A DNA stretch of 64,000 nucleotides from Massilia atriviolacea (GTDB lineage Bacteria; Pseudomonadota; Gammaproteobacteria; Burkholderiales; Burkholderiaceae_D): NCBI RefSeq assembly GCF_003953935.1, contig NZ_RXLQ01000003.1, positions 186,001 to 250,000 of the forward strand. Reading direction: 5' to 3'. The translations under genes and the position numbers were made by a program. Positions 1 to 64,000 of the stretch are shown here, piece by piece; position 1 is the stretch's first letter; every line of letters starts with the position of its first letter. Under the pieces are notes generated by a model, which worked only from the letters and a program-made list of their open reading frames with translations, was not told the DNA's origin and did not search any database.

Positions 1-181
1 GCTCGAACCGCTGCTCGACGCGGCCCGGGCGGCAGGGGTGCGGCTGATCTTCAAGCGGGTCGAGACGGCGCCGGCGATTGCCTCGCCGGAGGTCATCGCC
101 GACCTGCCGCTGTATGCGCAAGGCTTCTTCCTCGACCAGCCGCAGGCATCGCTCGCCCCCGACACCGCCCTGGCCGCCTGA
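1..181 (+). CDS. C-terminal fragment, probable EAL-domain (c-di-GMP phosphodiesterase-like) protein
   Basis: The reading frame is open from the window edge to TGA at 179-181, giving about 59 residues. The text around VRLIFKRVET and LYAQGFFLDQP resembles the last helix-strand and the QGFxxxxP ending of EAL domains, in which a glutamate (here KRVE) and the AQGF motif are conserved. Only the tail is visible, so catalytic competence cannot be judged. An unrelated fold is possible. The gene begins upstream of the window. Confidence 0.4.
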   Translation, partial: LEPLLDAARAAGVRLIFKRVETAPAIASPEVIADLPLYAQGFFLDQPQASLAPDTALAA

Positions 182-190
182 ACCGCCCCG

Positions 191-616
191 ATGTCCACCC
201 CGGTGCCAGGTCTGACAATCGGACACGGACTCAACAATCTTTTACCGGCCGGACCGCCGGGACCGTGTCCACTCCGGTGCCAGGTCTGACAATCGGACAC
301 GAGCTCAACAACCTTTTGTCGGCCGGACGGTCGGGACCGTGTCCACTCCGGTGCCAGGTCTTGTCCACTCCGGTGCCAGGTCTGACAATCGGACACGAGC
401 TCGTCCAGAGTTCTGGGACGGGAGCCATGATTTCTATCGCCGAGACGGTTGGGGCCGTGTCCGATTGTCAGACCTGGCACCGGAGTGGACAATTTTCATC
501 GACGAGACGGTCGGGGCCGTGTCCGATTGTCAGACCTGGCACCGGGGTGGACAATTTTCATCGACGAGACGGTTGGGGCCGTGTCCGATTGTCAGACCTG
601 GCACCGGGGTGGACAC
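191..616. repeat. Cluster of 35-36 bp repeats, four direct then three inverted
   Basis: A 35-36 bp unit starts TGTCCACYCCGGTGCC and ends in GACAATCGGACA, so its tips TGTCC/GGACA are inverted. Forward copies lie at 192-226, 265-300, 339-360 (cut after CAGGTC) and 362-396. Inverted copies lie at 457-491, 519-552 and 581-616. Forward spacing is 73-74 bp and reverse spacing 62 bp. Spacers share GACGGTYGGGRCCGT before each unit. The rest of the gene-free stretch to 762 holds no clear gene. A TAGAAT sequence near 685 could be a -10 for the downstream gene, but without a convincing -35. Confidence 0.85.
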
Positions 617-762
617 GGGCGGGACGGTGGCGGTGGGGTGTGCACGGGACGCAAGTTTATTCCTCAGCGGCAGGGGCTTTTCGCTTAGAATTCGGGGGCT
701 ATTAACGAATTTCGGGCAGGGGCAGGTATGGCGTCAGCAGGTGGTTGTCACGATTTGGTCAT

Positions 763-2631
<1,869 letters not shown>

Positions 2632-2659
2632 GTACTTGGCCGAAAATCCGTGTGGGTTC

Positions 2660-4735
2660 TTAGCCTTTGCGTTGTTCGACCAGGTCGGTCAGCAGCCGCT
2701 CGACCGCTTCCAGGTTGGCCGGTTTGATGAGGTGATGGTCGAACCCGGCCTCCTTGCTGCGCGCGCGGTCGTTGTCGTCGCCCCAGCCGGTCAGCGCTAC
2801 CAGTACCAGCGGCTCCAGCTGCGGCATGCCGCGCAGCGCACGCGCCACTTCATAGCCATTCATGCCGGGCATGCCGATATCGAGGAATGCCACATCGGGT
2901 TTGAACTGTTCGGCCAGCGCCAGCGCGCGCGGGCCGTCGTTGGCGACGCGGCTGGTGTGGCCGATGATGTCCATCAGTTCCGACAGCATGTCGGCGGCAT
3001 CCGCATTGTCGTCCACCACCAGCACGCGCAGGCCGCTGCCTGCGCTCGATACCCGAGGGTCGTCGGCCGGCGCTTGCGCCGCCACCTCGGGTGCGAGCGG
3101 CAGGCGGATGTCGAAGCGGCTGCCTTCGACCGTGTCGTCGCGTATCAGGTCGATCGTGCCGTGGTGAAGTTCGACCAGCCGGCGCGCCAGCGACAGGCCG
3201 ATGCCAAGGCCGCCCTGGGCGCGGTCGAGCGAGGCCCCGACCTGCGAAAACATTTCGAACACGGTCAGCGCCGATTCGGGCGGAATACCGATCCCGGTGT
3301 CGCGGATCGAGAGCACCGCCTGCGCGCCGTCGCGCCAGGCCAGTACGGTGATGCGCCCGCCCGCCGGCGTGTACTTGGCGGCGTTATTGAGCACATTGCC
3401 GATCACCTGGGCGATGCGGGTCGGGTCGGCGTCGAGCAGGAGCGACTCGGACGCGACGTCGAGCGAGAGCGTATGGCGGTTGGCGTCGATCAGCGGCATG
3501 CTGGTTTCGACCGCGCTGGCGACCAGTTCGCGCAGTTCGACCCGCACCGGCTTGAGTTCCAGGTTGCCGCGCGTGATGCGGGCGATGTCGAGCAGGTCGT
3601 TGACCAGCGTGACCATCTGCGTCACCTGGCGCTCCATCATGTCGCGCACGCGCGCCACCGTGGCCTGGTCGTGTTCGGCCATGCGCATCACCTGCAGGCC
3701 GTTGCGGATCGGCGCCAGCGGATTGCGCAGTTCGTGCGCGAGAATGGCCAGGAATTCGGTCTTGCGGCGGTCGGCTTCGCGCAGCGCTTCGGTGGCGCGC
3801 ACCCGTTCGATGTGGGCCCAGGAGCGCTCGACGGCCTGTTCGACCAGTGCCACTTCGGCCCCGGTCCACTGGCGCGGGCGGTCCTGGTGCACCGCCATCA
3901 TGGCCACCAGCTTGCCGTCCTTGACCAGCGGGCAGCAGATGATGGCACGGCAAGCGATGGCGTTGAACATGGCGGCGCCGTCGCCTTCCGCCAGTTCGGT
4001 GTCGACGTCGCAGATGCGCAGGGTGCGGCCTTCGCGCATGTCGCTGGCGGCGCGCGCGCCGAACAGGTCGAGCGAGTAGGCGCCGACGGTGCTGATGGCG
4101 CCCGGCGCGGTCCAGTCGTGGCGGATGGTGAAGCGGTCGTTGTCGCTTTCGACGTCGGCGTACGGGCAGCGCGTGACGCCCAGGTGCTGCCCGAGCATGC
4201 GCGTGGTCACCTCCATGATGGTCTTCGGGTCGTCCGCGTTGCGCGTGGCCTGGCTCATGGCGTCGAGCAGGCGCAGGCGCTCTTCGACGCGCTTGCGTTC
4301 GTCGATGTCGATATGGATGCCGACCCATTCCGTCACCACGCCGGCGGCGTCGAAAATCGGTACCGCGCGCGCATTCATATAGCGGTACTGGCCGTCGGCG
4401 CGGCGCAGGCGGTGTTCGATCTGGTACATGCTGCTGCCGGCCAGGGCGCCGCGCCAGGCGGCGGCGGTGCAGTCGCGGTCGTCGGGATGGATGGCGTCGA
4501 GCCAGCCCCAGCCCGTGAACTGCGCCGCCGGCTGCCCTGTAAAGACAGTCCAGCTTACCTGTTCCCCTTCCAGGCGGCCGGCGGCCGACGCTACCCACAG
4601 GATGGCGCAGCTCGCTTGCACCAGCGAGCGGTAGCGCGCTTCGCTGGCGCGCAGCTCCTCGGCCGCGTGGCGGATCGCCGCCAGGTCGGTGGTGTCGGTT
4701 GTGCTCGCAGGAATCGGCGGAAAGGTGTGGGGCAT
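2660..4735 (-). CDS. Hybrid sensor histidine kinase (PAS-GAF-HisKA-HATPase-REC)
   Basis: A soluble 691-residue protein. I used ATG 4735 because translation upstream of it lacks family similarity. Domains in order: PAS (about 30-150), GAF (about 165-310), HisKA with HELRNPLAPIRNG containing the phosphorylated His, and HATPase with N-box NVLNNAAKYTP, DTGIGIPPES and GGLGIGLSLA. A receiver domain follows with VVDDNADAA and acceptor Asp in FLDIGMPGMNGYE. No membrane segment is seen, so the signal is probably cytosolic. It is divergent from the polysaccharide export genes (179-bp intergenic region), but a functional link is not shown. It converges with the TolA-like gene. Confidence 0.92.
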   Translation of the reverse strand: MPHTFPPIPASTTDTTDLAAIRHAAEELRASEARYRSLVQASCAILWVASAAGRLEGEQVSWTVFTGQPAAQFTGWGWLDAIHPDDRDCTAAAWRGALAGSSMYQIEHRLRRADGQYRYMNARAVPIFDAAGVVTEWVGIHIDIDERKRVEERLRLLDAMSQATRNADDPKTIMEVTTRMLGQHLGVTRCPYADVESDNDRFTIRHDWTAPGAISTVGAYSLDLFGARAASDMREGRTLRICDVDTELAEGDGAAMFNAIACRAIICCPLVKDGKLVAMMAVHQDRPRQWTGAEVALVEQAVERSWAHIERVRATEALREADRRKTEFLAILAHELRNPLAPIRNGLQVMRMAEHDQATVARVRDMMERQVTQMVTLVNDLLDIARITRGNLELKPVRVELRELVASAVETSMPLIDANRHTLSLDVASESLLLDADPTRIAQVIGNVLNNAAKYTPAGGRITVLAWRDGAQAVLSIRDTGIGIPPESALTVFEMFSQVGASLDRAQGGLGIGLSLARRLVELHHGTIDLIRDDTVEGSRFDIRLPLAPEVAAQAPADDPRVSSAGSGLRVLVVDDNADAADMLSELMDIIGHTSRVANDGPRALALAEQFKPDVAFLDIGMPGMNGYEVARALRGMPQLEPLVLVALTGWGDDNDRARSKEAGFDHHLIKPANLEAVERLLTDLVEQRKG

Positions 4736-4914
4736 CGGTCTTTTTCTTCTGGAAATTCGGTCGCTCGCATTTAACCACGAGCTTGCCAGAAAAGGGTTTT
4801 TCCTGTCGCCACTGCTGTAAAAAAACGCGTGCAGACGGGGTTTGATGTGGAGCAAGGCCGGGCCGGTTGGGCTCACTTACTCTGAACTGGACAATGTTTC
4901 TTTTGACAAGCCCG

Positions 4915-6021
4915 ATGAAAACCCTGACCTTCCTCTCCAGATACCTGCCGCTGCTGGCCTTGCTTGCCAGCATGGCCGGCTGCTCCGGCTACCGCATCGG
5001 CGCCGGTCCGCTGTCCGGCGTGGCCGGCGGACCGGTGCCGCCGACCGAGTTAATCACCGAGCAATTGATCAACGCCGAAAAAGCCTTGCGCGCCCAGCGC
5101 GGCAGCCAGAGCCTGGCGCACCTGGTGGTGCGCAAGCCGCCGCCGTATACGATCGGCAACGGCGACATTCTCTCGATCGTGGTGTGGGACCATCCGGAGC
5201 TGGCGGGGCAGGGCGTTGCGGCCTCGGCCACGGCGGCGGAGGTGCCGGGCCCCGGTGCGCCGCCGGCCGGTTTCGTGGTCGACCACGAGGGCCGGGTGCA
5301 GTTTCCGTTCGCCGGGGCGCTGACCCTGGCCGGCCTGACCGAGGAACAGGCGCGCGCGCTGCTCACCAAACGGCTGGCGCACTACATCGCCAAGCCGCTG
5401 GTCACCTTGCGCGTGCAGGCTTACCGCAGCAAGCGGGTGTATATCGATGGCGAAGTGCGCCTGCCGGGATTGCAGGCGATTAACGACATTCCCATGACCC
5501 TGGTCGAAGCGCTCAACCGCGCCGGCGGCATGCTGCCCAGCGCCGACCAGAGCCGCATCGTGCTGGAGCGGGGCGACGCGCGCTACCAGGTCGGCCTGCG
5601 CGGGCTGGTCAAGCGCGGCATCAATCCGGGCAGCATCCTGCTGGCGCCGGGCGACGTGGTGCGGGTCCATTCGCGCGACGAGAGCAAGGTGTTCGTGTCG
5701 GGCGAAGTGGTCACGCCCAAGGCGCTGACCATGCATGACGGTCGCCTGACCCTGAACGAAGCGCTGGGCGAGTCGGGCGGCATCAGTCCGCTCTCCGGCG
5801 ACGCGCGCCAGGTGTACGTGGTGCGCAGGGCGCCCGAGGGGACCCGGGTGTACCAGCTCGACGCGCGCCGCGCCGGCGCGCTGGCGATGGCCGAAGCGTT
5901 CGAACTCGAACCGCGCGACCTGATCTACGTGGCGGCCTCGCCGCTGGCCAACTGGTACCGCAGCGTGAGCATGCTGTTCCCCGGCGCGCTGACGCAGGTC
6001 GTGACCAGCAGCCGCCCCTGA
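4915..6021 (+). CDS. Polysaccharide export outer-membrane lipoprotein (Wza/EpsE type)
   Basis: 368 residues from ATG 4915, chosen because it gives a lipoprotein signal (MKTLTFLSRYLPLLALLA, then SMAGC). The Poly_export domain contains PYTIGNGDILSIVVWDHPEL. Two SLBB domains follow, recognisable at VYIDGEVRLPGLQAI and VFVSGEVVTPKALTM. The C-terminus (LEPRDLIYVAASPLANWYR) matches the amphipathic helix that forms the outer-membrane pore in Wza-type channels. It starts the plus-strand operon followed 21 bp later by the wzc-like kinase. It is the exit channel for the polymer made by the minus-strand genes between 9.5 and 25.5 kb. Confidence 0.93.
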   Translation: MKTLTFLSRYLPLLALLASMAGCSGYRIGAGPLSGVAGGPVPPTELITEQLINAEKALRAQRGSQSLAHLVVRKPPPYTIGNGDILSIVVWDHPELAGQGVAASATAAEVPGPGAPPAGFVVDHEGRVQFPFAGALTLAGLTEEQARALLTKRLAHYIAKPLVTLRVQAYRSKRVYIDGEVRLPGLQAINDIPMTLVEALNRAGGMLPSADQSRIVLERGDARYQVGLRGLVKRGINPGSILLAPGDVVRVHSRDESKVFVSGEVVTPKALTMHDGRLTLNEALGESGGISPLSGDARQVYVVRRAPEGTRVYQLDARRAGALAMAEAFELEPRDLIYVAASPLANWYRSVSMLFPGALTQVVTSSRP

Positions 6022-6042
6022 ATTTGCAGATAGGACATTCCC

Positions 6043-8310
6043 ATGAACCATGCCGACGACCTGCGTCCCATGCCTTCCTCCCAGCCGGTGCCCATCCTGC
6101 CGCCGCCCGCGCCGCCGCCCGGCCGCGAGGCAGACGCGCACGAGATCGACCTGCAGGGCTACGTGAATATCCTGTACGACAGCCGCTGGCTGATCGGCAT
6201 GGTCAGCGCCGTGGTGACCATGCTGGCGATCGTCTACGCGCTGGTGGCCAGCCCGGTGTACGAGGCGAACCTGATGATCCACGTCGAGGAAGAAAGCCCG
6301 AACGCGTCGAAAAATATCCTGAGCGAAGTGTCGTCCCTGTTCGAAACCAAGAAGGCGGCCATTGCCGAGATGGAACTGCTGCGCTCGCGCATGGTCATCT
6401 CGCACGCGGTCGACAATCTGCAACTGTTCATCGATGTGCGGCCCAAGTATTTTCCCGTGGTGGGATTCTGGTTTGCCAACCGCAAGTCGAACGAGTTGAG
6501 CGAGCCCGGCATCTTCGGGCGGGGCGGCTATGTGTGGGGACCCGAAAAGGCGGACGTGTCGGTGTTCGAGGTGCCGGAAGCCTGGTACAACCGCGCCTTC
6601 ACCCTGACCGCGCGCGGCAACGGGCGCTACCTGTTGTCCGGCGGCGGCCTGCCGACTGCCTACGAAGGCGTGGTCGGCACCACCTTGCGCGCCAACGTGG
6701 CGGGGTCCGCCTTCGAGTTGCGGGTCGACCGCCTGCGCGCGCAGCCCGATGCGCAGTTCCGCCTGACGCGCAGTTCGCGCCTGGCCGCGATCGAGCGCAT
6801 CCAGACCGCGCTGGTGATCACCGAGCAGGGCAAGCAGTCGGGCATCATCGAAGTGCGCCTGCAGGGGCCGGACGCGCAGCGCATCAACAGCCTGCTGGGC
6901 GAAATCGGACGCGAGTACATGCGCCAGAACCTGGCGCGCAAGACCGAGGAAGCCGAGAAATCGCTGGCCTTCCTGAATTTGCAGTTGCCGACGCTCAAGC
7001 GCCAGCTGGAAGAGTCCGAGGAAAAGTACAATGGTTTTCGCAACAGCAAGGGCAGCATCGATATGCGCGAAGAAGCGCGCATCAGCCTGCAACAGGCGGC
7101 CGCGGCGCAGACCCGGCGCCTGGAACTGGAGCAGCGCAAGACCGAATTGCTGCAACGCTTCACCGAAAACCATCCGATCGTGCAGGGGATCAACCAGCAG
7201 CGCCGCGAAGTCGAGGCCGAAATCGCCGAGGTCGCGCGGCGCATCCGCACCTTGCCGGTGCTGGAGCAGGACGAATCGCGCCTGCTGCGCGAAATCAAGG
7301 TCAATACCGACCTGTATACGGCACTGTCGAACACCGCCCAGCAACTGCGTTTGATTTCCGTGGGCCGGGTCAGCAATGTGCGCCTGATCGACGCGCCGAT
7401 GGCGCCGGAGCGTGCGCTCAAACCCAACCGGCCGCTGATCGTGGCGCTGGCGGTGGTGACCGGCCTGTTCCTGGGGATCCTGCTGGCGTTTGCGCGCAAG
7501 GCCTTCGTGGGCGGGATCGACAATCCGCAGCGCATCGAAACCATCCTCGGGGCGCGCATCGTGTACGCCAGCATTCCTCACAGCACGCATCAGGAACGGC
7601 TGGAACGCAAGGCGCGCGGAGGCGGCGTGTTGCCGATCCTGGCGCAGGTGGCGCCGGAAGACATCGCCATCGAAAGCCTGCGAAGTTTTCGCGCGGCATT
7701 GATGTACACCATGCCTTCGCTCAGGAATAACATCGTGATGCTGGCGGGGCCCGGCAGGGCGCTGGGCAAGTCGTTTTTGTCGGTTAATTTTGCCGCCGTC
7801 CTGGCGGCCAGCGGCAAGCGCGTGTTGCTGATCGATGCCGATTTGCGCAATGGTCATTTGCACCGCTATTTCGGGATCGGCCGCGAGCAGGGACTGACCC
7901 AGGCGATTGGCGGCGCGCACACGCTCGACGAGGTGATTCATCGCGGCGTGCTGGAGCATCTGGACTTCATTCCGACCGGCGCACTGCCGCCGAACCGCTC
8001 GGAGTTCTTGCAGCACCCGGATTTCTCCAGCCTGCTCGCGGTGGTGGGCAGCCGCTACGATATCGTGCTGATCGATCCGCCGCCGATCCTGGCGGTGTCG
8101 GACGCGCTGATGATCGGAGCCCATGCGGGGGCGGTGTTCATCCTGGCGCGGGCCGGGGTGACCACCGCGGTCGAGATCACCGAATCGATCAAGCGCCTGA
8201 ATCACGCCGGCATCGCGCCGCAGGGCGTGCTGTTCAATGACATGGCATTGCGCGTGGGCAGCTACGCGTATCAGTTCAAATACACCCAGGTGCCGCAGCT
8301 GGAGCGTTGA
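6043..8310 (+). CDS. Polysaccharide co-polymerase / tyrosine autokinase (Wzc type)
   Basis: 755 residues preceded by an AGATAGGA ribosome site. The N-terminal Wzz domain is bounded by membrane segments at about 45-65 (LIGMVSAVVTMLAIVYALVA) and 465-485 (PLIVALAVVTGLFLGILLAF), with a long periplasmic coiled coil between. The C-terminal BY-kinase domain has Walker A GPGRALGKS, Walker A' VLLIDADLR and Walker B IVLIDPPP. The tail has only three tyrosines (GSYAYQFKYTQV), short compared with enteric Wzc. It controls chain length and assembly through cycles of tyrosine phosphorylation. No low-molecular-weight tyrosine phosphatase gene lies in the window. Confidence 0.93.
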   Translation: MNHADDLRPMPSSQPVPILPPPAPPPGREADAHEIDLQGYVNILYDSRWLIGMVSAVVTMLAIVYALVASPVYEANLMIHVEEESPNASKNILSEVSSLFETKKAAIAEMELLRSRMVISHAVDNLQLFIDVRPKYFPVVGFWFANRKSNELSEPGIFGRGGYVWGPEKADVSVFEVPEAWYNRAFTLTARGNGRYLLSGGGLPTAYEGVVGTTLRANVAGSAFELRVDRLRAQPDAQFRLTRSSRLAAIERIQTALVITEQGKQSGIIEVRLQGPDAQRINSLLGEIGREYMRQNLARKTEEAEKSLAFLNLQLPTLKRQLEESEEKYNGFRNSKGSIDMREEARISLQQAAAAQTRRLELEQRKTELLQRFTENHPIVQGINQQRREVEAEIAEVARRIRTLPVLEQDESRLLREIKVNTDLYTALSNTAQQLRLISVGRVSNVRLIDAPMAPERALKPNRPLIVALAVVTGLFLGILLAFARKAFVGGIDNPQRIETILGARIVYASIPHSTHQERLERKARGGGVLPILAQVAPEDIAIESLRSFRAALMYTMPSLRNNIVMLAGPGRALGKSFLSVNFAAVLAASGKRVLLIDADLRNGHLHRYFGIGREQGLTQAIGGAHTLDEVIHRGVLEHLDFIPTGALPPNRSEFLQHPDFSSLLAVVGSRYDIVLIDPPPILAVSDALMIGAHAGAVFILARAGVTTAVEITESIKRLNHAGIAPQGVLFNDMALRVGSYAYQFKYTQVPQLER

Positions 8311-8373
8311 GGCAGCGCGCTTTTGCCAGGCCCACGTCAACCGCGCGCCCGCCGTGCTTGTTAAGCTGTTTGT

Positions 8374-9087
8374 ATGAGCCCTCCAGACGATCATTTAAGC
8401 GAGCAGGACCGTATCAATGCCGTCTACCGCGCATGGCAGGCGGAGGAGCGCATTGCCGCCTATGCCTGGCACCGGCCCGAGGTCATGGAGCAGGATGCGG
8501 CGCGGCGCCGGGTCGCCGGCGCCTTGCTGGCGCGCACGCTCGGGCCGGACCTGGGCAAGCTGCGCGTGATCGATGTCGGCTGCGGCAGCGGGGGATTCCT
8601 GCGCCAGCTGGTCGACTGGGGCGCCGATCCTTGCCGCCTGGCCGGCACCGAATACCAGGAAGAACGGCTGGTGCTGGCACGCATGCGCAGTGCGCCGGGG
8701 ATCCGATGGCATCTGGGCGACCTCGATTTTGCCGAACCGGGCAGTATCGACCTGGTGGTGGCCAATACGGTGTTCTCATCGATCCTGGCGGTGGAGGCGC
8801 GGGCAGCGCTGGCGCGCGCCATGTGGCGCAGCGTGGCGTCGGGCGGCTGGTGCATGCTGTTCGATTTTCGCTATAACAACCCGCGTAATCCGAACGTGCG
8901 GCGTGTGACAAAGGCCGAGCTGCGCCGGATGTGGCCGGCCTCGGAGCGTCACTATCGTACGCTGTTGCTGGCGCCGCCGATCGCGCGCCGTCTGGCCGGC
9001 CTGCCGAGGATCGTGACCGAGCTGCTCGCGACGTTCGCGCCGCCCTTGCGCTCGCACTTCATCTATATGGCGCGCAAGCCTGCCTGA
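8374..9087 (+). CDS. Class I SAM-dependent methyltransferase of the EPS locus
   Basis: 237 residues. SAM-binding motif I is VIDVGCGSGGFLRQL, the acidic motif II region is AGTEYQEERL, and LGDLDFAEPGSIDLVVANTVFS covers motifs III-IV. It lies 63 bp after wzc on the same strand, so it likely belongs to the export operon. A sugar or chain-end methylation (a cap controlling chain length, as in some Wzx/Wzy and ABC systems) is plausible but is inference from location. It ends just before the repeat-filled convergent junction. Confidence 0.8.
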   Translation: MSPPDDHLSEQDRINAVYRAWQAEERIAAYAWHRPEVMEQDAARRRVAGALLARTLGPDLGKLRVIDVGCGSGGFLRQLVDWGADPCRLAGTEYQEERLVLARMRSAPGIRWHLGDLDFAEPGSIDLVVANTVFSSILAVEARAALARAMWRSVASGGWCMLFDFRYNNPRNPNVRRVTKAELRRMWPASERHYRTLLLAPPIARRLAGLPRIVTELLATFAPPLRSHFIYMARKPA

Positions 9088-9097
9088 GGGCGGACGG

Positions 9098-9181
9098 CCT
9101 CATCGCGCCCACCTCGTCGCAGCCGCCTCATCGCGCCCACCTCGTCGCAGCCGCCTCATCGCGCCCACCTCGTCGCAGCCG
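9098..9181. repeat. Three tandem copies of a 28-bp unit
   Basis: Units beginning CCTCATCGCGCCCACCTCGT start at 9098, 9126 and 9154, an exact 28-bp period. They run on (9182-9300) into degenerate CCTCGTCGCAC-type copies. The region lies between the stop codons of two convergent genes. Confidence 0.85.
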
Positions 9182-9310
9182 CCTCTTCGCACCCGCCTCG
9201 TCGTACCCGCCTCGTCGCACCCCCTCGTCGCACCTGCCGCCTCGTAGCACGCCCTCGTCGCACCTGCCGCCTTGTAGCAACCCCCTCGTCGCCCCCCCCT
9301 CATCGCACCC

Positions 9311-9464
9311 CCTCGTCGCAACCCCTCGTCGCAACCCCTCGTCGCAACCCCTCGTCGCAACCCCTCGTCGCAACCCCTCGTCGCAACCCCTCGTCGCAAC
9401 CCCTCGTCGCAACCCCTCGTCGCAACCCCTCGTCGCACCCCCTCGTCGCACCCCCTCGTCGCAC
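9311..9464. repeat. Tandem 13-bp array, about twelve copies
   Basis: The unit AACCCCTCGTCGC repeats with a 13-bp period and almost no divergence, the last two copies having CC in place of AA. The same CCCCTCGTCGCA sequence is the outer edge of the adjoining inverted-repeat element at 9452-9550, so the array looks like an amplification of that element's end. Confidence 0.85.
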
Positions 9465-9550
9465 CCGCGAAGGCGGGTGCCCAAGTTCGTGGCGCAGCCA
9501 GCGACTGGGCCTCACACTTGGGCACCCGCCTGCGCGGGTGCGACGAGGGG
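9452..9550. repeat. REPIN-like pair of inverted hairpin repeats
   Basis: Left arm 9452-9485 contains CCCCTCGTCGCACCCGCG, then AAGGCGGGTGCCCAAG. Right arm 9517-9550 is its near-exact inverse, with a 31-bp middle. Each arm can fold on its own (GCACCCGC/GCGGGTGC) and the two arms can pair with each other. Located between convergent stop codons, it may also end transcription from both sides. Confidence 0.8.
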
Positions 9551-9563
9551 CCACCGTAATGGC

Positions 9564-10760
9564 TCACTGCCTGGCCGGCGACGAGCGCGGCGGGCTGTCT
9601 ATTTTTGTCATCAGCAAATCCTTCATCCAGCGCCGCACCGCGTACGTACGGGCCTCAAACAGCAGATAAAAGCCGTACGCGCACCCCAGCACCGCAAGCA
9701 GCATGGCCAGGTAGATTCCCAAATCCCCCACACTGTCGGCGGCGAACTGCCTGCGCCCGAACACGGTCATGCCGACATGGCCCATGATGCCCAGCACCGG
9801 GATATGCACCACATACAGCGTGAACGAAAAATTCGACAACAACACCGCCACCCTCCTTAACGGCGCCATTAAACGCCAATTCACCGGCAAGGGAGTGACC
9901 GTACTCGACAAAAACAAGAGGAACAGCACGCTCAGCAACAGATCCTGGGGAAACGAGGCCAGCGTCATGTCGTCATTGCTTCCTTTTAACCTGAATACCA
10001 CCGACGCGATCGCCAGCACGATCAGCAACAGCGCGCGCAAAGGCATGCCGCACTCCACGCGCACGCGCGAAAACGCCGCCCCGAGCAGCCAGAGCGTGAA
10101 ATACAGCACCATGTCGAACGGCAGCAGCACGCCGATCGCCAACAAGGCGAGCGCCGCCAGCACCCGCCGCGTACCCGTGCCCGCCGCCGCGCACATGACC
10201 AGCAATGGAAACATGATGTAGTACCACGTTTCGTTGGACAGGCTCCAAAGCGGGAAGTTCCCGCCGAATTCCGGCACGATGATGGTCTGCAGCCCGAACA
10301 GGTTGCCGACCAGCGCAGTAAACGAGTAATCGTTGGCACGCGAAAAGTCGGGGCTGTGGGGATCGATGCTGCCGCTGACGATGCCGGTCGCCAGGATCAG
10401 CACGAAGGTCGGCAGCAGCACGGTCCACAGGCGCGTCACGCGGTCGATCGCATACACCCTGATCGCCTGCGGCTGGCCGAGCTTGTTGAGCAGGCTGCCC
10501 CCGACCAGCCAGCCGCTGATCAGGAAGAACACCACGACCGCCTGGTGCGCGAAGCCGGTCAGGAAGGCCAGCGCCTGGTACCAGATGGCGGGATCGTCCA
10601 GCGTGCGCAGGCCGGGAAAGAAGCCCGCGCGCAAGTGGGCGGCGGCGACTTCGATCGCCGCCAGTCCGCGCAGCAAGGAAATGAGGAGGGAGTGCAAGGA
10701 GTCTTCCCCCAGCTGGCTTTCTTTCAGAAAGCGAATGCCGGGCATCGGATGCGGGTTCAT
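9564..10760 (-). CDS. Acyltransferase 3 family membrane protein (O-acetylation of polysaccharide)
   Basis: 398 residues with about ten membrane segments. The N-terminal RGLAAIEVAAAHLRAGFF holds the conserved R...H pair of the OafA/ExoZ acyltransferase-3 family, and SNETWYYIMFPLL fits the family's second region. It is last in the minus-strand EPS operon, 34 bp after the PAP2 gene, with a ribosome site AAGGGAAAA. Likely transfers acyl (usually acetyl) groups to the repeat unit at the inner membrane; acceptor unknown. Confidence 0.88.
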   Translation of the reverse strand: MNPHPMPGIRFLKESQLGEDSLHSLLISLLRGLAAIEVAAAHLRAGFFPGLRTLDDPAIWYQALAFLTGFAHQAVVVFFLISGWLVGGSLLNKLGQPQAIRVYAIDRVTRLWTVLLPTFVLILATGIVSGSIDPHSPDFSRANDYSFTALVGNLFGLQTIIVPEFGGNFPLWSLSNETWYYIMFPLLVMCAAAGTGTRRVLAALALLAIGVLLPFDMVLYFTLWLLGAAFSRVRVECGMPLRALLLIVLAIASVVFRLKGSNDDMTLASFPQDLLLSVLFLLFLSSTVTPLPVNWRLMAPLRRVAVLLSNFSFTLYVVHIPVLGIMGHVGMTVFGRRQFAADSVGDLGIYLAMLLAVLGCAYGFYLLFEARTYAVRRWMKDLLMTKIDSPPRSSPARQ

Positions 10761-10794
10761 GATGGATTTTCCCTTGAGTGATTGGGTCGCCGAC

Positions 10795-11388
10795 CTACAA
10801 AGGGTAGACGTGGGTATGGCCGGTGAGCAGGCGCGCGGCGCGCACCATCCACCAGCCGAGGTGCGCCCATGTCATCAGCCAGGCGCTCGCGAGCAGGGCC
10901 GCCAGGCCGGCCAGCAAGCCTTTCCATGGCAACGCCGGCATGGCGGCGGCCCCGAGCCGGATGCTGCCGAGGCTGACCGCCGCGCCCAGCAGGCAGCCGG
11001 CCAGCGCTTCGGCCACGCTGTGCTGGTCGTCGGCCACCAGCAGCGCGCCGGTCAGTACGCCAATGCCGAGGCCGAGCCGCAGCGCCCGGCCTTGCCAGCG
11101 GCCGGCGCGGCCATGCGCGAGCATCCAGAACAGCATCGGGAACACCGCGCTGGCGCCGGCCGCATGGCCGCTGAGCGCCTTGTAGCCGAGCAGCGGCACG
11201 CCGCCGCCCCAGCCCAGATAGACGATCTTGCTGACGCCCACCAGGCCCAGCCCGCCCGCCAGCAGCACGCCCCAGCACAGCGCCATGCGCCAGGCGCGCG
11301 CGGCCAGCAGCCAGGCCAGCAGGGCGGCGCCGAGCGGCATCGTCAGGCGCGGGTCGCCCAGGTGCAGGAGGAAGCTGAGCTCGTCCAT
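10795..11388 (-). CDS. PAP2-superfamily phosphatase
   Basis: 197 residues from ATG 11388, 10 bp after the phosphoglycosyl transferase gene. Five to six membrane segments. Phosphatase motifs are ALSGHAAGAS (domain 2, PSGH-like) and DDQHSVAEALAG (domain 3, with the catalytic His). The first KxxxxxxRP motif is not obvious. Next to an undecaprenyl-phosphate sugar transferase, the natural substrate would be undecaprenyl pyrophosphate released by polymerisation, but this is inferred from context. Confidence 0.8.
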   Translation of the reverse strand: MDELSFLLHLGDPRLTMPLGAALLAWLLAARAWRMALCWGVLLAGGLGLVGVSKIVYLGWGGGVPLLGYKALSGHAAGASAVFPMLFWMLAHGRAGRWQGRALRLGLGIGVLTGALLVADDQHSVAEALAGCLLGAAVSLGSIRLGAAAMPALPWKGLLAGLAALLASAWLMTWAHLGWWMVRAARLLTGHTHVYPL

Positions 11389-11398
11389 GGCCGCCTCG

Positions 11399-11989
11399 CT
11401 AGCGCGCCAGCGCCGCAAGGGTGCTGCAGATGATGCGCAGGTCGGTCCAGAAGCCGCGCTCGCGCACATAGCGCACGTTGTACGCCAGCTTGGCGGGAAG
11501 GATGGTGTCCAGATAGGTCCGTTCCGGGTCGGCGCTGCGTCCGAGGATGGCATTCTCGTCCTTGTAGCAGATCGACGCCCAGTCCGTCATGCCGGGGGAT
11601 ACCGACAGCACGATGGCGCGCACCTCCGCTGGATAGCAGGCGACATAACGCGGCACTTCCGGACGCGGTCCGACCAGGCTCATGCTGCCGAGGACGACGT
11701 TGACCAGCTGCGGCAATTCGTCGAGCTTATAGTGGCGCAAGAACGTGCCGACCCGGGTGATGCGGGCATCGGTGCCGACCGTGAGCTGGGCGCCGTCGCC
11801 ATGATCGGCGCGCATGGTGCGGAACTTGATGATGTCGAACGGCACGCCATAACGTCCGATGCGCCGCTGGCGGAACCAAACCGGCCCTGGCGAGTCCAAT
11901 CGAATGCAGGCTGCGATGAGGGCGAACAGCGGGGCCAGCACCAGCAGGCCGGCCAGCGCCGCCGCGAGGTCGAACAGGCGCTTGCTCAT
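11399..11989 (-). CDS. Monotopic phosphoglycosyl transferase (PglC/WcaJ-catalytic-domain type), EPS initiation
   Basis: 196 residues, the size of PglC rather than of long WcaJ-type enzymes. One N-terminal hydrophobic helix ([20 protein letters not shown]) is followed by [21 protein letters not shown], catalytic Asp-Glu in [14 protein letters not shown], then [14 protein letters not shown] and PGMTDWASI. Transfers a sugar-1-phosphate from a UDP-sugar to undecaprenyl phosphate to start the repeat unit. Its start ATG overlaps the TGA of the upstream aminotransferase (ATGA), so the two are translationally coupled. That hints that the sugar transferred is an aminotransferase product. Confidence 0.92.
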
Positions 11990-13182
11990 GTCAGCAACTC
12001 GCGCAGGTTGCCGGTGACGCGCTGCAGGTCGGCATCGCTCATGCGGGTGTACAGGGGCAAGGACAGCATGCGGGCATAGCTGGCTTCGGCGACCGGAAAT
12101 TGTTCCGGCACCAGGCGGCAGCTGTCGCGCCAGAAGGGATGGCGGTGCAGCGGGATGAAGTGCACGCTGGTGCCGATGCCGCGCTCGGACAGGCGCGCGA
12201 TCAGTTCGTCCCGGCCCAGCCTGGCGCCCGCTTGCAGCCGCACCACGTACAGGTGCCAGGCATGGCTGCTGCCGTTTCCGGGTGCGGGCGGCAGGCGCAG
12301 CGGCAAGCCGTGCAGGCCGCGCTTGTAGGCTTGCGCCAGTTGCTCGCGGCGCAGTCGAAAGCGGTCGATCTTGCGCAACTGCTCGATGCCGATGGCGGAG
12401 GCGAGGTCGGTCAGGTTGTACTTGAAGCCGGCCGCCACCACGTCGTAGAACCAGGCCGGGGTGCGCGAGGTATAGCGGTCGAAGGCGTCCTGGCTGATGC
12501 CGTGGATGCGCATCAGGCGCACGCGGGCCGCCACGCCGGGGTCGCGCGTGACCACCATGCCGCCTTCGCCGGTGGTCATGGTCTTGTTGGCGTAGAAGCT
12601 GAACACCGTGGCGTCGCTGGCCAGGGTGCCGACCAGGCGGCCCTTGTACAGGGTCGGGAAGGCGTGCGCGGCATCTTCGACGACCTTGAGCCGGTAAGCG
12701 GCGGCCAGGGCCAGCACGCCATCCATGTCGCAGGCCAGGCCCGCGTAGTGGACGGGAATGATGGCGCGGGTGCGCGGGCCGATGGCGGCCTCCACCGCTG
12801 CCAGGGACAGGTTCAGGGTATCCGGGTCGGCGTCGACCAGGACCGGGTGCGCGCCCAGGTAGCGCACCACTTCGGCCGTGGCGGTGAAGGTCATGGTGGG
12901 CACGATGACTTCGTCGCCGGGGCCGATGCCGAGCGCTTCGAGGGCCAGGTGCAGGCCGGCCGTGGCGGAGTTGACGGAAATGGCATCCACGCCGCCGCCG
13001 AGGTAGGTGGCGAAGGCATGTTCGAACTGGCGCGTGCGCGGTCCGGTGGTGACCCAGCCGGAGCGCAGGCAGTCGACCACGGCGGCAATTTCTTCATCGC
13101 CGATGTCGGGCAGGGCAAACGGCAGGAAGGGAGGTGGCGCGGGCGGGGCCGCGCTTGGGGCAGGTGGCAGGTCGTCAGGCAT
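11986..13182 (-). CDS. DegT/DnrJ/EryC1/StrS family aminotransferase
   Basis: 398 residues from ATG 13182 with GGAG nine bases upstream. PLP-enzyme landmarks: [13 protein letters not shown] near the N-terminus, [11 protein letters not shown] (Asp binding the PLP pyridine), [14 protein letters not shown] with the Schiff-base Lys, and HLYVVRL and [12 protein letters not shown] near the C-terminus. Probably aminates a UDP-4-keto-6-deoxy sugar made by the WbpM-like dehydratase, by analogy with PglE and relatives. The order aminotransferase then PglC-sized transferase supports this, but the substrate is inferred. Confidence 0.9.
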
Positions 13183-13295
13183 GATCGGTGCTCCGTAAGT
13201 GTGGTGGTCCGGTGCGGCTCTGCCGCGCCCGGTCCGTTTGTCTGTCGATGCGCCTGTCCAGCGGCATGGCGCTTGCCGGAATCGGACGCTGTTCA

Positions 13296-14525
13296 TCATG
13301 CGCACGCCTGCAGGAAGCGCCGGGCCAGCACCGGGTAGCTCAGCGCGGCCATGGCGTAGGCGCGGCCGCGTTCGCCGGCGGCATCGCGCTCCTGCCGCTC
13401 GAGGGTGAACAGGGCCAGCAGGCCGCGCGCCACCGCGGCCGGGTCCTGCGGCGCCACGGTCAGGCCGCAGCGGGCGTCGGCGACCGGGTCGTTGCCGGCC
13501 TCGACCGAATGCAGGATGGGCCGGCCGGCCATCATGTAGTCGATCAGTTTGTTGGGGGCGATGCCGTAGCGGTACAGGCGCCGGCGCTGCCAGCCGATGT
13601 AGGCCACGTCGAAGCTGGCCAGCAGGGCCGGCACCTGTTGCTTGGGCACCGGGTCGAGAAAATGCACGTTGCGCAGGCCCCGTTCCAGGGCCAGCCGGAC
13701 CAGGCGCGGCTTGTCCGGGCCGCTGCCGGCCAGCACGAAGGCGATGCGCTTGTCGGCCATCAGGCCGGCGGCGTCGAGCAGGGTGTCGAGGGCGTTCGCG
13801 AGGCCATGGGTACCGGCGTAGCCGACGATGAACTTGCCGTCGGCGCGCAGCGCGGCCAGTTGCGCGCCGGCGGCGCCGGCCAGCGCGGGCGGCGCGGCCA
13901 GCCATTCGTCCGGGTCGGCGCCGTTGGGCACGATGTGCAGCTTATGCGGCGCCATGCCGTGCGCTTCGAGGTGGTCGCGCACCTTGGGCAGGATCGAGAC
14001 GATGGCGCAGGCGTGGCGGCAAGCATAGTTTTCGGCCGCCTGCAGCAGCAGAATAAAGGGATGCCGGCGCGAATAGCCGCCCAGCTCGATCGGCGAGAGC
14101 GGCCACAGGTCGTGCAGTTCGAACAGCAGGCGCGCGCCGGCGCAGCGGGCGATGCGCTGCGCCGGCCAGATGTCGAGCGGGTAGGTGCTCGATGCGATGA
14201 CGACGTCGGGTGCGAATTCGGCGGCGAGCCGGCGCGCGTGCAGGTACAGCCGGGCCACGAAAGCGAGCATATTAGCCACGCGCGCGGCGCCGTTGCCCCG
14301 GTAGGCCGGCGTGGCGATCCAGCGGTACTCGACGCCGTCGATGGTTTCGTCGAGCCGGCTGCGGCCCTGCAGTTGCGGCGCCTGGGCCCGGATGTGCGAT
14401 TGCGAGGAGGCGACGATGCGCACCCGGTGCCCGAGCCGCACCCATTCGCGTGCCAGGTAGAAGGGGCGGTATTCCATGCCGTGCCGCAGCGATCCGGCGT
14501 AGTGGTTGATGAGGAGGATGTTCAT
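13296..14525 (-). CDS. Glycosyltransferase family 4 (WbuB/WcaI-like)
   Basis: 409 residues with a clear GGAGAA ribosome site. N-terminal acceptor domain begins [20 protein letters not shown] with [11 protein letters not shown]. The donor domain has [30 protein letters not shown] and the terminal [15 protein letters not shown] region, where GT4 enzymes carry their EX7E-type motif. WbuB-like members transfer N-acetylated amino sugars (for example L-FucNAc). Separated by 113 bp from the downstream aminotransferase gene. Confidence 0.9.
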
Positions 14526-14538
14526 GGTCGGTTCTCCC

Positions 14539-14733
14539 TCAGATGTGGCGCGTGCGCCATGCCGGTTCCTCGGCCAGGTCGCGCAGTGCGCGCAAGCTGG
14601 CGCCGGCCACGATGTCCTGGTCGACCGGCGTGCCCGGTTCGCCGCCGGCGGCCTCGCGCGGCGCGGAGCCGTACGCGGGCTGGCGCGAGGGCATGCGGCG
14701 ATCGCTGTGGAAGCGTGGCGGCGGCGTGTTCAT
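14539..14733 (-). CDS. Small hypothetical protein, 64 residues, coupled to the GNAT-like gene
   Basis: ATG at 14733 overlaps the upstream stop (ATGA at 14733-14730) and the ORF ends 13 bp before the next glycosyltransferase. No signal peptide or membrane segment; it is rich in Arg, Pro and Ala (MNTPPPRFHSDRRMPSRQ). I do not recognise a family. The exact coupling and the lack of any other ORF in the gap favour translation, but it could be a degraded remnant. Confidence 0.45.
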   Translation of the reverse strand: MNTPPPRFHSDRRMPSRQPAYGSAPREAAGGEPGTPVDQDIVAGASLRALRDLAEEPAWRTRHI

Positions 14734-15434
14734 CGGAGGTGGTAGCGCGCGCGGTAAGGCGTGAAGCCGAGCATGGCCTTGAACTGGCGCAGCCCGGGCA
14801 AGGCGCCGAACCAGGTGTCGTACATCAGATAGCGCGACAGGCCCTGGTCGACCAGGGCGGCGCTGATGTCGCCGACCAGCAAGTGCATGATGCCGTCGTT
14901 GTTGCGATAGCCCATCAGTTGCTCGAAGGCGTGAAAATTGCCGTAGCGGCCGACGTTGGCATAGGCGACCAGCTGGTCGTCCTGGTCGAGCACGCCGTAG
15001 TAAGTAAAGTTGACCAGCTTGTCGAAGCATTGCTGCTTTTCCAGGTATTTCTGGTCCATGGGGCGGCCCTGGCGCGCCGCGACCGAGGTATTGATGGCGA
15101 AAATGGCGTCGACGTAATCGTTGCGCTCGATCTCGGCCAGCCGGTAGCCGCGCGCGCGCGCCCGCTTGATGTGATGCGCGCCCCAGTTGCGGCCCTTGAT
15201 GCTGTCGAGGTAGTCGTGGCCGTTGCGAAAGCGCCCCAGGTCGACCAGGGCCGCGCCCCAGGTTTTGTGGCGGATGATCTTGTAGACCGGATGGCGCTTG
15301 GTGTAGTAGCGGTAGGTCGAACGCACATTGGCGGGTGCAATGGCCTGGTCGAAGACCAGGTGCGCGACCGGCAGCCGCAGCAATTGCTTGACGGTGGCAA
15401 GGTGGTCCGACAGGGTGGCGAGTAGGGTAGTCAT
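14730..15434 (-). CDS. GNAT-fold acyltransferase-like protein of the EPS locus
   Basis: 234 residues, soluble. The C-terminal half (VLDQDDQLVAYANVGRYGN, GLSRYLMYDTWFGA, LRQFKAMLGFTPYRARYHL) resembles the GNAT/FemAB-like fold, with a late Gly-Phe strand-helix ending. The classic acetyl-CoA pyrophosphate loop is not evident, so I am unsure it is catalytically typical. It could N-acylate the amino sugar made by the DegT enzyme. A 257-bp gap separates it from the upstream glycosyltransferase (gene-free stretch 15435-15691, no clear promoter seen), so a separate transcript is possible. Confidence 0.6.
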   Translation of the reverse strand: MTTLLATLSDHLATVKQLLRLPVAHLVFDQAIAPANVRSTYRYYTKRHPVYKIIRHKTWGAALVDLGRFRNGHDYLDSIKGRNWGAHHIKRARARGYRLAEIERNDYVDAIFAINTSVAARQGRPMDQKYLEKQQCFDKLVNFTYYGVLDQDDQLVAYANVGRYGNFHAFEQLMGYRNNDGIMHLLVGDISAALVDQGLSRYLMYDTWFGALPGLRQFKAMLGFTPYRARYHLR

Positions 15435-15691
15435 TGCTGTTCATCGCGGCGGGAAGCGCCTTTTCTTGTGGGTCGGGATGCATAGGTCGAAACGTGTTGA
15501 TCGACATGGACGCGAACCGCGGTGCTGCTGGCACGGCGCGCCCGATAATCGTTCCGGCTTGTCGTACTGTAGCCAGACGAAGCGGCGGGGTATTTGAAGT
15601 GGCGTAAATCGAACCGGCCTCGTCGCGTCTGTTTGTGATCGCTCAGGGCGCCGCCGCTTATTCATGTCGGCCAGGACACGCATGCGCGGCC

Positions 15692-16828
15692 TCATGCGCC
15701 GGCATGGCGCATCGCGCCGATGGAAGCGTGCAACTCGCGATACAGCCCCACCAGCTTGTCGGACTCGGTCGGCCAGTTAAATCGTTCCATGACGGCGCGC
15801 CTTCCATTGCGTCCCATGCGCCGGGCGATCTGCGGATGGCGCACGAAGTAATCGATGGCGGCGGCAATCGCGGCCGGATCGCGCGGGTCGACGCACACGC
15901 CGCATTGGTGGGCTTGAACGATCGCGCGCCACCTCGGAAAATCGGAGGCGATCACGGGAATGCCGGCCGCCATGTATTCGAACATCTTGACCGGGAGGGC
16001 CGCCAGGTAATTCGGTTCGGGATGCAGTGTCACCAGGCCGGCCAGGGCGTGCGCCATCACTGCGCGCACGCCGTCGCGGTCCAGGTGGCCGGGGCGGTTC
16101 AGGCGCTGCCAGCCGGGCAGGGCGCTCAGGGAGTTTTCGAGCTTCACATCCGAAAACCGCCCGGCCAGTGTGATGCGCGCGGGCGTTTGCAGCAGGTGCG
16201 CGGCGGCGACCAGCTCGCCGATGCCGCGCAGCGCCGACAGGCCGCCGACGTAACAGACTTCCTGCCGCCTGTCGCTCCAGGGCGCCTCGGCATCGAATTC
16301 GCCCGGCACCGGATAGTTGTTGACGTCGATGGTATTCGGATTGATCAACAGGAATTTGTCGCGAATCGAGGGCGTAGCGGCGACGACGGCGTCGAACTGG
16401 CGGCAGGCATAGCGCTCGTAGGCCGCGCAGGCGCGCGAGAGCAGGCGGCGCGCTACCGGCGCCAGGTAGGGCTTGCTGAACAATTGCAGCGGCAAGTCTT
16501 CGTGCGCGTCGAAAATGACGGTCTTGCCGAGGCGCTTGAGGGCCAGCCCGGCGGGCATCAGTTCCGGATCGTGCAGGTGGTAGACGTCGGCGTCGAGCTG
16601 GCGCGCGCGCCGCAGCACACGGCGGGTACCGACCAGCATCCGCGCCAGCCGGCCCCGGGCGTACCCGACGTCGCTGATGTGCACGCCGCTGTCGCGCTCG
16701 TCCCCGAGCCCGTCGGCCACGACCAGGGTGACCCTATGTCCCTGCTGCGCCAGCGCCCGGCATTGCTTGACGAAGATGCGGGTGTCGCGGCGCGGATGGG
16801 CCGATGTCAGATGTGCGATGGTGAGCAT
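15692..16828 (-). CDS. Glycosyltransferase family 4
   Basis: 378 residues. N-terminus MLTIAHLTSAHPRRDTRIFVK and DVYHLHDPELMPAGL are typical of GT4 enzymes. Donor-site motifs are VCYVGGLSALRGIGELV and the E-x7-E stretch in LPVKMFEYMAAGIPVIASD. Adds one sugar to the lipid-linked repeat unit on the cytoplasmic face. Its start lies inside the 3' end of the polymerase gene, which reads 95 bp into it in another frame. Confidence 0.92.
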   Translation of the reverse strand: MLTIAHLTSAHPRRDTRIFVKQCRALAQQGHRVTLVVADGLGDERDSGVHISDVGYARGRLARMLVGTRRVLRRARQLDADVYHLHDPELMPAGLALKRLGKTVIFDAHEDLPLQLFSKPYLAPVARRLLSRACAAYERYACRQFDAVVAATPSIRDKFLLINPNTIDVNNYPVPGEFDAEAPWSDRRQEVCYVGGLSALRGIGELVAAAHLLQTPARITLAGRFSDVKLENSLSALPGWQRLNRPGHLDRDGVRAVMAHALAGLVTLHPEPNYLAALPVKMFEYMAAGIPVIASDFPRWRAIVQAHQCGVCVDPRDPAAIAAAIDYFVRHPQIARRMGRNGRRAVMERFNWPTESDKLVGLYRELHASIGAMRHAGA

Positions 16829-17999
16829 GTGTCATTCCATAGCGGTAGGTGGAAAAGGCCGCCATGGTGGCGCCGATGAGCATGTCGGTAAAATAATGCG
16901 AGGTCGCCAGCAGCAGCACGGTGATGCAGCACAGCGAAAACGCCAGGATGAAGTCGCCCGAACGCGCGCGCGCAAAGTAGCCTTTGAAGAACAGGGGAAT
17001 GGCCGGCACGATCAGGATGCCGAGCACGAACAGGAAGCCGAATGCCCCGGTATCGACCCAGGCCGACAGCACATTGTGCGAATACAGGCCCGGCGAGTAG
17101 CTGGCGTAATCGCCAAAAAACGGAAACTGCGCGATCGCATTGAGGGCGTAGGCAGTCAGGTGCTGGCGCTTGTTGGCCGAGGTCGAGTGGGACAGGTCCA
17201 GCAGTTCGAGTATGCGGTTGCTGGGCAGGATGGACAGGATCTGTTCCAGGTGCGAATACAGCATCAGCCACAGGAACAGGAAGATGCTGGTCATCAGCAG
17301 TTTTTGCCGGGTGTAATACAGCTCGATGATGGGAATCATGAACAGCAGGGCGGCGAATTCGCTGCGCGCGGTATTGACGAACAGCGTGGAGGCGGCCAGG
17401 CAATACAGCAGCAGGCGCAGGCGCACGGTGCGCGTGTAGGCGATCGCCGCCGCGAAGGTAAACAGATACGAGCGCGAAAATCCCTGGTACGACGCCAGGC
17501 TTTCGGGATTCATGGCGGTGCCCAGGGGTGCCAGGTAAAAGGCGCCGTCGACCGCATACGCAAACACGATGGCCGACATGGCCAGCAGGCTGCCCAGCGC
17601 CATCAGGCGGAAGCGCCGCGCGTCGAGCTCGCTCATGCGGAATGCGATGAACACATTCAGCATGAAAATGATTCCAAGCAGATGATTGTTGACGATCACG
17701 ATGTTGGCGCCGGCCACGGCATTGACGCCGACGATCAGCGCAAAATAGGCCAGGTAGCCGAAAAACGCGACGTCGCTCTTGCCCAGGTAGTCGCGGTCTT
17801 GCCGGACCTTGCCCGCGTAGCAGAACAGCAGCAGCGGCAGCAGGAGCAGCGACACCGGCGCGAAATACCCGCCCAGCACGGCCGGGATCTTTCCCAGGCC
17901 GAGGGCGGTGTGATAGAAGAAGAAGCCGGGGAACAGGGCGAAAAAGCCGAGCATGCCGACCCATTGCTCGCGTCCGCCGGACCGTGCGAGCGGGCTCAT
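16734..17999 (-). CDS. Polysaccharide polymerase / O-antigen ligase-like (Wzy candidate)
   Basis: 421 residues with about ten to twelve membrane segments and a longer loop near FSRSYLF...SHSTSANKRQHLTAYALN, the position of the large periplasmic loop in Wzy proteins. SHNVLSAWVDTG is the family's conserved late segment (HN...D.G). Wzy-type enzymes are poorly conserved, so the call rests on topology plus context between flippase and glycosyltransferase. The last 31 residues overlap the next gene and look like out-of-frame sequence, so the functional end may be earlier. Start ATG overlaps the flippase stop (ATGA). Confidence 0.78.
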   Translation of the reverse strand: MSPLARSGGREQWVGMLGFFALFPGFFFYHTALGLGKIPAVLGGYFAPVSLLLLPLLLFCYAGKVRQDRDYLGKSDVAFFGYLAYFALIVGVNAVAGANIVIVNNHLLGIIFMLNVFIAFRMSELDARRFRLMALGSLLAMSAIVFAYAVDGAFYLAPLGTAMNPESLASYQGFSRSYLFTFAAAIAYTRTVRLRLLLYCLAASTLFVNTARSEFAALLFMIPIIELYYTRQKLLMTSIFLFLWLMLYSHLEQILSILPSNRILELLDLSHSTSANKRQHLTAYALNAIAQFPFFGDYASYSPGLYSHNVLSAWVDTGAFGFLFVLGILIVPAIPLFFKGYFARARSGDFILAFSLCCITVLLLATSHYFTDMLIGATMAAFSTYRYGMTHAHHRTSDIGPSAPRHPHLRQAMPGAGAAGT

Positions 18000-19258
18000 G
18001 CTGCCACCATGCGGTTCTGCGCGCACTGGTAGGACATGCGCAGGTAGACCAGATACAGCAGGGAGTAGCCGGTCGCATACCAGAGCACGCTCTGGCGCAG
18101 GGTGCCGGGCGCCAGGAACACCGCCAGGGTCATCGCGAACAGCGCCACCTGCCATACCAGGTCGATTTTCTGCTTGCCGGCGACGAAGAACACATAGCTG
18201 AGCGGGCTGGCGATGAAGTTCAGGAAGTACAGCGGCGCCAGCAGTTGCGCCAGCTCGCCGGCGGGGCGCCAGTGTTCGCCGAAGGCGAAGGCGAACAGGT
18301 GCGGCGAAAACAGCAGCAGCACCAGCGACGGCCCGATCCCGAGCAGCACCAGCGCCTTGAAGGTGGTGCGGTAGGCATCGCGGCAATTGCCCTGGGTCTG
18401 GAAATCGTGCACCGACTGGCGCTTGAACACTTCCAGCACCGACGCGGCCAGCAGCGCAATGGGCGCGCCCAGCACGCGCTGGGTCAGGGCGAACAGGCCG
18501 GCGGCCAGGGCGCCGTGGCGCGCCCCGATCAGCAGCAGCGGCAACTGGCCGACCATCACATTGAGCAGGTTCGAGGGCAGCGAGAAGCGCCAGAACTTGT
18601 CGTGGCGGCGCAGGTAGGCGCGCTGGGCCTGGTCCAGGCGCCAGCCGGGCCATGCCTGCGGCGGGGCCAGCAGCACGATGGCGGCCAGCAGGCCGAGCGC
18701 CAGCCCGGCCAGTTGCCCGGCGATCAGGGCGACGCCGCCCATGCCCAGCGCCAGCAAGCCCACTTGCGCGGCGGCGATGCTGCCAGCGCTCCAGACGCGC
18801 GCCCGCGCCGCCTTGCCGAAGGCGTTGTGCGAGGTGGCGTAGGCCAGGATGGTCTGCATGTAGGCGGTCATCCAGGTGGCCAGGCCGAGCGTCAGCAGCG
18901 CCGGCCACGACAGTTGCGCGGCGAACGGCAGGCCGGACAGGCGCGCGCCCGCCGCGCCCGCCGTCATCAGCAGGGCGGTGAGGGTGGCGCTCCAGGCCAC
19001 CACCGAAAAACAGGTGCGCTGGGCGGCGCGCTCGTGGTCGAGGATGATGGCCGCTTCCAGGCGCAGGGTGGCGCCGATGGCGGCCACCGCCACCAGGCCC
19101 AGCCAGACGCTGAAGGCGCCCACGTCGGCCGGCGTGCACAGGCGCGTGATGAGCGGCGCCGCCAGCAGCGGCAGGGCCTGGGCCCCGAGCGCGCCGCCGA
19201 GCACGGTCATCACGTTGCGCCAGTAGGCCGGTAGCCGCGCCGTCATGCCGGTGCTCAT
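17996..19258 (-). CDS. Repeat-unit flippase (Wzx-type, MOP/polysaccharide biosynthesis family)
   Basis: 420 residues from ATG 19258. About twelve membrane segments. N-terminal LGGALGAQALPLLAAPLITRLCTPADVGAFS, written as two blocks around the LLAAPL turn, matches the family's opening helices. FSLPSNLLNVMVGQLPLLLIG begins the second half-repeat. Moves the undecaprenyl-linked repeat unit across the inner membrane for polymerisation. Start overlaps the stop of the upstream aminotransferase by one base (TGATG on the coding strand). Confidence 0.88.
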   Translation of the reverse strand: MSTGMTARLPAYWRNVMTVLGGALGAQALPLLAAPLITRLCTPADVGAFSVWLGLVAVAAIGATLRLEAAIILDHERAAQRTCFSVVAWSATLTALLMTAGAAGARLSGLPFAAQLSWPALLTLGLATWMTAYMQTILAYATSHNAFGKAARARVWSAGSIAAAQVGLLALGMGGVALIAGQLAGLALGLLAAIVLLAPPQAWPGWRLDQAQRAYLRRHDKFWRFSLPSNLLNVMVGQLPLLLIGARHGALAAGLFALTQRVLGAPIALLAASVLEVFKRQSVHDFQTQGNCRDAYRTTFKALVLLGIGPSLVLLLFSPHLFAFAFGEHWRPAGELAQLLAPLYFLNFIASPLSYVFFVAGKQKIDLVWQVALFAMTLAVFLAPGTLRQSVLWYATGYSLLYLVYLRMSYQCAQNRMVAA

Positions 19259-20373
19259 CACGGCTGGCTGCACGATGGCGCCGGCGCGCCCGCGGCGTCC
19301 AGCAGCACCGCGCATACCCGGGCGATGCTGGCGTCGTCCAGGTAGGGGCCCATCGGCAGGCTGAGCACCCTGGCGGCCATGGCCTGCGCCACCGGCGCGC
19401 CGGCGGCGTCGCTCCAGCGCGCATAGGCCGGCTGCAGGTGCATCGGCACCGGATAGTGCACGGCGCTGGGGATGGCGGCCGCGTCCAATGCGGCGCGCAC
19501 CCGCTCGCGCTGCTCCACCACCACCGTGTATTGCGCGAACACGCTGCTGCGGTCGCGCCGGCGCGCCACCAGGCCGATTTTGCCGGAGAGCAGGGCGTCG
19601 TAGCTGGCGGCGGCGCGCGCGCGTTGCTGCAATTCCCAGTCGAAATAGTCGAGCTTGGCCAGGACGATGGCGCATTGCAAGGTGTCCATGCGGCCGCCGA
19701 CGCCGATGCGCGTGTGCACGTAGCGGCGCGACTGGCCGTGCACGCGGATGTCGCGCATGGCGCTGGCCAGCTGCGCGTCGCTGGTAAAGATGGCGCCGCC
19801 GTCGCCATAGCAGCCGAGCGGCTTGCTGGGGAAAAAGCTGGTGCAGCCGATGGCCGACAGGTTGCAGCTCTGCTTGCCGCCATAGGTGGCGCCGAAGCTT
19901 TGGGCGGCGTCTTCGATCACGCTCAGGCCATGGCGCCAGGCAATCGCGTTGATGGCTTCCATGTCGGCCGGCTGGCCGTACAGGGACACCGGCATGATCG
20001 CCTTGGTGCGCCCGCTAATCTTCGCTTCGATCAGGGTGGGATCGATATTGCAGGTGGCCGGGTCGATGTCGACAAACACCGGGGTGGCGCCCAGCAGCAC
20101 GATGGCCTCGGCCGTGGCGATGAAGGAAAACGGCGTGGTGATGACTTCGTCGCCGGCGCCGATGCCGAGCGCCATCAACGAAATCAGCAGCGCCTCGGTG
20201 CCGGAGGAAACCGTAATGCAGTGGCGCGCGCCGGTGCGCGCGGCCAGGCGCGCTTCGAGTTCCGCCACTTCCGGTCCCATGATGTACTGGCCGTGCTCGA
20301 GCACGGCCTGGATGCGGGCGTTGATGTTCTCGCGGCCCAGCTGGTATTGCGCTTTGAGGTCGATGAATTTCAT
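19258..20373 (-). CDS. wlbC: UDP-2-acetamido-2-deoxy-3-oxo-glucuronate aminotransferase (WbpE/WlbC homologue)
   Basis: 371 residues, opening MKFIDLKAQYQLGRENINAR as WbpE does. PLP motifs: SSGTEALLISLMALG, VIEDAAQSFGA (PLP-ring Asp), and TSFFPSKPLGCYGDGG, in which the Lys is the Schiff base. Family knowledge: installs the 3-amino group using glutamate, coupled to the WlbA dehydrogenase. Neighbouring wbpA, wlbA and wbpD homologues complete the route to UDP-2,3-diacetamido-2,3-dideoxy-D-glucuronate, so the assignment is strong despite the broad family. Confidence 0.9.
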   Translation of the reverse strand: MKFIDLKAQYQLGRENINARIQAVLEHGQYIMGPEVAELEARLAARTGARHCITVSSGTEALLISLMALGIGAGDEVITTPFSFIATAEAIVLLGATPVFVDIDPATCNIDPTLIEAKISGRTKAIMPVSLYGQPADMEAINAIAWRHGLSVIEDAAQSFGATYGGKQSCNLSAIGCTSFFPSKPLGCYGDGGAIFTSDAQLASAMRDIRVHGQSRRYVHTRIGVGGRMDTLQCAIVLAKLDYFDWELQQRARAAASYDALLSGKIGLVARRRDRSSVFAQYTVVVEQRERVRAALDAAAIPSAVHYPVPMHLQPAYARWSDAAGAPVAQAMAARVLSLPMGPYLDDASIARVCAVLLDAAGAPAPSCSQP

Positions 20374-20398
20374 GATGAGGGGTCCGATCGCTGACAGT

Positions 20399-20989
20399 TC
20401 AAAGGGAGTCGTCCAGCAGGCGGCAGACGCCGCCGCGTACCTGGTAGCGCTCGCCTGTATGGGGGCAAGCGGCGTCGCCATCGGCGCCCCCGGGCAGCGC
20501 CAGGCGCTCGCCATGGCGGCCGATCCAGCCGGTCTGGCGTGCCGGCACGCCCGCCATCAGCGCAAAGTCGGGCACGTCGCGCGTGACGACGGCCCCGGCC
20601 GCAATAAAGGCGTAGCGGCCGATGGTGACGCCGCACACGATGGTGGCGTTGGCGCCGATGCTGGCGCCCCGCCGCACCAGCGTGGGCCGGTAGGCATCCT
20701 TGCGCGCGATGGCCGCGCGCGGGTTCCAGACGTTGGTAAACACCATGCTGGGGCCGCAGAACACCTCGTCCTCGATGGTCACGGCGTCGTACACGGACAC
20801 ATTGTTCTGGATCTTGCAGCGGTCCCCGATGCGCACCTCGTTGCCGATGAAGACGTTTTGCCCGAGCGAGCAGCCGGCGCCGATGCGCGCGCCGCCGCAC
20901 ACGTGGGAAAAATGCCAGACCCGCGTGCCCGGGCCCAGGATGGCGCCGGGGTCGACGATGGCGCTCGGTTCGATGATGGCCTGGTCCAT
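20399..20989 (-). CDS. wbpD: UDP-2-acetamido-3-amino-2,3-dideoxy-glucuronate N-acetyltransferase (WbpD/WlbB homologue)
   Basis: 196 residues from ATG 20989, which has GGAG eight bases upstream; a TTG two codons earlier is the less likely start. Left-handed beta-helix hexapeptide repeats run through [37 protein letters not shown] and [18 protein letters not shown]. Acetylates the 3-amino group with acetyl-CoA, the last step to UDP-GlcNAc(3NAc)A. Begins 2 bp after the wlbA stop. A C-terminal extension with C...C ([19 protein letters not shown]) is present as in many homologues. Confidence 0.92.
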
Positions 20990-20991
20990 GT

Positions 20992-22053
20992 TCAATACTC
21001 CAGCGGCAGGGCGACGCGCTTGCCGTCGCGCGCCGATTTATAGGCGGCAATGAGCACTTCGAGCGACTTGAGCCCCTCGCGCCCATCGGTTTCGGGTTCG
21101 GCTTCGCCGCGCAGCACCTTGATCACATTGTCGTAATACAGGGGATGGCCGAAGCCGTAGACCGAGGTGGTCTGGTAGCTGGCGTCGCGCACCAGCGCAT
21201 CGTCTTCGTCCGGCGTGGCGAACTCCCATTGCTGCACTTCGTTCACGGCCACGCCGCCGATGCGCACCGTGCCGCGTTCGCCGAGGATGGTGATCGAGCC
21301 TTCCAGGTTGCGCGGATAGGTGAGCATGGTCACGTTCATCGAGCCCAGCGCGCCGTTGCGCCAGCGCAGGCTGATCACGCCCGTGTCTTCCACCTCGATG
21401 TCGCGCGCCAGGGTGGCGGTGTAGGCTTGCAGGCTCTCGACCGGGCCGACGATCCAGTCGATCAGGTCGACGTAGTGGCTGGCCTGGTTCATGAAGGCGC
21501 CGCCGTCGTATTCCCAGGTGCCGCGCCAGCGCGCGCTGGTGTAGTAGTCGTCCGGGCGGGTCCAGAACACGTTCAGGTTGACCATGTAGATGCGCCCGAA
21601 GCGCTTTTTATCGACCGCGCGCTTGAGCAGCTGCAAGGTGGCGTTGCGCCGGTTCTGCTTGACGACGAACATGCGCACCCCGGCCGTGTCGCAGGCGGCC
21701 ACCATGCGCTTGCCGTCTTCCCAGCGCGTGGCCATCGGTTTTTCGGTGATCACATGGCGTCCGCTGGCGGCGATCTGGACCGCCTGTTCCGGATGCAGCC
21801 CCGAGGGCGTGCAGATGATCACGGCGTCGGCGTTGCACTTGGCTAGCATCTGGCCCAGCGTGCGGTAAGGGCGGGCGCCGGTGCGGGTGGCGGCGGCGGA
21901 CAGCGCCGCCGGATCGATATCGCACACGCCGGCCAGCTCGCAGCGGTCGTCGTGCTGGACGATGGCGTTGAAGTGGTTGCTGGCAATGCGCCCGCAGCCG
22001 ACCAGCGCGAAGCGGATGCGGCGGTCGGTGACGGGTGGCGGAAAAGTACGCAT
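20992..22053 (-). CDS. wlbA: UDP-N-acetyl-2-amino-2-deoxyglucuronate 3-dehydrogenase (WlbA/WbpB, Gfo/Idh/MocA family)
   Basis: 353 residues, with GGAGAA upstream of ATG 22053. N-terminal Rossmann site [17 protein letters not shown] and family Lys in [14 protein letters not shown]. Catalytic-domain signature [17 protein letters not shown] has the conserved Gly-Gly...His-x-x-Asp pattern. Oxidises C3 of UDP-GlcNAcA; the NADH formed is recycled in WlbA/WbpB systems. The length matches Bordetella WlbA (about 350) better than the shorter WbpB. Confidence 0.9.
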
Positions 22054-22075
22054 GAGGGTTCTCCAATCGCGGTGG

Positions 22076-23404
22076 TCAAGCCTTGACCACGTTCGGCAGC
22101 CGCTCCAGCCAGACGCCGCGGGTGTCGACGATCAGGGCGGCGTGTTGCTGGATCAGGTCGTAGTCGAAGGCGCTGTGGCTGGTGGCGAGCAGGAGCACGT
22201 CGTAGGACGCGATGCTGGCCGCCGTCAGGGGCACGCTGGCCAGGTCGAAACGGTGTTCTCGCATCTTGGGAAACAGCGGCACATGCGGGTCGGAATAGTC
22301 GACCACAGCGCCCTTGGCGCGCAGGATTTCCATCAGTTCGACCGAGGGCGACTCGCGCATGTCCTCGACGTTTTTCTTGTAGGCGATGCCGAGCACCAGC
22401 ACGCGGCTGCCCCGGATCGCGCGCGAGCGTTCGTTGAGGGCGTCGGCCAGCTTGCCGATGACCCAGTGCGGCATGTCGCTGTTGATTTCGCCGGCCAGCT
22501 CGATGAAGCGTGTGTGCAGGCCGTACTGGCGCGCCTTCCAGGTCAGGTAGAAGGGGTCGATCGGAATGCAGTGTCCGCCCAGGCCCGGACCGGGATAGTA
22601 GGGCGTGAAGCCGAACGGCTTGGTGGCGGCGGCCCGGATCACCTCGTGGATATCGATCTCCATCTTGTCGGCGATGATTTTCATTTCATTGACGAGGCCG
22701 ATATTCACGGCGCGGTGGATGTTTTCGAGCAGCTTGGTCAGCTCGGCGGCGCGGGTGGAACCGACCGGCACCACCCGGTCGATGGCCGCGCTGTACAGGG
22801 CGATGCCGGCGCGCAGGCAGGCCGGGGTGTCGCCGCCGCACACCTTGGGAATGGTGCGCGTCTCGAAATCCGGGTTGCCGGGGTCTTCGCGCTCGGGCGA
22901 AAACACCAAGAAGATGTCCTCGCCCACGGTCAGCCCGCACGAGGCCAGGCGCGGGCGCAGTTCCTCGTCCGTGGTGCCGGGGTAGGTGGTGCTTTCCAGC
23001 GACACCACCTGGCCGGCGCGCAGGTACGGCAGCAGGGCGTCGGCGGTGGCCAGCACGAAGGACAGGTCCGGCTCGCGGTAGGCGCCCAGCGGGGTCGGCA
23101 CGCAGATGATCAGGGCATCGGCCTCGGCCGCGCGGGAGAAATCGGCGGTGGCCTGGAAGCCGGCCGCCAGCGCGGCCCCGATGGCGGTGGTGGAAATATG
23201 CTCGATATAGCTGGCGCCGGCATTCAGGCGCGCGACCTTGTCCGGGTCGATATCGATCCCCAGCACGCGAAAACCCGCTTGCGAATAACGCAGGCTGAGC
23301 GGTAATCCCACATAACCGAGGCCGATAATGCCGATCACGGCACTGCGCTGCGCCAGCCTGTCGATTAACTGCGCCAAATGGCTGCTTGAATTTTGTTCGC
23401 GCAT
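22076..23404 (-). CDS. wbpA: UDP-N-acetyl-D-glucosamine 6-dehydrogenase (WbpA homologue)
   Basis: 442 residues. NAD-binding [35 protein letters not shown], and [13 protein letters not shown] are standard for the UDP-glucose/GlcNAc dehydrogenase family. The catalytic region [19 protein letters not shown] has His where UDP-glucose dehydrogenases have Cys preceded by [13 protein letters not shown] holds the active Cys of the WbpA/WecC branch. Makes UDP-GlcNAcA for WlbA. Ribosome site CGGAGAT upstream of ATG 23404; 63 bp after wbpM. Confidence 0.93.
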
Positions 23405-23467
23405 GGAAAATATCTCCGTACTGAATGGGAATCGACTATCGGCCGCTGCTTGTATATTGGCCGGTAT

Positions 23468-25474
<2,007 letters not shown>

Positions 25475-25932
25475 GGTGGAAATGGGAATAAATTAAATAC
25501 AGTGAATGCGGCGGATATTCGTGGAGAGCGTCGTTCGCGTGCTTATTTGAAGAACTTATCCATGTGTAAGTTTTATTATCGTGCCTGCCGAACGATATCG
25601 ATTTGATCGTTCGCAACGGCTGACTTAGCCTAAAAATTGCTGACTGGATTTGATTGGGATTTAGAATGAATTGCGAATGGAAATATTATCTGGCGGCGCG
25701 CAGAGGGAGTAAGAGCCGATTATCCGAACGGCTGTGGGAAAGCGCGCCAGAAACAGCGGCATAAGGCAATCGGACTCGGCCGATGCAAGGATCGTGAAAA
25801 CCCTTTCGTTTGATCTGGATCGACTCTGCGCATCCTGGCGGGATCGTTTTGGCGGGCGCCTTGTCTATCTGGTTTACGCCCGTGCCGCGCAGCGTGACGG
25901 TGCGCGCCGGCAAATTTTCCAAGGAGGAGGAC
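25475..25932. promoter_or_regulatory. Divergent promoter region with inverted repeat, between EPS operon and dnaK paralogue
   Basis: 458 bp without a gene. It must hold the promoter of the wbpM operon (leftward) and of the dnaK-like gene (rightward). At 25589-25613 an inverted repeat CGAACGAT-N9-ATCGTTCG has perfect 8-bp arms, a candidate operator. AT-rich sequence at 25480-25580 may hold the EPS promoter. AAGGAGGAGG at 25921-25930 is the ribosome site of the dnaK-like gene. I saw no convincing sigma-32 promoter. Confidence 0.5.
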
Positions 25933-27846
25933 ATGAGCAAGATCATCGGTATCGATCTCGGCACCACCAACTCCTGCGTCGCCGTGATGGAAGGCGGCCA
26001 GGCCAGGGTGATCGAGAACGCGGAGGGCATGCGCACCACGCCATCCGTGGTGGCCTACCAGGACAATGGCGAGATCCTGGTCGGGGCGCCGGCCAAGCGC
26101 CAGGCGGTGACGAATCCGCAGAATACCCTGTTCGCCGTCAAGCGCCTGATCGGACGCAAGTTCGACGAGGCGGAAGTGCAGAAGGACATCCATCTGATGC
26201 CGTTCAAGATCGTGCGGGCCGACAATGGCGACGCCTGGGTGGAGGTGCGCGGCAAGCGCCTGGCGCCGCAGCAGGTGTCGGCCGAGGTGCTGCGCAAGAT
26301 GAAAAAGACGGCCGAGGATTACCTTGGCGCGCCGGTCAGCGACGCCGTCATCACCGTGCCCGCCTATTTTAACGACGCCCAGCGCCAGGCCACCAAGGAT
26401 GCCGGCCGCATCGCCGGCCTGGAAGTGCGGCGCATCATCAACGAACCGACCGCCGCCGCGCTCGCATTCGGCCTCGACAAGGCGGCGCAGGGCGAGCGCA
26501 AGGTGGCGGTGTACGACCTGGGCGGCGGCACCTTCGATATCTCCATCATCGACATCGCCCAGCTCGAAGGCGACAGGCAGTTCGAGGTGCTCTCCACCAA
26601 CGGCGACACGTTTTTGGGCGGCGAAGATTTCGACCAGCGCGTGATCGACCACATCATCGGCGAATTCAAAAAGCACAGCGGCATCGACCTCGGGCGCGAT
26701 CCGATTGCCCTGCAGCGTATCAAGAGCTCGGCCGAACGCGCCAAGATCGAACTGTCCACGACGCAGCAGACCGACATCAACGAGCCCTACATCGCCATGG
26801 CCAACGGCGCCCCGGCCCACCTCAACCTGCGCCTCTCGCGCGCCACGCTGGAAGCGCTGGTCGACGAGCTGATCGACCGCACCATCGCTCCCTGCCAGGT
26901 GGCGCTCAAGGATGCCGGACTGGGCAAGGAGCAGATCGGCGATGTGATCCTGGTGGGCGGCATGACGCGCATGCCGAGGGTGCAGGAGAAGGTGCGCGCG
27001 TTTTTCGGGCGCGAGGCGCGCAAGGATGTCAATCCCGACGAAGCTGTGGCGGTCGGGGCCGCCATCCAGGGGGCGGTGCTGTCCGGCGAGCGCGCCGACG
27101 TGCTGCTGATGGATGTCACGCCGCTCTCGCTCGGCATCGAAACCCTGGGCGGCGTGATGACCAGGATGATCCCCCGTAACACCACCATTCCGACCAAGTT
27201 CAGCCAGGTGTTTTCGACCGCCGACGATAACCAGCCGGCCGTGACCGTCAAGGTCTACCAGGGCGAGCGCGAAGTCGTGGCCGGCAACAAGCTGCTGGGC
27301 GAATTCAACCTGGTCGGGATCGCGCCGGCGCCGCGCGGCATGCCGCAGATCGAGGTCAGCTTCGATATCGACGCCAACGGCATCCTGCACGTGAGCGCCG
27401 TGGACAAGGCCACCGGCAAGGCCAGGCAGGTGACGATCAAGGCCAATTCCGGCTTGAGCGAAGCGGAAATCCAGAAAATGGTGCAGGACGCGCTGGCCCA
27501 CGCCGATGAAGACCGGCGCGCGCGCGAACTGGCGGATGCACGCAACCGCGGCGATGCGCTGGTGCACGCCACGCGCAGGCAGCTCGAGGAGCACGGCGCG
27601 GGGCTCGACGCCGCCGTGCGCGAGGGCATCCAGGCTGCCATCGACAGTCTCGATACGGCACTCAAAACTGGCAGCAAGGACGACATCGACGCGCGCATCG
27701 CCGCCCTGTCCGGTGCGGCGCAGGCGATCGGCGAAACGCTGTACCGGCGGCAGGCGCCGGATGCGGGCGAGGGCGGGGCCGGGCAGGCCGGGCCGGCCCA
27801 CGACGATGTGGTGGATGCGGACTTCCGGGAGGTGCGCGGAGGATAG
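25933..27846 (+). CDS. Hsp70 chaperone, DnaK paralogue (orphan)
   Basis: 637 residues, full DnaK length, with a strong AAGGAGGAGG ribosome site. ATPase domain: [47 protein letters not shown]. Substrate-binding domain: [18 protein letters not shown] and GIPQIEV-type [17 protein letters not shown]. The C-terminus [12 protein letters not shown] parallels the DnaK tail. grpE and dnaJ are not adjacent, so this is probably a second copy outside the heat-shock operon. Some DnaK residues differ ([13 protein letters not shown]), which suggests divergence. Whether it serves the neighbouring polysaccharide locus is unknown. Confidence 0.93.
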
Positions 27847-27967
27847 ATTTTACGGTAGCTAACACGGGGCATGTCCGGCGGCAAAACGACGTATCGCTTG
27901 ACGCGCTTGGTGGACGGCAGCGGCGAAGCCACTACGATGGGAGGGTCCGCACAGCAAAGGAGCCGCC

Positions 27968-28624
27968 ATGGCCGGGCCTGTCGTCATCACGCTCGGCCAG
28001 GTCGACCAGCTTGCGCCGGATGCGCTGCCGGTCTATCGCACGGCCCTCGGCGCGGAGCAGCATTTCCTGGAGCATTTCGGCATCGCCGCGTCCGCCTTGC
28101 GGGTGAGCCATTTCATGGCGCAGGTATTGCACGAATCGGCGGCACTGAGCCGCACTGTCGAAAACCTGCGCTACAGCGCGCAGCGTCTGCCCCAGGTCTG
28201 GCCGCAGCGTTTTCGTCCGCGCGGCCCGCTCGATCCCGCCAGTTTTGCCAATGACGACGTGCGGCTGGCCAACGAAGTCTATGGCGGCCGGCTCGGCAAC
28301 GACCGTCCCGGCGACGGCTACCGCTATCGCGGCCGCGGACTGTTGCAGCTGACTGGAAAGGACAGCTACGCACAGGCGACCGATGCGCTCCAGGCCGGCT
28401 ACCCCCTGGCGCCCGATTTCGTGGCCGAGCCCGACGCGGTGATCTCGGCGCGCTGGTGCCTGGGCGCGGCGGCGGCGATCTGGGTCGCCAAGGACTGCAA
28501 CGAGGCGGCCGACGAGGACGACATCGTGCTGGTCACGACCCGCATCAACGGCGGCACGGTCGGCCTGGCCGAGCGCCGCCGCTGGCTGGCGCGCACGCGG
28601 GCCATGTGGGGCGGCACTGCCTGA
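27968..28624 (+). CDS. Glycoside hydrolase family 19 (chitinase / endolysin-like)
   Basis: 218 residues, AAAGGAG upstream of ATG 27968. Contains [20 protein letters not shown], in which the Glu of HES is the GH19 general acid, YSA, the second Glu in [13 protein letters not shown], and [17 protein letters not shown]. No signal peptide, which matches the lysozyme-like GH19 group (phage endolysins, type VI effectors) rather than secreted chitinases. No holin, prophage or secretion genes are nearby. Acts on chitin or peptidoglycan; which one cannot be told from sequence alone. Confidence 0.9.
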
Positions 28625-28649
28625 CGCTCCGCCCGGCAAGCGCCTGCCT

Positions 28650-29234
28650 TCAGATGGCGCTTCTTTTCCGGAACTGCGCCGCCTTGTAGCGATTGCCGCA
28701 CAAGGCCATGCTGCACCAGCGGCGCTTGTGCGCCTTGGTGCGGTCGTAGAACCACAGCACGCAGTCGGGGTGCTCGCATTGCTTGACGAGGGCGAAATTG
28801 CCGTCGACCAGTAACTGCGCCACCGACTCGGCGAGCGGACCCAGCAGCGATGCGAGCGGATCGGCGCGCACCGCGCGCGCCAGCACCGGCCGGCCTTCGC
28901 TGTCGATGTCCAGGTGCGGCGCGCTGAGGTAGGTGTGCAGGTAGGCGTTCAGGGCGGCGGGATCGATCGGCTGGTCTTGCTTGCGCTGGCCGACCAGGCG
29001 CCGCGCCAGCGTGCGCAAGGCCGCCGCCTGCGCCAGCAGGCCGGGCTTGTCGAGCGTCTCCCCGCCCGCTGGCGGGACGATTCCGCAGCGCGCCAGCCAT
29101 GCGAGCACATCGTCGCCGCTGTGCCAGAAGTCGACGCTCTCCCCATTCTCGCGGGCCTGCGTATTCAACAGATCCATGGCCAGATGGTCGCCGACCAGCG
29201 GCGCTTCGGCGGGCTGCGTTCCTGCATTTGTCAT
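28650..29234 (-). CDS. CGNR zinc-finger transcriptional regulator (ABATE domain)
   Basis: 194 residues with an AGGGG ribosome site. N-terminal ABATE-type domain (DHLAMDLLNTQARENGESVDF). The C-terminal zinc finger has CEHPDCVLWFYD followed by RRWCSMALCGNRYKA, so four Cys and the CGNR signature. Members are putative stress-related DNA-binding regulators. Divergent from the hydrolase gene 126 bp away, which may be its target. Confidence 0.92.
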   Translation of the reverse strand: MTNAGTQPAEAPLVGDHLAMDLLNTQARENGESVDFWHSGDDVLAWLARCGIVPPAGGETLDKPGLLAQAAALRTLARRLVGQRKQDQPIDPAALNAYLHTYLSAPHLDIDSEGRPVLARAVRADPLASLLGPLAESVAQLLVDGNFALVKQCEHPDCVLWFYDRTKAHKRRWCSMALCGNRYKAAQFRKRSAI

Positions 29235-29359
29235 GAGTAACCCCTAAAATTGTATTTGACAGGTTACTCAATGCGGCGCACAATCCACTCAAGTAACTAG
29301 TTAATTGAAATTATACCGGTTATCCAGATGCCACGCACCCATCACCGCCAAGGAACATC

Positions 29360-30295
29360 ATGAACGTCAAGACCAGTCTGTTTGCAGCCGCCACCCTCGC
29401 CACCTCCCTCGGCGCCAACGCCGCGCCAGAGGCGCCGCAGGTCCACCACAAGAGCATGGAAGTGCAAGGTGTCAACTTGTTCTATCGGGAAGCCGGCGCG
29501 CCGGATGCGCCAACCGTGCTGCTGCTGCACGGCTTCGGCGCGTCCTCGTACATGTTCCGCGAGCTGATCCCGCAACTGGCCGGGAAGTACCATGTGATCG
29601 CCCCCGACCTGCCCGGTTTCGGGCAGACCAGCGTCCAGCCTGGCGTGAAGTTCAGCTATACCTTCGACAGGCTGGCGTCGGTGATCGACGCCTTCACCGT
29701 GGCGAAAGGCGTCGAGCGCTACGCCATGTATGTGTTCGACTACGGCGCGCCGGTCGGCTGGCGCCTGGCGGTCGACAACCCGCACAAGATCAGCGCGATT
29801 GTGAGCCAGAACGGGAATGCCTACGAAGAAGGCTTGAGCGAGGGATGGGCGGACATGCGCCGTGCCTGGGCCGCGCCCACCGCCGCCAACCGCGAGGCGC
29901 TGCGCCGCTTCAACACGCTCGACATGATCGAGTGGCAGTACACCGAAGGGGTCAACGATGCCTCGCTGATTGCGCCCGAGGGCTGGCAGCTGGCTCACGC
30001 GGCCATCGAGCGCATCGGCGTCGACGCGCAGATGGATCTGCTGCTCGACTACGGCCAGAACATCAGGCAGTATGCGCGGCTGCACGAGTTTTTCCGCCGC
30101 ACCCAGCCGCCCACGCTGGCGATCTGGGGCAGGAACGACCCGTTCTTTCTCCCGGTCGGCGCCGAAGCGTTCAAGCGCGACAATCCGAAGGCCGAGGTGC
30201 GCTTCCTCGACACCGGCCACTTTGCCATCGAAACCCACGGCAAGGAGATTGCGGCGCAGATGCTGGCGTTCCTGGACCGCGGCATCAAGCGCTGA
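29360..30295 (+). CDS. Exported alpha/beta hydrolase with Asp nucleophile (epoxide hydrolase / haloalkane dehalogenase-like)
   Basis: 311 residues. Signal peptide MNVKTSLFAAATLATSLGANA, cut near ANA-AP. Oxyanion motif LLLHGFGASSYMFREL. The nucleophile elbow reads MYVFDYGAPVGW, with Asp where esterases have Ser. Acid/His region GRNDPFF and GHFAIETHG completes the triad. Asp nucleophile plus W/N-rich neighbourhood place it with epoxide hydrolases and haloalkane dehalogenases. AAGGAAC ribosome site. Substrate unknown; divergent from the CGNR regulator. Confidence 0.85.
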   Translation: MNVKTSLFAAATLATSLGANAAPEAPQVHHKSMEVQGVNLFYREAGAPDAPTVLLLHGFGASSYMFRELIPQLAGKYHVIAPDLPGFGQTSVQPGVKFSYTFDRLASVIDAFTVAKGVERYAMYVFDYGAPVGWRLAVDNPHKISAIVSQNGNAYEEGLSEGWADMRRAWAAPTAANREALRRFNTLDMIEWQYTEGVNDASLIAPEGWQLAHAAIERIGVDAQMDLLLDYGQNIRQYARLHEFFRRTQPPTLAIWGRNDPFFLPVGAEAFKRDNPKAEVRFLDTGHFAIETHGKEIAAQMLAFLDRGIKR

Positions 30296-30313
30296 TGGTG
30301 AGTACCGGCGCCC

Positions 30314-31372
30314 TCAGCGCGTGGCCGTCGCCGTGGTCTTGGCGGCCACGGCCACCGGCGCGCCGGGACGCGGCTGCGGCGCCGCCGGCGGCACCACGAT
30401 ATTGTCGTTCAGGCGCAGGAACTTGAAGCCCGCCAGCTTCATGCCGTTCTTGCCGTTGCGTTCTTCGCGCGCCGCCGTGCGCGCATAAAACGCCTCGAAG
30501 CTTTCTTCGCGCACTTGCGGTTCGGCCGAATTGAGGAAGTTGCGCTGCCCGTTCGCGTCGACCACGATCAAGCCGACGTGCGAGGCCCAGAATTTGCCGC
30601 CGCGCGTGGAGATCACGTTCACCAGGTCGCCGTCCTGGAGTTGCCCGATCACGCTGGCGACCTTGTCCTTGGCCACATAGGTTTCCTGGCTCAGTTGCAC
30701 CGGAATGTTACTGGCCGTGTTGTGCCGCATCTTCAGGAAAGCGGTGCGGTCGATCTTCATGTCGTAGGCGGCAGCGTCGGCGCCGGCCAGCATGCCGCTG
30801 ATGTCCGACACCAGCCAGGCATTATTGATATTCCAGTCCACCTCGGTGTAATGGTTGCGCGTCGCCACGCCGACCACGCCATCCTTGTAGCGAATGCGCT
30901 GCAGCATCCAGAAGAATTCTTCCCACGACCGGCTCAGCGCCATCGCGTAGGTGTGCTCGGCGAACACCACGCAGTCGCTCGCCTGCAGGCTGAACATCGG
31001 CAGGTTGTCGTGCAGCTCGTAGGGATACTCGCCCAGCAGGTTCAGCACATACGGCTGGCCGATATTCTTGCGGCCGATCGCGGCGATGCGCTTGCGCAGG
31101 TCCGGTTCGGCGCTATGCATATAGGCGATGTAGCGACCGGCTTCGGCCGGCGTCATCTGGTAAATCTGCTTGCGCTGCAAGGTCGCCAGGTCGAACGGCG
31201 GCGCGGCGGGCGGCAGCGGCGCCGCAGCGACAGGCTCGGGCGCAGGCGGCGCCACCGGTTCGGGTGCGACTGGCGCCGGTACGATGACGGGCGCCGCCAC
31301 AGGCGGCGCGGGCGGGGCGCTGGCGCACGCTGCCAGCATGGTGCTAAGGACAAGAAGGGGAGCAAGACGCAT
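30314..31372 (-). CDS. DUF1460 family lipoprotein (NlpC/P60-like amidase fold)
   Basis: 352 residues. Lipoprotein signal LLVLSTMLAACAS, then a Pro/Ala/Val linker of about 45 residues, then the DUF1460 domain. Candidate catalytic residues are Cys in QASDCVVFAEHTYAMALSR and His in KFWASHVGLIVVD. DUF1460 members resemble N-acetylmuramoyl-L-alanine amidases, so a role on cell-wall peptides is likely but unproven. A second low-complexity Pro/Ala tail ends the protein. Convergent with the hydrolase gene. Confidence 0.82.
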   Translation of the reverse strand: MRLAPLLVLSTMLAACASAPPAPPVAAPVIVPAPVAPEPVAPPAPEPVAAAPLPPAAPPFDLATLQRKQIYQMTPAEAGRYIAYMHSAEPDLRKRIAAIGRKNIGQPYVLNLLGEYPYELHDNLPMFSLQASDCVVFAEHTYAMALSRSWEEFFWMLQRIRYKDGVVGVATRNHYTEVDWNINNAWLVSDISGMLAGADAAAYDMKIDRTAFLKMRHNTASNIPVQLSQETYVAKDKVASVIGQLQDGDLVNVISTRGGKFWASHVGLIVVDANGQRNFLNSAEPQVREESFEAFYARTAAREERNGKNGMKLAGFKFLRLNDNIVVPPAAPQPRPGAPVAVAAKTTATATR

Positions 31373-31814
31373 TGGGAATCGATATTGAACGCTAATCCGA
31401 CACGCTAACCGCAGCCGTCACGTTTGACAATGGCAAAGTGTTGCGCGCTCATAAGGAAATTGCGGCTTGCCGAAGCGGCATTGCCAGCATGGATAGACCG
31501 GATGGCAATCGCTGCGCATGCGTGCGCGCGCGGCGGCGGTATCGCCGCATCGCATAGCGCCTGTCAGTACAGGCTGTATGCGACGCGGCCGAAAAATGCG
31601 CAGGGCGATTTGCGCGCCAGTGTGCGGCAACGAACGGTTGGGTTAGCGCCCAGCCCTTATGATGAAGCTGTGTGAGTGAGGGGCCCAGCGGCGAATTCCA
31701 ACGGTGACGCCTCCTCAGCAGGTTAGCCGGTCGCCTCGAGGATCGGCACCAATTCTCTGATGCCAGCGCACGCGGAGCGCTGGACCTGATCAACAAACGG
31801 AAGCGGAGGTCATC
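31373..31814. other. Gene-free stretch with a small hairpin
   Basis: 442 bp. Candidate reading frames of 70-83 codons on either strand lack ribosome sites and have arginine/alanine-rich shadow composition, so I do not call them. A hairpin CCAGCGC-ACGCGGA-GCGCTGG lies at 31763-31783, about 30 bp before the next small gene, and might affect its mRNA leader. The upstream promoter of the DUF1460 gene should lie at the left side. Confidence 0.4.
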
Positions 31815-31973
31815 ATGCCTGCCATCAGTCACCCACCCAAGCATCTGGTGCGCGAATATCTTCAGCGCCGCTCGCGTGATCCCAAGCCGCCACCGTCGCC
31901 GGAAGAAATCCGGCGCGAACTGGGATGGGGTTTGCTGCTCCCGGGCTTGAAGCTGGCGCCGATTCGGCGCTGA
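31815..31973 (+). CDS. Small hypothetical protein, 52 residues
   Basis: ATG 31815 follows AGCGGAGGT at ideal spacing, which is the main evidence. The product starts MPAISHPPKHLVREYLQRR and continues with PPPSPEEIRRELGWGLLLPG. It is basic with no membrane segment and no recognised domain. A PEEIRRELGWxL motif looks like a structured C-terminal helix, and I believe similar short proteins occur in related genomes, but I cannot verify that here. Confidence 0.6.
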   Translation: MPAISHPPKHLVREYLQRRSRDPKPPPSPEEIRRELGWGLLLPGLKLAPIRR

Positions 31974-32068
31974 CCTCCTCCTGTCCTACAAGAACCTTGC
32001 ATTTTGTCCTATTTTTTCCGTCGCAGCGTTCTACCATAATCCTAAAAACATCAACACAGGAGTCTCCC

Positions 32069-32245
32069 ATGACAAATCGAATCGGTAACAAAGACATCGC
32101 CCAGCATCGCGGCAAAGCCGAGAAAAAAGACATCAAGCGCACCAATATCGCGCGCGAAGCCATCAAGAAGGCGATTGCCGCTTCCAAGTACCGCAACCAG
32201 GTCCGCAACCAGCCTGCGCCAGAGGCCTTCCTGCCACCGGCCTGA
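32069..32245 (+). CDS. Small basic hypothetical protein, 58 residues
   Basis: ATG 32069 with AGGAG seven bases upstream, ending just before a strong terminator at 32263-32300. The product (MTNRIGNKDIAQHRGKAEKK, then IKRTNIAREAIKKAIAASKY) is very basic and predicted helical, with no signal or membrane segment. The Lys/Arg-rich helix could bind nucleic acid or the ribosome, but no family is recognised. The clean ribosome site and dedicated terminator support a real short gene. Confidence 0.65.
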   Translation: MTNRIGNKDIAQHRGKAEKKDIKRTNIAREAIKKAIAASKYRNQVRNQPAPEAFLPPA

Positions 32246-32262
32246 TCGTTCTTCGGTACACG

Positions 32263-32300
32263 ACAAACAACCCGCAGCGTCAACGCTGCGGGTTGTTTGT
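32263..32300. terminator. Rho-independent terminator
   Basis: Perfect 17-bp stem ACAAACAACCCGCAGCG / CGCTGCGGGTTGTTTGT with TCAA loop. The 3' arm is T-rich in both directions, so it can serve the 58-residue gene (rightward) and argP (leftward). Confidence 0.85.
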
Positions 32301-32314
32301 TGTGTGCTTGCCGT

Positions 32315-33208
32315 TCAGGCCTGCTGGCGCAATGCCGCCCGCGTGACCTCGACCAGTCGCGCACTGAGCCGCTCCAGCTTGGGCGACTGCACCCGCCAGG
32401 CGTGCCAGTACAGCATCACATCGGTCGGCTTGTCGGGCGCCAGGTCGAGCAGGGCGCCTGTGTCGATATCGTCCCTGAACTGCTGTTCCGGCACCATCCC
32501 GTATCCGAGCCCCAGCCGCACCGCATGCGTGAACGCATCGCTCGACGGAATGTAGTGACAGGGATAACTGCCTGCGGGCAGTCCCAGTTCGCGCAGGAGG
32601 AAGGCTGCCTGCAGGGCATCCTTGCGGTCGAACACCATGACCGGTGCGCGCCGCGCCGCCTCGCGCTGCAAGCCGTCGGGAAACCAGCGCGCGGCAAAGG
32701 CCGGCGTGGCAAGCAGGCGGTAGCGCATCGCCCCCAGCCGCTCCACCGTGCAGCCGCGCATCGGCTGCGCTTCGCTCGATACCCCCGCCAGCGCCGCGCC
32801 TTGCGACAGCAGGGTGTAGGTATGGTCCTGGTCGTCGAGCGCGATGTCGAGCATGATCTGTTCCTCGATCAGGAAAGAGGCCAGTCCCGGCAGCAGCCAG
32901 GTGGCCAGCGTGTCGTTGTTGACGGCCAGGGCGATGCTCAGGGGATGCGCATCGTTGTCGGCCGATTCCGCCAGAAACTCCGCTTCCAGCAGGCGGCTGC
33001 GGCGCAGGTATTGCAGCAGGCGCTGGCCCGCATGGGTGGCGCGGCAGGGCTTGCTGCGGATCAGCAGCGGCATGCCCAGTTCGCTTTCGAGCGCGCTGAC
33101 CCGTTGCGACACCGCCGATGGCGTCAGGTGGAGCAGGGCCGCCGCCTGCTCGAAACTGCCGCTATCGATCACGGCCAGTAGTGCTTCGCCCTTGCGCGTA
33201 TCGAGCAT
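32315..33208 (-). CDS. argP: LysR-type regulator ArgP (IciA)
   Basis: 297 residues from ATG 33208, chosen for GGGAGG six bases upstream and the usual ArgP length. N-terminal winged helix: LLAVIDSGSFEQAAALLHLT, then PSAVSQRVSALESELGMPLL. The substrate-binding domain includes FDRKDALQ and HYIPSSDAF, characteristic of ArgP. Controls arginine/lysine export. It is divergent from the LysE-type exporter with 112 bp between, where its binding site is expected. Confidence 0.93.
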   Translation of the reverse strand: MLDTRKGEALLAVIDSGSFEQAAALLHLTPSAVSQRVSALESELGMPLLIRSKPCRATHAGQRLLQYLRRSRLLEAEFLAESADNDAHPLSIALAVNNDTLATWLLPGLASFLIEEQIMLDIALDDQDHTYTLLSQGAALAGVSSEAQPMRGCTVERLGAMRYRLLATPAFAARWFPDGLQREAARRAPVMVFDRKDALQAAFLLRELGLPAGSYPCHYIPSSDAFTHAVRLGLGYGMVPEQQFRDDIDTGALLDLAPDKPTDVMLYWHAWRVQSPKLERLSARLVEVTRAALRQQA

Positions 33209-33320
33209 GGCGGCCTCCCGCATTAGAAAAATTTAATTATACGTAAAGAAGTTAATCCCGCTTCACTTCATGGCGGCGATCTTGCACAATTGTTGCTCTT
33301 GGTTATCAACTGGAGTCTGC

Positions 33321-33935
33321 ATGCCCTATGTTTCCACGTTTTTCAACGGCCTGGCCTTGTGCTTTGGCCTGATCGTCGCCATCGGCTCGCAGAATGCCCA
33401 CGTGCTGCGCATGGGCCTCAAGCGCGAACACGTGGGCCTGACCGTGCTCGCCTGCATCGTGATCGATGCCGCGCTGATCGGGCTCGGCGTGGCCGGCGTC
33501 GGCACGCTGGTGCAATCGTCGCCACTGCTGCTGGGCGCGGCGCGCTGGGGCGGGGCGGCCTTCCTGCTGTGGTACGGCCTGCGCAGCTGGCGCGCCGTGT
33601 TCGCCAGCGCCGCCCTGACGGTGGGGCCGGCCGCGCCCCGCATCGGCGCGCGCCAGGCCCTGGCCAGCGTGGTCGCCCTGTCGCTGCTCAACCCGCATGT
33701 CTACCTCGATACCGTGGTCCTGCTCGGCGCCATCGGCGGCAATTTTGCGCCGCCGGAACGCCCGGCCTTCGCCCTCGGCGCCATGAGCGCCTCGGCCCTG
33801 TGGTTCTGCGCCCTCGGTTACGGCGCCACCCGCCTGTCCGGCCTGTTTGCCCGTCCCGCCGCATGGAAATGGATCGACGGCATCACCGGCACCATGATGC
33901 TGGCGCTGTCGGCCTCGGTGGCGTTCGGCTCCTAG
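33321..33935 (+). CDS. argO: LysE/ArgO-type basic amino acid exporter
   Basis: 204 residues from ATG 33321 (GGAG six bases upstream). Six membrane segments. The family signature GLIVAIGSQNAHVLRMGLKR (IGxQNxxVLRxGL) lies near the N-terminus and SLLNPHVYLDTVVLLGAIG in the middle. Exports L-arginine and probably lysine or canavanine. Activated in other bacteria by ArgP bound to Arg; the divergent argP supports this. Confidence 0.93.
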   Translation: MPYVSTFFNGLALCFGLIVAIGSQNAHVLRMGLKREHVGLTVLACIVIDAALIGLGVAGVGTLVQSSPLLLGAARWGGAAFLLWYGLRSWRAVFASAALTVGPAAPRIGARQALASVVALSLLNPHVYLDTVVLLGAIGGNFAPPERPAFALGAMSASALWFCALGYGATRLSGLFARPAAWKWIDGITGTMMLALSASVAFGS

Positions 33936-34043
33936 GCCACCGCTGCGCCATTCACCGGGCGCCAGCCGCCATTCGCCGAAATCCGCTGTCCAGCGCCGCG
34001 CAGGCGTTGTATCGTTTGGCCTGTACCGACTACAGGAGCTGAC

Positions 34044-34418
34044 GTGTCAAATAAATCCTCTTACGAATGGCGCAAGCAAATGATGTGGGGCTTGCTGCTG
34101 ATCGGCTTCGGCACCCTGGTGCTGCTCGACCAGCTGGACGTCTACCACGTCGACGGCCTCTGGCATTACGCGCCGCTGGTGCTGACCGTCATGGGCGTCA
34201 ACAAGATGATCGGTTTTCCGACCGCCAAGGACTTCACCACCGGCCTGTGGATGGTCTTCGTCAGCCTGTGGCTGTTCGCGGTATTCGAAAACCTGTTCGG
34301 CCTGACCTTCAGCAACGGCTGGCCGGTCCCCGTCATCTTTTGCGGCGTGACGATGATCCTCGAACCGTTCATCGAACGCCGCCTTGCACCAGAAACGGAG
34401 CCCGCCAATGAAAAATAA
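34044..34418 (+). CDS. Small membrane protein, LiaI/LiaF-N-terminal-like (DUF5668 type)
   Basis: 124 residues from GTG 34044 with ACAGGAGCT upstream. Four hydrophobic segments, beginning MMWGLLLIGFGTLVLLDQLD, a pattern (G-x2-L-L-x2-G-x4-L-D) shared with the N-terminus of LiaF-like proteins and repeated in the next gene product. It overlaps the next start by 11 bp, so the two are co-translated. Probably part of an envelope-stress sensing unit with the downstream LytS/LytR pair. Confidence 0.75.
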   Translation: MSNKSSYEWRKQMMWGLLLIGFGTLVLLDQLDVYHVDGLWHYAPLVLTVMGVNKMIGFPTAKDFTTGLWMVFVSLWLFAVFENLFGLTFSNGWPVPVIFCGVTMILEPFIERRLAPETEPANEK

Positions 34419-35157
34419 GCTGCGTAGCGCCGGCGTGCCCAACCAGGTCTGGATCGGCCTGGCGGTGATCGCCTTCGGCATGCTGTTCCTGCTCGATAAC
34501 CTGGACATCATCGACCGCCACCGCGTGATGTACTTCTGGCCGGTGCTGGTCGTCATCGGCGGCCTGGTCAAGTTCGCCGAAGCGGACTCGCGCCACGAGC
34601 GCATGGTGTTCGGCCTGATCGCCGCCGCCGGCGCGGTCCTCACGCTCAACCGCCTCGGCTACGGCTACTTTTTCAATGCGCGCACCCTGTGGCCGGTGCT
34701 GCTGATCCTGTTCGGCATCGGCGTGATCCATAAAGCCCTGCGCAAGCGCGTGCCGCCGCATGGGGTGCCGCTGGAAGAGAAAGACGGCGCCGGCGCCGCA
34801 CCGTTTCCCCGCGCGGCGGGCAAGGACGACGATGCCGTGGTCGACATCAGCGCTTTCCTTGGGGCCGTCAAGCGCCGCATCGTCACAGCGGATTTTCGCG
34901 GCGGCGACATCAGCGCCTTCATGGGCGACTGCGTGCTCGACCTGCGCGAATCGTCGATCGCCGGCGAGGCCGAGCTCAATGTGTTCGCGGTCATGGGCGG
35001 CATCACCGTCAAATGCCCGCCCGACTGGACCGTCATCCTCAATGGCACGCCGGTGCTGGGCGGCTTCGAGGATAAAACCTCGCCCGCCCCGAACAGCAGC
35101 AAGCGCCTCACCATCCGCGGCTACGCCGTCATGGGCGGCGTGGAAGTGCGCAACTGA
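34408..35157 (+). CDS. LiaF-like cell-wall stress membrane protein
   Basis: 249 residues. Four N-terminal membrane segments (WIGLAVIAFGMLFLLDNLDI repeats the pattern of the previous gene). A cytosolic C-terminal domain follows with DISAFLGAVKRRI, GGDISAFMGDCVLDLRES and NVFAVMGGITVKCPPDW: the right-handed beta-fold of LiaF/VraT-type proteins. LiaF proteins restrain a cognate histidine kinase; the kinase gene starts in the stop codon of this one (TGATG). Ends GYAVMGGVEVRN. Confidence 0.85.
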   Translation: MKNKLRSAGVPNQVWIGLAVIAFGMLFLLDNLDIIDRHRVMYFWPVLVVIGGLVKFAEADSRHERMVFGLIAAAGAVLTLNRLGYGYFFNARTLWPVLLILFGIGVIHKALRKRVPPHGVPLEEKDGAGAAPFPRAAGKDDDAVVDISAFLGAVKRRIVTADFRGGDISAFMGDCVLDLRESSIAGEAELNVFAVMGGITVKCPPDWTVILNGTPVLGGFEDKTSPAPNSSKRLTIRGYAVMGGVEVRN

Positions 35158-36218
35158 TGCAGGGACCGTTCTCCACGCGGCGCGGCGCGGGCCTGTACCT
35201 GCTCGCGTGGCTGCTGCTGGCGATCGTGTTCGCGGGCCTGATCGTGGCCGCCAGCGGCGCCGCGTGGACCGGCGGCTTGCTGTTTACCGTTCCGGTGACC
35301 TTGCTGTACGGCTGCGCCGCCGGCTTCTCGGCTTATTACCTGTGCCGCGCCTATCCGCTGGGCGAGCGCAGCGCGGTCTCGGTGCTGGCCGTGTTCGCGG
35401 CCGCGTCCACACTCGCCAGCCTGTTGTGGACCGCGCTGTGCAGCGCCTGGAACGCCGTCTGCGAGGCCATTACCATGAGCGCGCCCCTGCACGCGGCGAT
35501 CTTCGGCCTGGGCGTGATGCTGTACGCCTTGAGCGCCGTGGCCCACTACCTGGCGCTGGAATTCCAGCGCGCGCGCGCCGCCGAACGGCGCGAACTCGAA
35601 GTGGCCCTGATGGCGCAGGATGCCGAGCTGCGCATGCTGCGCACCCAGATCGATCCGCATTTTCTGTTCAACAGCCTCAATTCGATCAGCGCGCTGACCT
35701 CCATCGACCCGGCCCGCGCGCGCGACATGACCGTGCGCCTCGCCGATTTTTTTCGTCACAGCCTGGGACTGGAAGCGGGCCGCAAGGTCACGCTGGAGGC
35801 GGAAGCGACGCTGGCGCTGCATTTCGTCGCCATCGAAAAAGTACGCTTCGGCGCGCGCCTGAACATCGAGCAGGACATCGACCCCGCCGCGCTGGCCTGC
35901 CTGCTGCCGCCGATGATCCTGCAGCCCCTGGTCGAAAACGCCGTCAAGCACGGCATCGCCCAGCTGACCGGCGGCGGCACCATCCGCATCGCGGCGCAGC
36001 GGGCCGGTTCGATCCTGAAAATCGTCGTCGAGAACGATATCGACGCCGATCCGCCGGCCGCCGGCGGCAACGGCATCGGCCTGGCCAATGTGCGCCAGCG
36101 CCTGGCGGCCACCTACGGCCACGAGGCGAGCATCCACTGGGCGCGGGAGGCGCAGCAATTCCGGGTGGCGCTGTCGCTGCCCGCCCACACTACGGAGAAT
36201 GAAGCATGCGCGTCATAA
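35157..36218 (+). CDS. LytS/AlgZ-type sensor histidine kinase
   Basis: 353 residues, four membrane segments in the first 140. His_kinase domain (PF06580-like) has LRTQIDPHFLFNSLNSISAL with the phosphorylated His. HATPase features are LQPLVENAVKHGIAQ and GGNGIGLANVRQRL. It overlaps its LytTR response regulator by 13 bp. The preceding LiaF-like genes suggest that it senses envelope stress; this is inference from operon order. Confidence 0.93.
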   Translation: MQGPFSTRRGAGLYLLAWLLLAIVFAGLIVAASGAAWTGGLLFTVPVTLLYGCAAGFSAYYLCRAYPLGERSAVSVLAVFAAASTLASLLWTALCSAWNAVCEAITMSAPLHAAIFGLGVMLYALSAVAHYLALEFQRARAAERRELEVALMAQDAELRMLRTQIDPHFLFNSLNSISALTSIDPARARDMTVRLADFFRHSLGLEAGRKVTLEAEATLALHFVAIEKVRFGARLNIEQDIDPAALACLLPPMILQPLVENAVKHGIAQLTGGGTIRIAAQRAGSILKIVVENDIDADPPAAGGNGIGLANVRQRLAATYGHEASIHWAREAQQFRVALSLPAHTTENEACAS

Positions 36219-36928
36219 TCGTCGACGATGAAGACCTGGCCCGCGCCCTGGTGCGCGAGTTCCTGGCCCGGCATGCCGACATCGAGATCGTGGCCGAATG
36301 CGCCAACGGCTTCGACGCCGTCAAGGCCATCACCGAGCTGGAACCGGACCTGGTCTTCCTCGATATCCAGATGCCCAAGCTGAGCGGCTTCGACGTGGTG
36401 GAACTGGCCGGCAGCAAGGCGCGCTACATCTTCGTGACCGCCTTCGACCAGTACGCGCTCAAGGCCTTCGAGATCCATGCCGTCGATTACCTGCTCAAGC
36501 CATTCAGCCAGCAGCGCTTCGATCGCGCGCTGGCGCATGCGCGCACCGGTATCGGCAAGGGCGCGGTGGACGCCGTGGTCCAGGAAGCGGCGCTGCGCAA
36601 CAAGCCGCTGGAGCGGGTACTGATCCGCGATGGCGCGCGCGTGCACATCATCGTCTCGGCGCAGATCGACTACGTCGAGGCGCAGGACGATTACGTGCGC
36701 ATCAGCGCTTGCGGCAAGCACTACCTGAAGAACCAGCGCCTGTCGGAGCTCGAAAGCCAGCTCGATGCGGCGACCTTTGTGCGGGTGCACCGTTCGTGGA
36801 TGCTCAACCTGGGCGCGATCGATCGCATCGAGCAGGGGCGCGACAGCCATACCGCGATTCTCAAGGACGCGACCCGGATTCCCGTCAGCCGCAGCGGCTA
36901 CCAGAAGGTCAGGGCGCTGCTGGGCTGA
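36206..36928 (+). CDS. LytTR-family response regulator (AlgR/LytR type)
   Basis: 240 residues, ribosome site TACGGAGAA. Receiver domain: MRVIIVDDEDLAR, phosphoacceptor Asp in LVFLDIQMPKLSGFD, VTAFDQYALKAFE and Lys in DYLLKPFS. C-terminal LytTR DNA-binding domain: IDYVEAQDDYVRISA, FVRVHRSWMLNLGAI. Last gene of the four-gene operon starting at 34044. Its stop is 36 bp before the 165-bp repeat array. Confidence 0.95.
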   Translation: MRVIIVDDEDLARALVREFLARHADIEIVAECANGFDAVKAITELEPDLVFLDIQMPKLSGFDVVELAGSKARYIFVTAFDQYALKAFEIHAVDYLLKPFSQQRFDRALAHARTGIGKGAVDAVVQEAALRNKPLERVLIRDGARVHIIVSAQIDYVEAQDDYVRISACGKHYLKNQRLSELESQLDAATFVRVHRSWMLNLGAIDRIEQGRDSHTAILKDATRIPVSRSGYQKVRALLG

Positions 36929-36963
36929 TGCCCGTGGTTCCCAGCACCGTTGGGCCCTGCCAC

Positions 36964-38395
36964 CGTCGTTCCCGCGCAGTCGGGAACCCAATTTGTCACC
37001 GCACCGGCGGATCCTGGAACTTGGGTTCCCGCCTGCGCGGGAACGACGGGTTTGGAGGAAACGCTTACGACAGGGCTTGGGTGAATGCGACACGCGCCTG
37101 GTCCAAATGCTACCAGCGGCCCTATCACCGTCGTTCCCGCGCAGGCGGGAACCCAATTTGTCACCGCACCGGCGGATACTGGAACTTGGGTTCCCGCCTG
37201 CGCGGGAACGACGGGTTTGGAGGAATCGCTCACGGCAGGGCTTGGGTGAACGCGACACGCGCCTGGTCCAAATGTCACCAGCGGCCCTACCACCGTCGTT
37301 CCCGCGCAGGCGGGAACCCAATTTGTCACCGCACCGGCGGATCCTGGAACTTGGGTTCCCGCCTGCGCGGGAACGACGGGTTTGGAGGAAACGCTCACGG
37401 CAGGGCTTAGGTGAATGCGACACGCGCCTGGTCCAAATGCTACCAGCGGACCTATCACGGTCGTTCCCGCGCAGGCGGGAACCCAATTTGTCACCGCACC
37501 GGCGGATCCTGGAACTTGGGTTCCCGCCTGCGCGGGAACGACGGGTTTGGAGGAAACGCTCACGGCAGGGCTTAGGTGAATGCGACACGCGCCTGGTCCA
37601 AATGCGACCAGCGGCCCTATCACCGTCGTTCCCGCGCAGGCGGGAACCCAATTTGTCACCGCACCGGCGGATCCTGGAACTTGGGTTCCCGCCTGCGCGG
37701 GAACGACGGGTTTGGAGGAATCGCTCACGGCAGTGCATGGGTGAACGCGACACGCGCCTGGTCCAAATGCTACCAGCGGCCCTATCACCGTCGTTCCCGC
37801 GCAGGCGGGAACCCAATTTGTCACCGCACCGGCGGATCCTGGAACTTGGGTTCCCGCCTGCGCGGGAACGACGGGTTTGGAGGAATCGCTCACGACAGGG
37901 CTTGGGTGAACGCGACACGCGTCTGGTCCAAATGTCACCAGCGGCCCTACCGCCGTCGTTCCCGCGCAGGCGGGAACCCAATTTGTCACCGCACCGGCGG
38001 ATCCTGGAACTTGGGTTCCCGCCTGCGCGGGAACGACGGGTTTGGAGGAAACGCTCACGGCAGGGCTTAGGTGAATGCGACACGTGCCTGGTCCAAATGC
38101 TACCAGCGGCCCTGCCACCGTCGTTCCCGCGCAGGCGGGAACCCAATTTGGTACAGTACCGGCGGACCCTGGAACTTGGGTTCCCGCCCGCGCGGGAACG
38201 ACGGGTTTGGAGGAAACGCTCACGGCATGGCTTGGGTGAATGCGAGACGCGCCTGGTCCAAATGCTACCAGCGGCCCTGCCACCGTCGTTCCCGCGCAGG
38301 CGGGAACCCAATTTGTAACCGCACCGGCGGACCCTGGAACTTGGGTTCCCGCCTGCGCGGGTACGACGGGTTTGGAAGAAGCGCCGACGACAGGG
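36964..38395. repeat. Nine-copy 165-bp tandem array of REPIN-type hairpin pairs
   Basis: Units start (CGTCGTTCCCG) at 36964, 37129, 37294, 37459, 37624, 37789, 37954, 38119 and 38284: an exact 165-bp step. Each has an about 85-bp palindromic pair, CGTCGTTCCCGCGCAGGCGG ... inverse ... GGGAACGACG, around a middle beginning TTTGTCACCGCACCGG. An about 80-bp spacer follows. Each arm contains TTCCC-N8-GGGAA, the pattern of Neisseria dRS3 repeats. The spacers end with a sequence homologous to the 3' end of the helicase gene at 38397; the ninth spacer is that gene's own end. The 165-bp unit is divisible by three, so long meaningless reading frames run through. It lies between convergent genes. Confidence 0.95.
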
Positions 38396-38396
38396 C

Positions 38397-40652
38397 TTAG
38401 GTGAGCGCGACACGCGTTTGCTCCACATGCCACCAGCGCGGCAGCAGTTCGCGCACCTCCGGCTGGGCGAAGCGGTCGTCGATCAGGTACACCACGCCAC
38501 GGTCGCCTTCCGTGCGGATCACGCGGCCGGCCGCCTGCACCACCTTCTGCATGCCCGGATACAGGTAGGTGTAGTCGTAACCGGCGCCGAAGGTGGCCTG
38601 CATGCGCTGGCGGATCTGCTCGTTGACCGGATTCATTTGCGGCAGCCCGAGCGTGGCGATGAAGGCACCGATCAGGCGCGCGCCCGGCAGGTCGATTCCT
38701 TCGCCGAAGGAGCCGCCCAGCACCGCAAAACCGACCCCGCGGCTCTCCAGCGTGAAGCGGCCGAGGAAAACATCGCGCTCGCTCTCCTGCATGCGGCGCG
38801 GCTGGCGGAACACGGGAACCCCGGGGTGATCGCGTTCGACCCGCTCGGCCACCTGCTCCAGGTAATCGAAGCTGCTGAAAAACGCCAGGTAATTGCCTGG
38901 CGCCTCGGCGTACTGGCGCGCGATCAGGGCCGCGATCGGCGCCACCGAGCGGGCCCGGTGCGTGAAGCGTGTCGAGATATCGCGCACCACATGCACGCTT
39001 AACTGGTCGGCGACGAACGGCGAGTCGATGTCGACCCAGGCCGTGTCCGGCGGCAGTCCAAGGGCGTCGCTGTAGTAGTTCCGGGGACTGAGGGTGGCCG
39101 AAAACAGCGCCGTCGCATGGGCCAGCGCAAAGCGCGGCTTGAGGAAGGGCGCCGGCACGATATTGCGGATCGCCAGCGTGGAGGCATGCGCGCCCTCGCG
39201 CGTGCAGTCGATCATGGAATGCTCGGCGAAGGTGTCGGCCAGCCGGGCGAAGTGCAGGGCGTTGAAGTAGAAGCGCTGCAGGTCCGGCTCCATCGGCCCC
39301 GGATTCTCGGCCAAATGGTCGGTGATCGCGCTCGACGCCCCTTGCAGCGCATCGAGCAGTTTCTCGGGCGGCGCGTCCAGCACTTCGTAATCGGCGCCAT
39401 CCTTCGCCGGCCAGTTGCGGCCCACCTTGTCGAGCGCCTTTTTCAGGTGCGCCGGCGCCACCGCGCGCGCCGCCCGCAGCGCGCCGCGTTCCAGGTCGGC
39501 CGAATACATCTTGCGTGCGCGCGACACCATGTTGTGCGCCTCGTCCACCAGCACGCTCACGCGCCACTGGTTGGCCAGGGCCAGCCCGTACAGCATGGCG
39601 CCCATGTCGAAGTAGTAGTTGTAGTCGCCCACCACCACGTCGCTCCAGCGCGCCATTTCGCTGCCCAGGTAATACGGGCACACGTCGTGCGCCAGCGCGA
39701 CCTCGCGCACGCTTTCGCGGTCGAGCAGCGGCACGTCGCGCGCCGCGCTGCGCGCCGCCGGCAGGCGGTCGTAGAAGCCCTTCGCCAGCGGACAGGAGTC
39801 GCCGTGGCAGGCCTTGTCGGGATGCTCGCAGGCCTTGTCGCGCGCGACCAGTTCCAGCACGCGCAGCGGCATGCCGGGGGCGCTGCGCTTGATCGCTTCG
39901 GCCGCGTCCAGCGCCAGCTTGCGGCCGGGGGTCTTGGCGGCCAGGTAGAACACCTTGTCCAGCCGGTGCAGCGGCGCCGCCTTGAGGACCGGGAACAGGG
40001 TGCCGACGGTCTTGCCGATGCCGGTCGGCGCCTGCGCCAGCACGCAGCGCGCGCCGCTGTTGGCGCGAAAGATGGTTTCGGCCAGGTCGCGCTGGCCCGG
40101 ACGGAAGGCCGCATGCGGAAAGCGAAGCGCGCCCAGCGCCGCGTCGCGCGCGTCGCGGTGACTGAGCTCCTGCGCGGCCCAGGCCACGAAGCGCTCGCAC
40201 AGCTCGGCGAACACGACGCGCAGCTCGGCCGCGCCGCGGGTTTCGCGCAGCACGGTTTCGGTCTGCTTGCCGATGTCGAAGTAGACCAGCGCCAGCGACA
40301 CCTGCTCCAGCCCGAGCTGCGCGCACAGCAGGTGTCCGTAGACGCGCACCTGGGCCCAGTGCAGGTGGCGGTGATTGGCCGGCATGCGATCGAGGTCGCC
40401 GCGAAAGGTCTTGATTTCCTCGATCAGCTGCTGGTCCGGGTCGTAGCCGTCGGCGCGGCCGCGCACCAGCAGCGGGCCGTACTCGCCGGACAGACTGACT
40501 TCTTTCTGGTAGCCGGGGCCGCGCCGCTCGGCCACCACGGCGTGGCCGGCGATGCCTTCCTGCGCGCTGGGCGAGGGCGTGAAGCGCAGGTCGAGGTCGC
40601 CCTGCTTGGCCGCGAATTCGCACAGCGCGCGCACGGCGACGACGTAGCTCAC
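38397..40652 (-). CDS. Fe-S DinG/XPD-type DNA helicase with N-terminal RecB/Cas4-like nuclease domain
   Basis: 751 residues from GTG 40652, which overlaps the upstream TGA. N-terminal PD-(D/E)XK-like domain: LLVRGRADGYD (Asp near 67) and LIEEIKTFRG (E-x-K near 79-81). Helicase core: Walker A APTGIGKT (208-215) and Walker B/DEAH VLVDEAHN (368-375). Four cysteines lie at about 275, 282, 287 and 325 (ACEHPDKACHGDSC; HDVCPYY), matching the 4Fe-4S domain of XPD/DinG. C-terminal motifs are LGGSFGEGIDLPG and QAAGRVIRTEGDRG. Expected to unwind damaged DNA 5'-3' with the coupled FAN1-like nuclease. Its 3' end is copied in the downstream repeat array. Confidence 0.92.
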   Translation of the reverse strand: MSYVVAVRALCEFAAKQGDLDLRFTPSPSAQEGIAGHAVVAERRGPGYQKEVSLSGEYGPLLVRGRADGYDPDQQLIEEIKTFRGDLDRMPANHRHLHWAQVRVYGHLLCAQLGLEQVSLALVYFDIGKQTETVLRETRGAAELRVVFAELCERFVAWAAQELSHRDARDAALGALRFPHAAFRPGQRDLAETIFRANSGARCVLAQAPTGIGKTVGTLFPVLKAAPLHRLDKVFYLAAKTPGRKLALDAAEAIKRSAPGMPLRVLELVARDKACEHPDKACHGDSCPLAKGFYDRLPAARSAARDVPLLDRESVREVALAHDVCPYYLGSEMARWSDVVVGDYNYYFDMGAMLYGLALANQWRVSVLVDEAHNMVSRARKMYSADLERGALRAARAVAPAHLKKALDKVGRNWPAKDGADYEVLDAPPEKLLDALQGASSAITDHLAENPGPMEPDLQRFYFNALHFARLADTFAEHSMIDCTREGAHASTLAIRNIVPAPFLKPRFALAHATALFSATLSPRNYYSDALGLPPDTAWVDIDSPFVADQLSVHVVRDISTRFTHRARSVAPIAALIARQYAEAPGNYLAFFSSFDYLEQVAERVERDHPGVPVFRQPRRMQESERDVFLGRFTLESRGVGFAVLGGSFGEGIDLPGARLIGAFIATLGLPQMNPVNEQIRQRMQATFGAGYDYTYLYPGMQKVVQAAGRVIRTEGDRGVVYLIDDRFAQPEVRELLPRWWHVEQTRVALT

Positions 40653-42307
40653 TGCGCCCACTGCAGGTAGCACACCGAAATCGGCATCTCGTGCGCGGCG
40701 CAGTACTCGATCCAGCGCAGCTGGTTGTCCTGCAGGCGGTCGCCCGGGCCTTTGACTTCGATCATGTTGTAGCGCCGCTCGCCGGGCCAGAACTGGATCA
40801 GGTCGGGAAAGCCGTTGCGGTTGGCCTTGATGTCGAGCAGGATGCGCTCGCACCATTTTTTGAGGTGCGGCGCGGGGATGCAGGCCAGCGCCATGTCGAG
40901 CAGCTCGGGAGCGAGCGCTTCCCAGGCCACGAAGGGCGACTGCAGTCCGCGCTTGGCGGCGTAGTTGGCGCGGATGGTGTCCAGGTAGCGGCCGTCGTCG
41001 AGCTGGTCGAGGCAGGCGCGGAATTCGCGCTCGCGGCGGCGGTAAAAGTCGGCGCTGTGCAGGTCGGCCGGACCGCGGTGGAAGGGGTGGAAGAAGGCGC
41101 CGGGAATGGCGCTGAACACCGGGCCCCAGCACAGCAGCCCGAACAGCGAGTTGATCAGCGCGTTCTCGACGTAGAACACGGGCGCGTCGGCGCGCGCCAG
41201 GTGGTCGCGCACGATGCCTTCGACCCACCAGTTCGCTTCGAGCGGCATCGGCAGGCTCAGGTCGAGCCGCTGCACCGCCGGATTGCGCCGCGACGGCAGC
41301 GGCTGGTGCCCGAGCTTGCGGCGCAGGCGCGGCGCGATGCGCAGCAGTTGCTGGCGCTCGGCGTCGCTCTCGGGCGCGGCCTGGGCCCGCTCCAGCAGCG
41401 CGTACGCTTCGGCGTAGCGCTCGTGCTTTTCCAGCACGCGGATGGCGCGCGCCCGCGCACCCGGATAATTGCAGCAGGCGTACAGTTGGAAAGCCTGGCC
41501 CCAGTCCTGTTGCTTTTCCACGTGCTGGGCGATCTGGAACATCAGCCGTTCGCGCCGGCTGTCGATCCATTCGTTATCGAAAGCATCGCGCGGCAGGGCG
41601 GCCAGCACCTCGTCCAGTGCGTCGCCGGCCCGGAAGCGCTCCTTGCACTGGTGCAGGGCCAGGTAATCGTCGACATCGCGGCGCGTGCGGAAGCCGCGCG
41701 AGGACGCCGAAAACTCCACCTTTTCATACTGGAACAGGCCGAGGTCGGACAGCACGAATTCGGTCCAGTCCTGGCGCAGGTTGCCGAAGAAGATCAGGCG
41801 CAGGCGCTCGCACAGGTCCTTGACGGCGATGCTGTAGACGGTGTCCGGCGAATCGCGGTACCAGGCCGAAAACGCGCGCGCGGCGCCGAAGCCCTCGCGC
41901 AGGGCGGCCAGCTGCTCGCCCTTGCGCGCGCTCTTTTCGTGCAGCGACAGGCTGAAGATGGCGCCGATCTCGGCCTTGAGCAGCAGGTCGAACAGCTCGT
42001 CGAGCGAGAGCACCGGGTCGGCCCGGACCCAGCCGGTCGGAAGCAGGTGGCGCGCGGCGTCGACTGCGCAGCCGATTTCGGCGTAGTTGAGTTTGCTGGC
42101 GCGAAAGACCGTGCCCTTGCGCATGACCATGCGCACCAGCAGCGCGCGCGAGGCTTGCGGCAGCGACGGGAAGGCGGCAATGAACGCCCGCTCCTCGTCG
42201 GTGAGCAGGTCGTCATAACGCCCGGCAATCCATTCCAGTACCCGGTGGAAGTTATCCAGGTAGTAGAACTCATTCTCAAGAACTTTGCGCATCGTACTGC
42301 GGACCAT
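40649..42307 (-). CDS. FAN1-type structure-specific nuclease (VRR-NUC domain)
   Basis: 552 residues from ATG 42307; ATG 42292 is an alternative. N-terminal region NEFYYLDNFHRVLEWI, then SAP-like/helical segments and TPR-like repeats in the middle. The C-terminal VRR-NUC has ILLDIKANRNGFPDLI, then YNMIEVKGPGDRLQDNQLRW, giving the PD...ExK active site and QxxW. The length fits bacterial FAN1 (Pseudomonas FAN1 about 560). Family role: incises flaps and interstrand-crosslink intermediates. A LexA-type operator lies 11 bp upstream, and the helicase is coupled by GTGA overlap. Confidence 0.92.
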   Translation of the reverse strand: MVRSTMRKVLENEFYYLDNFHRVLEWIAGRYDDLLTDEERAFIAAFPSLPQASRALLVRMVMRKGTVFRASKLNYAEIGCAVDAARHLLPTGWVRADPVLSLDELFDLLLKAEIGAIFSLSLHEKSARKGEQLAALREGFGAARAFSAWYRDSPDTVYSIAVKDLCERLRLIFFGNLRQDWTEFVLSDLGLFQYEKVEFSASSRGFRTRRDVDDYLALHQCKERFRAGDALDEVLAALPRDAFDNEWIDSRRERLMFQIAQHVEKQQDWGQAFQLYACCNYPGARARAIRVLEKHERYAEAYALLERAQAAPESDAERQQLLRIAPRLRRKLGHQPLPSRRNPAVQRLDLSLPMPLEANWWVEGIVRDHLARADAPVFYVENALINSLFGLLCWGPVFSAIPGAFFHPFHRGPADLHSADFYRRREREFRACLDQLDDGRYLDTIRANYAAKRGLQSPFVAWEALAPELLDMALACIPAPHLKKWCERILLDIKANRNGFPDLIQFWPGERRYNMIEVKGPGDRLQDNQLRWIEYCAAHEMPISVCYLQWAQ

Positions 42308-42317
42308 CGACCGACAC

Positions 42318-42333
42318 CTGTAATTATGTACAG
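42318..42333 (-). promoter_or_regulatory. LexA (SOS) operator candidate
   Basis: On the coding strand the site reads TACTGTACATAATTACAGG: CTGT-N8-ACAG with an AT-rich centre, the LexA consensus used by gamma- and beta-proteobacteria. It overlaps the likely -10 (TACATAAT) and sits 11 bp before ATG 42307, so bound LexA would block transcription of the nuclease-helicase pair. Confidence 0.7.
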
Positions 42334-42394
42334 TATATCGCCAGTGGCCGGCAAACCCCAGCAAAATCGCCTCGCGTGCGGGGCGCCGTGGTTT

Positions 42395-43087
42395 TCAGGG
42401 TTCCGCGAGATGGCGCCGCTGGATGCTGGCGTACGACAGCAGGGTATCGAGCGCGCCGCCGTTCGGGCCGGCGGCGCCCAGCGATGCCCTGCGTTTCGCG
42501 GGGGAGGGCGGCGCGTCCTTGCGTGCGCCCTTGCGCGCCGCTTTCCCCGCTTTCGCGAGCGCCAGCTTGCCGGCGGCGGCAGCCTTGGCGGCGTCGCGCG
42601 GCTTGGCGGGCTTGCGCGCCGCCGTCGCCAGCCTCGCCGGCGCCGCCGGCGCGGGCGCCTGCAGTTCCGCCGGGGCCAGCATCACCAGTGGCGGCACGGG
42701 CTGCGGCGCCGGGATCGGACGCTTGGGCGGCTCCTCCTTCTCGTCGATGATCACGACCGGCTTGCCCGCCGTCGAGGTTGCCAGCGCAATGCCCTTGCCT
42801 TGCTGATCGGCCCTGGCGCTGGCGGCCACCTTGCGCGCATGCGGGGAGTTGATGTTTTCATACGTCAGCAGGGCCACCAGGGTGACCAGCATCAGCACCG
42901 CAATCCCGGCCACCACGGCGAACACGAGGCGCGCGGCCCGCACCTGGCGAATCTTGGCGCTGCCGCCTTCGGCAAACCGGCGCCCCACGGCGGCGTAGGC
43001 TTGTTGTTCGACATCGGAAGAACGCCGGGTTCCCTGGCGCAGGTTGGGCTTGATGCCGGGACGGCTGGTGTGGGCGGTGATGGACAC
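42395..43087 (-). CDS. Single-pass membrane protein with Lys/Ala/Pro-rich tail, function unknown
   Basis: 230 residues from GTG 43087, chosen for GGGAG seven bases upstream; an in-frame ATG at 43153 is possible. Cytosolic N-terminus of about 53 residues, one membrane helix (LVFAVVAGIAVLMLVTLVAL, about 54-75), then a Pro-rich segment and a basic Ala/Lys-rich stretch like histone H1 tails. The last residues (LDTLLSYASIQRRH) are less biased. The overall layout resembles envelope proteins with peptidoglycan-spanning linkers; no family recognised. Confidence 0.6.
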   Translation of the reverse strand: MSITAHTSRPGIKPNLRQGTRRSSDVEQQAYAAVGRRFAEGGSAKIRQVRAARLVFAVVAGIAVLMLVTLVALLTYENINSPHARKVAASARADQQGKGIALATSTAGKPVVIIDEKEEPPKRPIPAPQPVPPLVMLAPAELQAPAPAAPARLATAARKPAKPRDAAKAAAAGKLALAKAGKAARKGARKDAPPSPAKRRASLGAAGPNGGALDTLLSYASIQRRHLAEP

Positions 43088-43192
43088 GGACGACTCCCTG
43101 GAGGTGAGGATGCGGACGTTCTGATTAGAAACAATTCCGCGTGGCACCTTCATGACATTTGTCGTGCTATCGCCCACACCCGGCGCCGGCCT

Positions 43193-43266
43193 TTGATCGA
43201 ACGCAATCGTCTCCCGATTCCGCAACACGTCAAGCGAACTGAGCGGAGCTTGATCGGGCGCAATCG
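43193..43266. repeat. Pair of 17-bp direct repeats upstream of the membrane-protein gene
   Basis: TTGATCGAACGCAATCG at 43193-43209 and TTGATCGGGCGCAATCG at 43250-43266, matching at 15 of 17 positions with starts 57 bp apart. They lie in the 273-bp interval between the leftward membrane-protein gene and the rightward 33-residue ORF. They could be a double binding site; otherwise the interval shows nothing. Confidence 0.45.
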
Positions 43267-43360
43267 CCGGCCGTTTTCCCGCTCCAATAATGGGGTCTGC
43301 GTTCAAGAACCGTATGCGTAACCGCCGTGGCGCAGGCTGCGGCACCACCAGGAGAACGGA

Positions 43361-43462
43361 TTGAGACAATATGCACACCGGGCGGTCGACCGCCTCACGG
43401 CGCGCAAGCGCATGACCTTGCTGGTGCTGGTGATCATCGTTTGCGGCGGCGTGATGGCCTGA
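43361..43462 (+). CDS. Possible 33-residue membrane microprotein
   Basis: TTG 43361 is preceded by CAGGAGAACGGA and the ORF ends 17 bp before a strong terminator. The product is a basic N-terminus (LRQYAHRAVDRLTARKRM) followed by one hydrophobic helix (TLLVLVIIVCGGVMA). The geometry of ribosome site, ORF and terminator is that of a real short gene, but the non-ATG start and lack of recognised family keep this tentative. Confidence 0.4.
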   Translation: MRQYAHRAVDRLTARKRMTLLVLVIIVCGGVMA

Positions 43463-43479
43463 GCCGGCAGTCCCCATGA

Positions 43480-43520
43480 AAAAAACCGCCGTTCCCCTGG
43501 GCCGGGAACGGCGGTTTTTT
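43480..43520. terminator. Bidirectional Rho-independent terminator
   Basis: Stem AAAAAACCGCCGTTCCC / GGGAACGGCGGTTTTTT, 17 bp with a 7-nt loop and T-runs on both strands. Ends the phasin gene (leftward) and the small rightward ORF. Confidence 0.9.
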
Positions 43521-43544
43521 GATGTTTAGACGACGAGGGGCGCC

Positions 43545-44090
43545 CTAGGCGGCGTTCTTTTCAGCCGGCGCCACCTGCGCGGTGGCCTTGGCGATCTGGT
43601 CTTCCACCACCTGCACGGCCTGGCGCGTGGCCTTGGTCACCTGTTCGTAGCCCTGGAAGGCATTGTCGATCGCGGTCTTGATGATTTCGACCGCGTTTTC
43701 CGAGCCCGGCTTGACGTTCTGCGTCACGTCGTAGATCAGCGCCGTCAGCGTGCTCTTGGCTTCGGCGATGTGGGCGTCGGCGGCCTGGGTGAATTCGTTG
43801 TGGATGTCGTCGATGATCACCTTGAGCTGTTCGCCGTATTCCACCGCCCCGGCCATCGGCCTGGCGTGGGCTGCGGCCACGTCCATCGCTGCCTTCGGAT
43901 CCTTGGCCTGGCTCATTTCCTTGCCCATCGCCATGGAGCCTTGCACCGAATTTTTTGCAGTCGTCATGTTCAGCGAGACAACCTGTTCCACGCCTTGCAC
44001 CGCTTTGCTGGTGAGAGCGTTAAAAGTCATCATCTGGAGTTCGAATAGCGTCTTGGTGGCGGATGCAAATTGTTCGGGATTCGTAAACAT
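43545..44090 (-). CDS. Phasin family protein (polyhydroxyalkanoate granule-associated)
   Basis: 181 residues from ATG 44090, preceded by GAGGAGAAG. Starts MFTNPEQFASATKTLFELQM, then helical sequence without Cys or Trp (FNALTSKAVQGVEQVVSLNM, KATRQAVQVVEDQIAKAT), typical of Phasin_2 proteins such as PhaP. Coats PHA granules. The tail is Ala/Lys-rich. No PHA synthase gene lies in the window. Confidence 0.93.
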   Translation of the reverse strand: MFTNPEQFASATKTLFELQMMTFNALTSKAVQGVEQVVSLNMTTAKNSVQGSMAMGKEMSQAKDPKAAMDVAAAHARPMAGAVEYGEQLKVIIDDIHNEFTQAADAHIAEAKSTLTALIYDVTQNVKPGSENAVEIIKTAIDNAFQGYEQVTKATRQAVQVVEDQIAKATAQVAPAEKNAA

Positions 44091-44158
44091 GGACTTCTCC
44101 TCAGTGTGATTGGATCTAACGGACAACCTTCGAGCTTCTCCTCTGTGTTTTTTGGCTA

Positions 44159-44365
44159 TTATTTAGTAATAAGCAATTTCATGCAATGGCTATCCCGATA
44201 GGGGCCGTCCGCCTTTTCCCAGCCGGGTCCGAGCGGCGTCTGGTGGCACACCAGCTTGCCGTCGTTCTTGCTGCGCCACTTGTACCAGGGCGCGGGCGCG
44301 GCCAGCAGCGCTGCGCTGGCGCAGGCGAGGACACAGGCCACGGCGGATGTGCGGAAAGTAATCAC
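44159..44365 (-). CDS. Small secreted hypothetical protein, 68 residues
   Basis: Read from GTG 44365 (ATG 44404 would add 13 residues). Signal peptide FRTSAVACVLACASAALLAA, then APWYKWRSKNDGKLVCHQTP, and a second Cys in RDSHCMKLLITK. The two mature-region cysteines could form a disulfide in the periplasm. The WYKWRSK..GK.VC.Q pattern suggests a conserved small family, though I cannot name it. No strong ribosome site, so the start is uncertain. Confidence 0.55.
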   Translation of the reverse strand: MITFRTSAVACVLACASAALLAAPAPWYKWRSKNDGKLVCHQTPLGPGWEKADGPYRDSHCMKLLITK

Positions 44366-44427
44366 ATGCCAGAGCGAGCATAGCCTGTTGGCGCCGCAAG
44401 TCAAGCGTGCCGCGTGCGCGCAGCGGG

Positions 44428-45780
44428 TCAGGCGCCGGCGATGGCCGGCAAGGTGAGGCGGAAGGTCGAGCCTTTTCCCAGCGCGCTATCGAGTTCGATC
44501 CTGCCGCCCAGCACACCGCTGACGATGTTGTGCACCACATGCAAGCCCAGACCCGATCCGCCCGCGCCGGGCCTGGTCGTGACGAAGGGGTCGTACACGC
44601 GCGGCGCCAGCGGCGGGGCGATGCCGGCGCCGTTGTCGCTGACCGAAATGCGCACGCTCGCGTCGATGGCGGGCGCCGCGCGGATGACGATGGCGCCATC
44701 GGCCGTGTCCGCAAACGCATGGACCAGGCAATTGTCGACCAGGTGGGTCAGCGCTTCGGCCAGCGGGCCGGGATAGCTGTCCATCGCCAGCCCCGGGGCG
44801 ATGTCGGTCTCGATCACCACGCCGCGCTGGCGCGCCAGGACCCGCAGCGGCGGCAGCAGCTCGGCCAGCAGTTCGCACAGCATGAAGGCGCGCCGCTCCG
44901 AGTTGCCGGGATCGACCGCCACCTGCTTGAAGCTGGCCACCAGGCGGGCCGCGCGTTGCAGGTTGCGTGCCAGGATCTGGCCGGCTTCGTCGGCCTGGGC
45001 GAAAAACCGGGCCAGCTGGGAGCGCCGCAGGCCGCCCTCCACGCTGCCGGCCAGCGCGCGGGTTTTATCGGCCAGGCAGGTGGCGGCGATCAGGCTGTTG
45101 CCGATCGGCGTGTTCAGTTCGTGCGCGACGCCGGCCACCAGCGCCCCGAGCGCGGCCAGCCTGTCGCGCCGCACCAGCTCTTCCTGCGCCTGCGACAGGG
45201 CCGCCGTGCGCGCCTCCACCAGGGCCTGCAGATGGTCGCGGTGCAGGGCCAGTTCGGACTCGCGGCGCGCGCGTTCGATGGCGATCGCGGCCAGGTGGGT
45301 GGCGATGCCGGGCAGGCACAGGTCGTCCTCGCCCGGCGCTTTCGGCGCGCGGTAGTACATGGCGAACGAGCCGAGGATGCGCTGGCCGTCGCCGTAAATC
45401 GGGGTCGACCAGCACGCCCGCAAGCCATGCGGGACGGCCAGGGCGTGGTAATCGGCCCACAGCGGATCGCTCAGGATATCGGTGACGATCACCGTCTCGC
45501 CGCGATGGATGGCGGTGCCGCAGGAGCCCGCGCAGGGGCCGATGGTCAGGCCGTCGAGGGCGGCCAGGAAAGCCGGCGGCAGGCTGGGACCGGCGCCCGG
45601 GTGGACGGTGCGGCCGTCGTCGTCGAGCAGCATCAGCGAGCACAGGACGTCCTCGGACTGCGCTTCGATCAGCCGCATCAGGCTGTCCAGGATATCCTGC
45701 AGCGCGGCGCCGCGCGCGATCATTTCCAGCACGCGGTGCTGGCCGTCGCGGGCGGTGTTGGAGGGCGACTTCACGATCAT
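44428..45780 (-). CDS. GAF-domain sensor histidine kinase
   Basis: 450 residues from ATG 45780. N-terminal GAF domain (about 20-180) with GPCAGSCGTAIHRGETVIVTD, the common GAF SCG-x-A pattern. HisKA has AALGALVAGVAHELNTPIGN. HATPase has EALTHLVDNCLVHAFAD, DNGAGIAP and GGSGLGLHVVHNIVSGVLGG. No membrane segment and no linked response regulator. The GPxxGSCG-type GAF often binds small ligands or senses redox, but the input is unknown. Confidence 0.92.
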   Translation of the reverse strand: MIVKSPSNTARDGQHRVLEMIARGAALQDILDSLMRLIEAQSEDVLCSLMLLDDDGRTVHPGAGPSLPPAFLAALDGLTIGPCAGSCGTAIHRGETVIVTDILSDPLWADYHALAVPHGLRACWSTPIYGDGQRILGSFAMYYRAPKAPGEDDLCLPGIATHLAAIAIERARRESELALHRDHLQALVEARTAALSQAQEELVRRDRLAALGALVAGVAHELNTPIGNSLIAATCLADKTRALAGSVEGGLRRSQLARFFAQADEAGQILARNLQRAARLVASFKQVAVDPGNSERRAFMLCELLAELLPPLRVLARQRGVVIETDIAPGLAMDSYPGPLAEALTHLVDNCLVHAFADTADGAIVIRAAPAIDASVRISVSDNGAGIAPPLAPRVYDPFVTTRPGAGGSGLGLHVVHNIVSGVLGGRIELDSALGKGSTFRLTLPAIAGA

Positions 45781-45852
45781 GCCGATGGCTGCGGGAGACA
45801 AGCTCAGTCTAGTCCATGCGCGGCCGCCGGGCAAATTGCGCGCGCTGTCGCG

Positions 45853-46908
45853 TCAGGGCGGCGTGCCCAGATAGTGGGCCGCGACCAGTTCGAGCAGCTT
45901 GGCGACCGCCGCGTCGGAGCGGTTGGTCAGTACCACCACGACCAGCTTGTCGTCGACGAAACGGGTGGCCTGGGTGGTGAATCCCTGCCAGGCGCCGTCA
46001 TGCCAGACCGAGGCCCGCCCGAGCGTGGGCGAGGTCTCCCAGCCGAAACCGTACGCTTTTGTGCTGCCGTCCCTGAGCGTGGTCGGGGTCCACATGGCGC
46101 GCTTGAGCGCCGCGCCCAGCACCTGGTCGCCATCGAGGGCGATATGCCATTTGGCCAGGTCGCGCGCGGTCAGGTACAGGCTGCCGTCGGCAGTCGTGTT
46201 GAGGGTGGGAGACACCCATTCCTGATTCTTGAAGGCGCCGTCGACCACGTCGTAGCCGGCGGCGCGGTGCGGCACGATGTCGCGTTCGCTGATGATGCGC
46301 GCCTGCATGCCCGCCGGTGCAAAGATGCGCTCGCGCAGCTGTTCGCCGTAGTGTTTTCCACCCACGCGGGTGCACAGGATGCCCAGCAACTGGTAGCCGA
46401 AATTGCTGTATGCCCACTTCGTCCCCGGCGCCCATTGCAGCGGCAGCGTGCTGCCCGCGCCTTGCAATTGCGCGTCGGTGTAATCCTGGTTCAGCTTGAC
46501 GATCTCGTCCGGATCGCGCAAACCGGAGGTGTGATTGAGCAAATGACGTACAGAGATCTTTTTCCAGGCCGGCGGCGTGGCCGGCAGATGGCGCGCAATC
46601 GGGTCGTCCAGCCGCAGTTTGCCGTCCTCGGCCAGCAACAGCACCAGCGCGGCGGTAAATTGCTTGCCGACCGAGCCGGACTGGAAGACGGTATCGGGCG
46701 TGGCGGCGACCCGGTGTTCCAGGTTGGCCAAGCCATAAGCGCCTTCCTTGACGATTTTTCCCTCCCTGACGACGGCGATGGCGGCGCCCGGAATCTGCTG
46801 GCGCGCGATTTCGGCGTTGACGATGTCGTCGAGCGGATCGGCGCAGGCGGCGCCGGAGACGGTGAACACGACAGCGGCCAGCATGCGGCCGAGCAAACGA
46901 GGAATCAT
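45853..46908 (-). CDS. Serine hydrolase, class C beta-lactamase / esterase family
   Basis: 351 residues from ATG 46908. Signal peptide MIPRLLGRMLAAVVFTVSGA, cut near ACA-DP. Active-site motifs: SVGK (Ser-x-x-Lys) in QSGSVGKQFTAALVL, Tyr-x-Asn in WAYSNFGYQLLG, and HDG in VWHDGAWQGF in place of the KTG box. This is the pattern of EstB-like esterases and D-aminopeptidases more than of AmpC, so antibiotic hydrolysis should not be assumed. Periplasmic or secreted. Confidence 0.88.
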   Translation of the reverse strand: MIPRLLGRMLAAVVFTVSGAACADPLDDIVNAEIARQQIPGAAIAVVREGKIVKEGAYGLANLEHRVAATPDTVFQSGSVGKQFTAALVLLLAEDGKLRLDDPIARHLPATPPAWKKISVRHLLNHTSGLRDPDEIVKLNQDYTDAQLQGAGSTLPLQWAPGTKWAYSNFGYQLLGILCTRVGGKHYGEQLRERIFAPAGMQARIISERDIVPHRAAGYDVVDGAFKNQEWVSPTLNTTADGSLYLTARDLAKWHIALDGDQVLGAALKRAMWTPTTLRDGSTKAYGFGWETSPTLGRASVWHDGAWQGFTTQATRFVDDKLVVVVLTNRSDAAVAKLLELVAAHYLGTPP

Positions 46909-46966
46909 GGCGACCTTTTGAACAGGAAAGATGTGTCGTGCATAAAAGCGGACGCACAACGCAAAA

Positions 46967-46996
46967 CGCCGCAGCCTTGATGCAAGGACTGCGGCG
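46967..46996 (-). terminator. Terminator of the tRNA-Leu cluster
   Basis: On the minus strand the hairpin CGCCGCAG-TCCTTGCATCAAGG-CTGCGGCG is followed by TTTTGCG. It lies 38 bp beyond the last tRNA gene and before the serine hydrolase start. Confidence 0.7.
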
Positions 46997-47034
46997 CTTC
47001 TGGAATTCTGCGGGAATATGCTAACCCGGTAGAG

Positions 47035-47119
47035 TGGTGCCCACGGAGGGACTCGAACCCCCACACCTCGCGGCACATGGACCTGAACCATGCGCGTCTA
47101 CCAATTCCGCCACGTGGGC
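47035..47119 (-). tRNA. tRNA-Leu (CAG), copy 4 in transcription order
   Basis: 85 nt including encoded CCA. Acceptor GCCCACG pairs with CGTGGGC. D-arm GGCGGAATTGGTAGACGCG, anticodon loop TTCAGGT between CATGG and CCATG, long class II variable arm, T-arm GTTCGAGTC. Reads CUG codons, the dominant Leu codon in this GC-rich DNA. Confidence 0.97.
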
Positions 47120-47184
47120 ACTGATACAGCTACTACAACATACTACGGACTACTTGGTACTCGCTGAAAAACATCTCCAGAGAG

Positions 47185-47269
47185 TGGTGCCCACGGAGGG
47201 ACTCGAACCCCCACACCTCGCGGCACATGGACCTGAACCATGCGCGTCTACCAATTCCGCCACGTGGGC
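47185..47269 (-). tRNA. tRNA-Leu (CAG), copy 3
   Basis: Identical in sequence to the neighbouring copies, 150 bp from the previous one. The following spacer (47270-47333) is the divergent one: it shares only its ends and a CTGAAAAAC element with the others. Confidence 0.97.
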
Positions 47270-47333
47270 ATCGATACTGCAACAATCTACTGCTTTACTA
47301 CCTGGTACCCACTGAAAAACCTCTTTCAGGGAG

Positions 47334-47418
47334 TGGTGCCCACGGAGGGACTCGAACCCCCACACCTCGCGGCACATGGACCTGAACCATGCGCGTCTAC
47401 CAATTCCGCCACGTGGGC
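47334..47418 (-). tRNA. tRNA-Leu (CAG), copy 2
   Basis: Identical tRNA sequence with anticodon CAG and encoded CCA. The spacer between this copy and the first (47419-47483) is nearly the same as the spacer at 47120-47184, differing at one base. Confidence 0.97.
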
Positions 47419-47483
47419 ATTGATACAGCTACTACAACATACTACGGACTACTTGGTACTCGCTGAAAAACATCTCCAGAGAG

Positions 47484-47568
47484 TGGTGCCCACGGAGGGA
47501 CTCGAACCCCCACACCTCGCGGCACATGGACCTGAACCATGCGCGTCTACCAATTCCGCCACGTGGGC
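47484..47568 (-). tRNA. tRNA-Leu (CAG), copy 1 (promoter-proximal)
   Basis: Identical tRNA sequence. First in transcription order. A TATGAT sequence lies 56-61 bp upstream of its 5' end. Confidence 0.97.
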
Positions 47569-47926
47569 ATTGATGTTGCTGTACTTCTTTTGCTGCTTGC
47601 CGGCGTCGCCGCCGACTTCTGCTATCATACTCGCTTTCGGAGTTTTGCGCCAGACTAACTTTCGTTACTCTTTTCGCTTCACACCATGCAAATATGCTGC
47701 ATTTTTCTTCCGCTTCGACGTTGTGTTTCCGCGAAAGACCAAAATTATAGCCGAAGATTTGGAATTGTCACAGCCCTGAACGAAGAATCTTTCAAAGCAC
47801 GCTTCGTTAGGCGAATCGGACCGACCTCCGTTACACTACGCCTATCACCGTGTCAATAATCACTGTGTCAGCTATCCGGTCAGGCATTTCCCGCGAGCGC
47901 TGCCAAAAACAATTATAGAAAACCAT
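47569..47926. promoter_or_regulatory. Divergent intergenic region, tRNA-Leu cluster / rnr
   Basis: 358 bp without a gene. On the minus strand TATGAT at 47624-47629 is a good -10 for the tRNA cluster, giving a leader of about 50 nt; the -35 (TGGCGC at 47 647-47652) is poor. The rightward promoter of rnr should lie at 47780-47900, where CACCGTGTCAATAATCACTG is AT-richer, but no clear pair of boxes is seen. Confidence 0.4.
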
Positions 47927-50443
47927 TTGAACCAAATTACTCATACCATTCCCAGCCGCGAGGACATTCTCGGCATTTTCCGCAACGCGGGCACGACGCT
48001 TGATCTGCAAGCCATCGCCCGCACGCTCAAGGTCAAGCCAGCCGCGCTGGAGGTGTTAACCAGGCGTTTGAATGCCATGCAGCGCGACGGCCAGATCCAC
48101 GCCGACGCCGATGGCAACTACGCCCTGGCCGACCATTCCGGCTTTATCGCCGGCAAGGTCAGCGCCCACCGCGACGGTTTCGGCTTCGTCATCCCCGACG
48201 AACCTGGCGAAGACCTGTTCCTGTCAGACAAAGAGATGCAGAAAGTGCTGCATGGCGACCGCGTGCTCGCCAAAGTCACGGGTACCGACCGCCGCGGCCG
48301 CCAGGAAGGCACCATCGTCGAAGTCGTCGCGCGCGCCAACAGCCATGTGATCGGCCGCCTTCTCAATGAGAACGGCGTCTGGATCGTCGCTCCCGAAGAC
48401 AAACGCATCGGCCAGGACATCCTGGTTGCCGGCTCGCCCGGCAAGGCCAAGGCGGGGCAGATCGTCAGCGTCGAGCTGAGCGAGCAGCCATCGCGCTTCA
48501 AGCAGCCGGCCGGCCGCGTGGTCGAAGTGCTCGGCGACCTGGACGATCCCGGCATGGAAATCGAAATTGCCGTGCGCAAGTTCGGCGTGCCGCATATCTT
48601 CTCCGCCGCCGCGCTCAAATCGGCCGCCAAGCTGCCCGGCGAGGTGCGCGAGGCCGACCTGGCCGACCGCGTCGACCTGCGCGACGTGCCGCTGGTCACC
48701 ATCGACGGCGAAGACGCGCGCGACTTCGACGATGCGGTCTACTGCGAACCGGTCAAGGTCGGCAAGGCCAACTGCTTCCGCCTGATCGTCGCCATTGCCG
48801 ACGTGTCGCACTATGTCAAGCCGAACGATGCGCTCGACGTCGACGCCATCGAACGCAGCACCTCGGTATATTTCCCGCGCCGCGTGATTCCGATGCTGCC
48901 CGAGAAGCTCTCGAACGGCCTGTGCTCGCTGAACCCGGCCGTCGACCGCCTGACCCTGGTGTGCGACGCCGTCATTTCGGACAAGGGCGAGATCAAGGCT
49001 TACCAGTTCTATCCGGCCGTGATCCACTCGGCCGCGCGGCTGACCTATAACGAAGTGGCCGAGATCCTCGGCAACACCGCCGGTCCGGAAGCGGCGCGCC
49101 GTCCGGCCATCGTGCCGCACCTGCTCAACCTGTACGATGTGTACCACGCGCTGCACAAGGCGCGCCAGGTGCGCGGTGCGATCGATTTCGAAACCACCGA
49201 AACCTATATCGTCTGCAATGCGCTGGGCAAGATCGAAAAGATCATTCCGCGCACCCGCAATGATGCGCACAAGGTCATCGAGGAATGCATGCTGGCGGCC
49301 AACGTCTGCGCGGCCGACCTGCTGATCCGCCACAAGCACCCCGGCACCTACCGCATCCACGCGTCGCCGACCAAGGAAAAGCTGACGCAGGTGCGTACCT
49401 TCCTCAAGCAGGTCGGCCTGAATCTGAACGGCGGCGACAAGCCGACCGCCAACGATTACGCCGAACTGATGAAGCAGATCAAGGACCGTCCGGACGCCTC
49501 GCTGCTGCAGACCATGCTGCTGCGTTCGATGCAGCAGGCGGTGTACAGCCCCGACAATATCGGCCACTTCGGCCTGGCCTACGAGGCGTATGCCCACTTC
49601 ACCAGCCCGATCCGTCGCTATCCCGACCTGCTGACGCACCGCGCCATCAAGGCCATCCTGCTCGGCAAGAAGTACGAGCCGAAGGGCATCGACCTGGCCG
49701 GCCTGAACACCACCGTGTCGAACGCCACGCGCAAGCAGCAGGCCAAGGACAAGGCCGAAGGCAAGCAAAAGAACGAGAAAGACCTGACTATCTGGGACGC
49801 CCTGGGCGTGCATTGCTCGGCCAACGAGCGCCGCGCCGACGAAGCCTCGCGCGACGTCGAAGCCTGGCTCAAGTGCTACTTCATCAAGGACAAGCTCGGT
49901 GAAGAATTCACCGGCGTGGTCTCGGGCGTGACCACCTTCGGCATCTTCGTGCAGCTCGACGCGCTGTTCGTCGAAGGCCTGGTGCACATCACCGAACTGG
50001 GCACCGATTACTTCCAGTACGACGAAGCGCGCCACGAGCTGCGCGGCGAACGCACGGGCAAGCGCTACCAGCTGACCGACCGCGTGACGGTGCAGGTGTC
50101 GCGGGTCGACCTCGAGGCGCGCAAGATCGACCTGGTGCTGGCCGGCGGCAGCGTGCAGGCCGACAGCGGCGCGGGCAAGCCGAAAAGCGCGGCGCACAAG
50201 GCGCTCGACGCCAAGCCGGCCAAATCCGGCAAGTCGGGCCGCGGCTCGGGCGGCGGCGCAGGCAACACGCCATCGCGTTACGAACTCGACGAGAGTGTCG
50301 GCGCGGAAGCCTCGGGCAGCAAGCCGAAACGCGGCAAGTCCGCTGCGGCGGCCGGCAAATCGGCCAGCCGTTCGGCAAAACCGGCAGGCAGCGGCAATTC
50401 CAGCACCAGATCAACAAGCAAAACGAACAAGAGCAAGCGATAA
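47927..50443 (+). CDS. rnr: Ribonuclease R
   Basis: 838 residues from TTG 47927; no in-frame ATG or GTG gives the family N-terminus, so a TTG start is likely. Order: N-terminal helix-turn-helix (SREDILGIFRNAGTTLDLQA), cold-shock domains (GKVSAHRDGFGFVIPDEP), and RNB catalytic domain with TIDGEDARDFDDAVYCE (metal-binding Asps). An S1 domain follows (TGVVSGVTTFGIFVQLDALF), with a Lys/Ser/Gly-rich tail of about 95 residues. Processive 3'-5' exoribonuclease for structured RNA. Followed 3 bp later by rlmB. Confidence 0.96.
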   Translation: MNQITHTIPSREDILGIFRNAGTTLDLQAIARTLKVKPAALEVLTRRLNAMQRDGQIHADADGNYALADHSGFIAGKVSAHRDGFGFVIPDEPGEDLFLSDKEMQKVLHGDRVLAKVTGTDRRGRQEGTIVEVVARANSHVIGRLLNENGVWIVAPEDKRIGQDILVAGSPGKAKAGQIVSVELSEQPSRFKQPAGRVVEVLGDLDDPGMEIEIAVRKFGVPHIFSAAALKSAAKLPGEVREADLADRVDLRDVPLVTIDGEDARDFDDAVYCEPVKVGKANCFRLIVAIADVSHYVKPNDALDVDAIERSTSVYFPRRVIPMLPEKLSNGLCSLNPAVDRLTLVCDAVISDKGEIKAYQFYPAVIHSAARLTYNEVAEILGNTAGPEAARRPAIVPHLLNLYDVYHALHKARQVRGAIDFETTETYIVCNALGKIEKIIPRTRNDAHKVIEECMLAANVCAADLLIRHKHPGTYRIHASPTKEKLTQVRTFLKQVGLNLNGGDKPTANDYAELMKQIKDRPDASLLQTMLLRSMQQAVYSPDNIGHFGLAYEAYAHFTSPIRRYPDLLTHRAIKAILLGKKYEPKGIDLAGLNTTVSNATRKQQAKDKAEGKQKNEKDLTIWDALGVHCSANERRADEASRDVEAWLKCYFIKDKLGEEFTGVVSGVTTFGIFVQLDALFVEGLVHITELGTDYFQYDEARHELRGERTGKRYQLTDRVTVQVSRVDLEARKIDLVLAGGSVQADSGAGKPKSAAHKALDAKPAKSGKSGRGSGGGAGNTPSRYELDESVGAEASGSKPKRGKSAAAAGKSASRSAKPAGSGNSSTRSTSKTNKSKR

Positions 50444-50446
50444 CAC

Positions 50447-51190
50447 ATGAAGAATAAAATGATTTTCGGGTTCCACGCGGTGACTTCGCGTCTGCGTCAC
50501 GAGGCGTCGTCGGTGGAAGAGATTTTTGTCGATGCGACCCGCCAGGATCGCCGCATGCACGACCTCGTCGCCAATGCCAAGGCATTGGGCGTGCGCGTCA
50601 TGCCGGTCGATTCGGCCCGCCTCGACAAGATCGTCGGAACCCGGCGCCACCAGGGCGTGATTGCCTTCGCCAGCCAGCTGGCGCTGGCGCGCAACCTGGA
50701 TGAACTGCTCGATGCGATCGAAGGTCCGCCGCTGCTGCTGATCCTCGACGGCATCACCGATCCGCACAACCTGGGCGCCTGCCTGCGCGTGGCCGACGGG
50801 GTCGGCGCGCACGCGGTCATCGTGCCGAAGGACCGCGCGGTCGGCCTGAACGCCACGGCGGCCAAGGTCGCCAGCGGCGCCGCCGAAACCGTGCCCTACA
50901 TCACGGTGACCAACCTGGCGCGCACCATGCGCGAACTGAAAGAGCGCGACATCCTGCTGATCGGCACCACCGACGATGCGGACAAGGGCTTGTACGAAGC
51001 GGACTTCTCCGGTCCGGCCGCGCTCGTCATGGGCTCGGAAGGCGAGGGCATGCGCCGCCTGACCCGCGAAACCTGCGACGTGCTGGTCGGTATTCCGATG
51101 TTCGGCTCGGTCGAGAGCCTGAACGTATCGGTGGCCTCGGGCGTCTGCCTGTACGAAGCACGCCGCCAGCGCCTCGCGCGCGAAGGCTAA
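50447..51190 (+). CDS. rlmB: 23S rRNA (guanosine-2251-2'-O)-methyltransferase
   Basis: 247 residues. N-terminal RNA-binding fold ([20 protein letters not shown]). SpoU/TrmH trefoil-knot motifs: [39 protein letters not shown], and VSIPM-type [20 protein letters not shown]. Methylates 23S rRNA in the peptidyl-transferase region. The rnr-rlmB pair is a common proteobacterial operon. Confidence 0.96.
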
Positions 51191-51202
51191 GCCCTTCTTT
51201 TG

Positions 51203-51227
51203 CGTCGCCCTTCCTCGGGCGACGTTT
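51203..51227. terminator. Probable terminator after rlmB
   Basis: CGTCGCCC-TTCCTC-GGGCGACG hairpin followed by TTT. The T-run is short. Lies between convergent rlmB and the GH16 gene. Confidence 0.55.
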
Positions 51228-51239
51228 CCCCGGCCTGGC

Positions 51240-52268
51240 TTACCTGGCCACGCAGATCTCCACCCCGCGATTGTCGAACACGTCCCTGACGCACGGGGCG
51301 CTGGTCGGGGTGTAGGTGACGATCCAGTCCACCTCCATCGTGCGCGCCGGGAAGTCGTCGTTCGCCTTCAGCCATCCCGGCCATTTTCCGCCGACCGCCA
51401 GATTGACCATCATGTAGAACGGCTGATGCTGGTCGGGACGGGTCGCGACCTGCGACACCGGCACCCGGTCGATGTAAAACACCACCTTCTCTTTCAGCCA
51501 CAGGGCGCCGTAGCTGTGAAACGCCGTGTCGAAGCCGGGTACGGCGGTCTTCATGCCCAAGGTTGTGCTGTTCACATTGGTCGAGTGGGTGCCTTGCGAG
51601 ATCTGGCCGGGATAGGAGGCGGGCGCTTCCATGATGTCGATCTCCGGCGGCCAGGTGCGCGAGGTCGACAGCATCCAGAACGCCGGCAACAGCTTCGATC
51701 CGGCAGGGACCTTGGAACTGATCTCGAAATAGCCGTACTGCTGGGCATATTTCTGGTGCGTCGACAGCAAGCCGGAGATGAAGGGATAGCCCCAGGCTTT
51801 CTCGAACAAGTCGTCCGGCGTGCGCCGTGCCGTGATCGTCAGGATGCTGTCCGCGATGCTGAACGGACTGACGCCGATTGCGTTAAATGTGGGATCGATG
51901 TAGACCTGCTGCTCGTGGCCCTCGTTCTGGCGGCGCTTGGTGGCAGCGTTGTAGCCCAGATGCAGCTTCGGATTATTCGGGTGCACGCCGCCGTCCAGGT
52001 GCGGCGCCCATCTGCCCGGCGCGCCGGCGGCGTCGGCCAGCTCCGGCATGGTGGCGAAGGTCTCGAAAAAGCGCTTGGTCAGCGGGAAGTACGCCATCTC
52101 GTCGCTGCTCGCCACGCGGCTGATGGTGGCGCCGGCCGGGGCCGTGGGAACGTGCAGGAATACCATGTCGCCCGGCGTGCGCGCCGGCTTGACAGGGACC
52201 GGCGCGGGAATGGTGGCTGCCAGCGAGTGGCCGCACAGCAGCGAAAGAATCAAAGCGGGAATTTTCAT
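51240..52268 (-). CDS. Secreted glycoside hydrolase family 16
   Basis: 342 residues from ATG 52268. Signal peptide MKIPALILSLLCGHSLAA. The catalytic motif PPEIDIMEAPASYPG supplies the two Glu and the Asp of the ExDxxE active site. YGYFEISSKVPAGSKLLPAF and QPFYMMVNLAVGGKWPGW are typical of GH16 beta-glucan/agar-type hydrolases. The exact polysaccharide is not deducible. It could degrade environmental glucans; a link to the exopolysaccharide locus 26 kb away is not supported. Confidence 0.9.
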   Translation of the reverse strand: MKIPALILSLLCGHSLAATIPAPVPVKPARTPGDMVFLHVPTAPAGATISRVASSDEMAYFPLTKRFFETFATMPELADAAGAPGRWAPHLDGGVHPNNPKLHLGYNAATKRRQNEGHEQQVYIDPTFNAIGVSPFSIADSILTITARRTPDDLFEKAWGYPFISGLLSTHQKYAQQYGYFEISSKVPAGSKLLPAFWMLSTSRTWPPEIDIMEAPASYPGQISQGTHSTNVNSTTLGMKTAVPGFDTAFHSYGALWLKEKVVFYIDRVPVSQVATRPDQHQPFYMMVNLAVGGKWPGWLKANDDFPARTMEVDWIVTYTPTSAPCVRDVFDNRGVEICVAR

Positions 52269-52444
52269 GGAGCGTCCTGACGGCCTGGAGGTAGAAATGT
52301 GCAATATTGCAAATTTATTATAGTTGCAAAATTTGCCTCCGTGCAATCGACTTTATGCGAGACGGGCAAATTGACCACACATAAGCGGGAGGCGGGCGGA
52401 TACGCTACCATGCCTGTACCGTAACCGTCCCACATCCCCTGTTT

Positions 52445-53185
52445 ATGTTTTTACACCTGCGCGAAGATATCAAGAGCATCATTGAACGCGACCCGGCCGC
52501 CCGTAACGGATGGGAAGTGTTCACTTGTTATCCCGGCTTCCAGGCCATCATGATGCACCGCTGGGCGCAGGCCTGCTGGAAAAGCGATCTGAAATGGATC
52601 GGCCGCTTCATCTCCTACCTCGCGCGCATCCTGACCGGCATCGAAATCCATCCCGGCGCCACCATCGGGCGGCGCGTCTTCATCGACCACGGCTTCGGCG
52701 TGGTCATCGGCGAGACCGCCATCGTCGGCGACGACTGCACCATCTACCAGGGCGTGACGCTGGGCGGCACCTCGCTCAACAGCGGCACCAAGCGCCACCC
52801 GACGCTGGAACGCGGCGTCATCATCGGCGCCGGCGCCAAGGTGCTCGGCTCGTTCACGGTGGGCGAATACGCCAAGGTCGGCTCGAACGCGGTGGTGATC
52901 AAGCCGGTGCCGGCGGGCGCGACGGCGGTCGGCAATCCGGCCCACATCGTCCAGAAAGAGGTCGACACGCGTCCCAACGCCCATCTGTTCTCGGCCTACG
53001 GCGTGACCCCGAACGGCGACGATCCGCTGTCGAAGGCGCTGCACGGCCTGATCAATCACGCGGCGCGCCAGGACGAACAGCTCGATCGCCTGATGGCGCT
53101 GATGAAGTCGGCGGGAATCGCCTGCCCGAGCACGCCCGAGTGTGATAAATTGGATTCGGTAAAGCTTAATAAACTGGTCGAGTAA
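52445..53185 (+). CDS. cysE: Serine O-acetyltransferase
   Basis: 246 residues. N-terminal helices include MFLHLREDIKSIIERDPAAR and VFTCYPGFQAIMMHRWAQ. The left-handed beta-helix hexapeptide domain contains IHPGATIGRRVFIDHGFGVV and CTIYQGVTLGGTS. First step of cysteine synthesis: acetyl-CoA plus serine to O-acetylserine. 12 bp before yceH. Length and the early DHGFGVVIG motif match the EpsC/short CysE class common in beta-proteobacteria. Confidence 0.95.
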   Translation: MFLHLREDIKSIIERDPAARNGWEVFTCYPGFQAIMMHRWAQACWKSDLKWIGRFISYLARILTGIEIHPGATIGRRVFIDHGFGVVIGETAIVGDDCTIYQGVTLGGTSLNSGTKRHPTLERGVIIGAGAKVLGSFTVGEYAKVGSNAVVIKPVPAGATAVGNPAHIVQKEVDTRPNAHLFSAYGVTPNGDDPLSKALHGLINHAARQDEQLDRLMALMKSAGIACPSTPECDKLDSVKLNKLVE

Positions 53186-53197
53186 GGAAACAAACGC

Positions 53198-53878
53198 ATG
53201 ACACTAGAATCGACTGGCGGCGCCGACGGCGCCGCCTTGCTGGACCCGTTCGAAATCCGCGTGCTGGCGGTGCTGGCCGAGAAAGAAGGCCTCACGCCCG
53301 ACAATTATCCGATGTCCCTCAATGCCATCACCAACGGCTGCAACCAGTTGTCGAGCCGCGATCCGGTGATGCAGCTGTCCGACGACACCGTGCAGGATGT
53401 GTTGCAGCGGCTCATGCAGCGCAAGTTCGTCAACGGCATCACCCAGGCCGGCGCCCGTGTGACCAAGTACGAGCACCGCATGCGCATCAAATGGTCGCTG
53501 GAGCAGGACAAGCTGGCCGTGCTGACGATCCTGATGCTGCGCGGCTTGCAGACGGCCGGCGAAATCCGCACCCGCAGCGGGCGCCTGCACGAATTCAAGT
53601 CGGTGGCGGAAGTGGAAAGCTGCCTGCAATTCCTGATCGACAAATATCCGCCGATCGTGTCGAAGCTGCCGCTGGCGCCCGGCACCAAGGAGCCGCGCTA
53701 CGGCCAGCTGCTGGGCGGCGAAGCGGCCCTGGTGCAGCAGGAATCGGCGTTCGGGGTGGTCAGCGCGCCGGCCCAGGGCAGCCGGGTGGCGCAGCTGGAA
53801 CAGGAAGTGGCGGCCCTGCGCGCCGAGGTCGACGACCTGAAACTGCAGTTCCTGGCGTTCAAGACGCAGTTCGAGTAA
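53198..53878 (+). CDS. yceH: YceH family protein (DUF480)
   Basis: 226 residues, AAGGAAA ribosome site. Contains EIRVLAVLAEKEGLTPDNYP and SLNAITNGCNQLSSRDPVM, the DUF480 signature, with tandem winged-helix folds (LMLRGLQTAGEIRTRSGRLH). The C-terminal 30 residues form a coiled coil (VAQLEQEVAALRAEVDDLKL). Biochemical role unknown; possibly co-transcribed with cysE. Confidence 0.93.
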   Translation: MTLESTGGADGAALLDPFEIRVLAVLAEKEGLTPDNYPMSLNAITNGCNQLSSRDPVMQLSDDTVQDVLQRLMQRKFVNGITQAGARVTKYEHRMRIKWSLEQDKLAVLTILMLRGLQTAGEIRTRSGRLHEFKSVAEVESCLQFLIDKYPPIVSKLPLAPGTKEPRYGQLLGGEAALVQQESAFGVVSAPAQGSRVAQLEQEVAALRAEVDDLKLQFLAFKTQFE

Positions 53879-53883
53879 GGCCG

Positions 53884-53919
53884 CGCGCCGTTCCCGCACC
53901 CCGGCGCGGGAACGGCGCG
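53884..53919. terminator. Hairpin between convergent yceH and ABC permease genes
   Basis: CGCGCCGTTCCCGC / GCGGGAACGGCGCG, a 14-bp GC-rich stem with 8-nt loop and no T-run. The GTTCCCGC core resembles the REP arms of the 165-bp array, so it may be a lone REP-derived hairpin acting as a terminator. Confidence 0.55.
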
Positions 53920-53924
53920 TCATG

Positions 53925-54881
53925 TCAGCCTTCGTCCTTGAAGCGGCGCAGGCGGATCGCCGCATAGATCATCAGCGCACCGGCCGCCGCACCGATCCAC
54001 ACCCCCGGATTGGCCAGGGCAAGCCAGGCTTGCGCCAGCACATCCATGCCCGGCTCGTGCAGCAGCGTGCCGCCCCGGTTGTGATCGAACAGCCAGCTGC
54101 CCGGCACCAGCCCCAGCAGCATGCGCCCGGCCACGTTGGTCATCATCCAGGCCGCCGCCGAATCGATCCCGAGCAGGTAGCCGATCCATTTGACGAGCAT
54201 CAGCGCGATCAGCGGCACGCCGACCGCCCACAGGAACACTTTCGATCTGGCCCAGGCCGAGACCATCAGCAGCCAGCCGACCGTCGGCAGGGCGCACAGC
54301 ACGTACACCGGCAGCACGCCCACCGCGTGCACGGGCAGCATGTAGAAGGCCGGGTTGCCCAGGATGGCGCCGAACACGCTCACGCCATGGAACATGGCGG
54401 CCGTGCCGATGATGAGCATCAACGCAAACGAGGTGGCCAGGCTGACGCCGATCACGATCAGCGGCGCGGCCACGGTCACCATCAGCACTTTCGACAGCAC
54501 CGTCCGGGTGTCCGACAGCGGCAGCGATTTCCAGAACAGGATGCTGCGGTCGCGCCGTTCGTCGTGCAGCGCGCCGAGGCAGTAGAAGAAGGTGGTCACG
54601 GCCAGCATCAGCAGCAGCGGCAGGCCGGCGCCCACGCAGATATTCGACAGCACCTCGACCAGTTGCCGGTGGTCGTGCGCCGACATGCCGTTGAAGGCGG
54701 CCTGCAGGTCCTGCATCTGGCCGTTGACCTTGAAGGTGAAGTGGGCGCCGCTGCTCATGCCGTAGATGATGGTCAGGCCGGTCACCGCCACCATCACGGC
54801 GCCCAGCACCAGCGGCGCCCAGTAGAACGATCCCTTGTGCTCCCAGAACTCGCGCTTGAGCAGCCATGTCATTGTGTTCAT
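53925..54881 (-). CDS. ABC-2 type transporter permease
   Basis: 318 residues, about six to seven membrane segments. Contains FYCLGALHDERRDRSILFWK, the D-E-R-x-D-x-T/S-I-x-F-W-K signature of ABC-2 permeases in GntR-linked exporters (YtrC/D-like). Its start overlaps the ATPase stop (ATGA). Last gene of the gntR-ATPase-permease operon; likely an exporter of a peptide, drug or lipid at the inner membrane, substrate unknown. Confidence 0.9.
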   Translation of the reverse strand: MNTMTWLLKREFWEHKGSFYWAPLVLGAVMVAVTGLTIIYGMSSGAHFTFKVNGQMQDLQAAFNGMSAHDHRQLVEVLSNICVGAGLPLLLMLAVTTFFYCLGALHDERRDRSILFWKSLPLSDTRTVLSKVLMVTVAAPLIVIGVSLATSFALMLIIGTAAMFHGVSVFGAILGNPAFYMLPVHAVGVLPVYVLCALPTVGWLLMVSAWARSKVFLWAVGVPLIALMLVKWIGYLLGIDSAAAWMMTNVAGRMLLGLVPGSWLFDHNRGGTLLHEPGMDVLAQAWLALANPGVWIGAAAGALMIYAAIRLRRFKDEG

Positions 54882-55735
54882 GCGTAGCTTCCTTTCATGG
54901 TGGCGACAAACAGATCGGCGACGCTGGGGCTGCGCGTTTCGCCGAGCACGTCCAGCTGCGCGCGCGCCACGCCGTCGAACAGCAGCACCGACTTGCCGAA
55001 CACGCTGCGCTGGTCGATCGGCTGCAGCGCGTTGGCGGCGTTGAGCTTGTCCGGCGCGACCATCACTTCGATGAAGCGCTCGCCCACCTCGTCCATCGAG
55101 GCCGACAGCACGATCTTGCCGTCGCGGATGAACAGCAGGTCGGTGAGGATGTGCTCGACTTCCTCGACCTGGTGAGTCGTGATGACGATCGTCTTGTTTT
55201 CGTCGAAGTAATCCTCCAGCAGATTCTGGTAGAACTGCTTGCGGTACAGGATGTCCAGGCCCAGGGTCGGTTCGTCCAGCACCAGCAGCCTGGCGTCGAT
55301 GGCCATCACCAGCGCCAGGTGCAGTTGCACGATCATGCCCTTGGACATGGTCTTGACCTTCATCTCCGGCTTGAGCTTGGTGGCGGCCAGGTAGCGCTCG
55401 GCCTTGGCGCGGTTGAAGCGCGGGTGCACGCCTGCGACGAAATCGATCGCTTCGGACACGCGCAGCCAGCGCGGCAGGATCGCCACGTCGGCGATAAAGC
55501 AGACCTGCTGCATCAGCGCGTCGCGCCCGCTGCGCGGATCGATGCCGAGCACCGACAGCTCGCCCTCCACATCGGTCAGGCCGAGCACGGCCTTGAGGGT
55601 GGTGGTCTTGCCGGAGCCGTTGGGGCCGATCAGGCCGACGATGCGGCCGGCGCCGATCTCGAAGCTGGCATTGTCGAGCGCCAGCGCCTTGCCATAGCGC
55701 TTGCTCAGGTTGCGGGCGGTGAGGACGGCGCTCAT
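54878..55735 (-). CDS. ABC transporter ATP-binding protein (YtrB/CcmA-like)
   Basis: 285 residues from ATG 55735. Walker A GLIGPNGSGKTTTL, Walker B LLVLDEPTLGLD, and H-loop ITTHQVEEVEH. The signature motif is MSKGM instead of LSGGQ, a variant seen in this subfamily, so activity is still expected. The start overlaps the GntR stop (ATGA at 55732-55735). Confidence 0.92.
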   Translation of the reverse strand: MSAVLTARNLSKRYGKALALDNASFEIGAGRIVGLIGPNGSGKTTTLKAVLGLTDVEGELSVLGIDPRSGRDALMQQVCFIADVAILPRWLRVSEAIDFVAGVHPRFNRAKAERYLAATKLKPEMKVKTMSKGMIVQLHLALVMAIDARLLVLDEPTLGLDILYRKQFYQNLLEDYFDENKTIVITTHQVEEVEHILTDLLFIRDGKIVLSASMDEVGERFIEVMVAPDKLNAANALQPIDQRSVFGKSVLLFDGVARAQLDVLGETRSPSVADLFVATMKGSYA

Positions 55736-56097
55736 GGCTGGCCTCCGTCGCGCGGGCGCAGCAGCTGTTCCAGGTCCAGGCCGAGGCGGCGGATGCGTTC
55801 GAGCATGGCCGGCCATTCTTCGCGCACGAAGCGCTCGCGTTCGCTGGCGAGCAGTTTTTCGCTCGCGCCTTCTGTCACATACATGCCAATTCCCCTTCGT
55901 TTTTCGACGAGTTCCTCGTCCACCAGTTCCTGGTAGGCGCGTGAAACGGTGATCGGATTGAGCTGATACTCGGCCGCGACCTGGCGCACCGAGGGCAGGG
56001 CGTCGCCAGCCTTGAGCACGCCATCGAGCATCATGCCGACGACCTTGTCCTTGAGCTGGCGGTAGATGGGGGTATTGTCGTTCCAGCCGATCGTCAT
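55732..56097 (-). CDS. GntR-family regulator, YtrA subfamily
   Basis: 121 residues, the short YtrA type. Winged helix: PIYRQLKDKVVGMMLDGVLK, then LPSVRQVAAEYQLNPITVSR and ELVDEELVEKRRGIGMYV. The C-terminus is a short dimerisation helix pair. YtrA proteins repress the ABC genes they are transcribed with; the palindrome at 56170-56193 is the likely operator. Confidence 0.93.
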   Translation of the reverse strand: MTIGWNDNTPIYRQLKDKVVGMMLDGVLKAGDALPSVRQVAAEYQLNPITVSRAYQELVDEELVEKRRGIGMYVTEGASEKLLASERERFVREEWPAMLERIRRLGLDLEQLLRPRDGGQP

Positions 56098-56169
56098 GGC
56101 CGGCCCTCCCGCGGAGATGGTGTTGCCTGATGAGACATGAATCCTCCCTGATTGGTGAGGTGATGAGGT

Positions 56170-56193
56170 GGTGATGTAGTTAACTATAACACC
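56170..56193. promoter_or_regulatory. Probable GntR/YtrA operator
   Basis: Imperfect palindrome GGTG-N3-TAGTTAACTA-N3-CACC centred at 56181/56182 with a perfect 10-bp TAGTTAACTA core. Located 73 bp upstream of the gntR start codon, in the only AT-rich part of the 234-bp divergent region. Confidence 0.6.
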
Positions 56194-56331
56194 AAATCAT
56201 GTACCGTCAAGGTCTGCATGCGAGAAAAACAACGCCCAGCCTCCTGATATGAAGTTAGTTCCGTCGGTTAATTACTGCTGCCTGTGGATAATTGTTATAT
56301 TTACGGTCCTTTCATCCGAACCAACAATTAC

Positions 56332-58326
56332 ATGCAGCGATTCAGACAGCAGACCTCCTTTCCACGTCCGGCCATACGGCGCAGCATCGCGCTGCTGCTG
56401 GCCGCAATGCTGAGCGCTTGCGGCGGCGGCTCCGGTGGTTCCGGCGCATCGCCAGCGCCGTCCGAGGCGCCTGTCGCGCCGCCACCTGTCAAGGTATTGC
56501 CCCCCGTCCTGGCCGGCGTGCCATCCCTGCTGCAGACGCCGGGCGGCATGGCGGTCGACCGGGCGGGCAATACCTTCGTGCTCGACGCCGGCCGCCAAGT
56601 GGTTCTCAAGTTCACGCCGGATGGCGCGGTATCGACCCTGGCCGGCTCCGATATGGTGTTCGGGAGCCAGGATGGCGTCGGTACTGGCGCAAGTTTTCGT
56701 TTCAATTATGAGTCGCGCATGCTGATCGACGCGGCCGGCAACCTTGTCGTGACGGACACGTGCAACAATACGATCCGGCGCATCACACCGGCCGGCGCGG
56801 TGAGCACCGTCGCCGGCCAGACCGGCTATTCATGCGGCGTGCGCGACAACCCGCTCCAGCCCGACCGCCAGCCAGTGCGCCGCACCTTCCATCGTCCAGG
56901 CGGTATTGCGCTCGATACCAATGGCGACTACCTGGTGTTGTCCGGCGCACGGGAACTTCAGCGTGTCACGCCAACAGGCAAGGTCACCAGCGTCGAATGG
57001 GCCAGAAGCGGCGGCCCCATCCGGCCAAGCAGCCTGGTGGTTGCGAAAGGCGGCGCGATCTACGCCGCCGATAGCGTGCGCGTCTACCGTGTCGGCAACA
57101 ACGGGGTATTGCAGTTGATCGCCGGCCAGCCCGTGAGCGGGATGGCCGATGGCCAGGGTGAGGCGGCCGGCTTCAATCTGATCGGCGCAATGGCGATGAG
57201 CGAATCCGGCGATGTCCTGATCGCCGATGGGGGGCGTTTGCGCAAGATGACCCCTGCCGGCATGGTCACGACCGTGATCGGCGGGGATGGCACGGGCATC
57301 GTGCGTGACGGTGACGCCGCCAGCGCCCGTTTCGGGACGCTTGTCGCGCTGGCCTTCGATCCGGCCGGGCAGCTCATCGGAGTCGACGGTGTTGCGCGGA
57401 CGCTGCGCAGGATTTCCGCATCGGGCGAGGTGACGACCTTTGCCGCCACGCCGTCCGCGGGCGGCACGGTGGACGGTACGGGCGCGGCGGCGCGCTTCGG
57501 TAGCCTGAGCCACGTGGCCAGCGATTCCAAAGGCAATCTGTATGTCGCTGACCGCCAGCGCTATGTGATCCGGCGGGTGGCCCCCAGTGGACAGACCAGC
57601 GTATTCGCCGGCGTGCCCGGTGTGAAGAACAATGCCCTGACAGGCGTTTTCCGGGCTGATGCGTTTGCCAGTCCGGACAACGTCGTTATTGATGGCAAAG
57701 AGGTGATGTACGTGTCCGATATCGGACGCATCGTCAAGATCAAGGACGGTGCGATGACGACCTTGGTCGACTTTTCCGGCAATACCAGGCTCGGCGCTGT
57801 CTACGGCATGGCCGTCGATCTCGACGGCAATCTCGCCGTGGCCTACATCAACGCCGCGTTGATCTACGCGCCATCGGGGAAGTTGATCCGTACTATCGAC
57901 GTGAACAATTTCTCGCCGGAGATGACGGCTAACCGCGCGGGATATGTCCTCACCCCGCGCGCCCTTGCCTTCGACCGCGCCGGCAATCTGTATATGGCCG
58001 AGCCATACAGCCACGTCGTTTTCAAGGTCGCGAAAGACGGCCCATTGTCGGTCTTCGCCGGCACCCTTGGCGTTGCCGGGGATCAGGACGGTGCACCCGG
58101 CACGGCCAGCCTGGGTTTCTATTCCCAGGTACAGATGACATTCGTGCCGAATGGCGACATGTACATGACCGGACACGGAAAATTGCGCAAGGTCAGTCCA
58201 GACGGCAGCGTGTCGACGCCGGCGCTGGCCTGGGGTTATCCTCACCTGCTCAGCATCACGTCCAGCAATGGCCTGCTGAAAGGGATGACGCGCTACGCCG
58301 TCATGCAAACACCGCTACCCCAGTAG
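56332..58326 (+). CDS. NHL-repeat lipoprotein (paralogue 1)
   Basis: 664 residues from ATG 56332. Lipoprotein signal IALLLAAMLSACGGG, then a Gly/Ser/Pro linker and a run of NHL beta-propeller blades of the form AVDxAGNxFVxDxxxxxVxKxTPxGxVSTLAG, for example MLIDAAGNLVVTDTCNNTIR. Probably two propellers. The final part GDMYMTGHGKLRKVSPDG and VSTPALAWGYP recurs in the paralogue at 61087. Surface-anchored; binding partner unknown. Ends at a hairpin convergent with the next gene. Confidence 0.85.
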   Translation: MQRFRQQTSFPRPAIRRSIALLLAAMLSACGGGSGGSGASPAPSEAPVAPPPVKVLPPVLAGVPSLLQTPGGMAVDRAGNTFVLDAGRQVVLKFTPDGAVSTLAGSDMVFGSQDGVGTGASFRFNYESRMLIDAAGNLVVTDTCNNTIRRITPAGAVSTVAGQTGYSCGVRDNPLQPDRQPVRRTFHRPGGIALDTNGDYLVLSGARELQRVTPTGKVTSVEWARSGGPIRPSSLVVAKGGAIYAADSVRVYRVGNNGVLQLIAGQPVSGMADGQGEAAGFNLIGAMAMSESGDVLIADGGRLRKMTPAGMVTTVIGGDGTGIVRDGDAASARFGTLVALAFDPAGQLIGVDGVARTLRRISASGEVTTFAATPSAGGTVDGTGAAARFGSLSHVASDSKGNLYVADRQRYVIRRVAPSGQTSVFAGVPGVKNNALTGVFRADAFASPDNVVIDGKEVMYVSDIGRIVKIKDGAMTTLVDFSGNTRLGAVYGMAVDLDGNLAVAYINAALIYAPSGKLIRTIDVNNFSPEMTANRAGYVLTPRALAFDRAGNLYMAEPYSHVVFKVAKDGPLSVFAGTLGVAGDQDGAPGTASLGFYSQVQMTFVPNGDMYMTGHGKLRKVSPDGSVSTPALAWGYPHLLSITSSNGLLKGMTRYAVMQTPLPQ

Positions 58327-58335
58327 CGCTGCTTC

Positions 58336-58371
58336 AGCGGCTGGCATGAGCAACGCATCATGCCAGCCGCT
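58336..58371. terminator. Hairpin between convergent genes
   Basis: Perfect 14-bp stem AGCGGCTGGCATGA / TCATGCCAGCCGCT with 8-nt loop, in the 49-bp gap between the NHL gene and the secreted-protein gene. No T-run. Confidence 0.6.
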
Positions 58372-58375
58372 GCGC

Positions 58376-59119
58376 CTACTTGCCCACCTTGCCCGGCAGG
58401 CTCAGCGTGCCGGAAGCGACCTTGAACACATTCGCCACGCACAGCAGCGGGCTGTGCACGCTGGCGTTGACGCGCAGCGCGGCGGTCACGCCGTCGAAGC
58501 TGGCGTCCGCCAGCACCCCCACATCGTCGAACGGCACCCGCACTTCCAGCGTCGAGGCCGTGAACACCGGGCTGTAGCCGGGGCTGTCGATCAGCAGCGG
58601 CAGGCCGGGCCAGGTCTTGGGCAGTTTCGGCGTGGCGCCGGCCGGAATGTCGACCACTTTCAGCGCGCCCTTGCCGCAGGCATCGTCCGGTTTCAGCACC
58701 ACCCAGTGCGAATGCCACAGGTCGCCATCGTTCTTGAGGTTGCCGTCGCCGTTTTCATCGTACAGGGGCGTGTCGTCGAAGTCGGGATGGGCGGTCACCG
58801 CGAAGGCGAGGATGCCGGCGCCCTTGTCGAAGCCCACCACCGAGGGATCGAGCGAGGTCGGCCACACATACGAAAACACGCTGCTGCCGGCCAGCTTGCC
58901 GCTCGCGGCAGGGCGCGACTTGCCCGCCTTGCCGGAGACCGCAATATGGAAAAGCGCCGTATTGCCTTCGCGCGCGATCTTGGTATGCACGATGTCGAAC
59001 GGGGCCTCGACCGCCCTGGACGGCGCGCTCTGGATGCCGCCGGTGTGGCCCTGGTGGGCCTGGGCCCCGGGGGCCGACAACAGGATGGCGGCGGTCAAGG
59101 CGGATGTGATGCGTTTCAT
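58376..59119 (-). CDS. Secreted hypothetical protein with Asp-rich calcium-loop-like segment
   Basis: 247 residues, GGAGAA ribosome site. Signal peptide MKRITSALTAAILLSAPGAQ, then AHQGHTGG (His-rich mature start, possible metal binding). A loop YDENGDGNLKNDGDLWHSHW resembles EF-hand-like calcium sites. No family is recognised with confidence. It is last in the AhpD-redoxin operon, 41 bp after the redoxin, suggesting an extracytoplasmic role in the same redox response. Confidence 0.75.
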   Translation of the reverse strand: MKRITSALTAAILLSAPGAQAHQGHTGGIQSAPSRAVEAPFDIVHTKIAREGNTALFHIAVSGKAGKSRPAASGKLAGSSVFSYVWPTSLDPSVVGFDKGAGILAFAVTAHPDFDDTPLYDENGDGNLKNDGDLWHSHWVVLKPDDACGKGALKVVDIPAGATPKLPKTWPGLPLLIDSPGYSPVFTASTLEVRVPFDDVGVLADASFDGVTAALRVNASVHSPLLCVANVFKVASGTLSLPGKVGK

Positions 59120-59160
59120 GTTTTCTCCAATCGAAAATATTGTCTAGGCGAAAATGTTGT

Positions 59161-59661
59161 CTAGAGCCGGCAAGCGCCGTCGTCGCAGTGCGGCTGCGTC
59201 CCCGTTTCCGCCACCAGCCGGGCGATCAGCGCGCCGGCCTGCATGTCCGGCACCACGCCCAGCAGGGTGTGGCGCAACACGCCCTGGCGGTCGAACAGCA
59301 GCAGCGTCGGCGTGCCGCGCAGCTGGTAGCGTTCCATCGTCAGGGGCACCGGCCCGGTGTCCGAGGGCTGGTCGATGCCGACCGGGAAGGCGATCCGGTA
59401 TTCGTGGATGAACGCTTCCAGCGCCGTGCGGCCCATGGCGGCGTGGTGCTCGAACACCGTGTGCAGCCCGAGCACTTCCACCTCGTGGCGGGCGAAGGTG
59501 TTCTGGATCTGCTTCGCTTGCGGAATGCCATGCGACACGCAGCTCGGGCACAGCATCTGGAAGGCGTACACCGCCACCACCTTGCCGCGCAAGCCGGCAA
59601 GGCTGACCGGGGCGGCGGCGTTGAGCCAGGCCGATACCTGGAATGCGGGAGCGGCCGTCAT
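59161..59661 (-). CDS. Redoxin / thioredoxin-fold protein (TlpA/peroxiredoxin-like)
   Basis: 166 residues from ATG 59661. Thioredoxin-fold motif VVAVYAFQMLCPSCVSHGIP with a C-P-S-C pair and cis-Pro in RGTPTLLLFDRQG. No signal peptide, so cytosolic. Near the end, CDDGACRL adds two more cysteines. Probably a thiol-disulfide reductase or peroxidase. Start overlaps the AhpD-like stop (ATGA). Confidence 0.87.
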   Translation of the reverse strand: MTAAPAFQVSAWLNAAAPVSLAGLRGKVVAVYAFQMLCPSCVSHGIPQAKQIQNTFARHEVEVLGLHTVFEHHAAMGRTALEAFIHEYRIAFPVGIDQPSDTGPVPLTMERYQLRGTPTLLLFDRQGVLRHTLLGVVPDMQAGALIARLVAETGTQPHCDDGACRL

Positions 59662-60200
59662 TTGGCGCGCAGCCTTACTTGCGGAAAGTCGACCGGCACC
59701 GCGAAGGCGACATTCACGTAGTTGGTGAACAGGTTCAGGGCGATGTGCGCCATGATTTCCATGATCTCGCCATCGCCGAAGCCCGCCTGGCGCAGCGCAT
59801 CGACCTCGGCGGCGTCGACCTGGCCGCGCCGCCCGACCACCGCAAGGGCGAAGCGCAGGGCGGCGGCGGTTTTCGGATCGTCCGACTGGCCGGCCTGGGC
59901 GGCGCGCATGTCGGCGCTGCTGGCGCCGGCCTTGCGCCCGAGCGCCGTGTGCGCGGCCAGGCAGTATTCGCAGTTGTTCAGGTCGGCGACTGCGACGGCG
60001 ATCTGTTCGCCGAGCCGGGCCCCGAGCGTGCCGCCGCCGAGGGCGCCGAACGCGGCCCACATGCTGGCCAGCGCGGCCGGCGAATTGGCGACCGCGCGGA
60101 ACATGTTCGGCGTGGCGCCGAAGGCGGCCTGGACCTGGTCGAGCAGTGGGGCGGACTGGGCAGGGGCCTGGTCGCGGCTGAGGAGGGCGATACGGGACAT
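59658..60200 (-). CDS. AhpD-like carboxymuconolactone decarboxylase family protein
   Basis: 180 residues with AAAGGAAG before ATG 60200. The CMD core has LNNCEYCLAAHTALGRKAG with the AhpD C-x-x-C and His. Family enzymes use this as a peroxidase/thiol-disulfide site. First gene of the three-gene operon controlled by the MarR-type regulator upstream; an inverted repeat at 60268-60285 precedes it. Confidence 0.92.
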   Translation of the reverse strand: MSRIALLSRDQAPAQSAPLLDQVQAAFGATPNMFRAVANSPAALASMWAAFGALGGGTLGARLGEQIAVAVADLNNCEYCLAAHTALGRKAGASSADMRAAQAGQSDDPKTAAALRFALAVVGRRGQVDAAEVDALRQAGFGDGEIMEIMAHIALNLFTNYVNVAFAVPVDFPQVRLRAK

Positions 60201-60267
60201 GGTGCTTCCTTTATAAACAGGCCGTTGAGAGATCGAAAAGCGCGGCCTTGAACGCTTCTCAATAGGA

Positions 60268-60285
60268 GTCCTAACTATTTAGGAC
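60268..60285. promoter_or_regulatory. MarR operator candidate upstream of the AhpD operon
   Basis: Perfect inverted repeat GTCCTAA-CTAT-TTAGGAC, 67 bp upstream of the AhpD-like start and just after the MarR stop codon. Its left half AGTCCTAACTA recurs exactly upstream of the regulator gene at 60985-60995. Confidence 0.65.
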
Positions 60286-60295
60286 AAAAAAAAGA

Positions 60296-60949
60296 TCAGG
60301 CGAACGCCTCCCAGTTGCGCCGTTCGGTGGCCGGGTCGGTCGCTTGATGCTCGGCGCAATCGATGCGCAAGAACGCAATCGGCAAGGGCGCCTTGACCAG
60401 GGCGCAGTGATGCGGCGCCGCACTGCCGGGATCGACGTTCGCCTCGAAAAAGCGGCACGACAGGCAGGCGCGCAGGGCCGGAAAGCGTTCGCTCTTCTGC
60501 AGTTGGGCGATCAGCTTGAACAGGCCGACCAGCAGCTGGTCCTTGACCTGCGTATCGAGCGCGGCGGCGGCGTCGTCGGCAAAACCGAGGGCCGACATCA
60601 TTCTTCCGACCAGCGCCTTGCCCTCGTCGGTCAGCCAGAGCGCGCTGGCGCGCCCGTCATCCTCGGCGCGCGCCTTGCGCACCAGGCCCTTGCTGACCAG
60701 GGCCGCCACCGAATCGCTGGCGCTGGCGGGCGAGACCGACAACTGCGCGGCCAGCCACGACAGGCGCACCCCGGTGCTGCGGTCTTTCAGCAGTTGCAGG
60801 ATCTCGGCCTGGGTCGGGTTGAGGTTTTCCGCCGTGGCGAACTCCCACATCCCGGCGCGCAGCACGCTCGACACCCGGCTGATCGCCACCACGATGCGAG
60901 CCGAGATATCCGGTGTGCCGTCCCACGGCGTTTCAGGTTTGATGTCCAT
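60296..60949 (-). CDS. MarR-family regulator with C-terminal Cys/His cluster
   Basis: 217 residues, longer than usual MarR (about 140-160). Winged helix: LNPTQAEILQLLKDRS, then LAAQLSVSPASASDSVAALV, and RKARAEDDGRASALWLTDEG for the wing. The extra C-terminus has CLSCRFF, HHCALV and DCAEHQ, four Cys and several His, which may bind an Fe-S cluster or metal or sense oxidation. It precedes the AhpD/redoxin operon on the same strand and shares an operator motif with it, so it likely represses itself and the operon. Confidence 0.88.
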   Translation of the reverse strand: MDIKPETPWDGTPDISARIVVAISRVSSVLRAGMWEFATAENLNPTQAEILQLLKDRSTGVRLSWLAAQLSVSPASASDSVAALVSKGLVRKARAEDDGRASALWLTDEGKALVGRMMSALGFADDAAAALDTQVKDQLLVGLFKLIAQLQKSERFPALRACLSCRFFEANVDPGSAAPHHCALVKAPLPIAFLRIDCAEHQATDPATERRNWEAFA

Positions 60950-60984
60950 GAACGCATCATAACACGCTCCGAAATTAAATCAAG

Positions 60985-60998
60985 AGTCCTAACTAATA
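60985..60998. promoter_or_regulatory. Second copy of the MarR operator half-site
   Basis: AGTCCTAACTAATA, 36 bp upstream of the regulator start. The first 11 bases match the site at 60267-60277 exactly; the right half is degenerate. Also lies 89 bp upstream of the rightward NHL gene. Confidence 0.5.
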
Positions 60999-61086
60999 AA
61001 TTCAATGCGAATAATGCTCGTTTTCGCTCGTATTGGCCGCGCAAAGTGGGTATATTCGCAGTCCTCGATGCACTGACCAGTTTCAT

Positions 61087-63132
61087 ATGCGACAGCACCA
61101 CCTGCCTTTCCCCCTGGCCACGGCCATGCGCCGCGGCGCCGCATTGCTTGCCTGCGCCTTCCTGACCGCGTGCGGAGGCGGGGGATCGGGCGCAGCGCCG
61201 TCCTCGCCGCCCGCCCCGACGCCGGCGACCCCGGATGCGATGCCGGTCGCCGCCAGGTGCGGCCCCGGCGCCACCGACTACGTGGCGGCCGGCGACGATG
61301 ACATGGCCGCGCTCGGCATCACCTGCATGCAGTCCGTGCGTGCCGGCAAGGAAACCGTGCTGCAGACGCCCAACGGCATGGCGATGGACAAGGCCGGCAA
61401 TACCTATGTGCTCGATCGCGCCAAGCAGGTCATCTTCAAAATCACGCCCTCGGGCGCGATGTCGGTGCTGGCCGGTTCCATCGCCCGCTACGGCAGCGAC
61501 GACGGTGTCGGCGGCGCGGCCAGCTTCAATCTCAATCACCTGTCGCGCATGATTGTCGATAAGGCCGGCAACCTGATCGTGACCGACACCTGCAACAATA
61601 CGCTGCGCAAGATCACCCCGGCGGGCGTGGTCAGCACGCTGGCCGGAACGGTCGAGTCGGTTTGCATGTTCGGCACCGGACGTGTTGTTCCGGGACGCGA
61701 CGGCGACGGCAGCGGTGCGCAGGTGGTGTTCGACCGCCCGGCCGACATTGCGCTCGACGTCAATGGCGACTACCTGGTGCTGGAGTACGCCGGCATCCGC
61801 CGGGTCACGCCGGCCGGGGAGGTCAGCCGGGTGCGCTGGACCCGTCATCCGGCCGAGCAGCGCGACTTGCGCAGCCCGAGCCGGATCGCCGTCACCGGCG
61901 ACGGAACACTCTATGTCTCCGAGCTCACGCGGATTTACCGCATCGCCGGCGGTGTCGCCACCTTTGTTGCCGGTGGCAATTACGGGCCGGCGCGCGACGG
62001 CGTCGGCGCCGAGGCTGTGATAAGGGGGCCGCGCGCCATGGCGGCCGATGCGGCCGGCGATATCTATTTCAGCGATGTCGACCTGTTGCGCAAGGTCACC
62101 GCTGGCGGCGTGGTGAGCACGGTGGCCGGCAACAGTGCGGGTGGCGCCGTGCGCGACGGCACCGGTGCGGATGCGCGTTTTTCCTACCTCGGTCCGCTGT
62201 TGATGACGGCGTCGGGCAATATTCTTGCGCTCGACAGCGGCGCGCCGTCGATCCGCACCGTGACGCCGGCCGGCGTCGTCACCACCTCGGCCGCGACCGC
62301 GCTTGCCGGCGGCAGCGCGGACGGCAAGGGCACTGGCGCGCGTTTCAACCGCCGCAATAGCACGGCGGCCGATCAGGCAGGCAATCTGTACATTGCCGAC
62401 GCCGACGCCAACGTGGTGCGCACGGTCGGCCCCGACGGCGTGACCAGTGTGTTTGCCGGCAACGGCGTCAAGGGCGCGACCTTCCGCCGGCCGTACAGCG
62501 TCGCCATCAGCCCGAACGGCGCCGTGTATGTCGCCGATGCCTACCAGATCGTCAGGATCGAGCGCGGCGCCACGACGGTGGTGCAGTCGTACACGCCGGA
62601 TACCAACAATGTCCTCGATATCGCGGTCGATGCCGGGGAAAACCTGGCGATTGCCGGTTACTTATCGGTGCGCAAGGTAACGCCATCGGGCAAGGTGAGC
62701 GAGGTGCTGACCGATGTGGGCCACGGCGGCGAAGGCAGGGACGACGGCGCGCTGCGGCCGGTGAGCATCGCCTACGACCGTCCGGGCAATCTGTACGTGG
62801 CCGACGAGGCCAGCCTGGTCATCTACAAGCTGAGCACGGCCGGCAAGCTGAGCCGCTTCGCCGGCTCGCCGTTCTGGATGGGCGACCTCGATGGCCCGCC
62901 CGGCAACGCCATGCTGGGCTTTCACGGGACCACCGAAATGGCCTTCGCGCCGAATGGCGATATGTACCTGAGCGGGCAGGGCCTGCTGCGCAAGGTCGCG
63001 CCGGACGGCACTGTCTCGACGCCCGCGCTGGCCTGGGGCAAGCCGGTGCTGGGCGGGATCGCCATCGGCAATGGGATGCTGATCGGCCTGACATCGTACG
63101 CCGTGGTGCAGGCCCCGCTGCCGGCCGACTGA
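61087..63132 (+). CDS. NHL-repeat lipoprotein (paralogue 2)
   Basis: 681 residues from ATG 61087; ATG 61126 (MRRGAALLACAF) is an alternative with a tighter signal. Lipobox ACAFLTACGGG. Same plan as the product at 56332: blades such as IVDKAGNLIVTDTCNNTLRK and the closing GDMYLSGQGLLRKVAPDG, VSTPALAWGKP. It carries an insert after the signal (CGPGATDYVAAGDDDMAALG) that the first paralogue lacks. Divergent from the MarR gene, with the operator between. Confidence 0.85.
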   Translation: MRQHHLPFPLATAMRRGAALLACAFLTACGGGGSGAAPSSPPAPTPATPDAMPVAARCGPGATDYVAAGDDDMAALGITCMQSVRAGKETVLQTPNGMAMDKAGNTYVLDRAKQVIFKITPSGAMSVLAGSIARYGSDDGVGGAASFNLNHLSRMIVDKAGNLIVTDTCNNTLRKITPAGVVSTLAGTVESVCMFGTGRVVPGRDGDGSGAQVVFDRPADIALDVNGDYLVLEYAGIRRVTPAGEVSRVRWTRHPAEQRDLRSPSRIAVTGDGTLYVSELTRIYRIAGGVATFVAGGNYGPARDGVGAEAVIRGPRAMAADAAGDIYFSDVDLLRKVTAGGVVSTVAGNSAGGAVRDGTGADARFSYLGPLLMTASGNILALDSGAPSIRTVTPAGVVTTSAATALAGGSADGKGTGARFNRRNSTAADQAGNLYIADADANVVRTVGPDGVTSVFAGNGVKGATFRRPYSVAISPNGAVYVADAYQIVRIERGATTVVQSYTPDTNNVLDIAVDAGENLAIAGYLSVRKVTPSGKVSEVLTDVGHGGEGRDDGALRPVSIAYDRPGNLYVADEASLVIYKLSTAGKLSRFAGSPFWMGDLDGPPGNAMLGFHGTTEMAFAPNGDMYLSGQGLLRKVAPDGTVSTPALAWGKPVLGGIAIGNGMLIGLTSYAVVQAPLPAD

Positions 63133-63146
63133 GCGAGCCATGCCGC

Positions 63147-64000
63147 TCACTCGTCCTGGCGGCTGCCCTTGCGGTAGTCGGAGGGGCTGCTGCCGGTCCA
63201 GTGTCTGAACGCGCGGCAGAAGCCCGTGGCATCGGTGTAGCCGAGCGCGCATGCCAGCGCCGCGACGGAGGTATTGGAATTGCTCAGGCGGTGCACGGCA
63301 ATATCGCGCCGCAGCCCGTCCTTGACTGCCTGGAAATGCGTTCCTTCCTGCGCGAACCGGCGGTTGATCGTGCGCACCGAGAGGTGCAGTGCGCCGGCGA
63401 GATCCTGGATCGTCACCTGCCGCGCCAGGTCCTGCTCGAGATACGCGCGCGCCCTGGCTGCGATCGACGCATGGTGAAAGGCGCTGAAGGTCCAGTCTTC
63501 CGGCGCGCGTTTCAGGAAGGCCCATAGCGCGTGTTTCTCGCGTTTGAATACCTCGGCGCAATCCTGGTACGCGAAATGGATGCAAGTCGTGGCGGCATTG
63601 AAACGCAGCGCGCCGGGGTACAGGAAGGCATAGTCGTCCACATGCCTGGGCCGGGCGAAACAGAACTCGGCCAGGTGCAGGCTGAGCTCCCGGCCGAGCA
63701 GCCAGGAGGCGATGCCGTGGATCAGCTTCATCATCAACTCATGCCCGAGCGGCGTGACAAGCGTTCCCGGCCTTCTTTCCACCAGCGCCAGCCGCACCAG
63801 ATTGTTTTTGGTCGCAATGTGCAGGCGGTAATCGTCGAGCAGCAAATTCCAGAAGCGCACCAGGCGGTTCAGGGCGACCAGCACGGTCGGCGCGTCCAGC
63901 AGGCTGAGCATGAGGTATTTCAGGGTGCCGCCGCGCATCGGCCGCGACCACAGCCCCAGCATCTCGTCGTCGAGCGTCGCCGCCACGGTCCGGTACAGCG
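63147..64000 (-). CDS. AraC-family regulator with Arabinose_bd-type N-terminus (5' end outside window)
   Basis: The frame stays open to the window edge (upstream codons read LYRTVAATLDDEMLG), so the true start lies beyond 64000. N-terminal sensor of the PF12625 kind: ELSLHLAEFCFARPRHVDDY, YPGALRFNAATTCIHF. C-terminal double HTH: VTIQDLAGALHLSVRTINRR and VAALACALGYTDATGFCRAF, ending HWTGSSPSDYRKG. Related to OruR/ArgR-like and other metabolic AraC regulators; inducer unknown. Convergent with the NHL gene, 14 bp apart. Confidence 0.9.
   Translation of the reverse strand, partial: LYRTVAATLDDEMLGLWSRPMRGGTLKYLMLSLLDAPTVLVALNRLVRFWNLLLDDYRLHIATKNNLVRLALVERRPGTLVTPLGHELMMKLIHGIASWLLGRELSLHLAEFCFARPRHVDDYAFLYPGALRFNAATTCIHFAYQDCAEVFKREKHALWAFLKRAPEDWTFSAFHHASIAARARAYLEQDLARQVTIQDLAGALHLSVRTINRRFAQEGTHFQAVKDGLRRDIAVHRLSNSNTSVAALACALGYTDATGFCRAFRHWTGSSPSDYRKGSRQDE

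Follow-up and report, generated by a model that had tools for sequence, protein, structure and literature searches.

The window analysed here, a stretch of 64,000 nucleotides from the genome of Massilia atriviolacea (7.36 Mb, 80-contig draft), carries a tandem array between two convergent genes, one for a LytTR response regulator (lytR) and one for a DinG/Rad3-type helicase, which lie approximately 1470 bases apart (Table 1). The lytR product matches the Pfam domains Response_reg (3.7e-22) and LytTR (3.3e-21), and the helicase matches Helicase_C_2 (1.1e-40) and DEAD_2 (7.3e-11) on 38400-40628. The array is formed by nine units of exactly 165 bp, each composed of an inverted palindrome pair and a spacer. 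TRF placed it at 36953-38438 with a period of 165, 9.0 copies and 0% indels, and an ungapped repeat search found its nine copies with all eight spacings equal to 165, bearing out the nine hairpin pairs with an exact 165-bp period that had been given in a preliminary description of this DNA.

Table 1. Position of the genes, the array and its units in the window.
Feature	Position	Strand	Basis
LytTR response regulator (lytR), convergent with helicase	36206..36928	+	Pfam
Tandem array, nine 165-bp units (palindrome pair + spacer)	36953..38437	.	TRF, repeat search
Unit 1, farthest from helicase; decayed helicase-end copy, changed base in one arm	36953..37117	-	
Unit 2, decayed helicase-end copy	37118..37282	-	
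Example head-to-head CGTC-REP pair (32-nt arms, 23-nt loop)	37128..37214	.	Repeat search, RNA folding
Unit 3, decayed helicase-end copy, exact peptide RW*HLDQARVAFT*	37283..37447	-	
Unit 4, decayed helicase-end copy, Ser at the Trp/stop codon	37448..37612	-	
Unit 5, decayed helicase-end copy	37613..37777	-	
Unit 6, decayed copy, closest to the helicase gene over 42 bases (36/42)	37778..37942	-	
Unit 7, decayed helicase-end copy, exact peptide RW*HLDQARVAFT*	37943..38107	-	
Unit 8, decayed helicase-end copy, hairpin loop most divergent	38108..38272	-	
Unit 9, palindrome pair + real helicase 3' end (stop codon 38397-38399)	38273..38437	-	
DinG/Rad3-type helicase ORF, start putative	38397..41570	-	ORF list, Pfam

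A closer inspection of the spacers revealed their identity. Unit 9 has the genuine helicase gene end as its spacer, and the other eight spacers are decayed copies of this end that comprise approximately the last 13 codons, the stop codon and 27 further bases. Both the repeat register and the alignment thus uphold the proposal that the duplicated unit was a palindrome pair plus the last helicase codons, with the real gene end as ninth spacer. Aligned by codons, the copies match the last 42 bases of the gene at 34, 35, 35, 35, 34, 36, 34 and 33 positions, from the far end of the array towards the gene; the 35 of 42 matches reported previously hold exactly for three copies and nearly so for the whole set of eight (33-36). 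This likeness stands well above chance, since the best score of the gene-end 42-mer in the array (36) is higher than any reached by 1000 42-mers taken at random from other parts of the window (at most 29) or by 1000 shuffled versions of the gene end (at most 26), and it runs beyond the stop codon as far as the hairpin (4-6 differences per 27 nt). In place of the Trp codon, seven of the eight copies have a stop (TAG in five, TGA in two) and the remaining one has Ser; the final stop codon is kept in three, with Gln (four) or His (one) in its place in the others. Accordingly, the peptide that had been read from the spacers, RW*HLDQARVAFT*, holds exactly for the third and seventh copies and differs in the other six. 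A 72-base spacer query found nine matches in the own genome, all of them within the array, and none in 16 other genomes of the genus; the spacer without a helicase neighbour, which had been put forward as a refutation, was therefore not encountered in any of these 17 genomes. An array beside the helicase gene that contains copied gene ends is thus confirmed.

The palindromes were compared with the known classes of such elements. A REPIN consists of two inverted REPs in one hairpin and belongs to a family linked to a RAYT gene (PMC3116915). The pairs of the array agree with the structural part of this definition (arms 97% complementary), and the example pair in Table 1 is predicted to fold as RNA into a hairpin of -72.9 kcal/mol (z -13.3), the four pair stretches that were folded ranging from -65 to -74 kcal/mol (z -9 to -13). 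The own genome carries four Y1_Tnp genes, but the palindrome core was present at none of these four loci or their 1.5-kb flanks, a search for the core form that decayed forms may escape; hence the label REPIN, used in the preliminary description, does not hold in its strict sense. CGTC-REPs are described with a CGTC tag, a stem of 8-9 bp, a loop of 4-5 nt and a CCA tail (PMC3733652), and the units contain CGTC-GTTCCCGC-GCAG-GCGGGAAC-CCA, that is, the tag, an 8-bp stem, a 4-nt loop and the tail. The pairs are placed head-to-head with their CGTC ends outside, the core is missing from the Y1_Tnp loci, and the 165-bp unit includes flanking DNA, in the form of a spacer confined to the array locus, as in a tandem REP cluster. 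On these features the array is classed among the CGTC-REP clusters rather than as a strict REPIN. Of the first two stem pairs, for which A-T is almost invariable in CGTC-REPs (PMC3733652), the second is T-A as expected and the first is G-C; both ATTCCC and GTTCCC are seen at the loci of relatives. The dRS3 pattern ATTCCC(N8)GGGAAT is not present as such, the core of the array being GTTCCC(N8)GGGAAC; relative to the 20-base phage-target form of that pattern the core has two mismatches, at 15 places of the window that are all located in the array. No Rfam family reached its gathering score in 36000-39500, and a known RNA family was discarded on this basis.

Variation is distributed unevenly over the unit. 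Among the eight copies 3 of the 64 arm sites are variable, against 23 of the 101 sites elsewhere in the unit (Fisher p 0.0018), a difference that could reflect either selection acting on the palindromes or exchange between the numerous arms of the genome. The bases GC at the distal edge are both present in units 1, 8 and 9 and both in none of the inner units. Units 2 and 6 are identical at 162 of 165 positions and units 3 and 7 at 163; even so, a higher-order duplication of four units was only weakly indicated, as the identity between copies at lag 4 (0.958) is hardly distinct from that at lags 1-3 (0.947-0.951). A tree of the units, as suggested in the preliminary description, was built and contained no fork with strong support.

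Comparison with relatives placed these copies in time. In the six closest (helicase C-terminus 93-94% identical) lytR is always convergent with the helicase gene, the gene ends lying 1 to 569 bases apart, and the gap contains no array in any of them. Over all 29 relatives' loci the convergent helicase/lytR pair was present at 19, a palindrome core downstream of the helicase gene at four, all belonging to the closest six, and a long array downstream of it at none. The gap of G008 holds two palindrome cores 32 bases apart. For the downstream palindrome comparison 12 loci from one 80-locus list were used. In a more distant relative (L121) palindromes with another core directly follow the helicase stop codon, as judged by eye.

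The six closest of the 29 relatives also served to establish which side had changed. Four positions, in codons 5, 6, 7 and 12, set the gene apart from all eight copies. At codons 6 and 7 the copies share GAC and CAG with 6/6 relatives in each case, and the gene has GAG and CAA; at the first base of codon 12, T is found in the copies and in 3/5 relatives, and C in the gene and in one of the five (G002). At codon 5 it is the gene that agrees with all six relatives, the copies being derived. The relatives therefore side with the copies at three of the four fixed differences, which argues that it was mostly the gene that changed after the duplication, as one of the options offered in the preliminary description had it. 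Two or three of the changes thus fell in the gene and one in the founder copy; the gene ends of the relatives diverge after codon 8, so this polarity is drawn from few sites. In addition, at positions 27, 28, 36 and 39 the gene and the copies (seven of the eight at position 28) have in common a base that is absent from all comparable relatives, which places the duplication within the lineage of the window. The base shared at position 30 also occurs in G002 and hence is not counted with these four private bases. Three further loci (L162-L164) entered only this comparison and that of the lytR gap.

The own genome was searched for further clusters (40 of 133 candidates scored, ten regions picked by eye), yielding seven including that of the window, and three of these contain coding ends (the window, L135 and L140). 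Gene-end copying thus recurs at two other genes. Downstream of hemL (NCBIfam TIGR00713, 613.9 bits with a cut-off of 527.3) a unit of 245-254 bp is present four times, starting with the true last 45 codons, stop codon and palindrome pair and followed by three copies. At four substituted sites the last (outer) two copies have the base that is commonest in 15 of the 16 relatives (9, 7, 12 and 11 of 15; 6, 4, 5 and 5 in the closest six), G006 being omitted because its gene is interrupted; the gene, and at three of the sites the first copy too, has another base (6, 2, 0 and 3 of 15). The last two copies lack nine bases in frame and end in ...RRVLA*, where the gene ends in ...RRVFAKLA*. One of the 16 relatives (G002) carries a palindrome core no more than 100 bases past hemL and another (G013) a different core 930 bases past the gene; an extra hemL end outside the own genome was found in G011 only, away from the array palindrome. 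In the third case, an RND (AcrB-type) transporter gene is followed by two further copies of its last 35 codons, identical over 108 nt; the units begin at two different positions of the gene, so that one copy is longer. This array includes one N.

The other clusters are more varied. A 55-bp array at L139 repeats the stretch directly after the stop codon of an ORF without Pfam match, its junction lying within a stretch that shares 9/10 bases (by eye); the spacer at L136 resembles the 3' flank of its gene (by eye), L137 is an array in frame inside a gene, and L138 consists of bare half-palindromes. No tandem palindrome array was seen at L141-L144. In the near-closed genomes of G013 and G010 (one and two contigs), four tandem-looking places (L158-L161), a sample and not a census of the 206 and 196 candidates, of which 40 were scored in each search, contained no gene end; they are occupied by single pairs or by a composite element of another kind. 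The habit of copying gene ends into arrays may therefore be confined to the own genome.

Taking together the observed unit structure, spacer identity, polarity of change, lack of an array in the six closest relatives and two further cases in the own genome, we consider it very probable that a palindrome pair was duplicated along with the end of the helicase gene and that an earlier form of this gene end is partly recorded in the array. The comparison is one of genome sequences and centres on a single draft genome, with the polarity coming from few sites. A palindrome pair near a stop codon is a site where the polymerase can slip back or switch templates. In this scenario the starting point would be a CGTC-type REP pair just downstream of the helicase stop codon, as the palindromes in the gaps of close relatives suggest. 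A single duplication in the lineage of the window, whose breakpoint lay within the gene some 13 codons from its end, would have copied the gene end and the palindromes downstream of it, presumably because the polymerase slipped back or switched template at the hairpin and restarted inside the gene, giving the order gene, palindrome, gene end, palindrome. As one copy would stay joined to it, the gene would remain intact, and since the restart does not break the gene, no strong selection would act against the product. Unequal homologous exchange, which requires repeats only, may then have raised the number of units to nine and made the inner ones partly uniform, while stop codons gathered in the copies, which were free of coding constraint, and two or three sites of the gene end were altered. 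The most likely origin is slippage or a template switch at the hairpin, with unequal exchange as the following step; the slippage step is putative, since approximately one base of shared sequence is seen at the helicase breakpoint (by eye). A selected function would not be needed to explain the array.

Several other explanations were weighed against this duplication. The spacers could come from a foreign helicase allele, transferred and then recombined beside the gene, and the copies indeed differ from it at 6-9 of 42 bases, above the mean difference between copies; however, the four private bases common to gene and copies, together with the negative search of 16 other genomes of the genus, argue against this source, which we regard as highly improbable, and thereby against the foreign part of an "older or foreign allele" proposed earlier. 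It is unlikely that selection keeps the array, for instance as a two-way block of mRNA 3' ends for helicase and lytR or as a gyrase site. The low variation of the arms, the very stable folds predicted for the four pairs and a position between convergent genes, typical of REPs (PMC3733652), would be in favour, but exchange among the many arms of the genome would also conserve them and none of the six closest relatives has the array. The consensus scan for intrinsic terminators detected no terminator-like site, with 1.8 expected in shuffles, and a terminator reading was rejected.

Tandem units might also be by-products of single-strand transposition, the palindromes having been cut by a transposase encoded by one of the four Y1_Tnp genes. 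This is quite unlikely, given that those loci lack the core (with the reservation on decayed forms made above), that the unit breakpoints fall at unrelated places inside genes and that CGTC-REPs are reportedly devoid of a dedicated transposase (PMC3733652). The 80 contigs of the draft and the N inside the RND array would be compatible with an assembly artefact affecting the array or its copy number; nevertheless no two of the nine units are identical and exact direct repeats inside the array do not exceed 146 bp, short enough for the array to have been resolved with ordinary reads, and an artefact is most improbable. By analogy with the silent cassettes of Neisseria, the REP arrays of the own genome might even archive alternative C-termini of housekeeping genes, and one hemL copy that shares three of the four changed bases of the gene suggests that exchange between archive and gene may be two-way, yet we hold such a role to be very unlikely.

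If the duplication took place as proposed, unconstrained copies beside a living gene would constitute an internal outgroup which, combined with relatives, reveals base by base the side that changed. The three arrays are apparently of different ages, the copied ends being identical over 108 nt for the RND gene, nearly identical for hemL and decayed for the helicase, and their presence in one genome allows the emergence and decay of REP clusters to be followed. They also indicate that the breakpoints of a duplication can sit within genes and leave them undisrupted.

Arrays of palindromes with longer spacers have been described in other bacteria. The dRS3/NIME arrays of Neisseria (PMC3898611) are likewise mosaics of both, and their phage-target pattern is the one matched here with two mismatches, but NIME spacers are RS repeat families, whereas the spacer of the array is the gene end of one neighbour. 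With the CGTC-REP superfamily, as presented in PMC3733652, the array shares the outer tag, stem, loop and tail and the head-to-head pairs near gene 3' ends, in contrast to its first stem pair, G-C instead of the near-invariable A-T. Large GTAG-REP clusters include segments of flanking DNA, and CGTC-REP clusters are given as rare except in Neisseriae and Wolbachia (PMC3733652). The ordered REPIN clusters of P. fluorescens SBW25, 16 in number (PMC3116915), also consist of tandem inverted REP pairs with flanking sequence, so tandem clusters that include flanking DNA are already known; those contain at most four REPINs and are RAYT-linked, unlike the nine units for which no transposase partner was found, and the passages on them do not mention coding ends as the flank. 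No REP array with gene ends was reported in the literature searched, mainly openly readable main texts. As far as these searches show, the new element of the array is that its flank is coding sequence of the neighbouring helicase gene and keeps an earlier end of that gene.

In the genome's own hemL cluster, three additional copies of the last 42-45 codons of hemL follow the gene together with palindrome pairs, and an in-frame nine-base deletion is seen in two of the three. A hemL-end copy (85%) is also placed 1093 bp downstream of hemL in G011, another species, where it adjoins a palindromic repeat of an unrelated kind. In the RND transporter cluster, whose array includes one N, the end of the AcrB-type transporter occurs three times with single palindromes, adjoining an array of 35 units of 22 bp that are half-palindrome-like.

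Coordinates of the additional features (G000, the genome of the window, with its contigs C1, C2, C7 and C64; G011 and G013, relatives' genomes; L, fetched loci with their own numbering)
Feature	Location
hemL-end copies	L135:2398-3395 (G000:C7)
hemL-end copy	L182:2074-2207 (G011)
AcrB-type transporter ends	L140 (G000:C1:563500-566500)
DUF2334 gene repeats	L137:1606-1848 (G000:C2)
Composite element	L158:1443-1914 (G013)
74-bp and 62-bp arrays	window 192-615
Y1_Tnp gene	G000:C64:118969 (L154)
13-bp repeats	window 9098-9466
tRNA-Leu(CAG) genes	window 47035-47568

The window itself carries another repeat, arranged as two oppositely oriented tandem arrays with units of 74 and 62 bp. Judged by eye, a tyrosine-transposase (Y1_Tnp) gene elsewhere in the genome is flanked by this repeat as well. 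A 13-bp unit is repeated 27 times, and four tRNA-Leu(CAG) genes stand in tandem at a spacing of ~150 bp.

Palindromes are also found inside a coding gene, the DUF2334 gene, which contains five 48-bp palindrome repeats translated in frame as PPSFPRRREPKLPA-like repeats. In G013, a palindrome pair lies within a 235-bp composite element present twice in tandem (100% match), and pieces resembling this element were seen by eye inside palindromes at other loci of G013 and of a further relative, G010.
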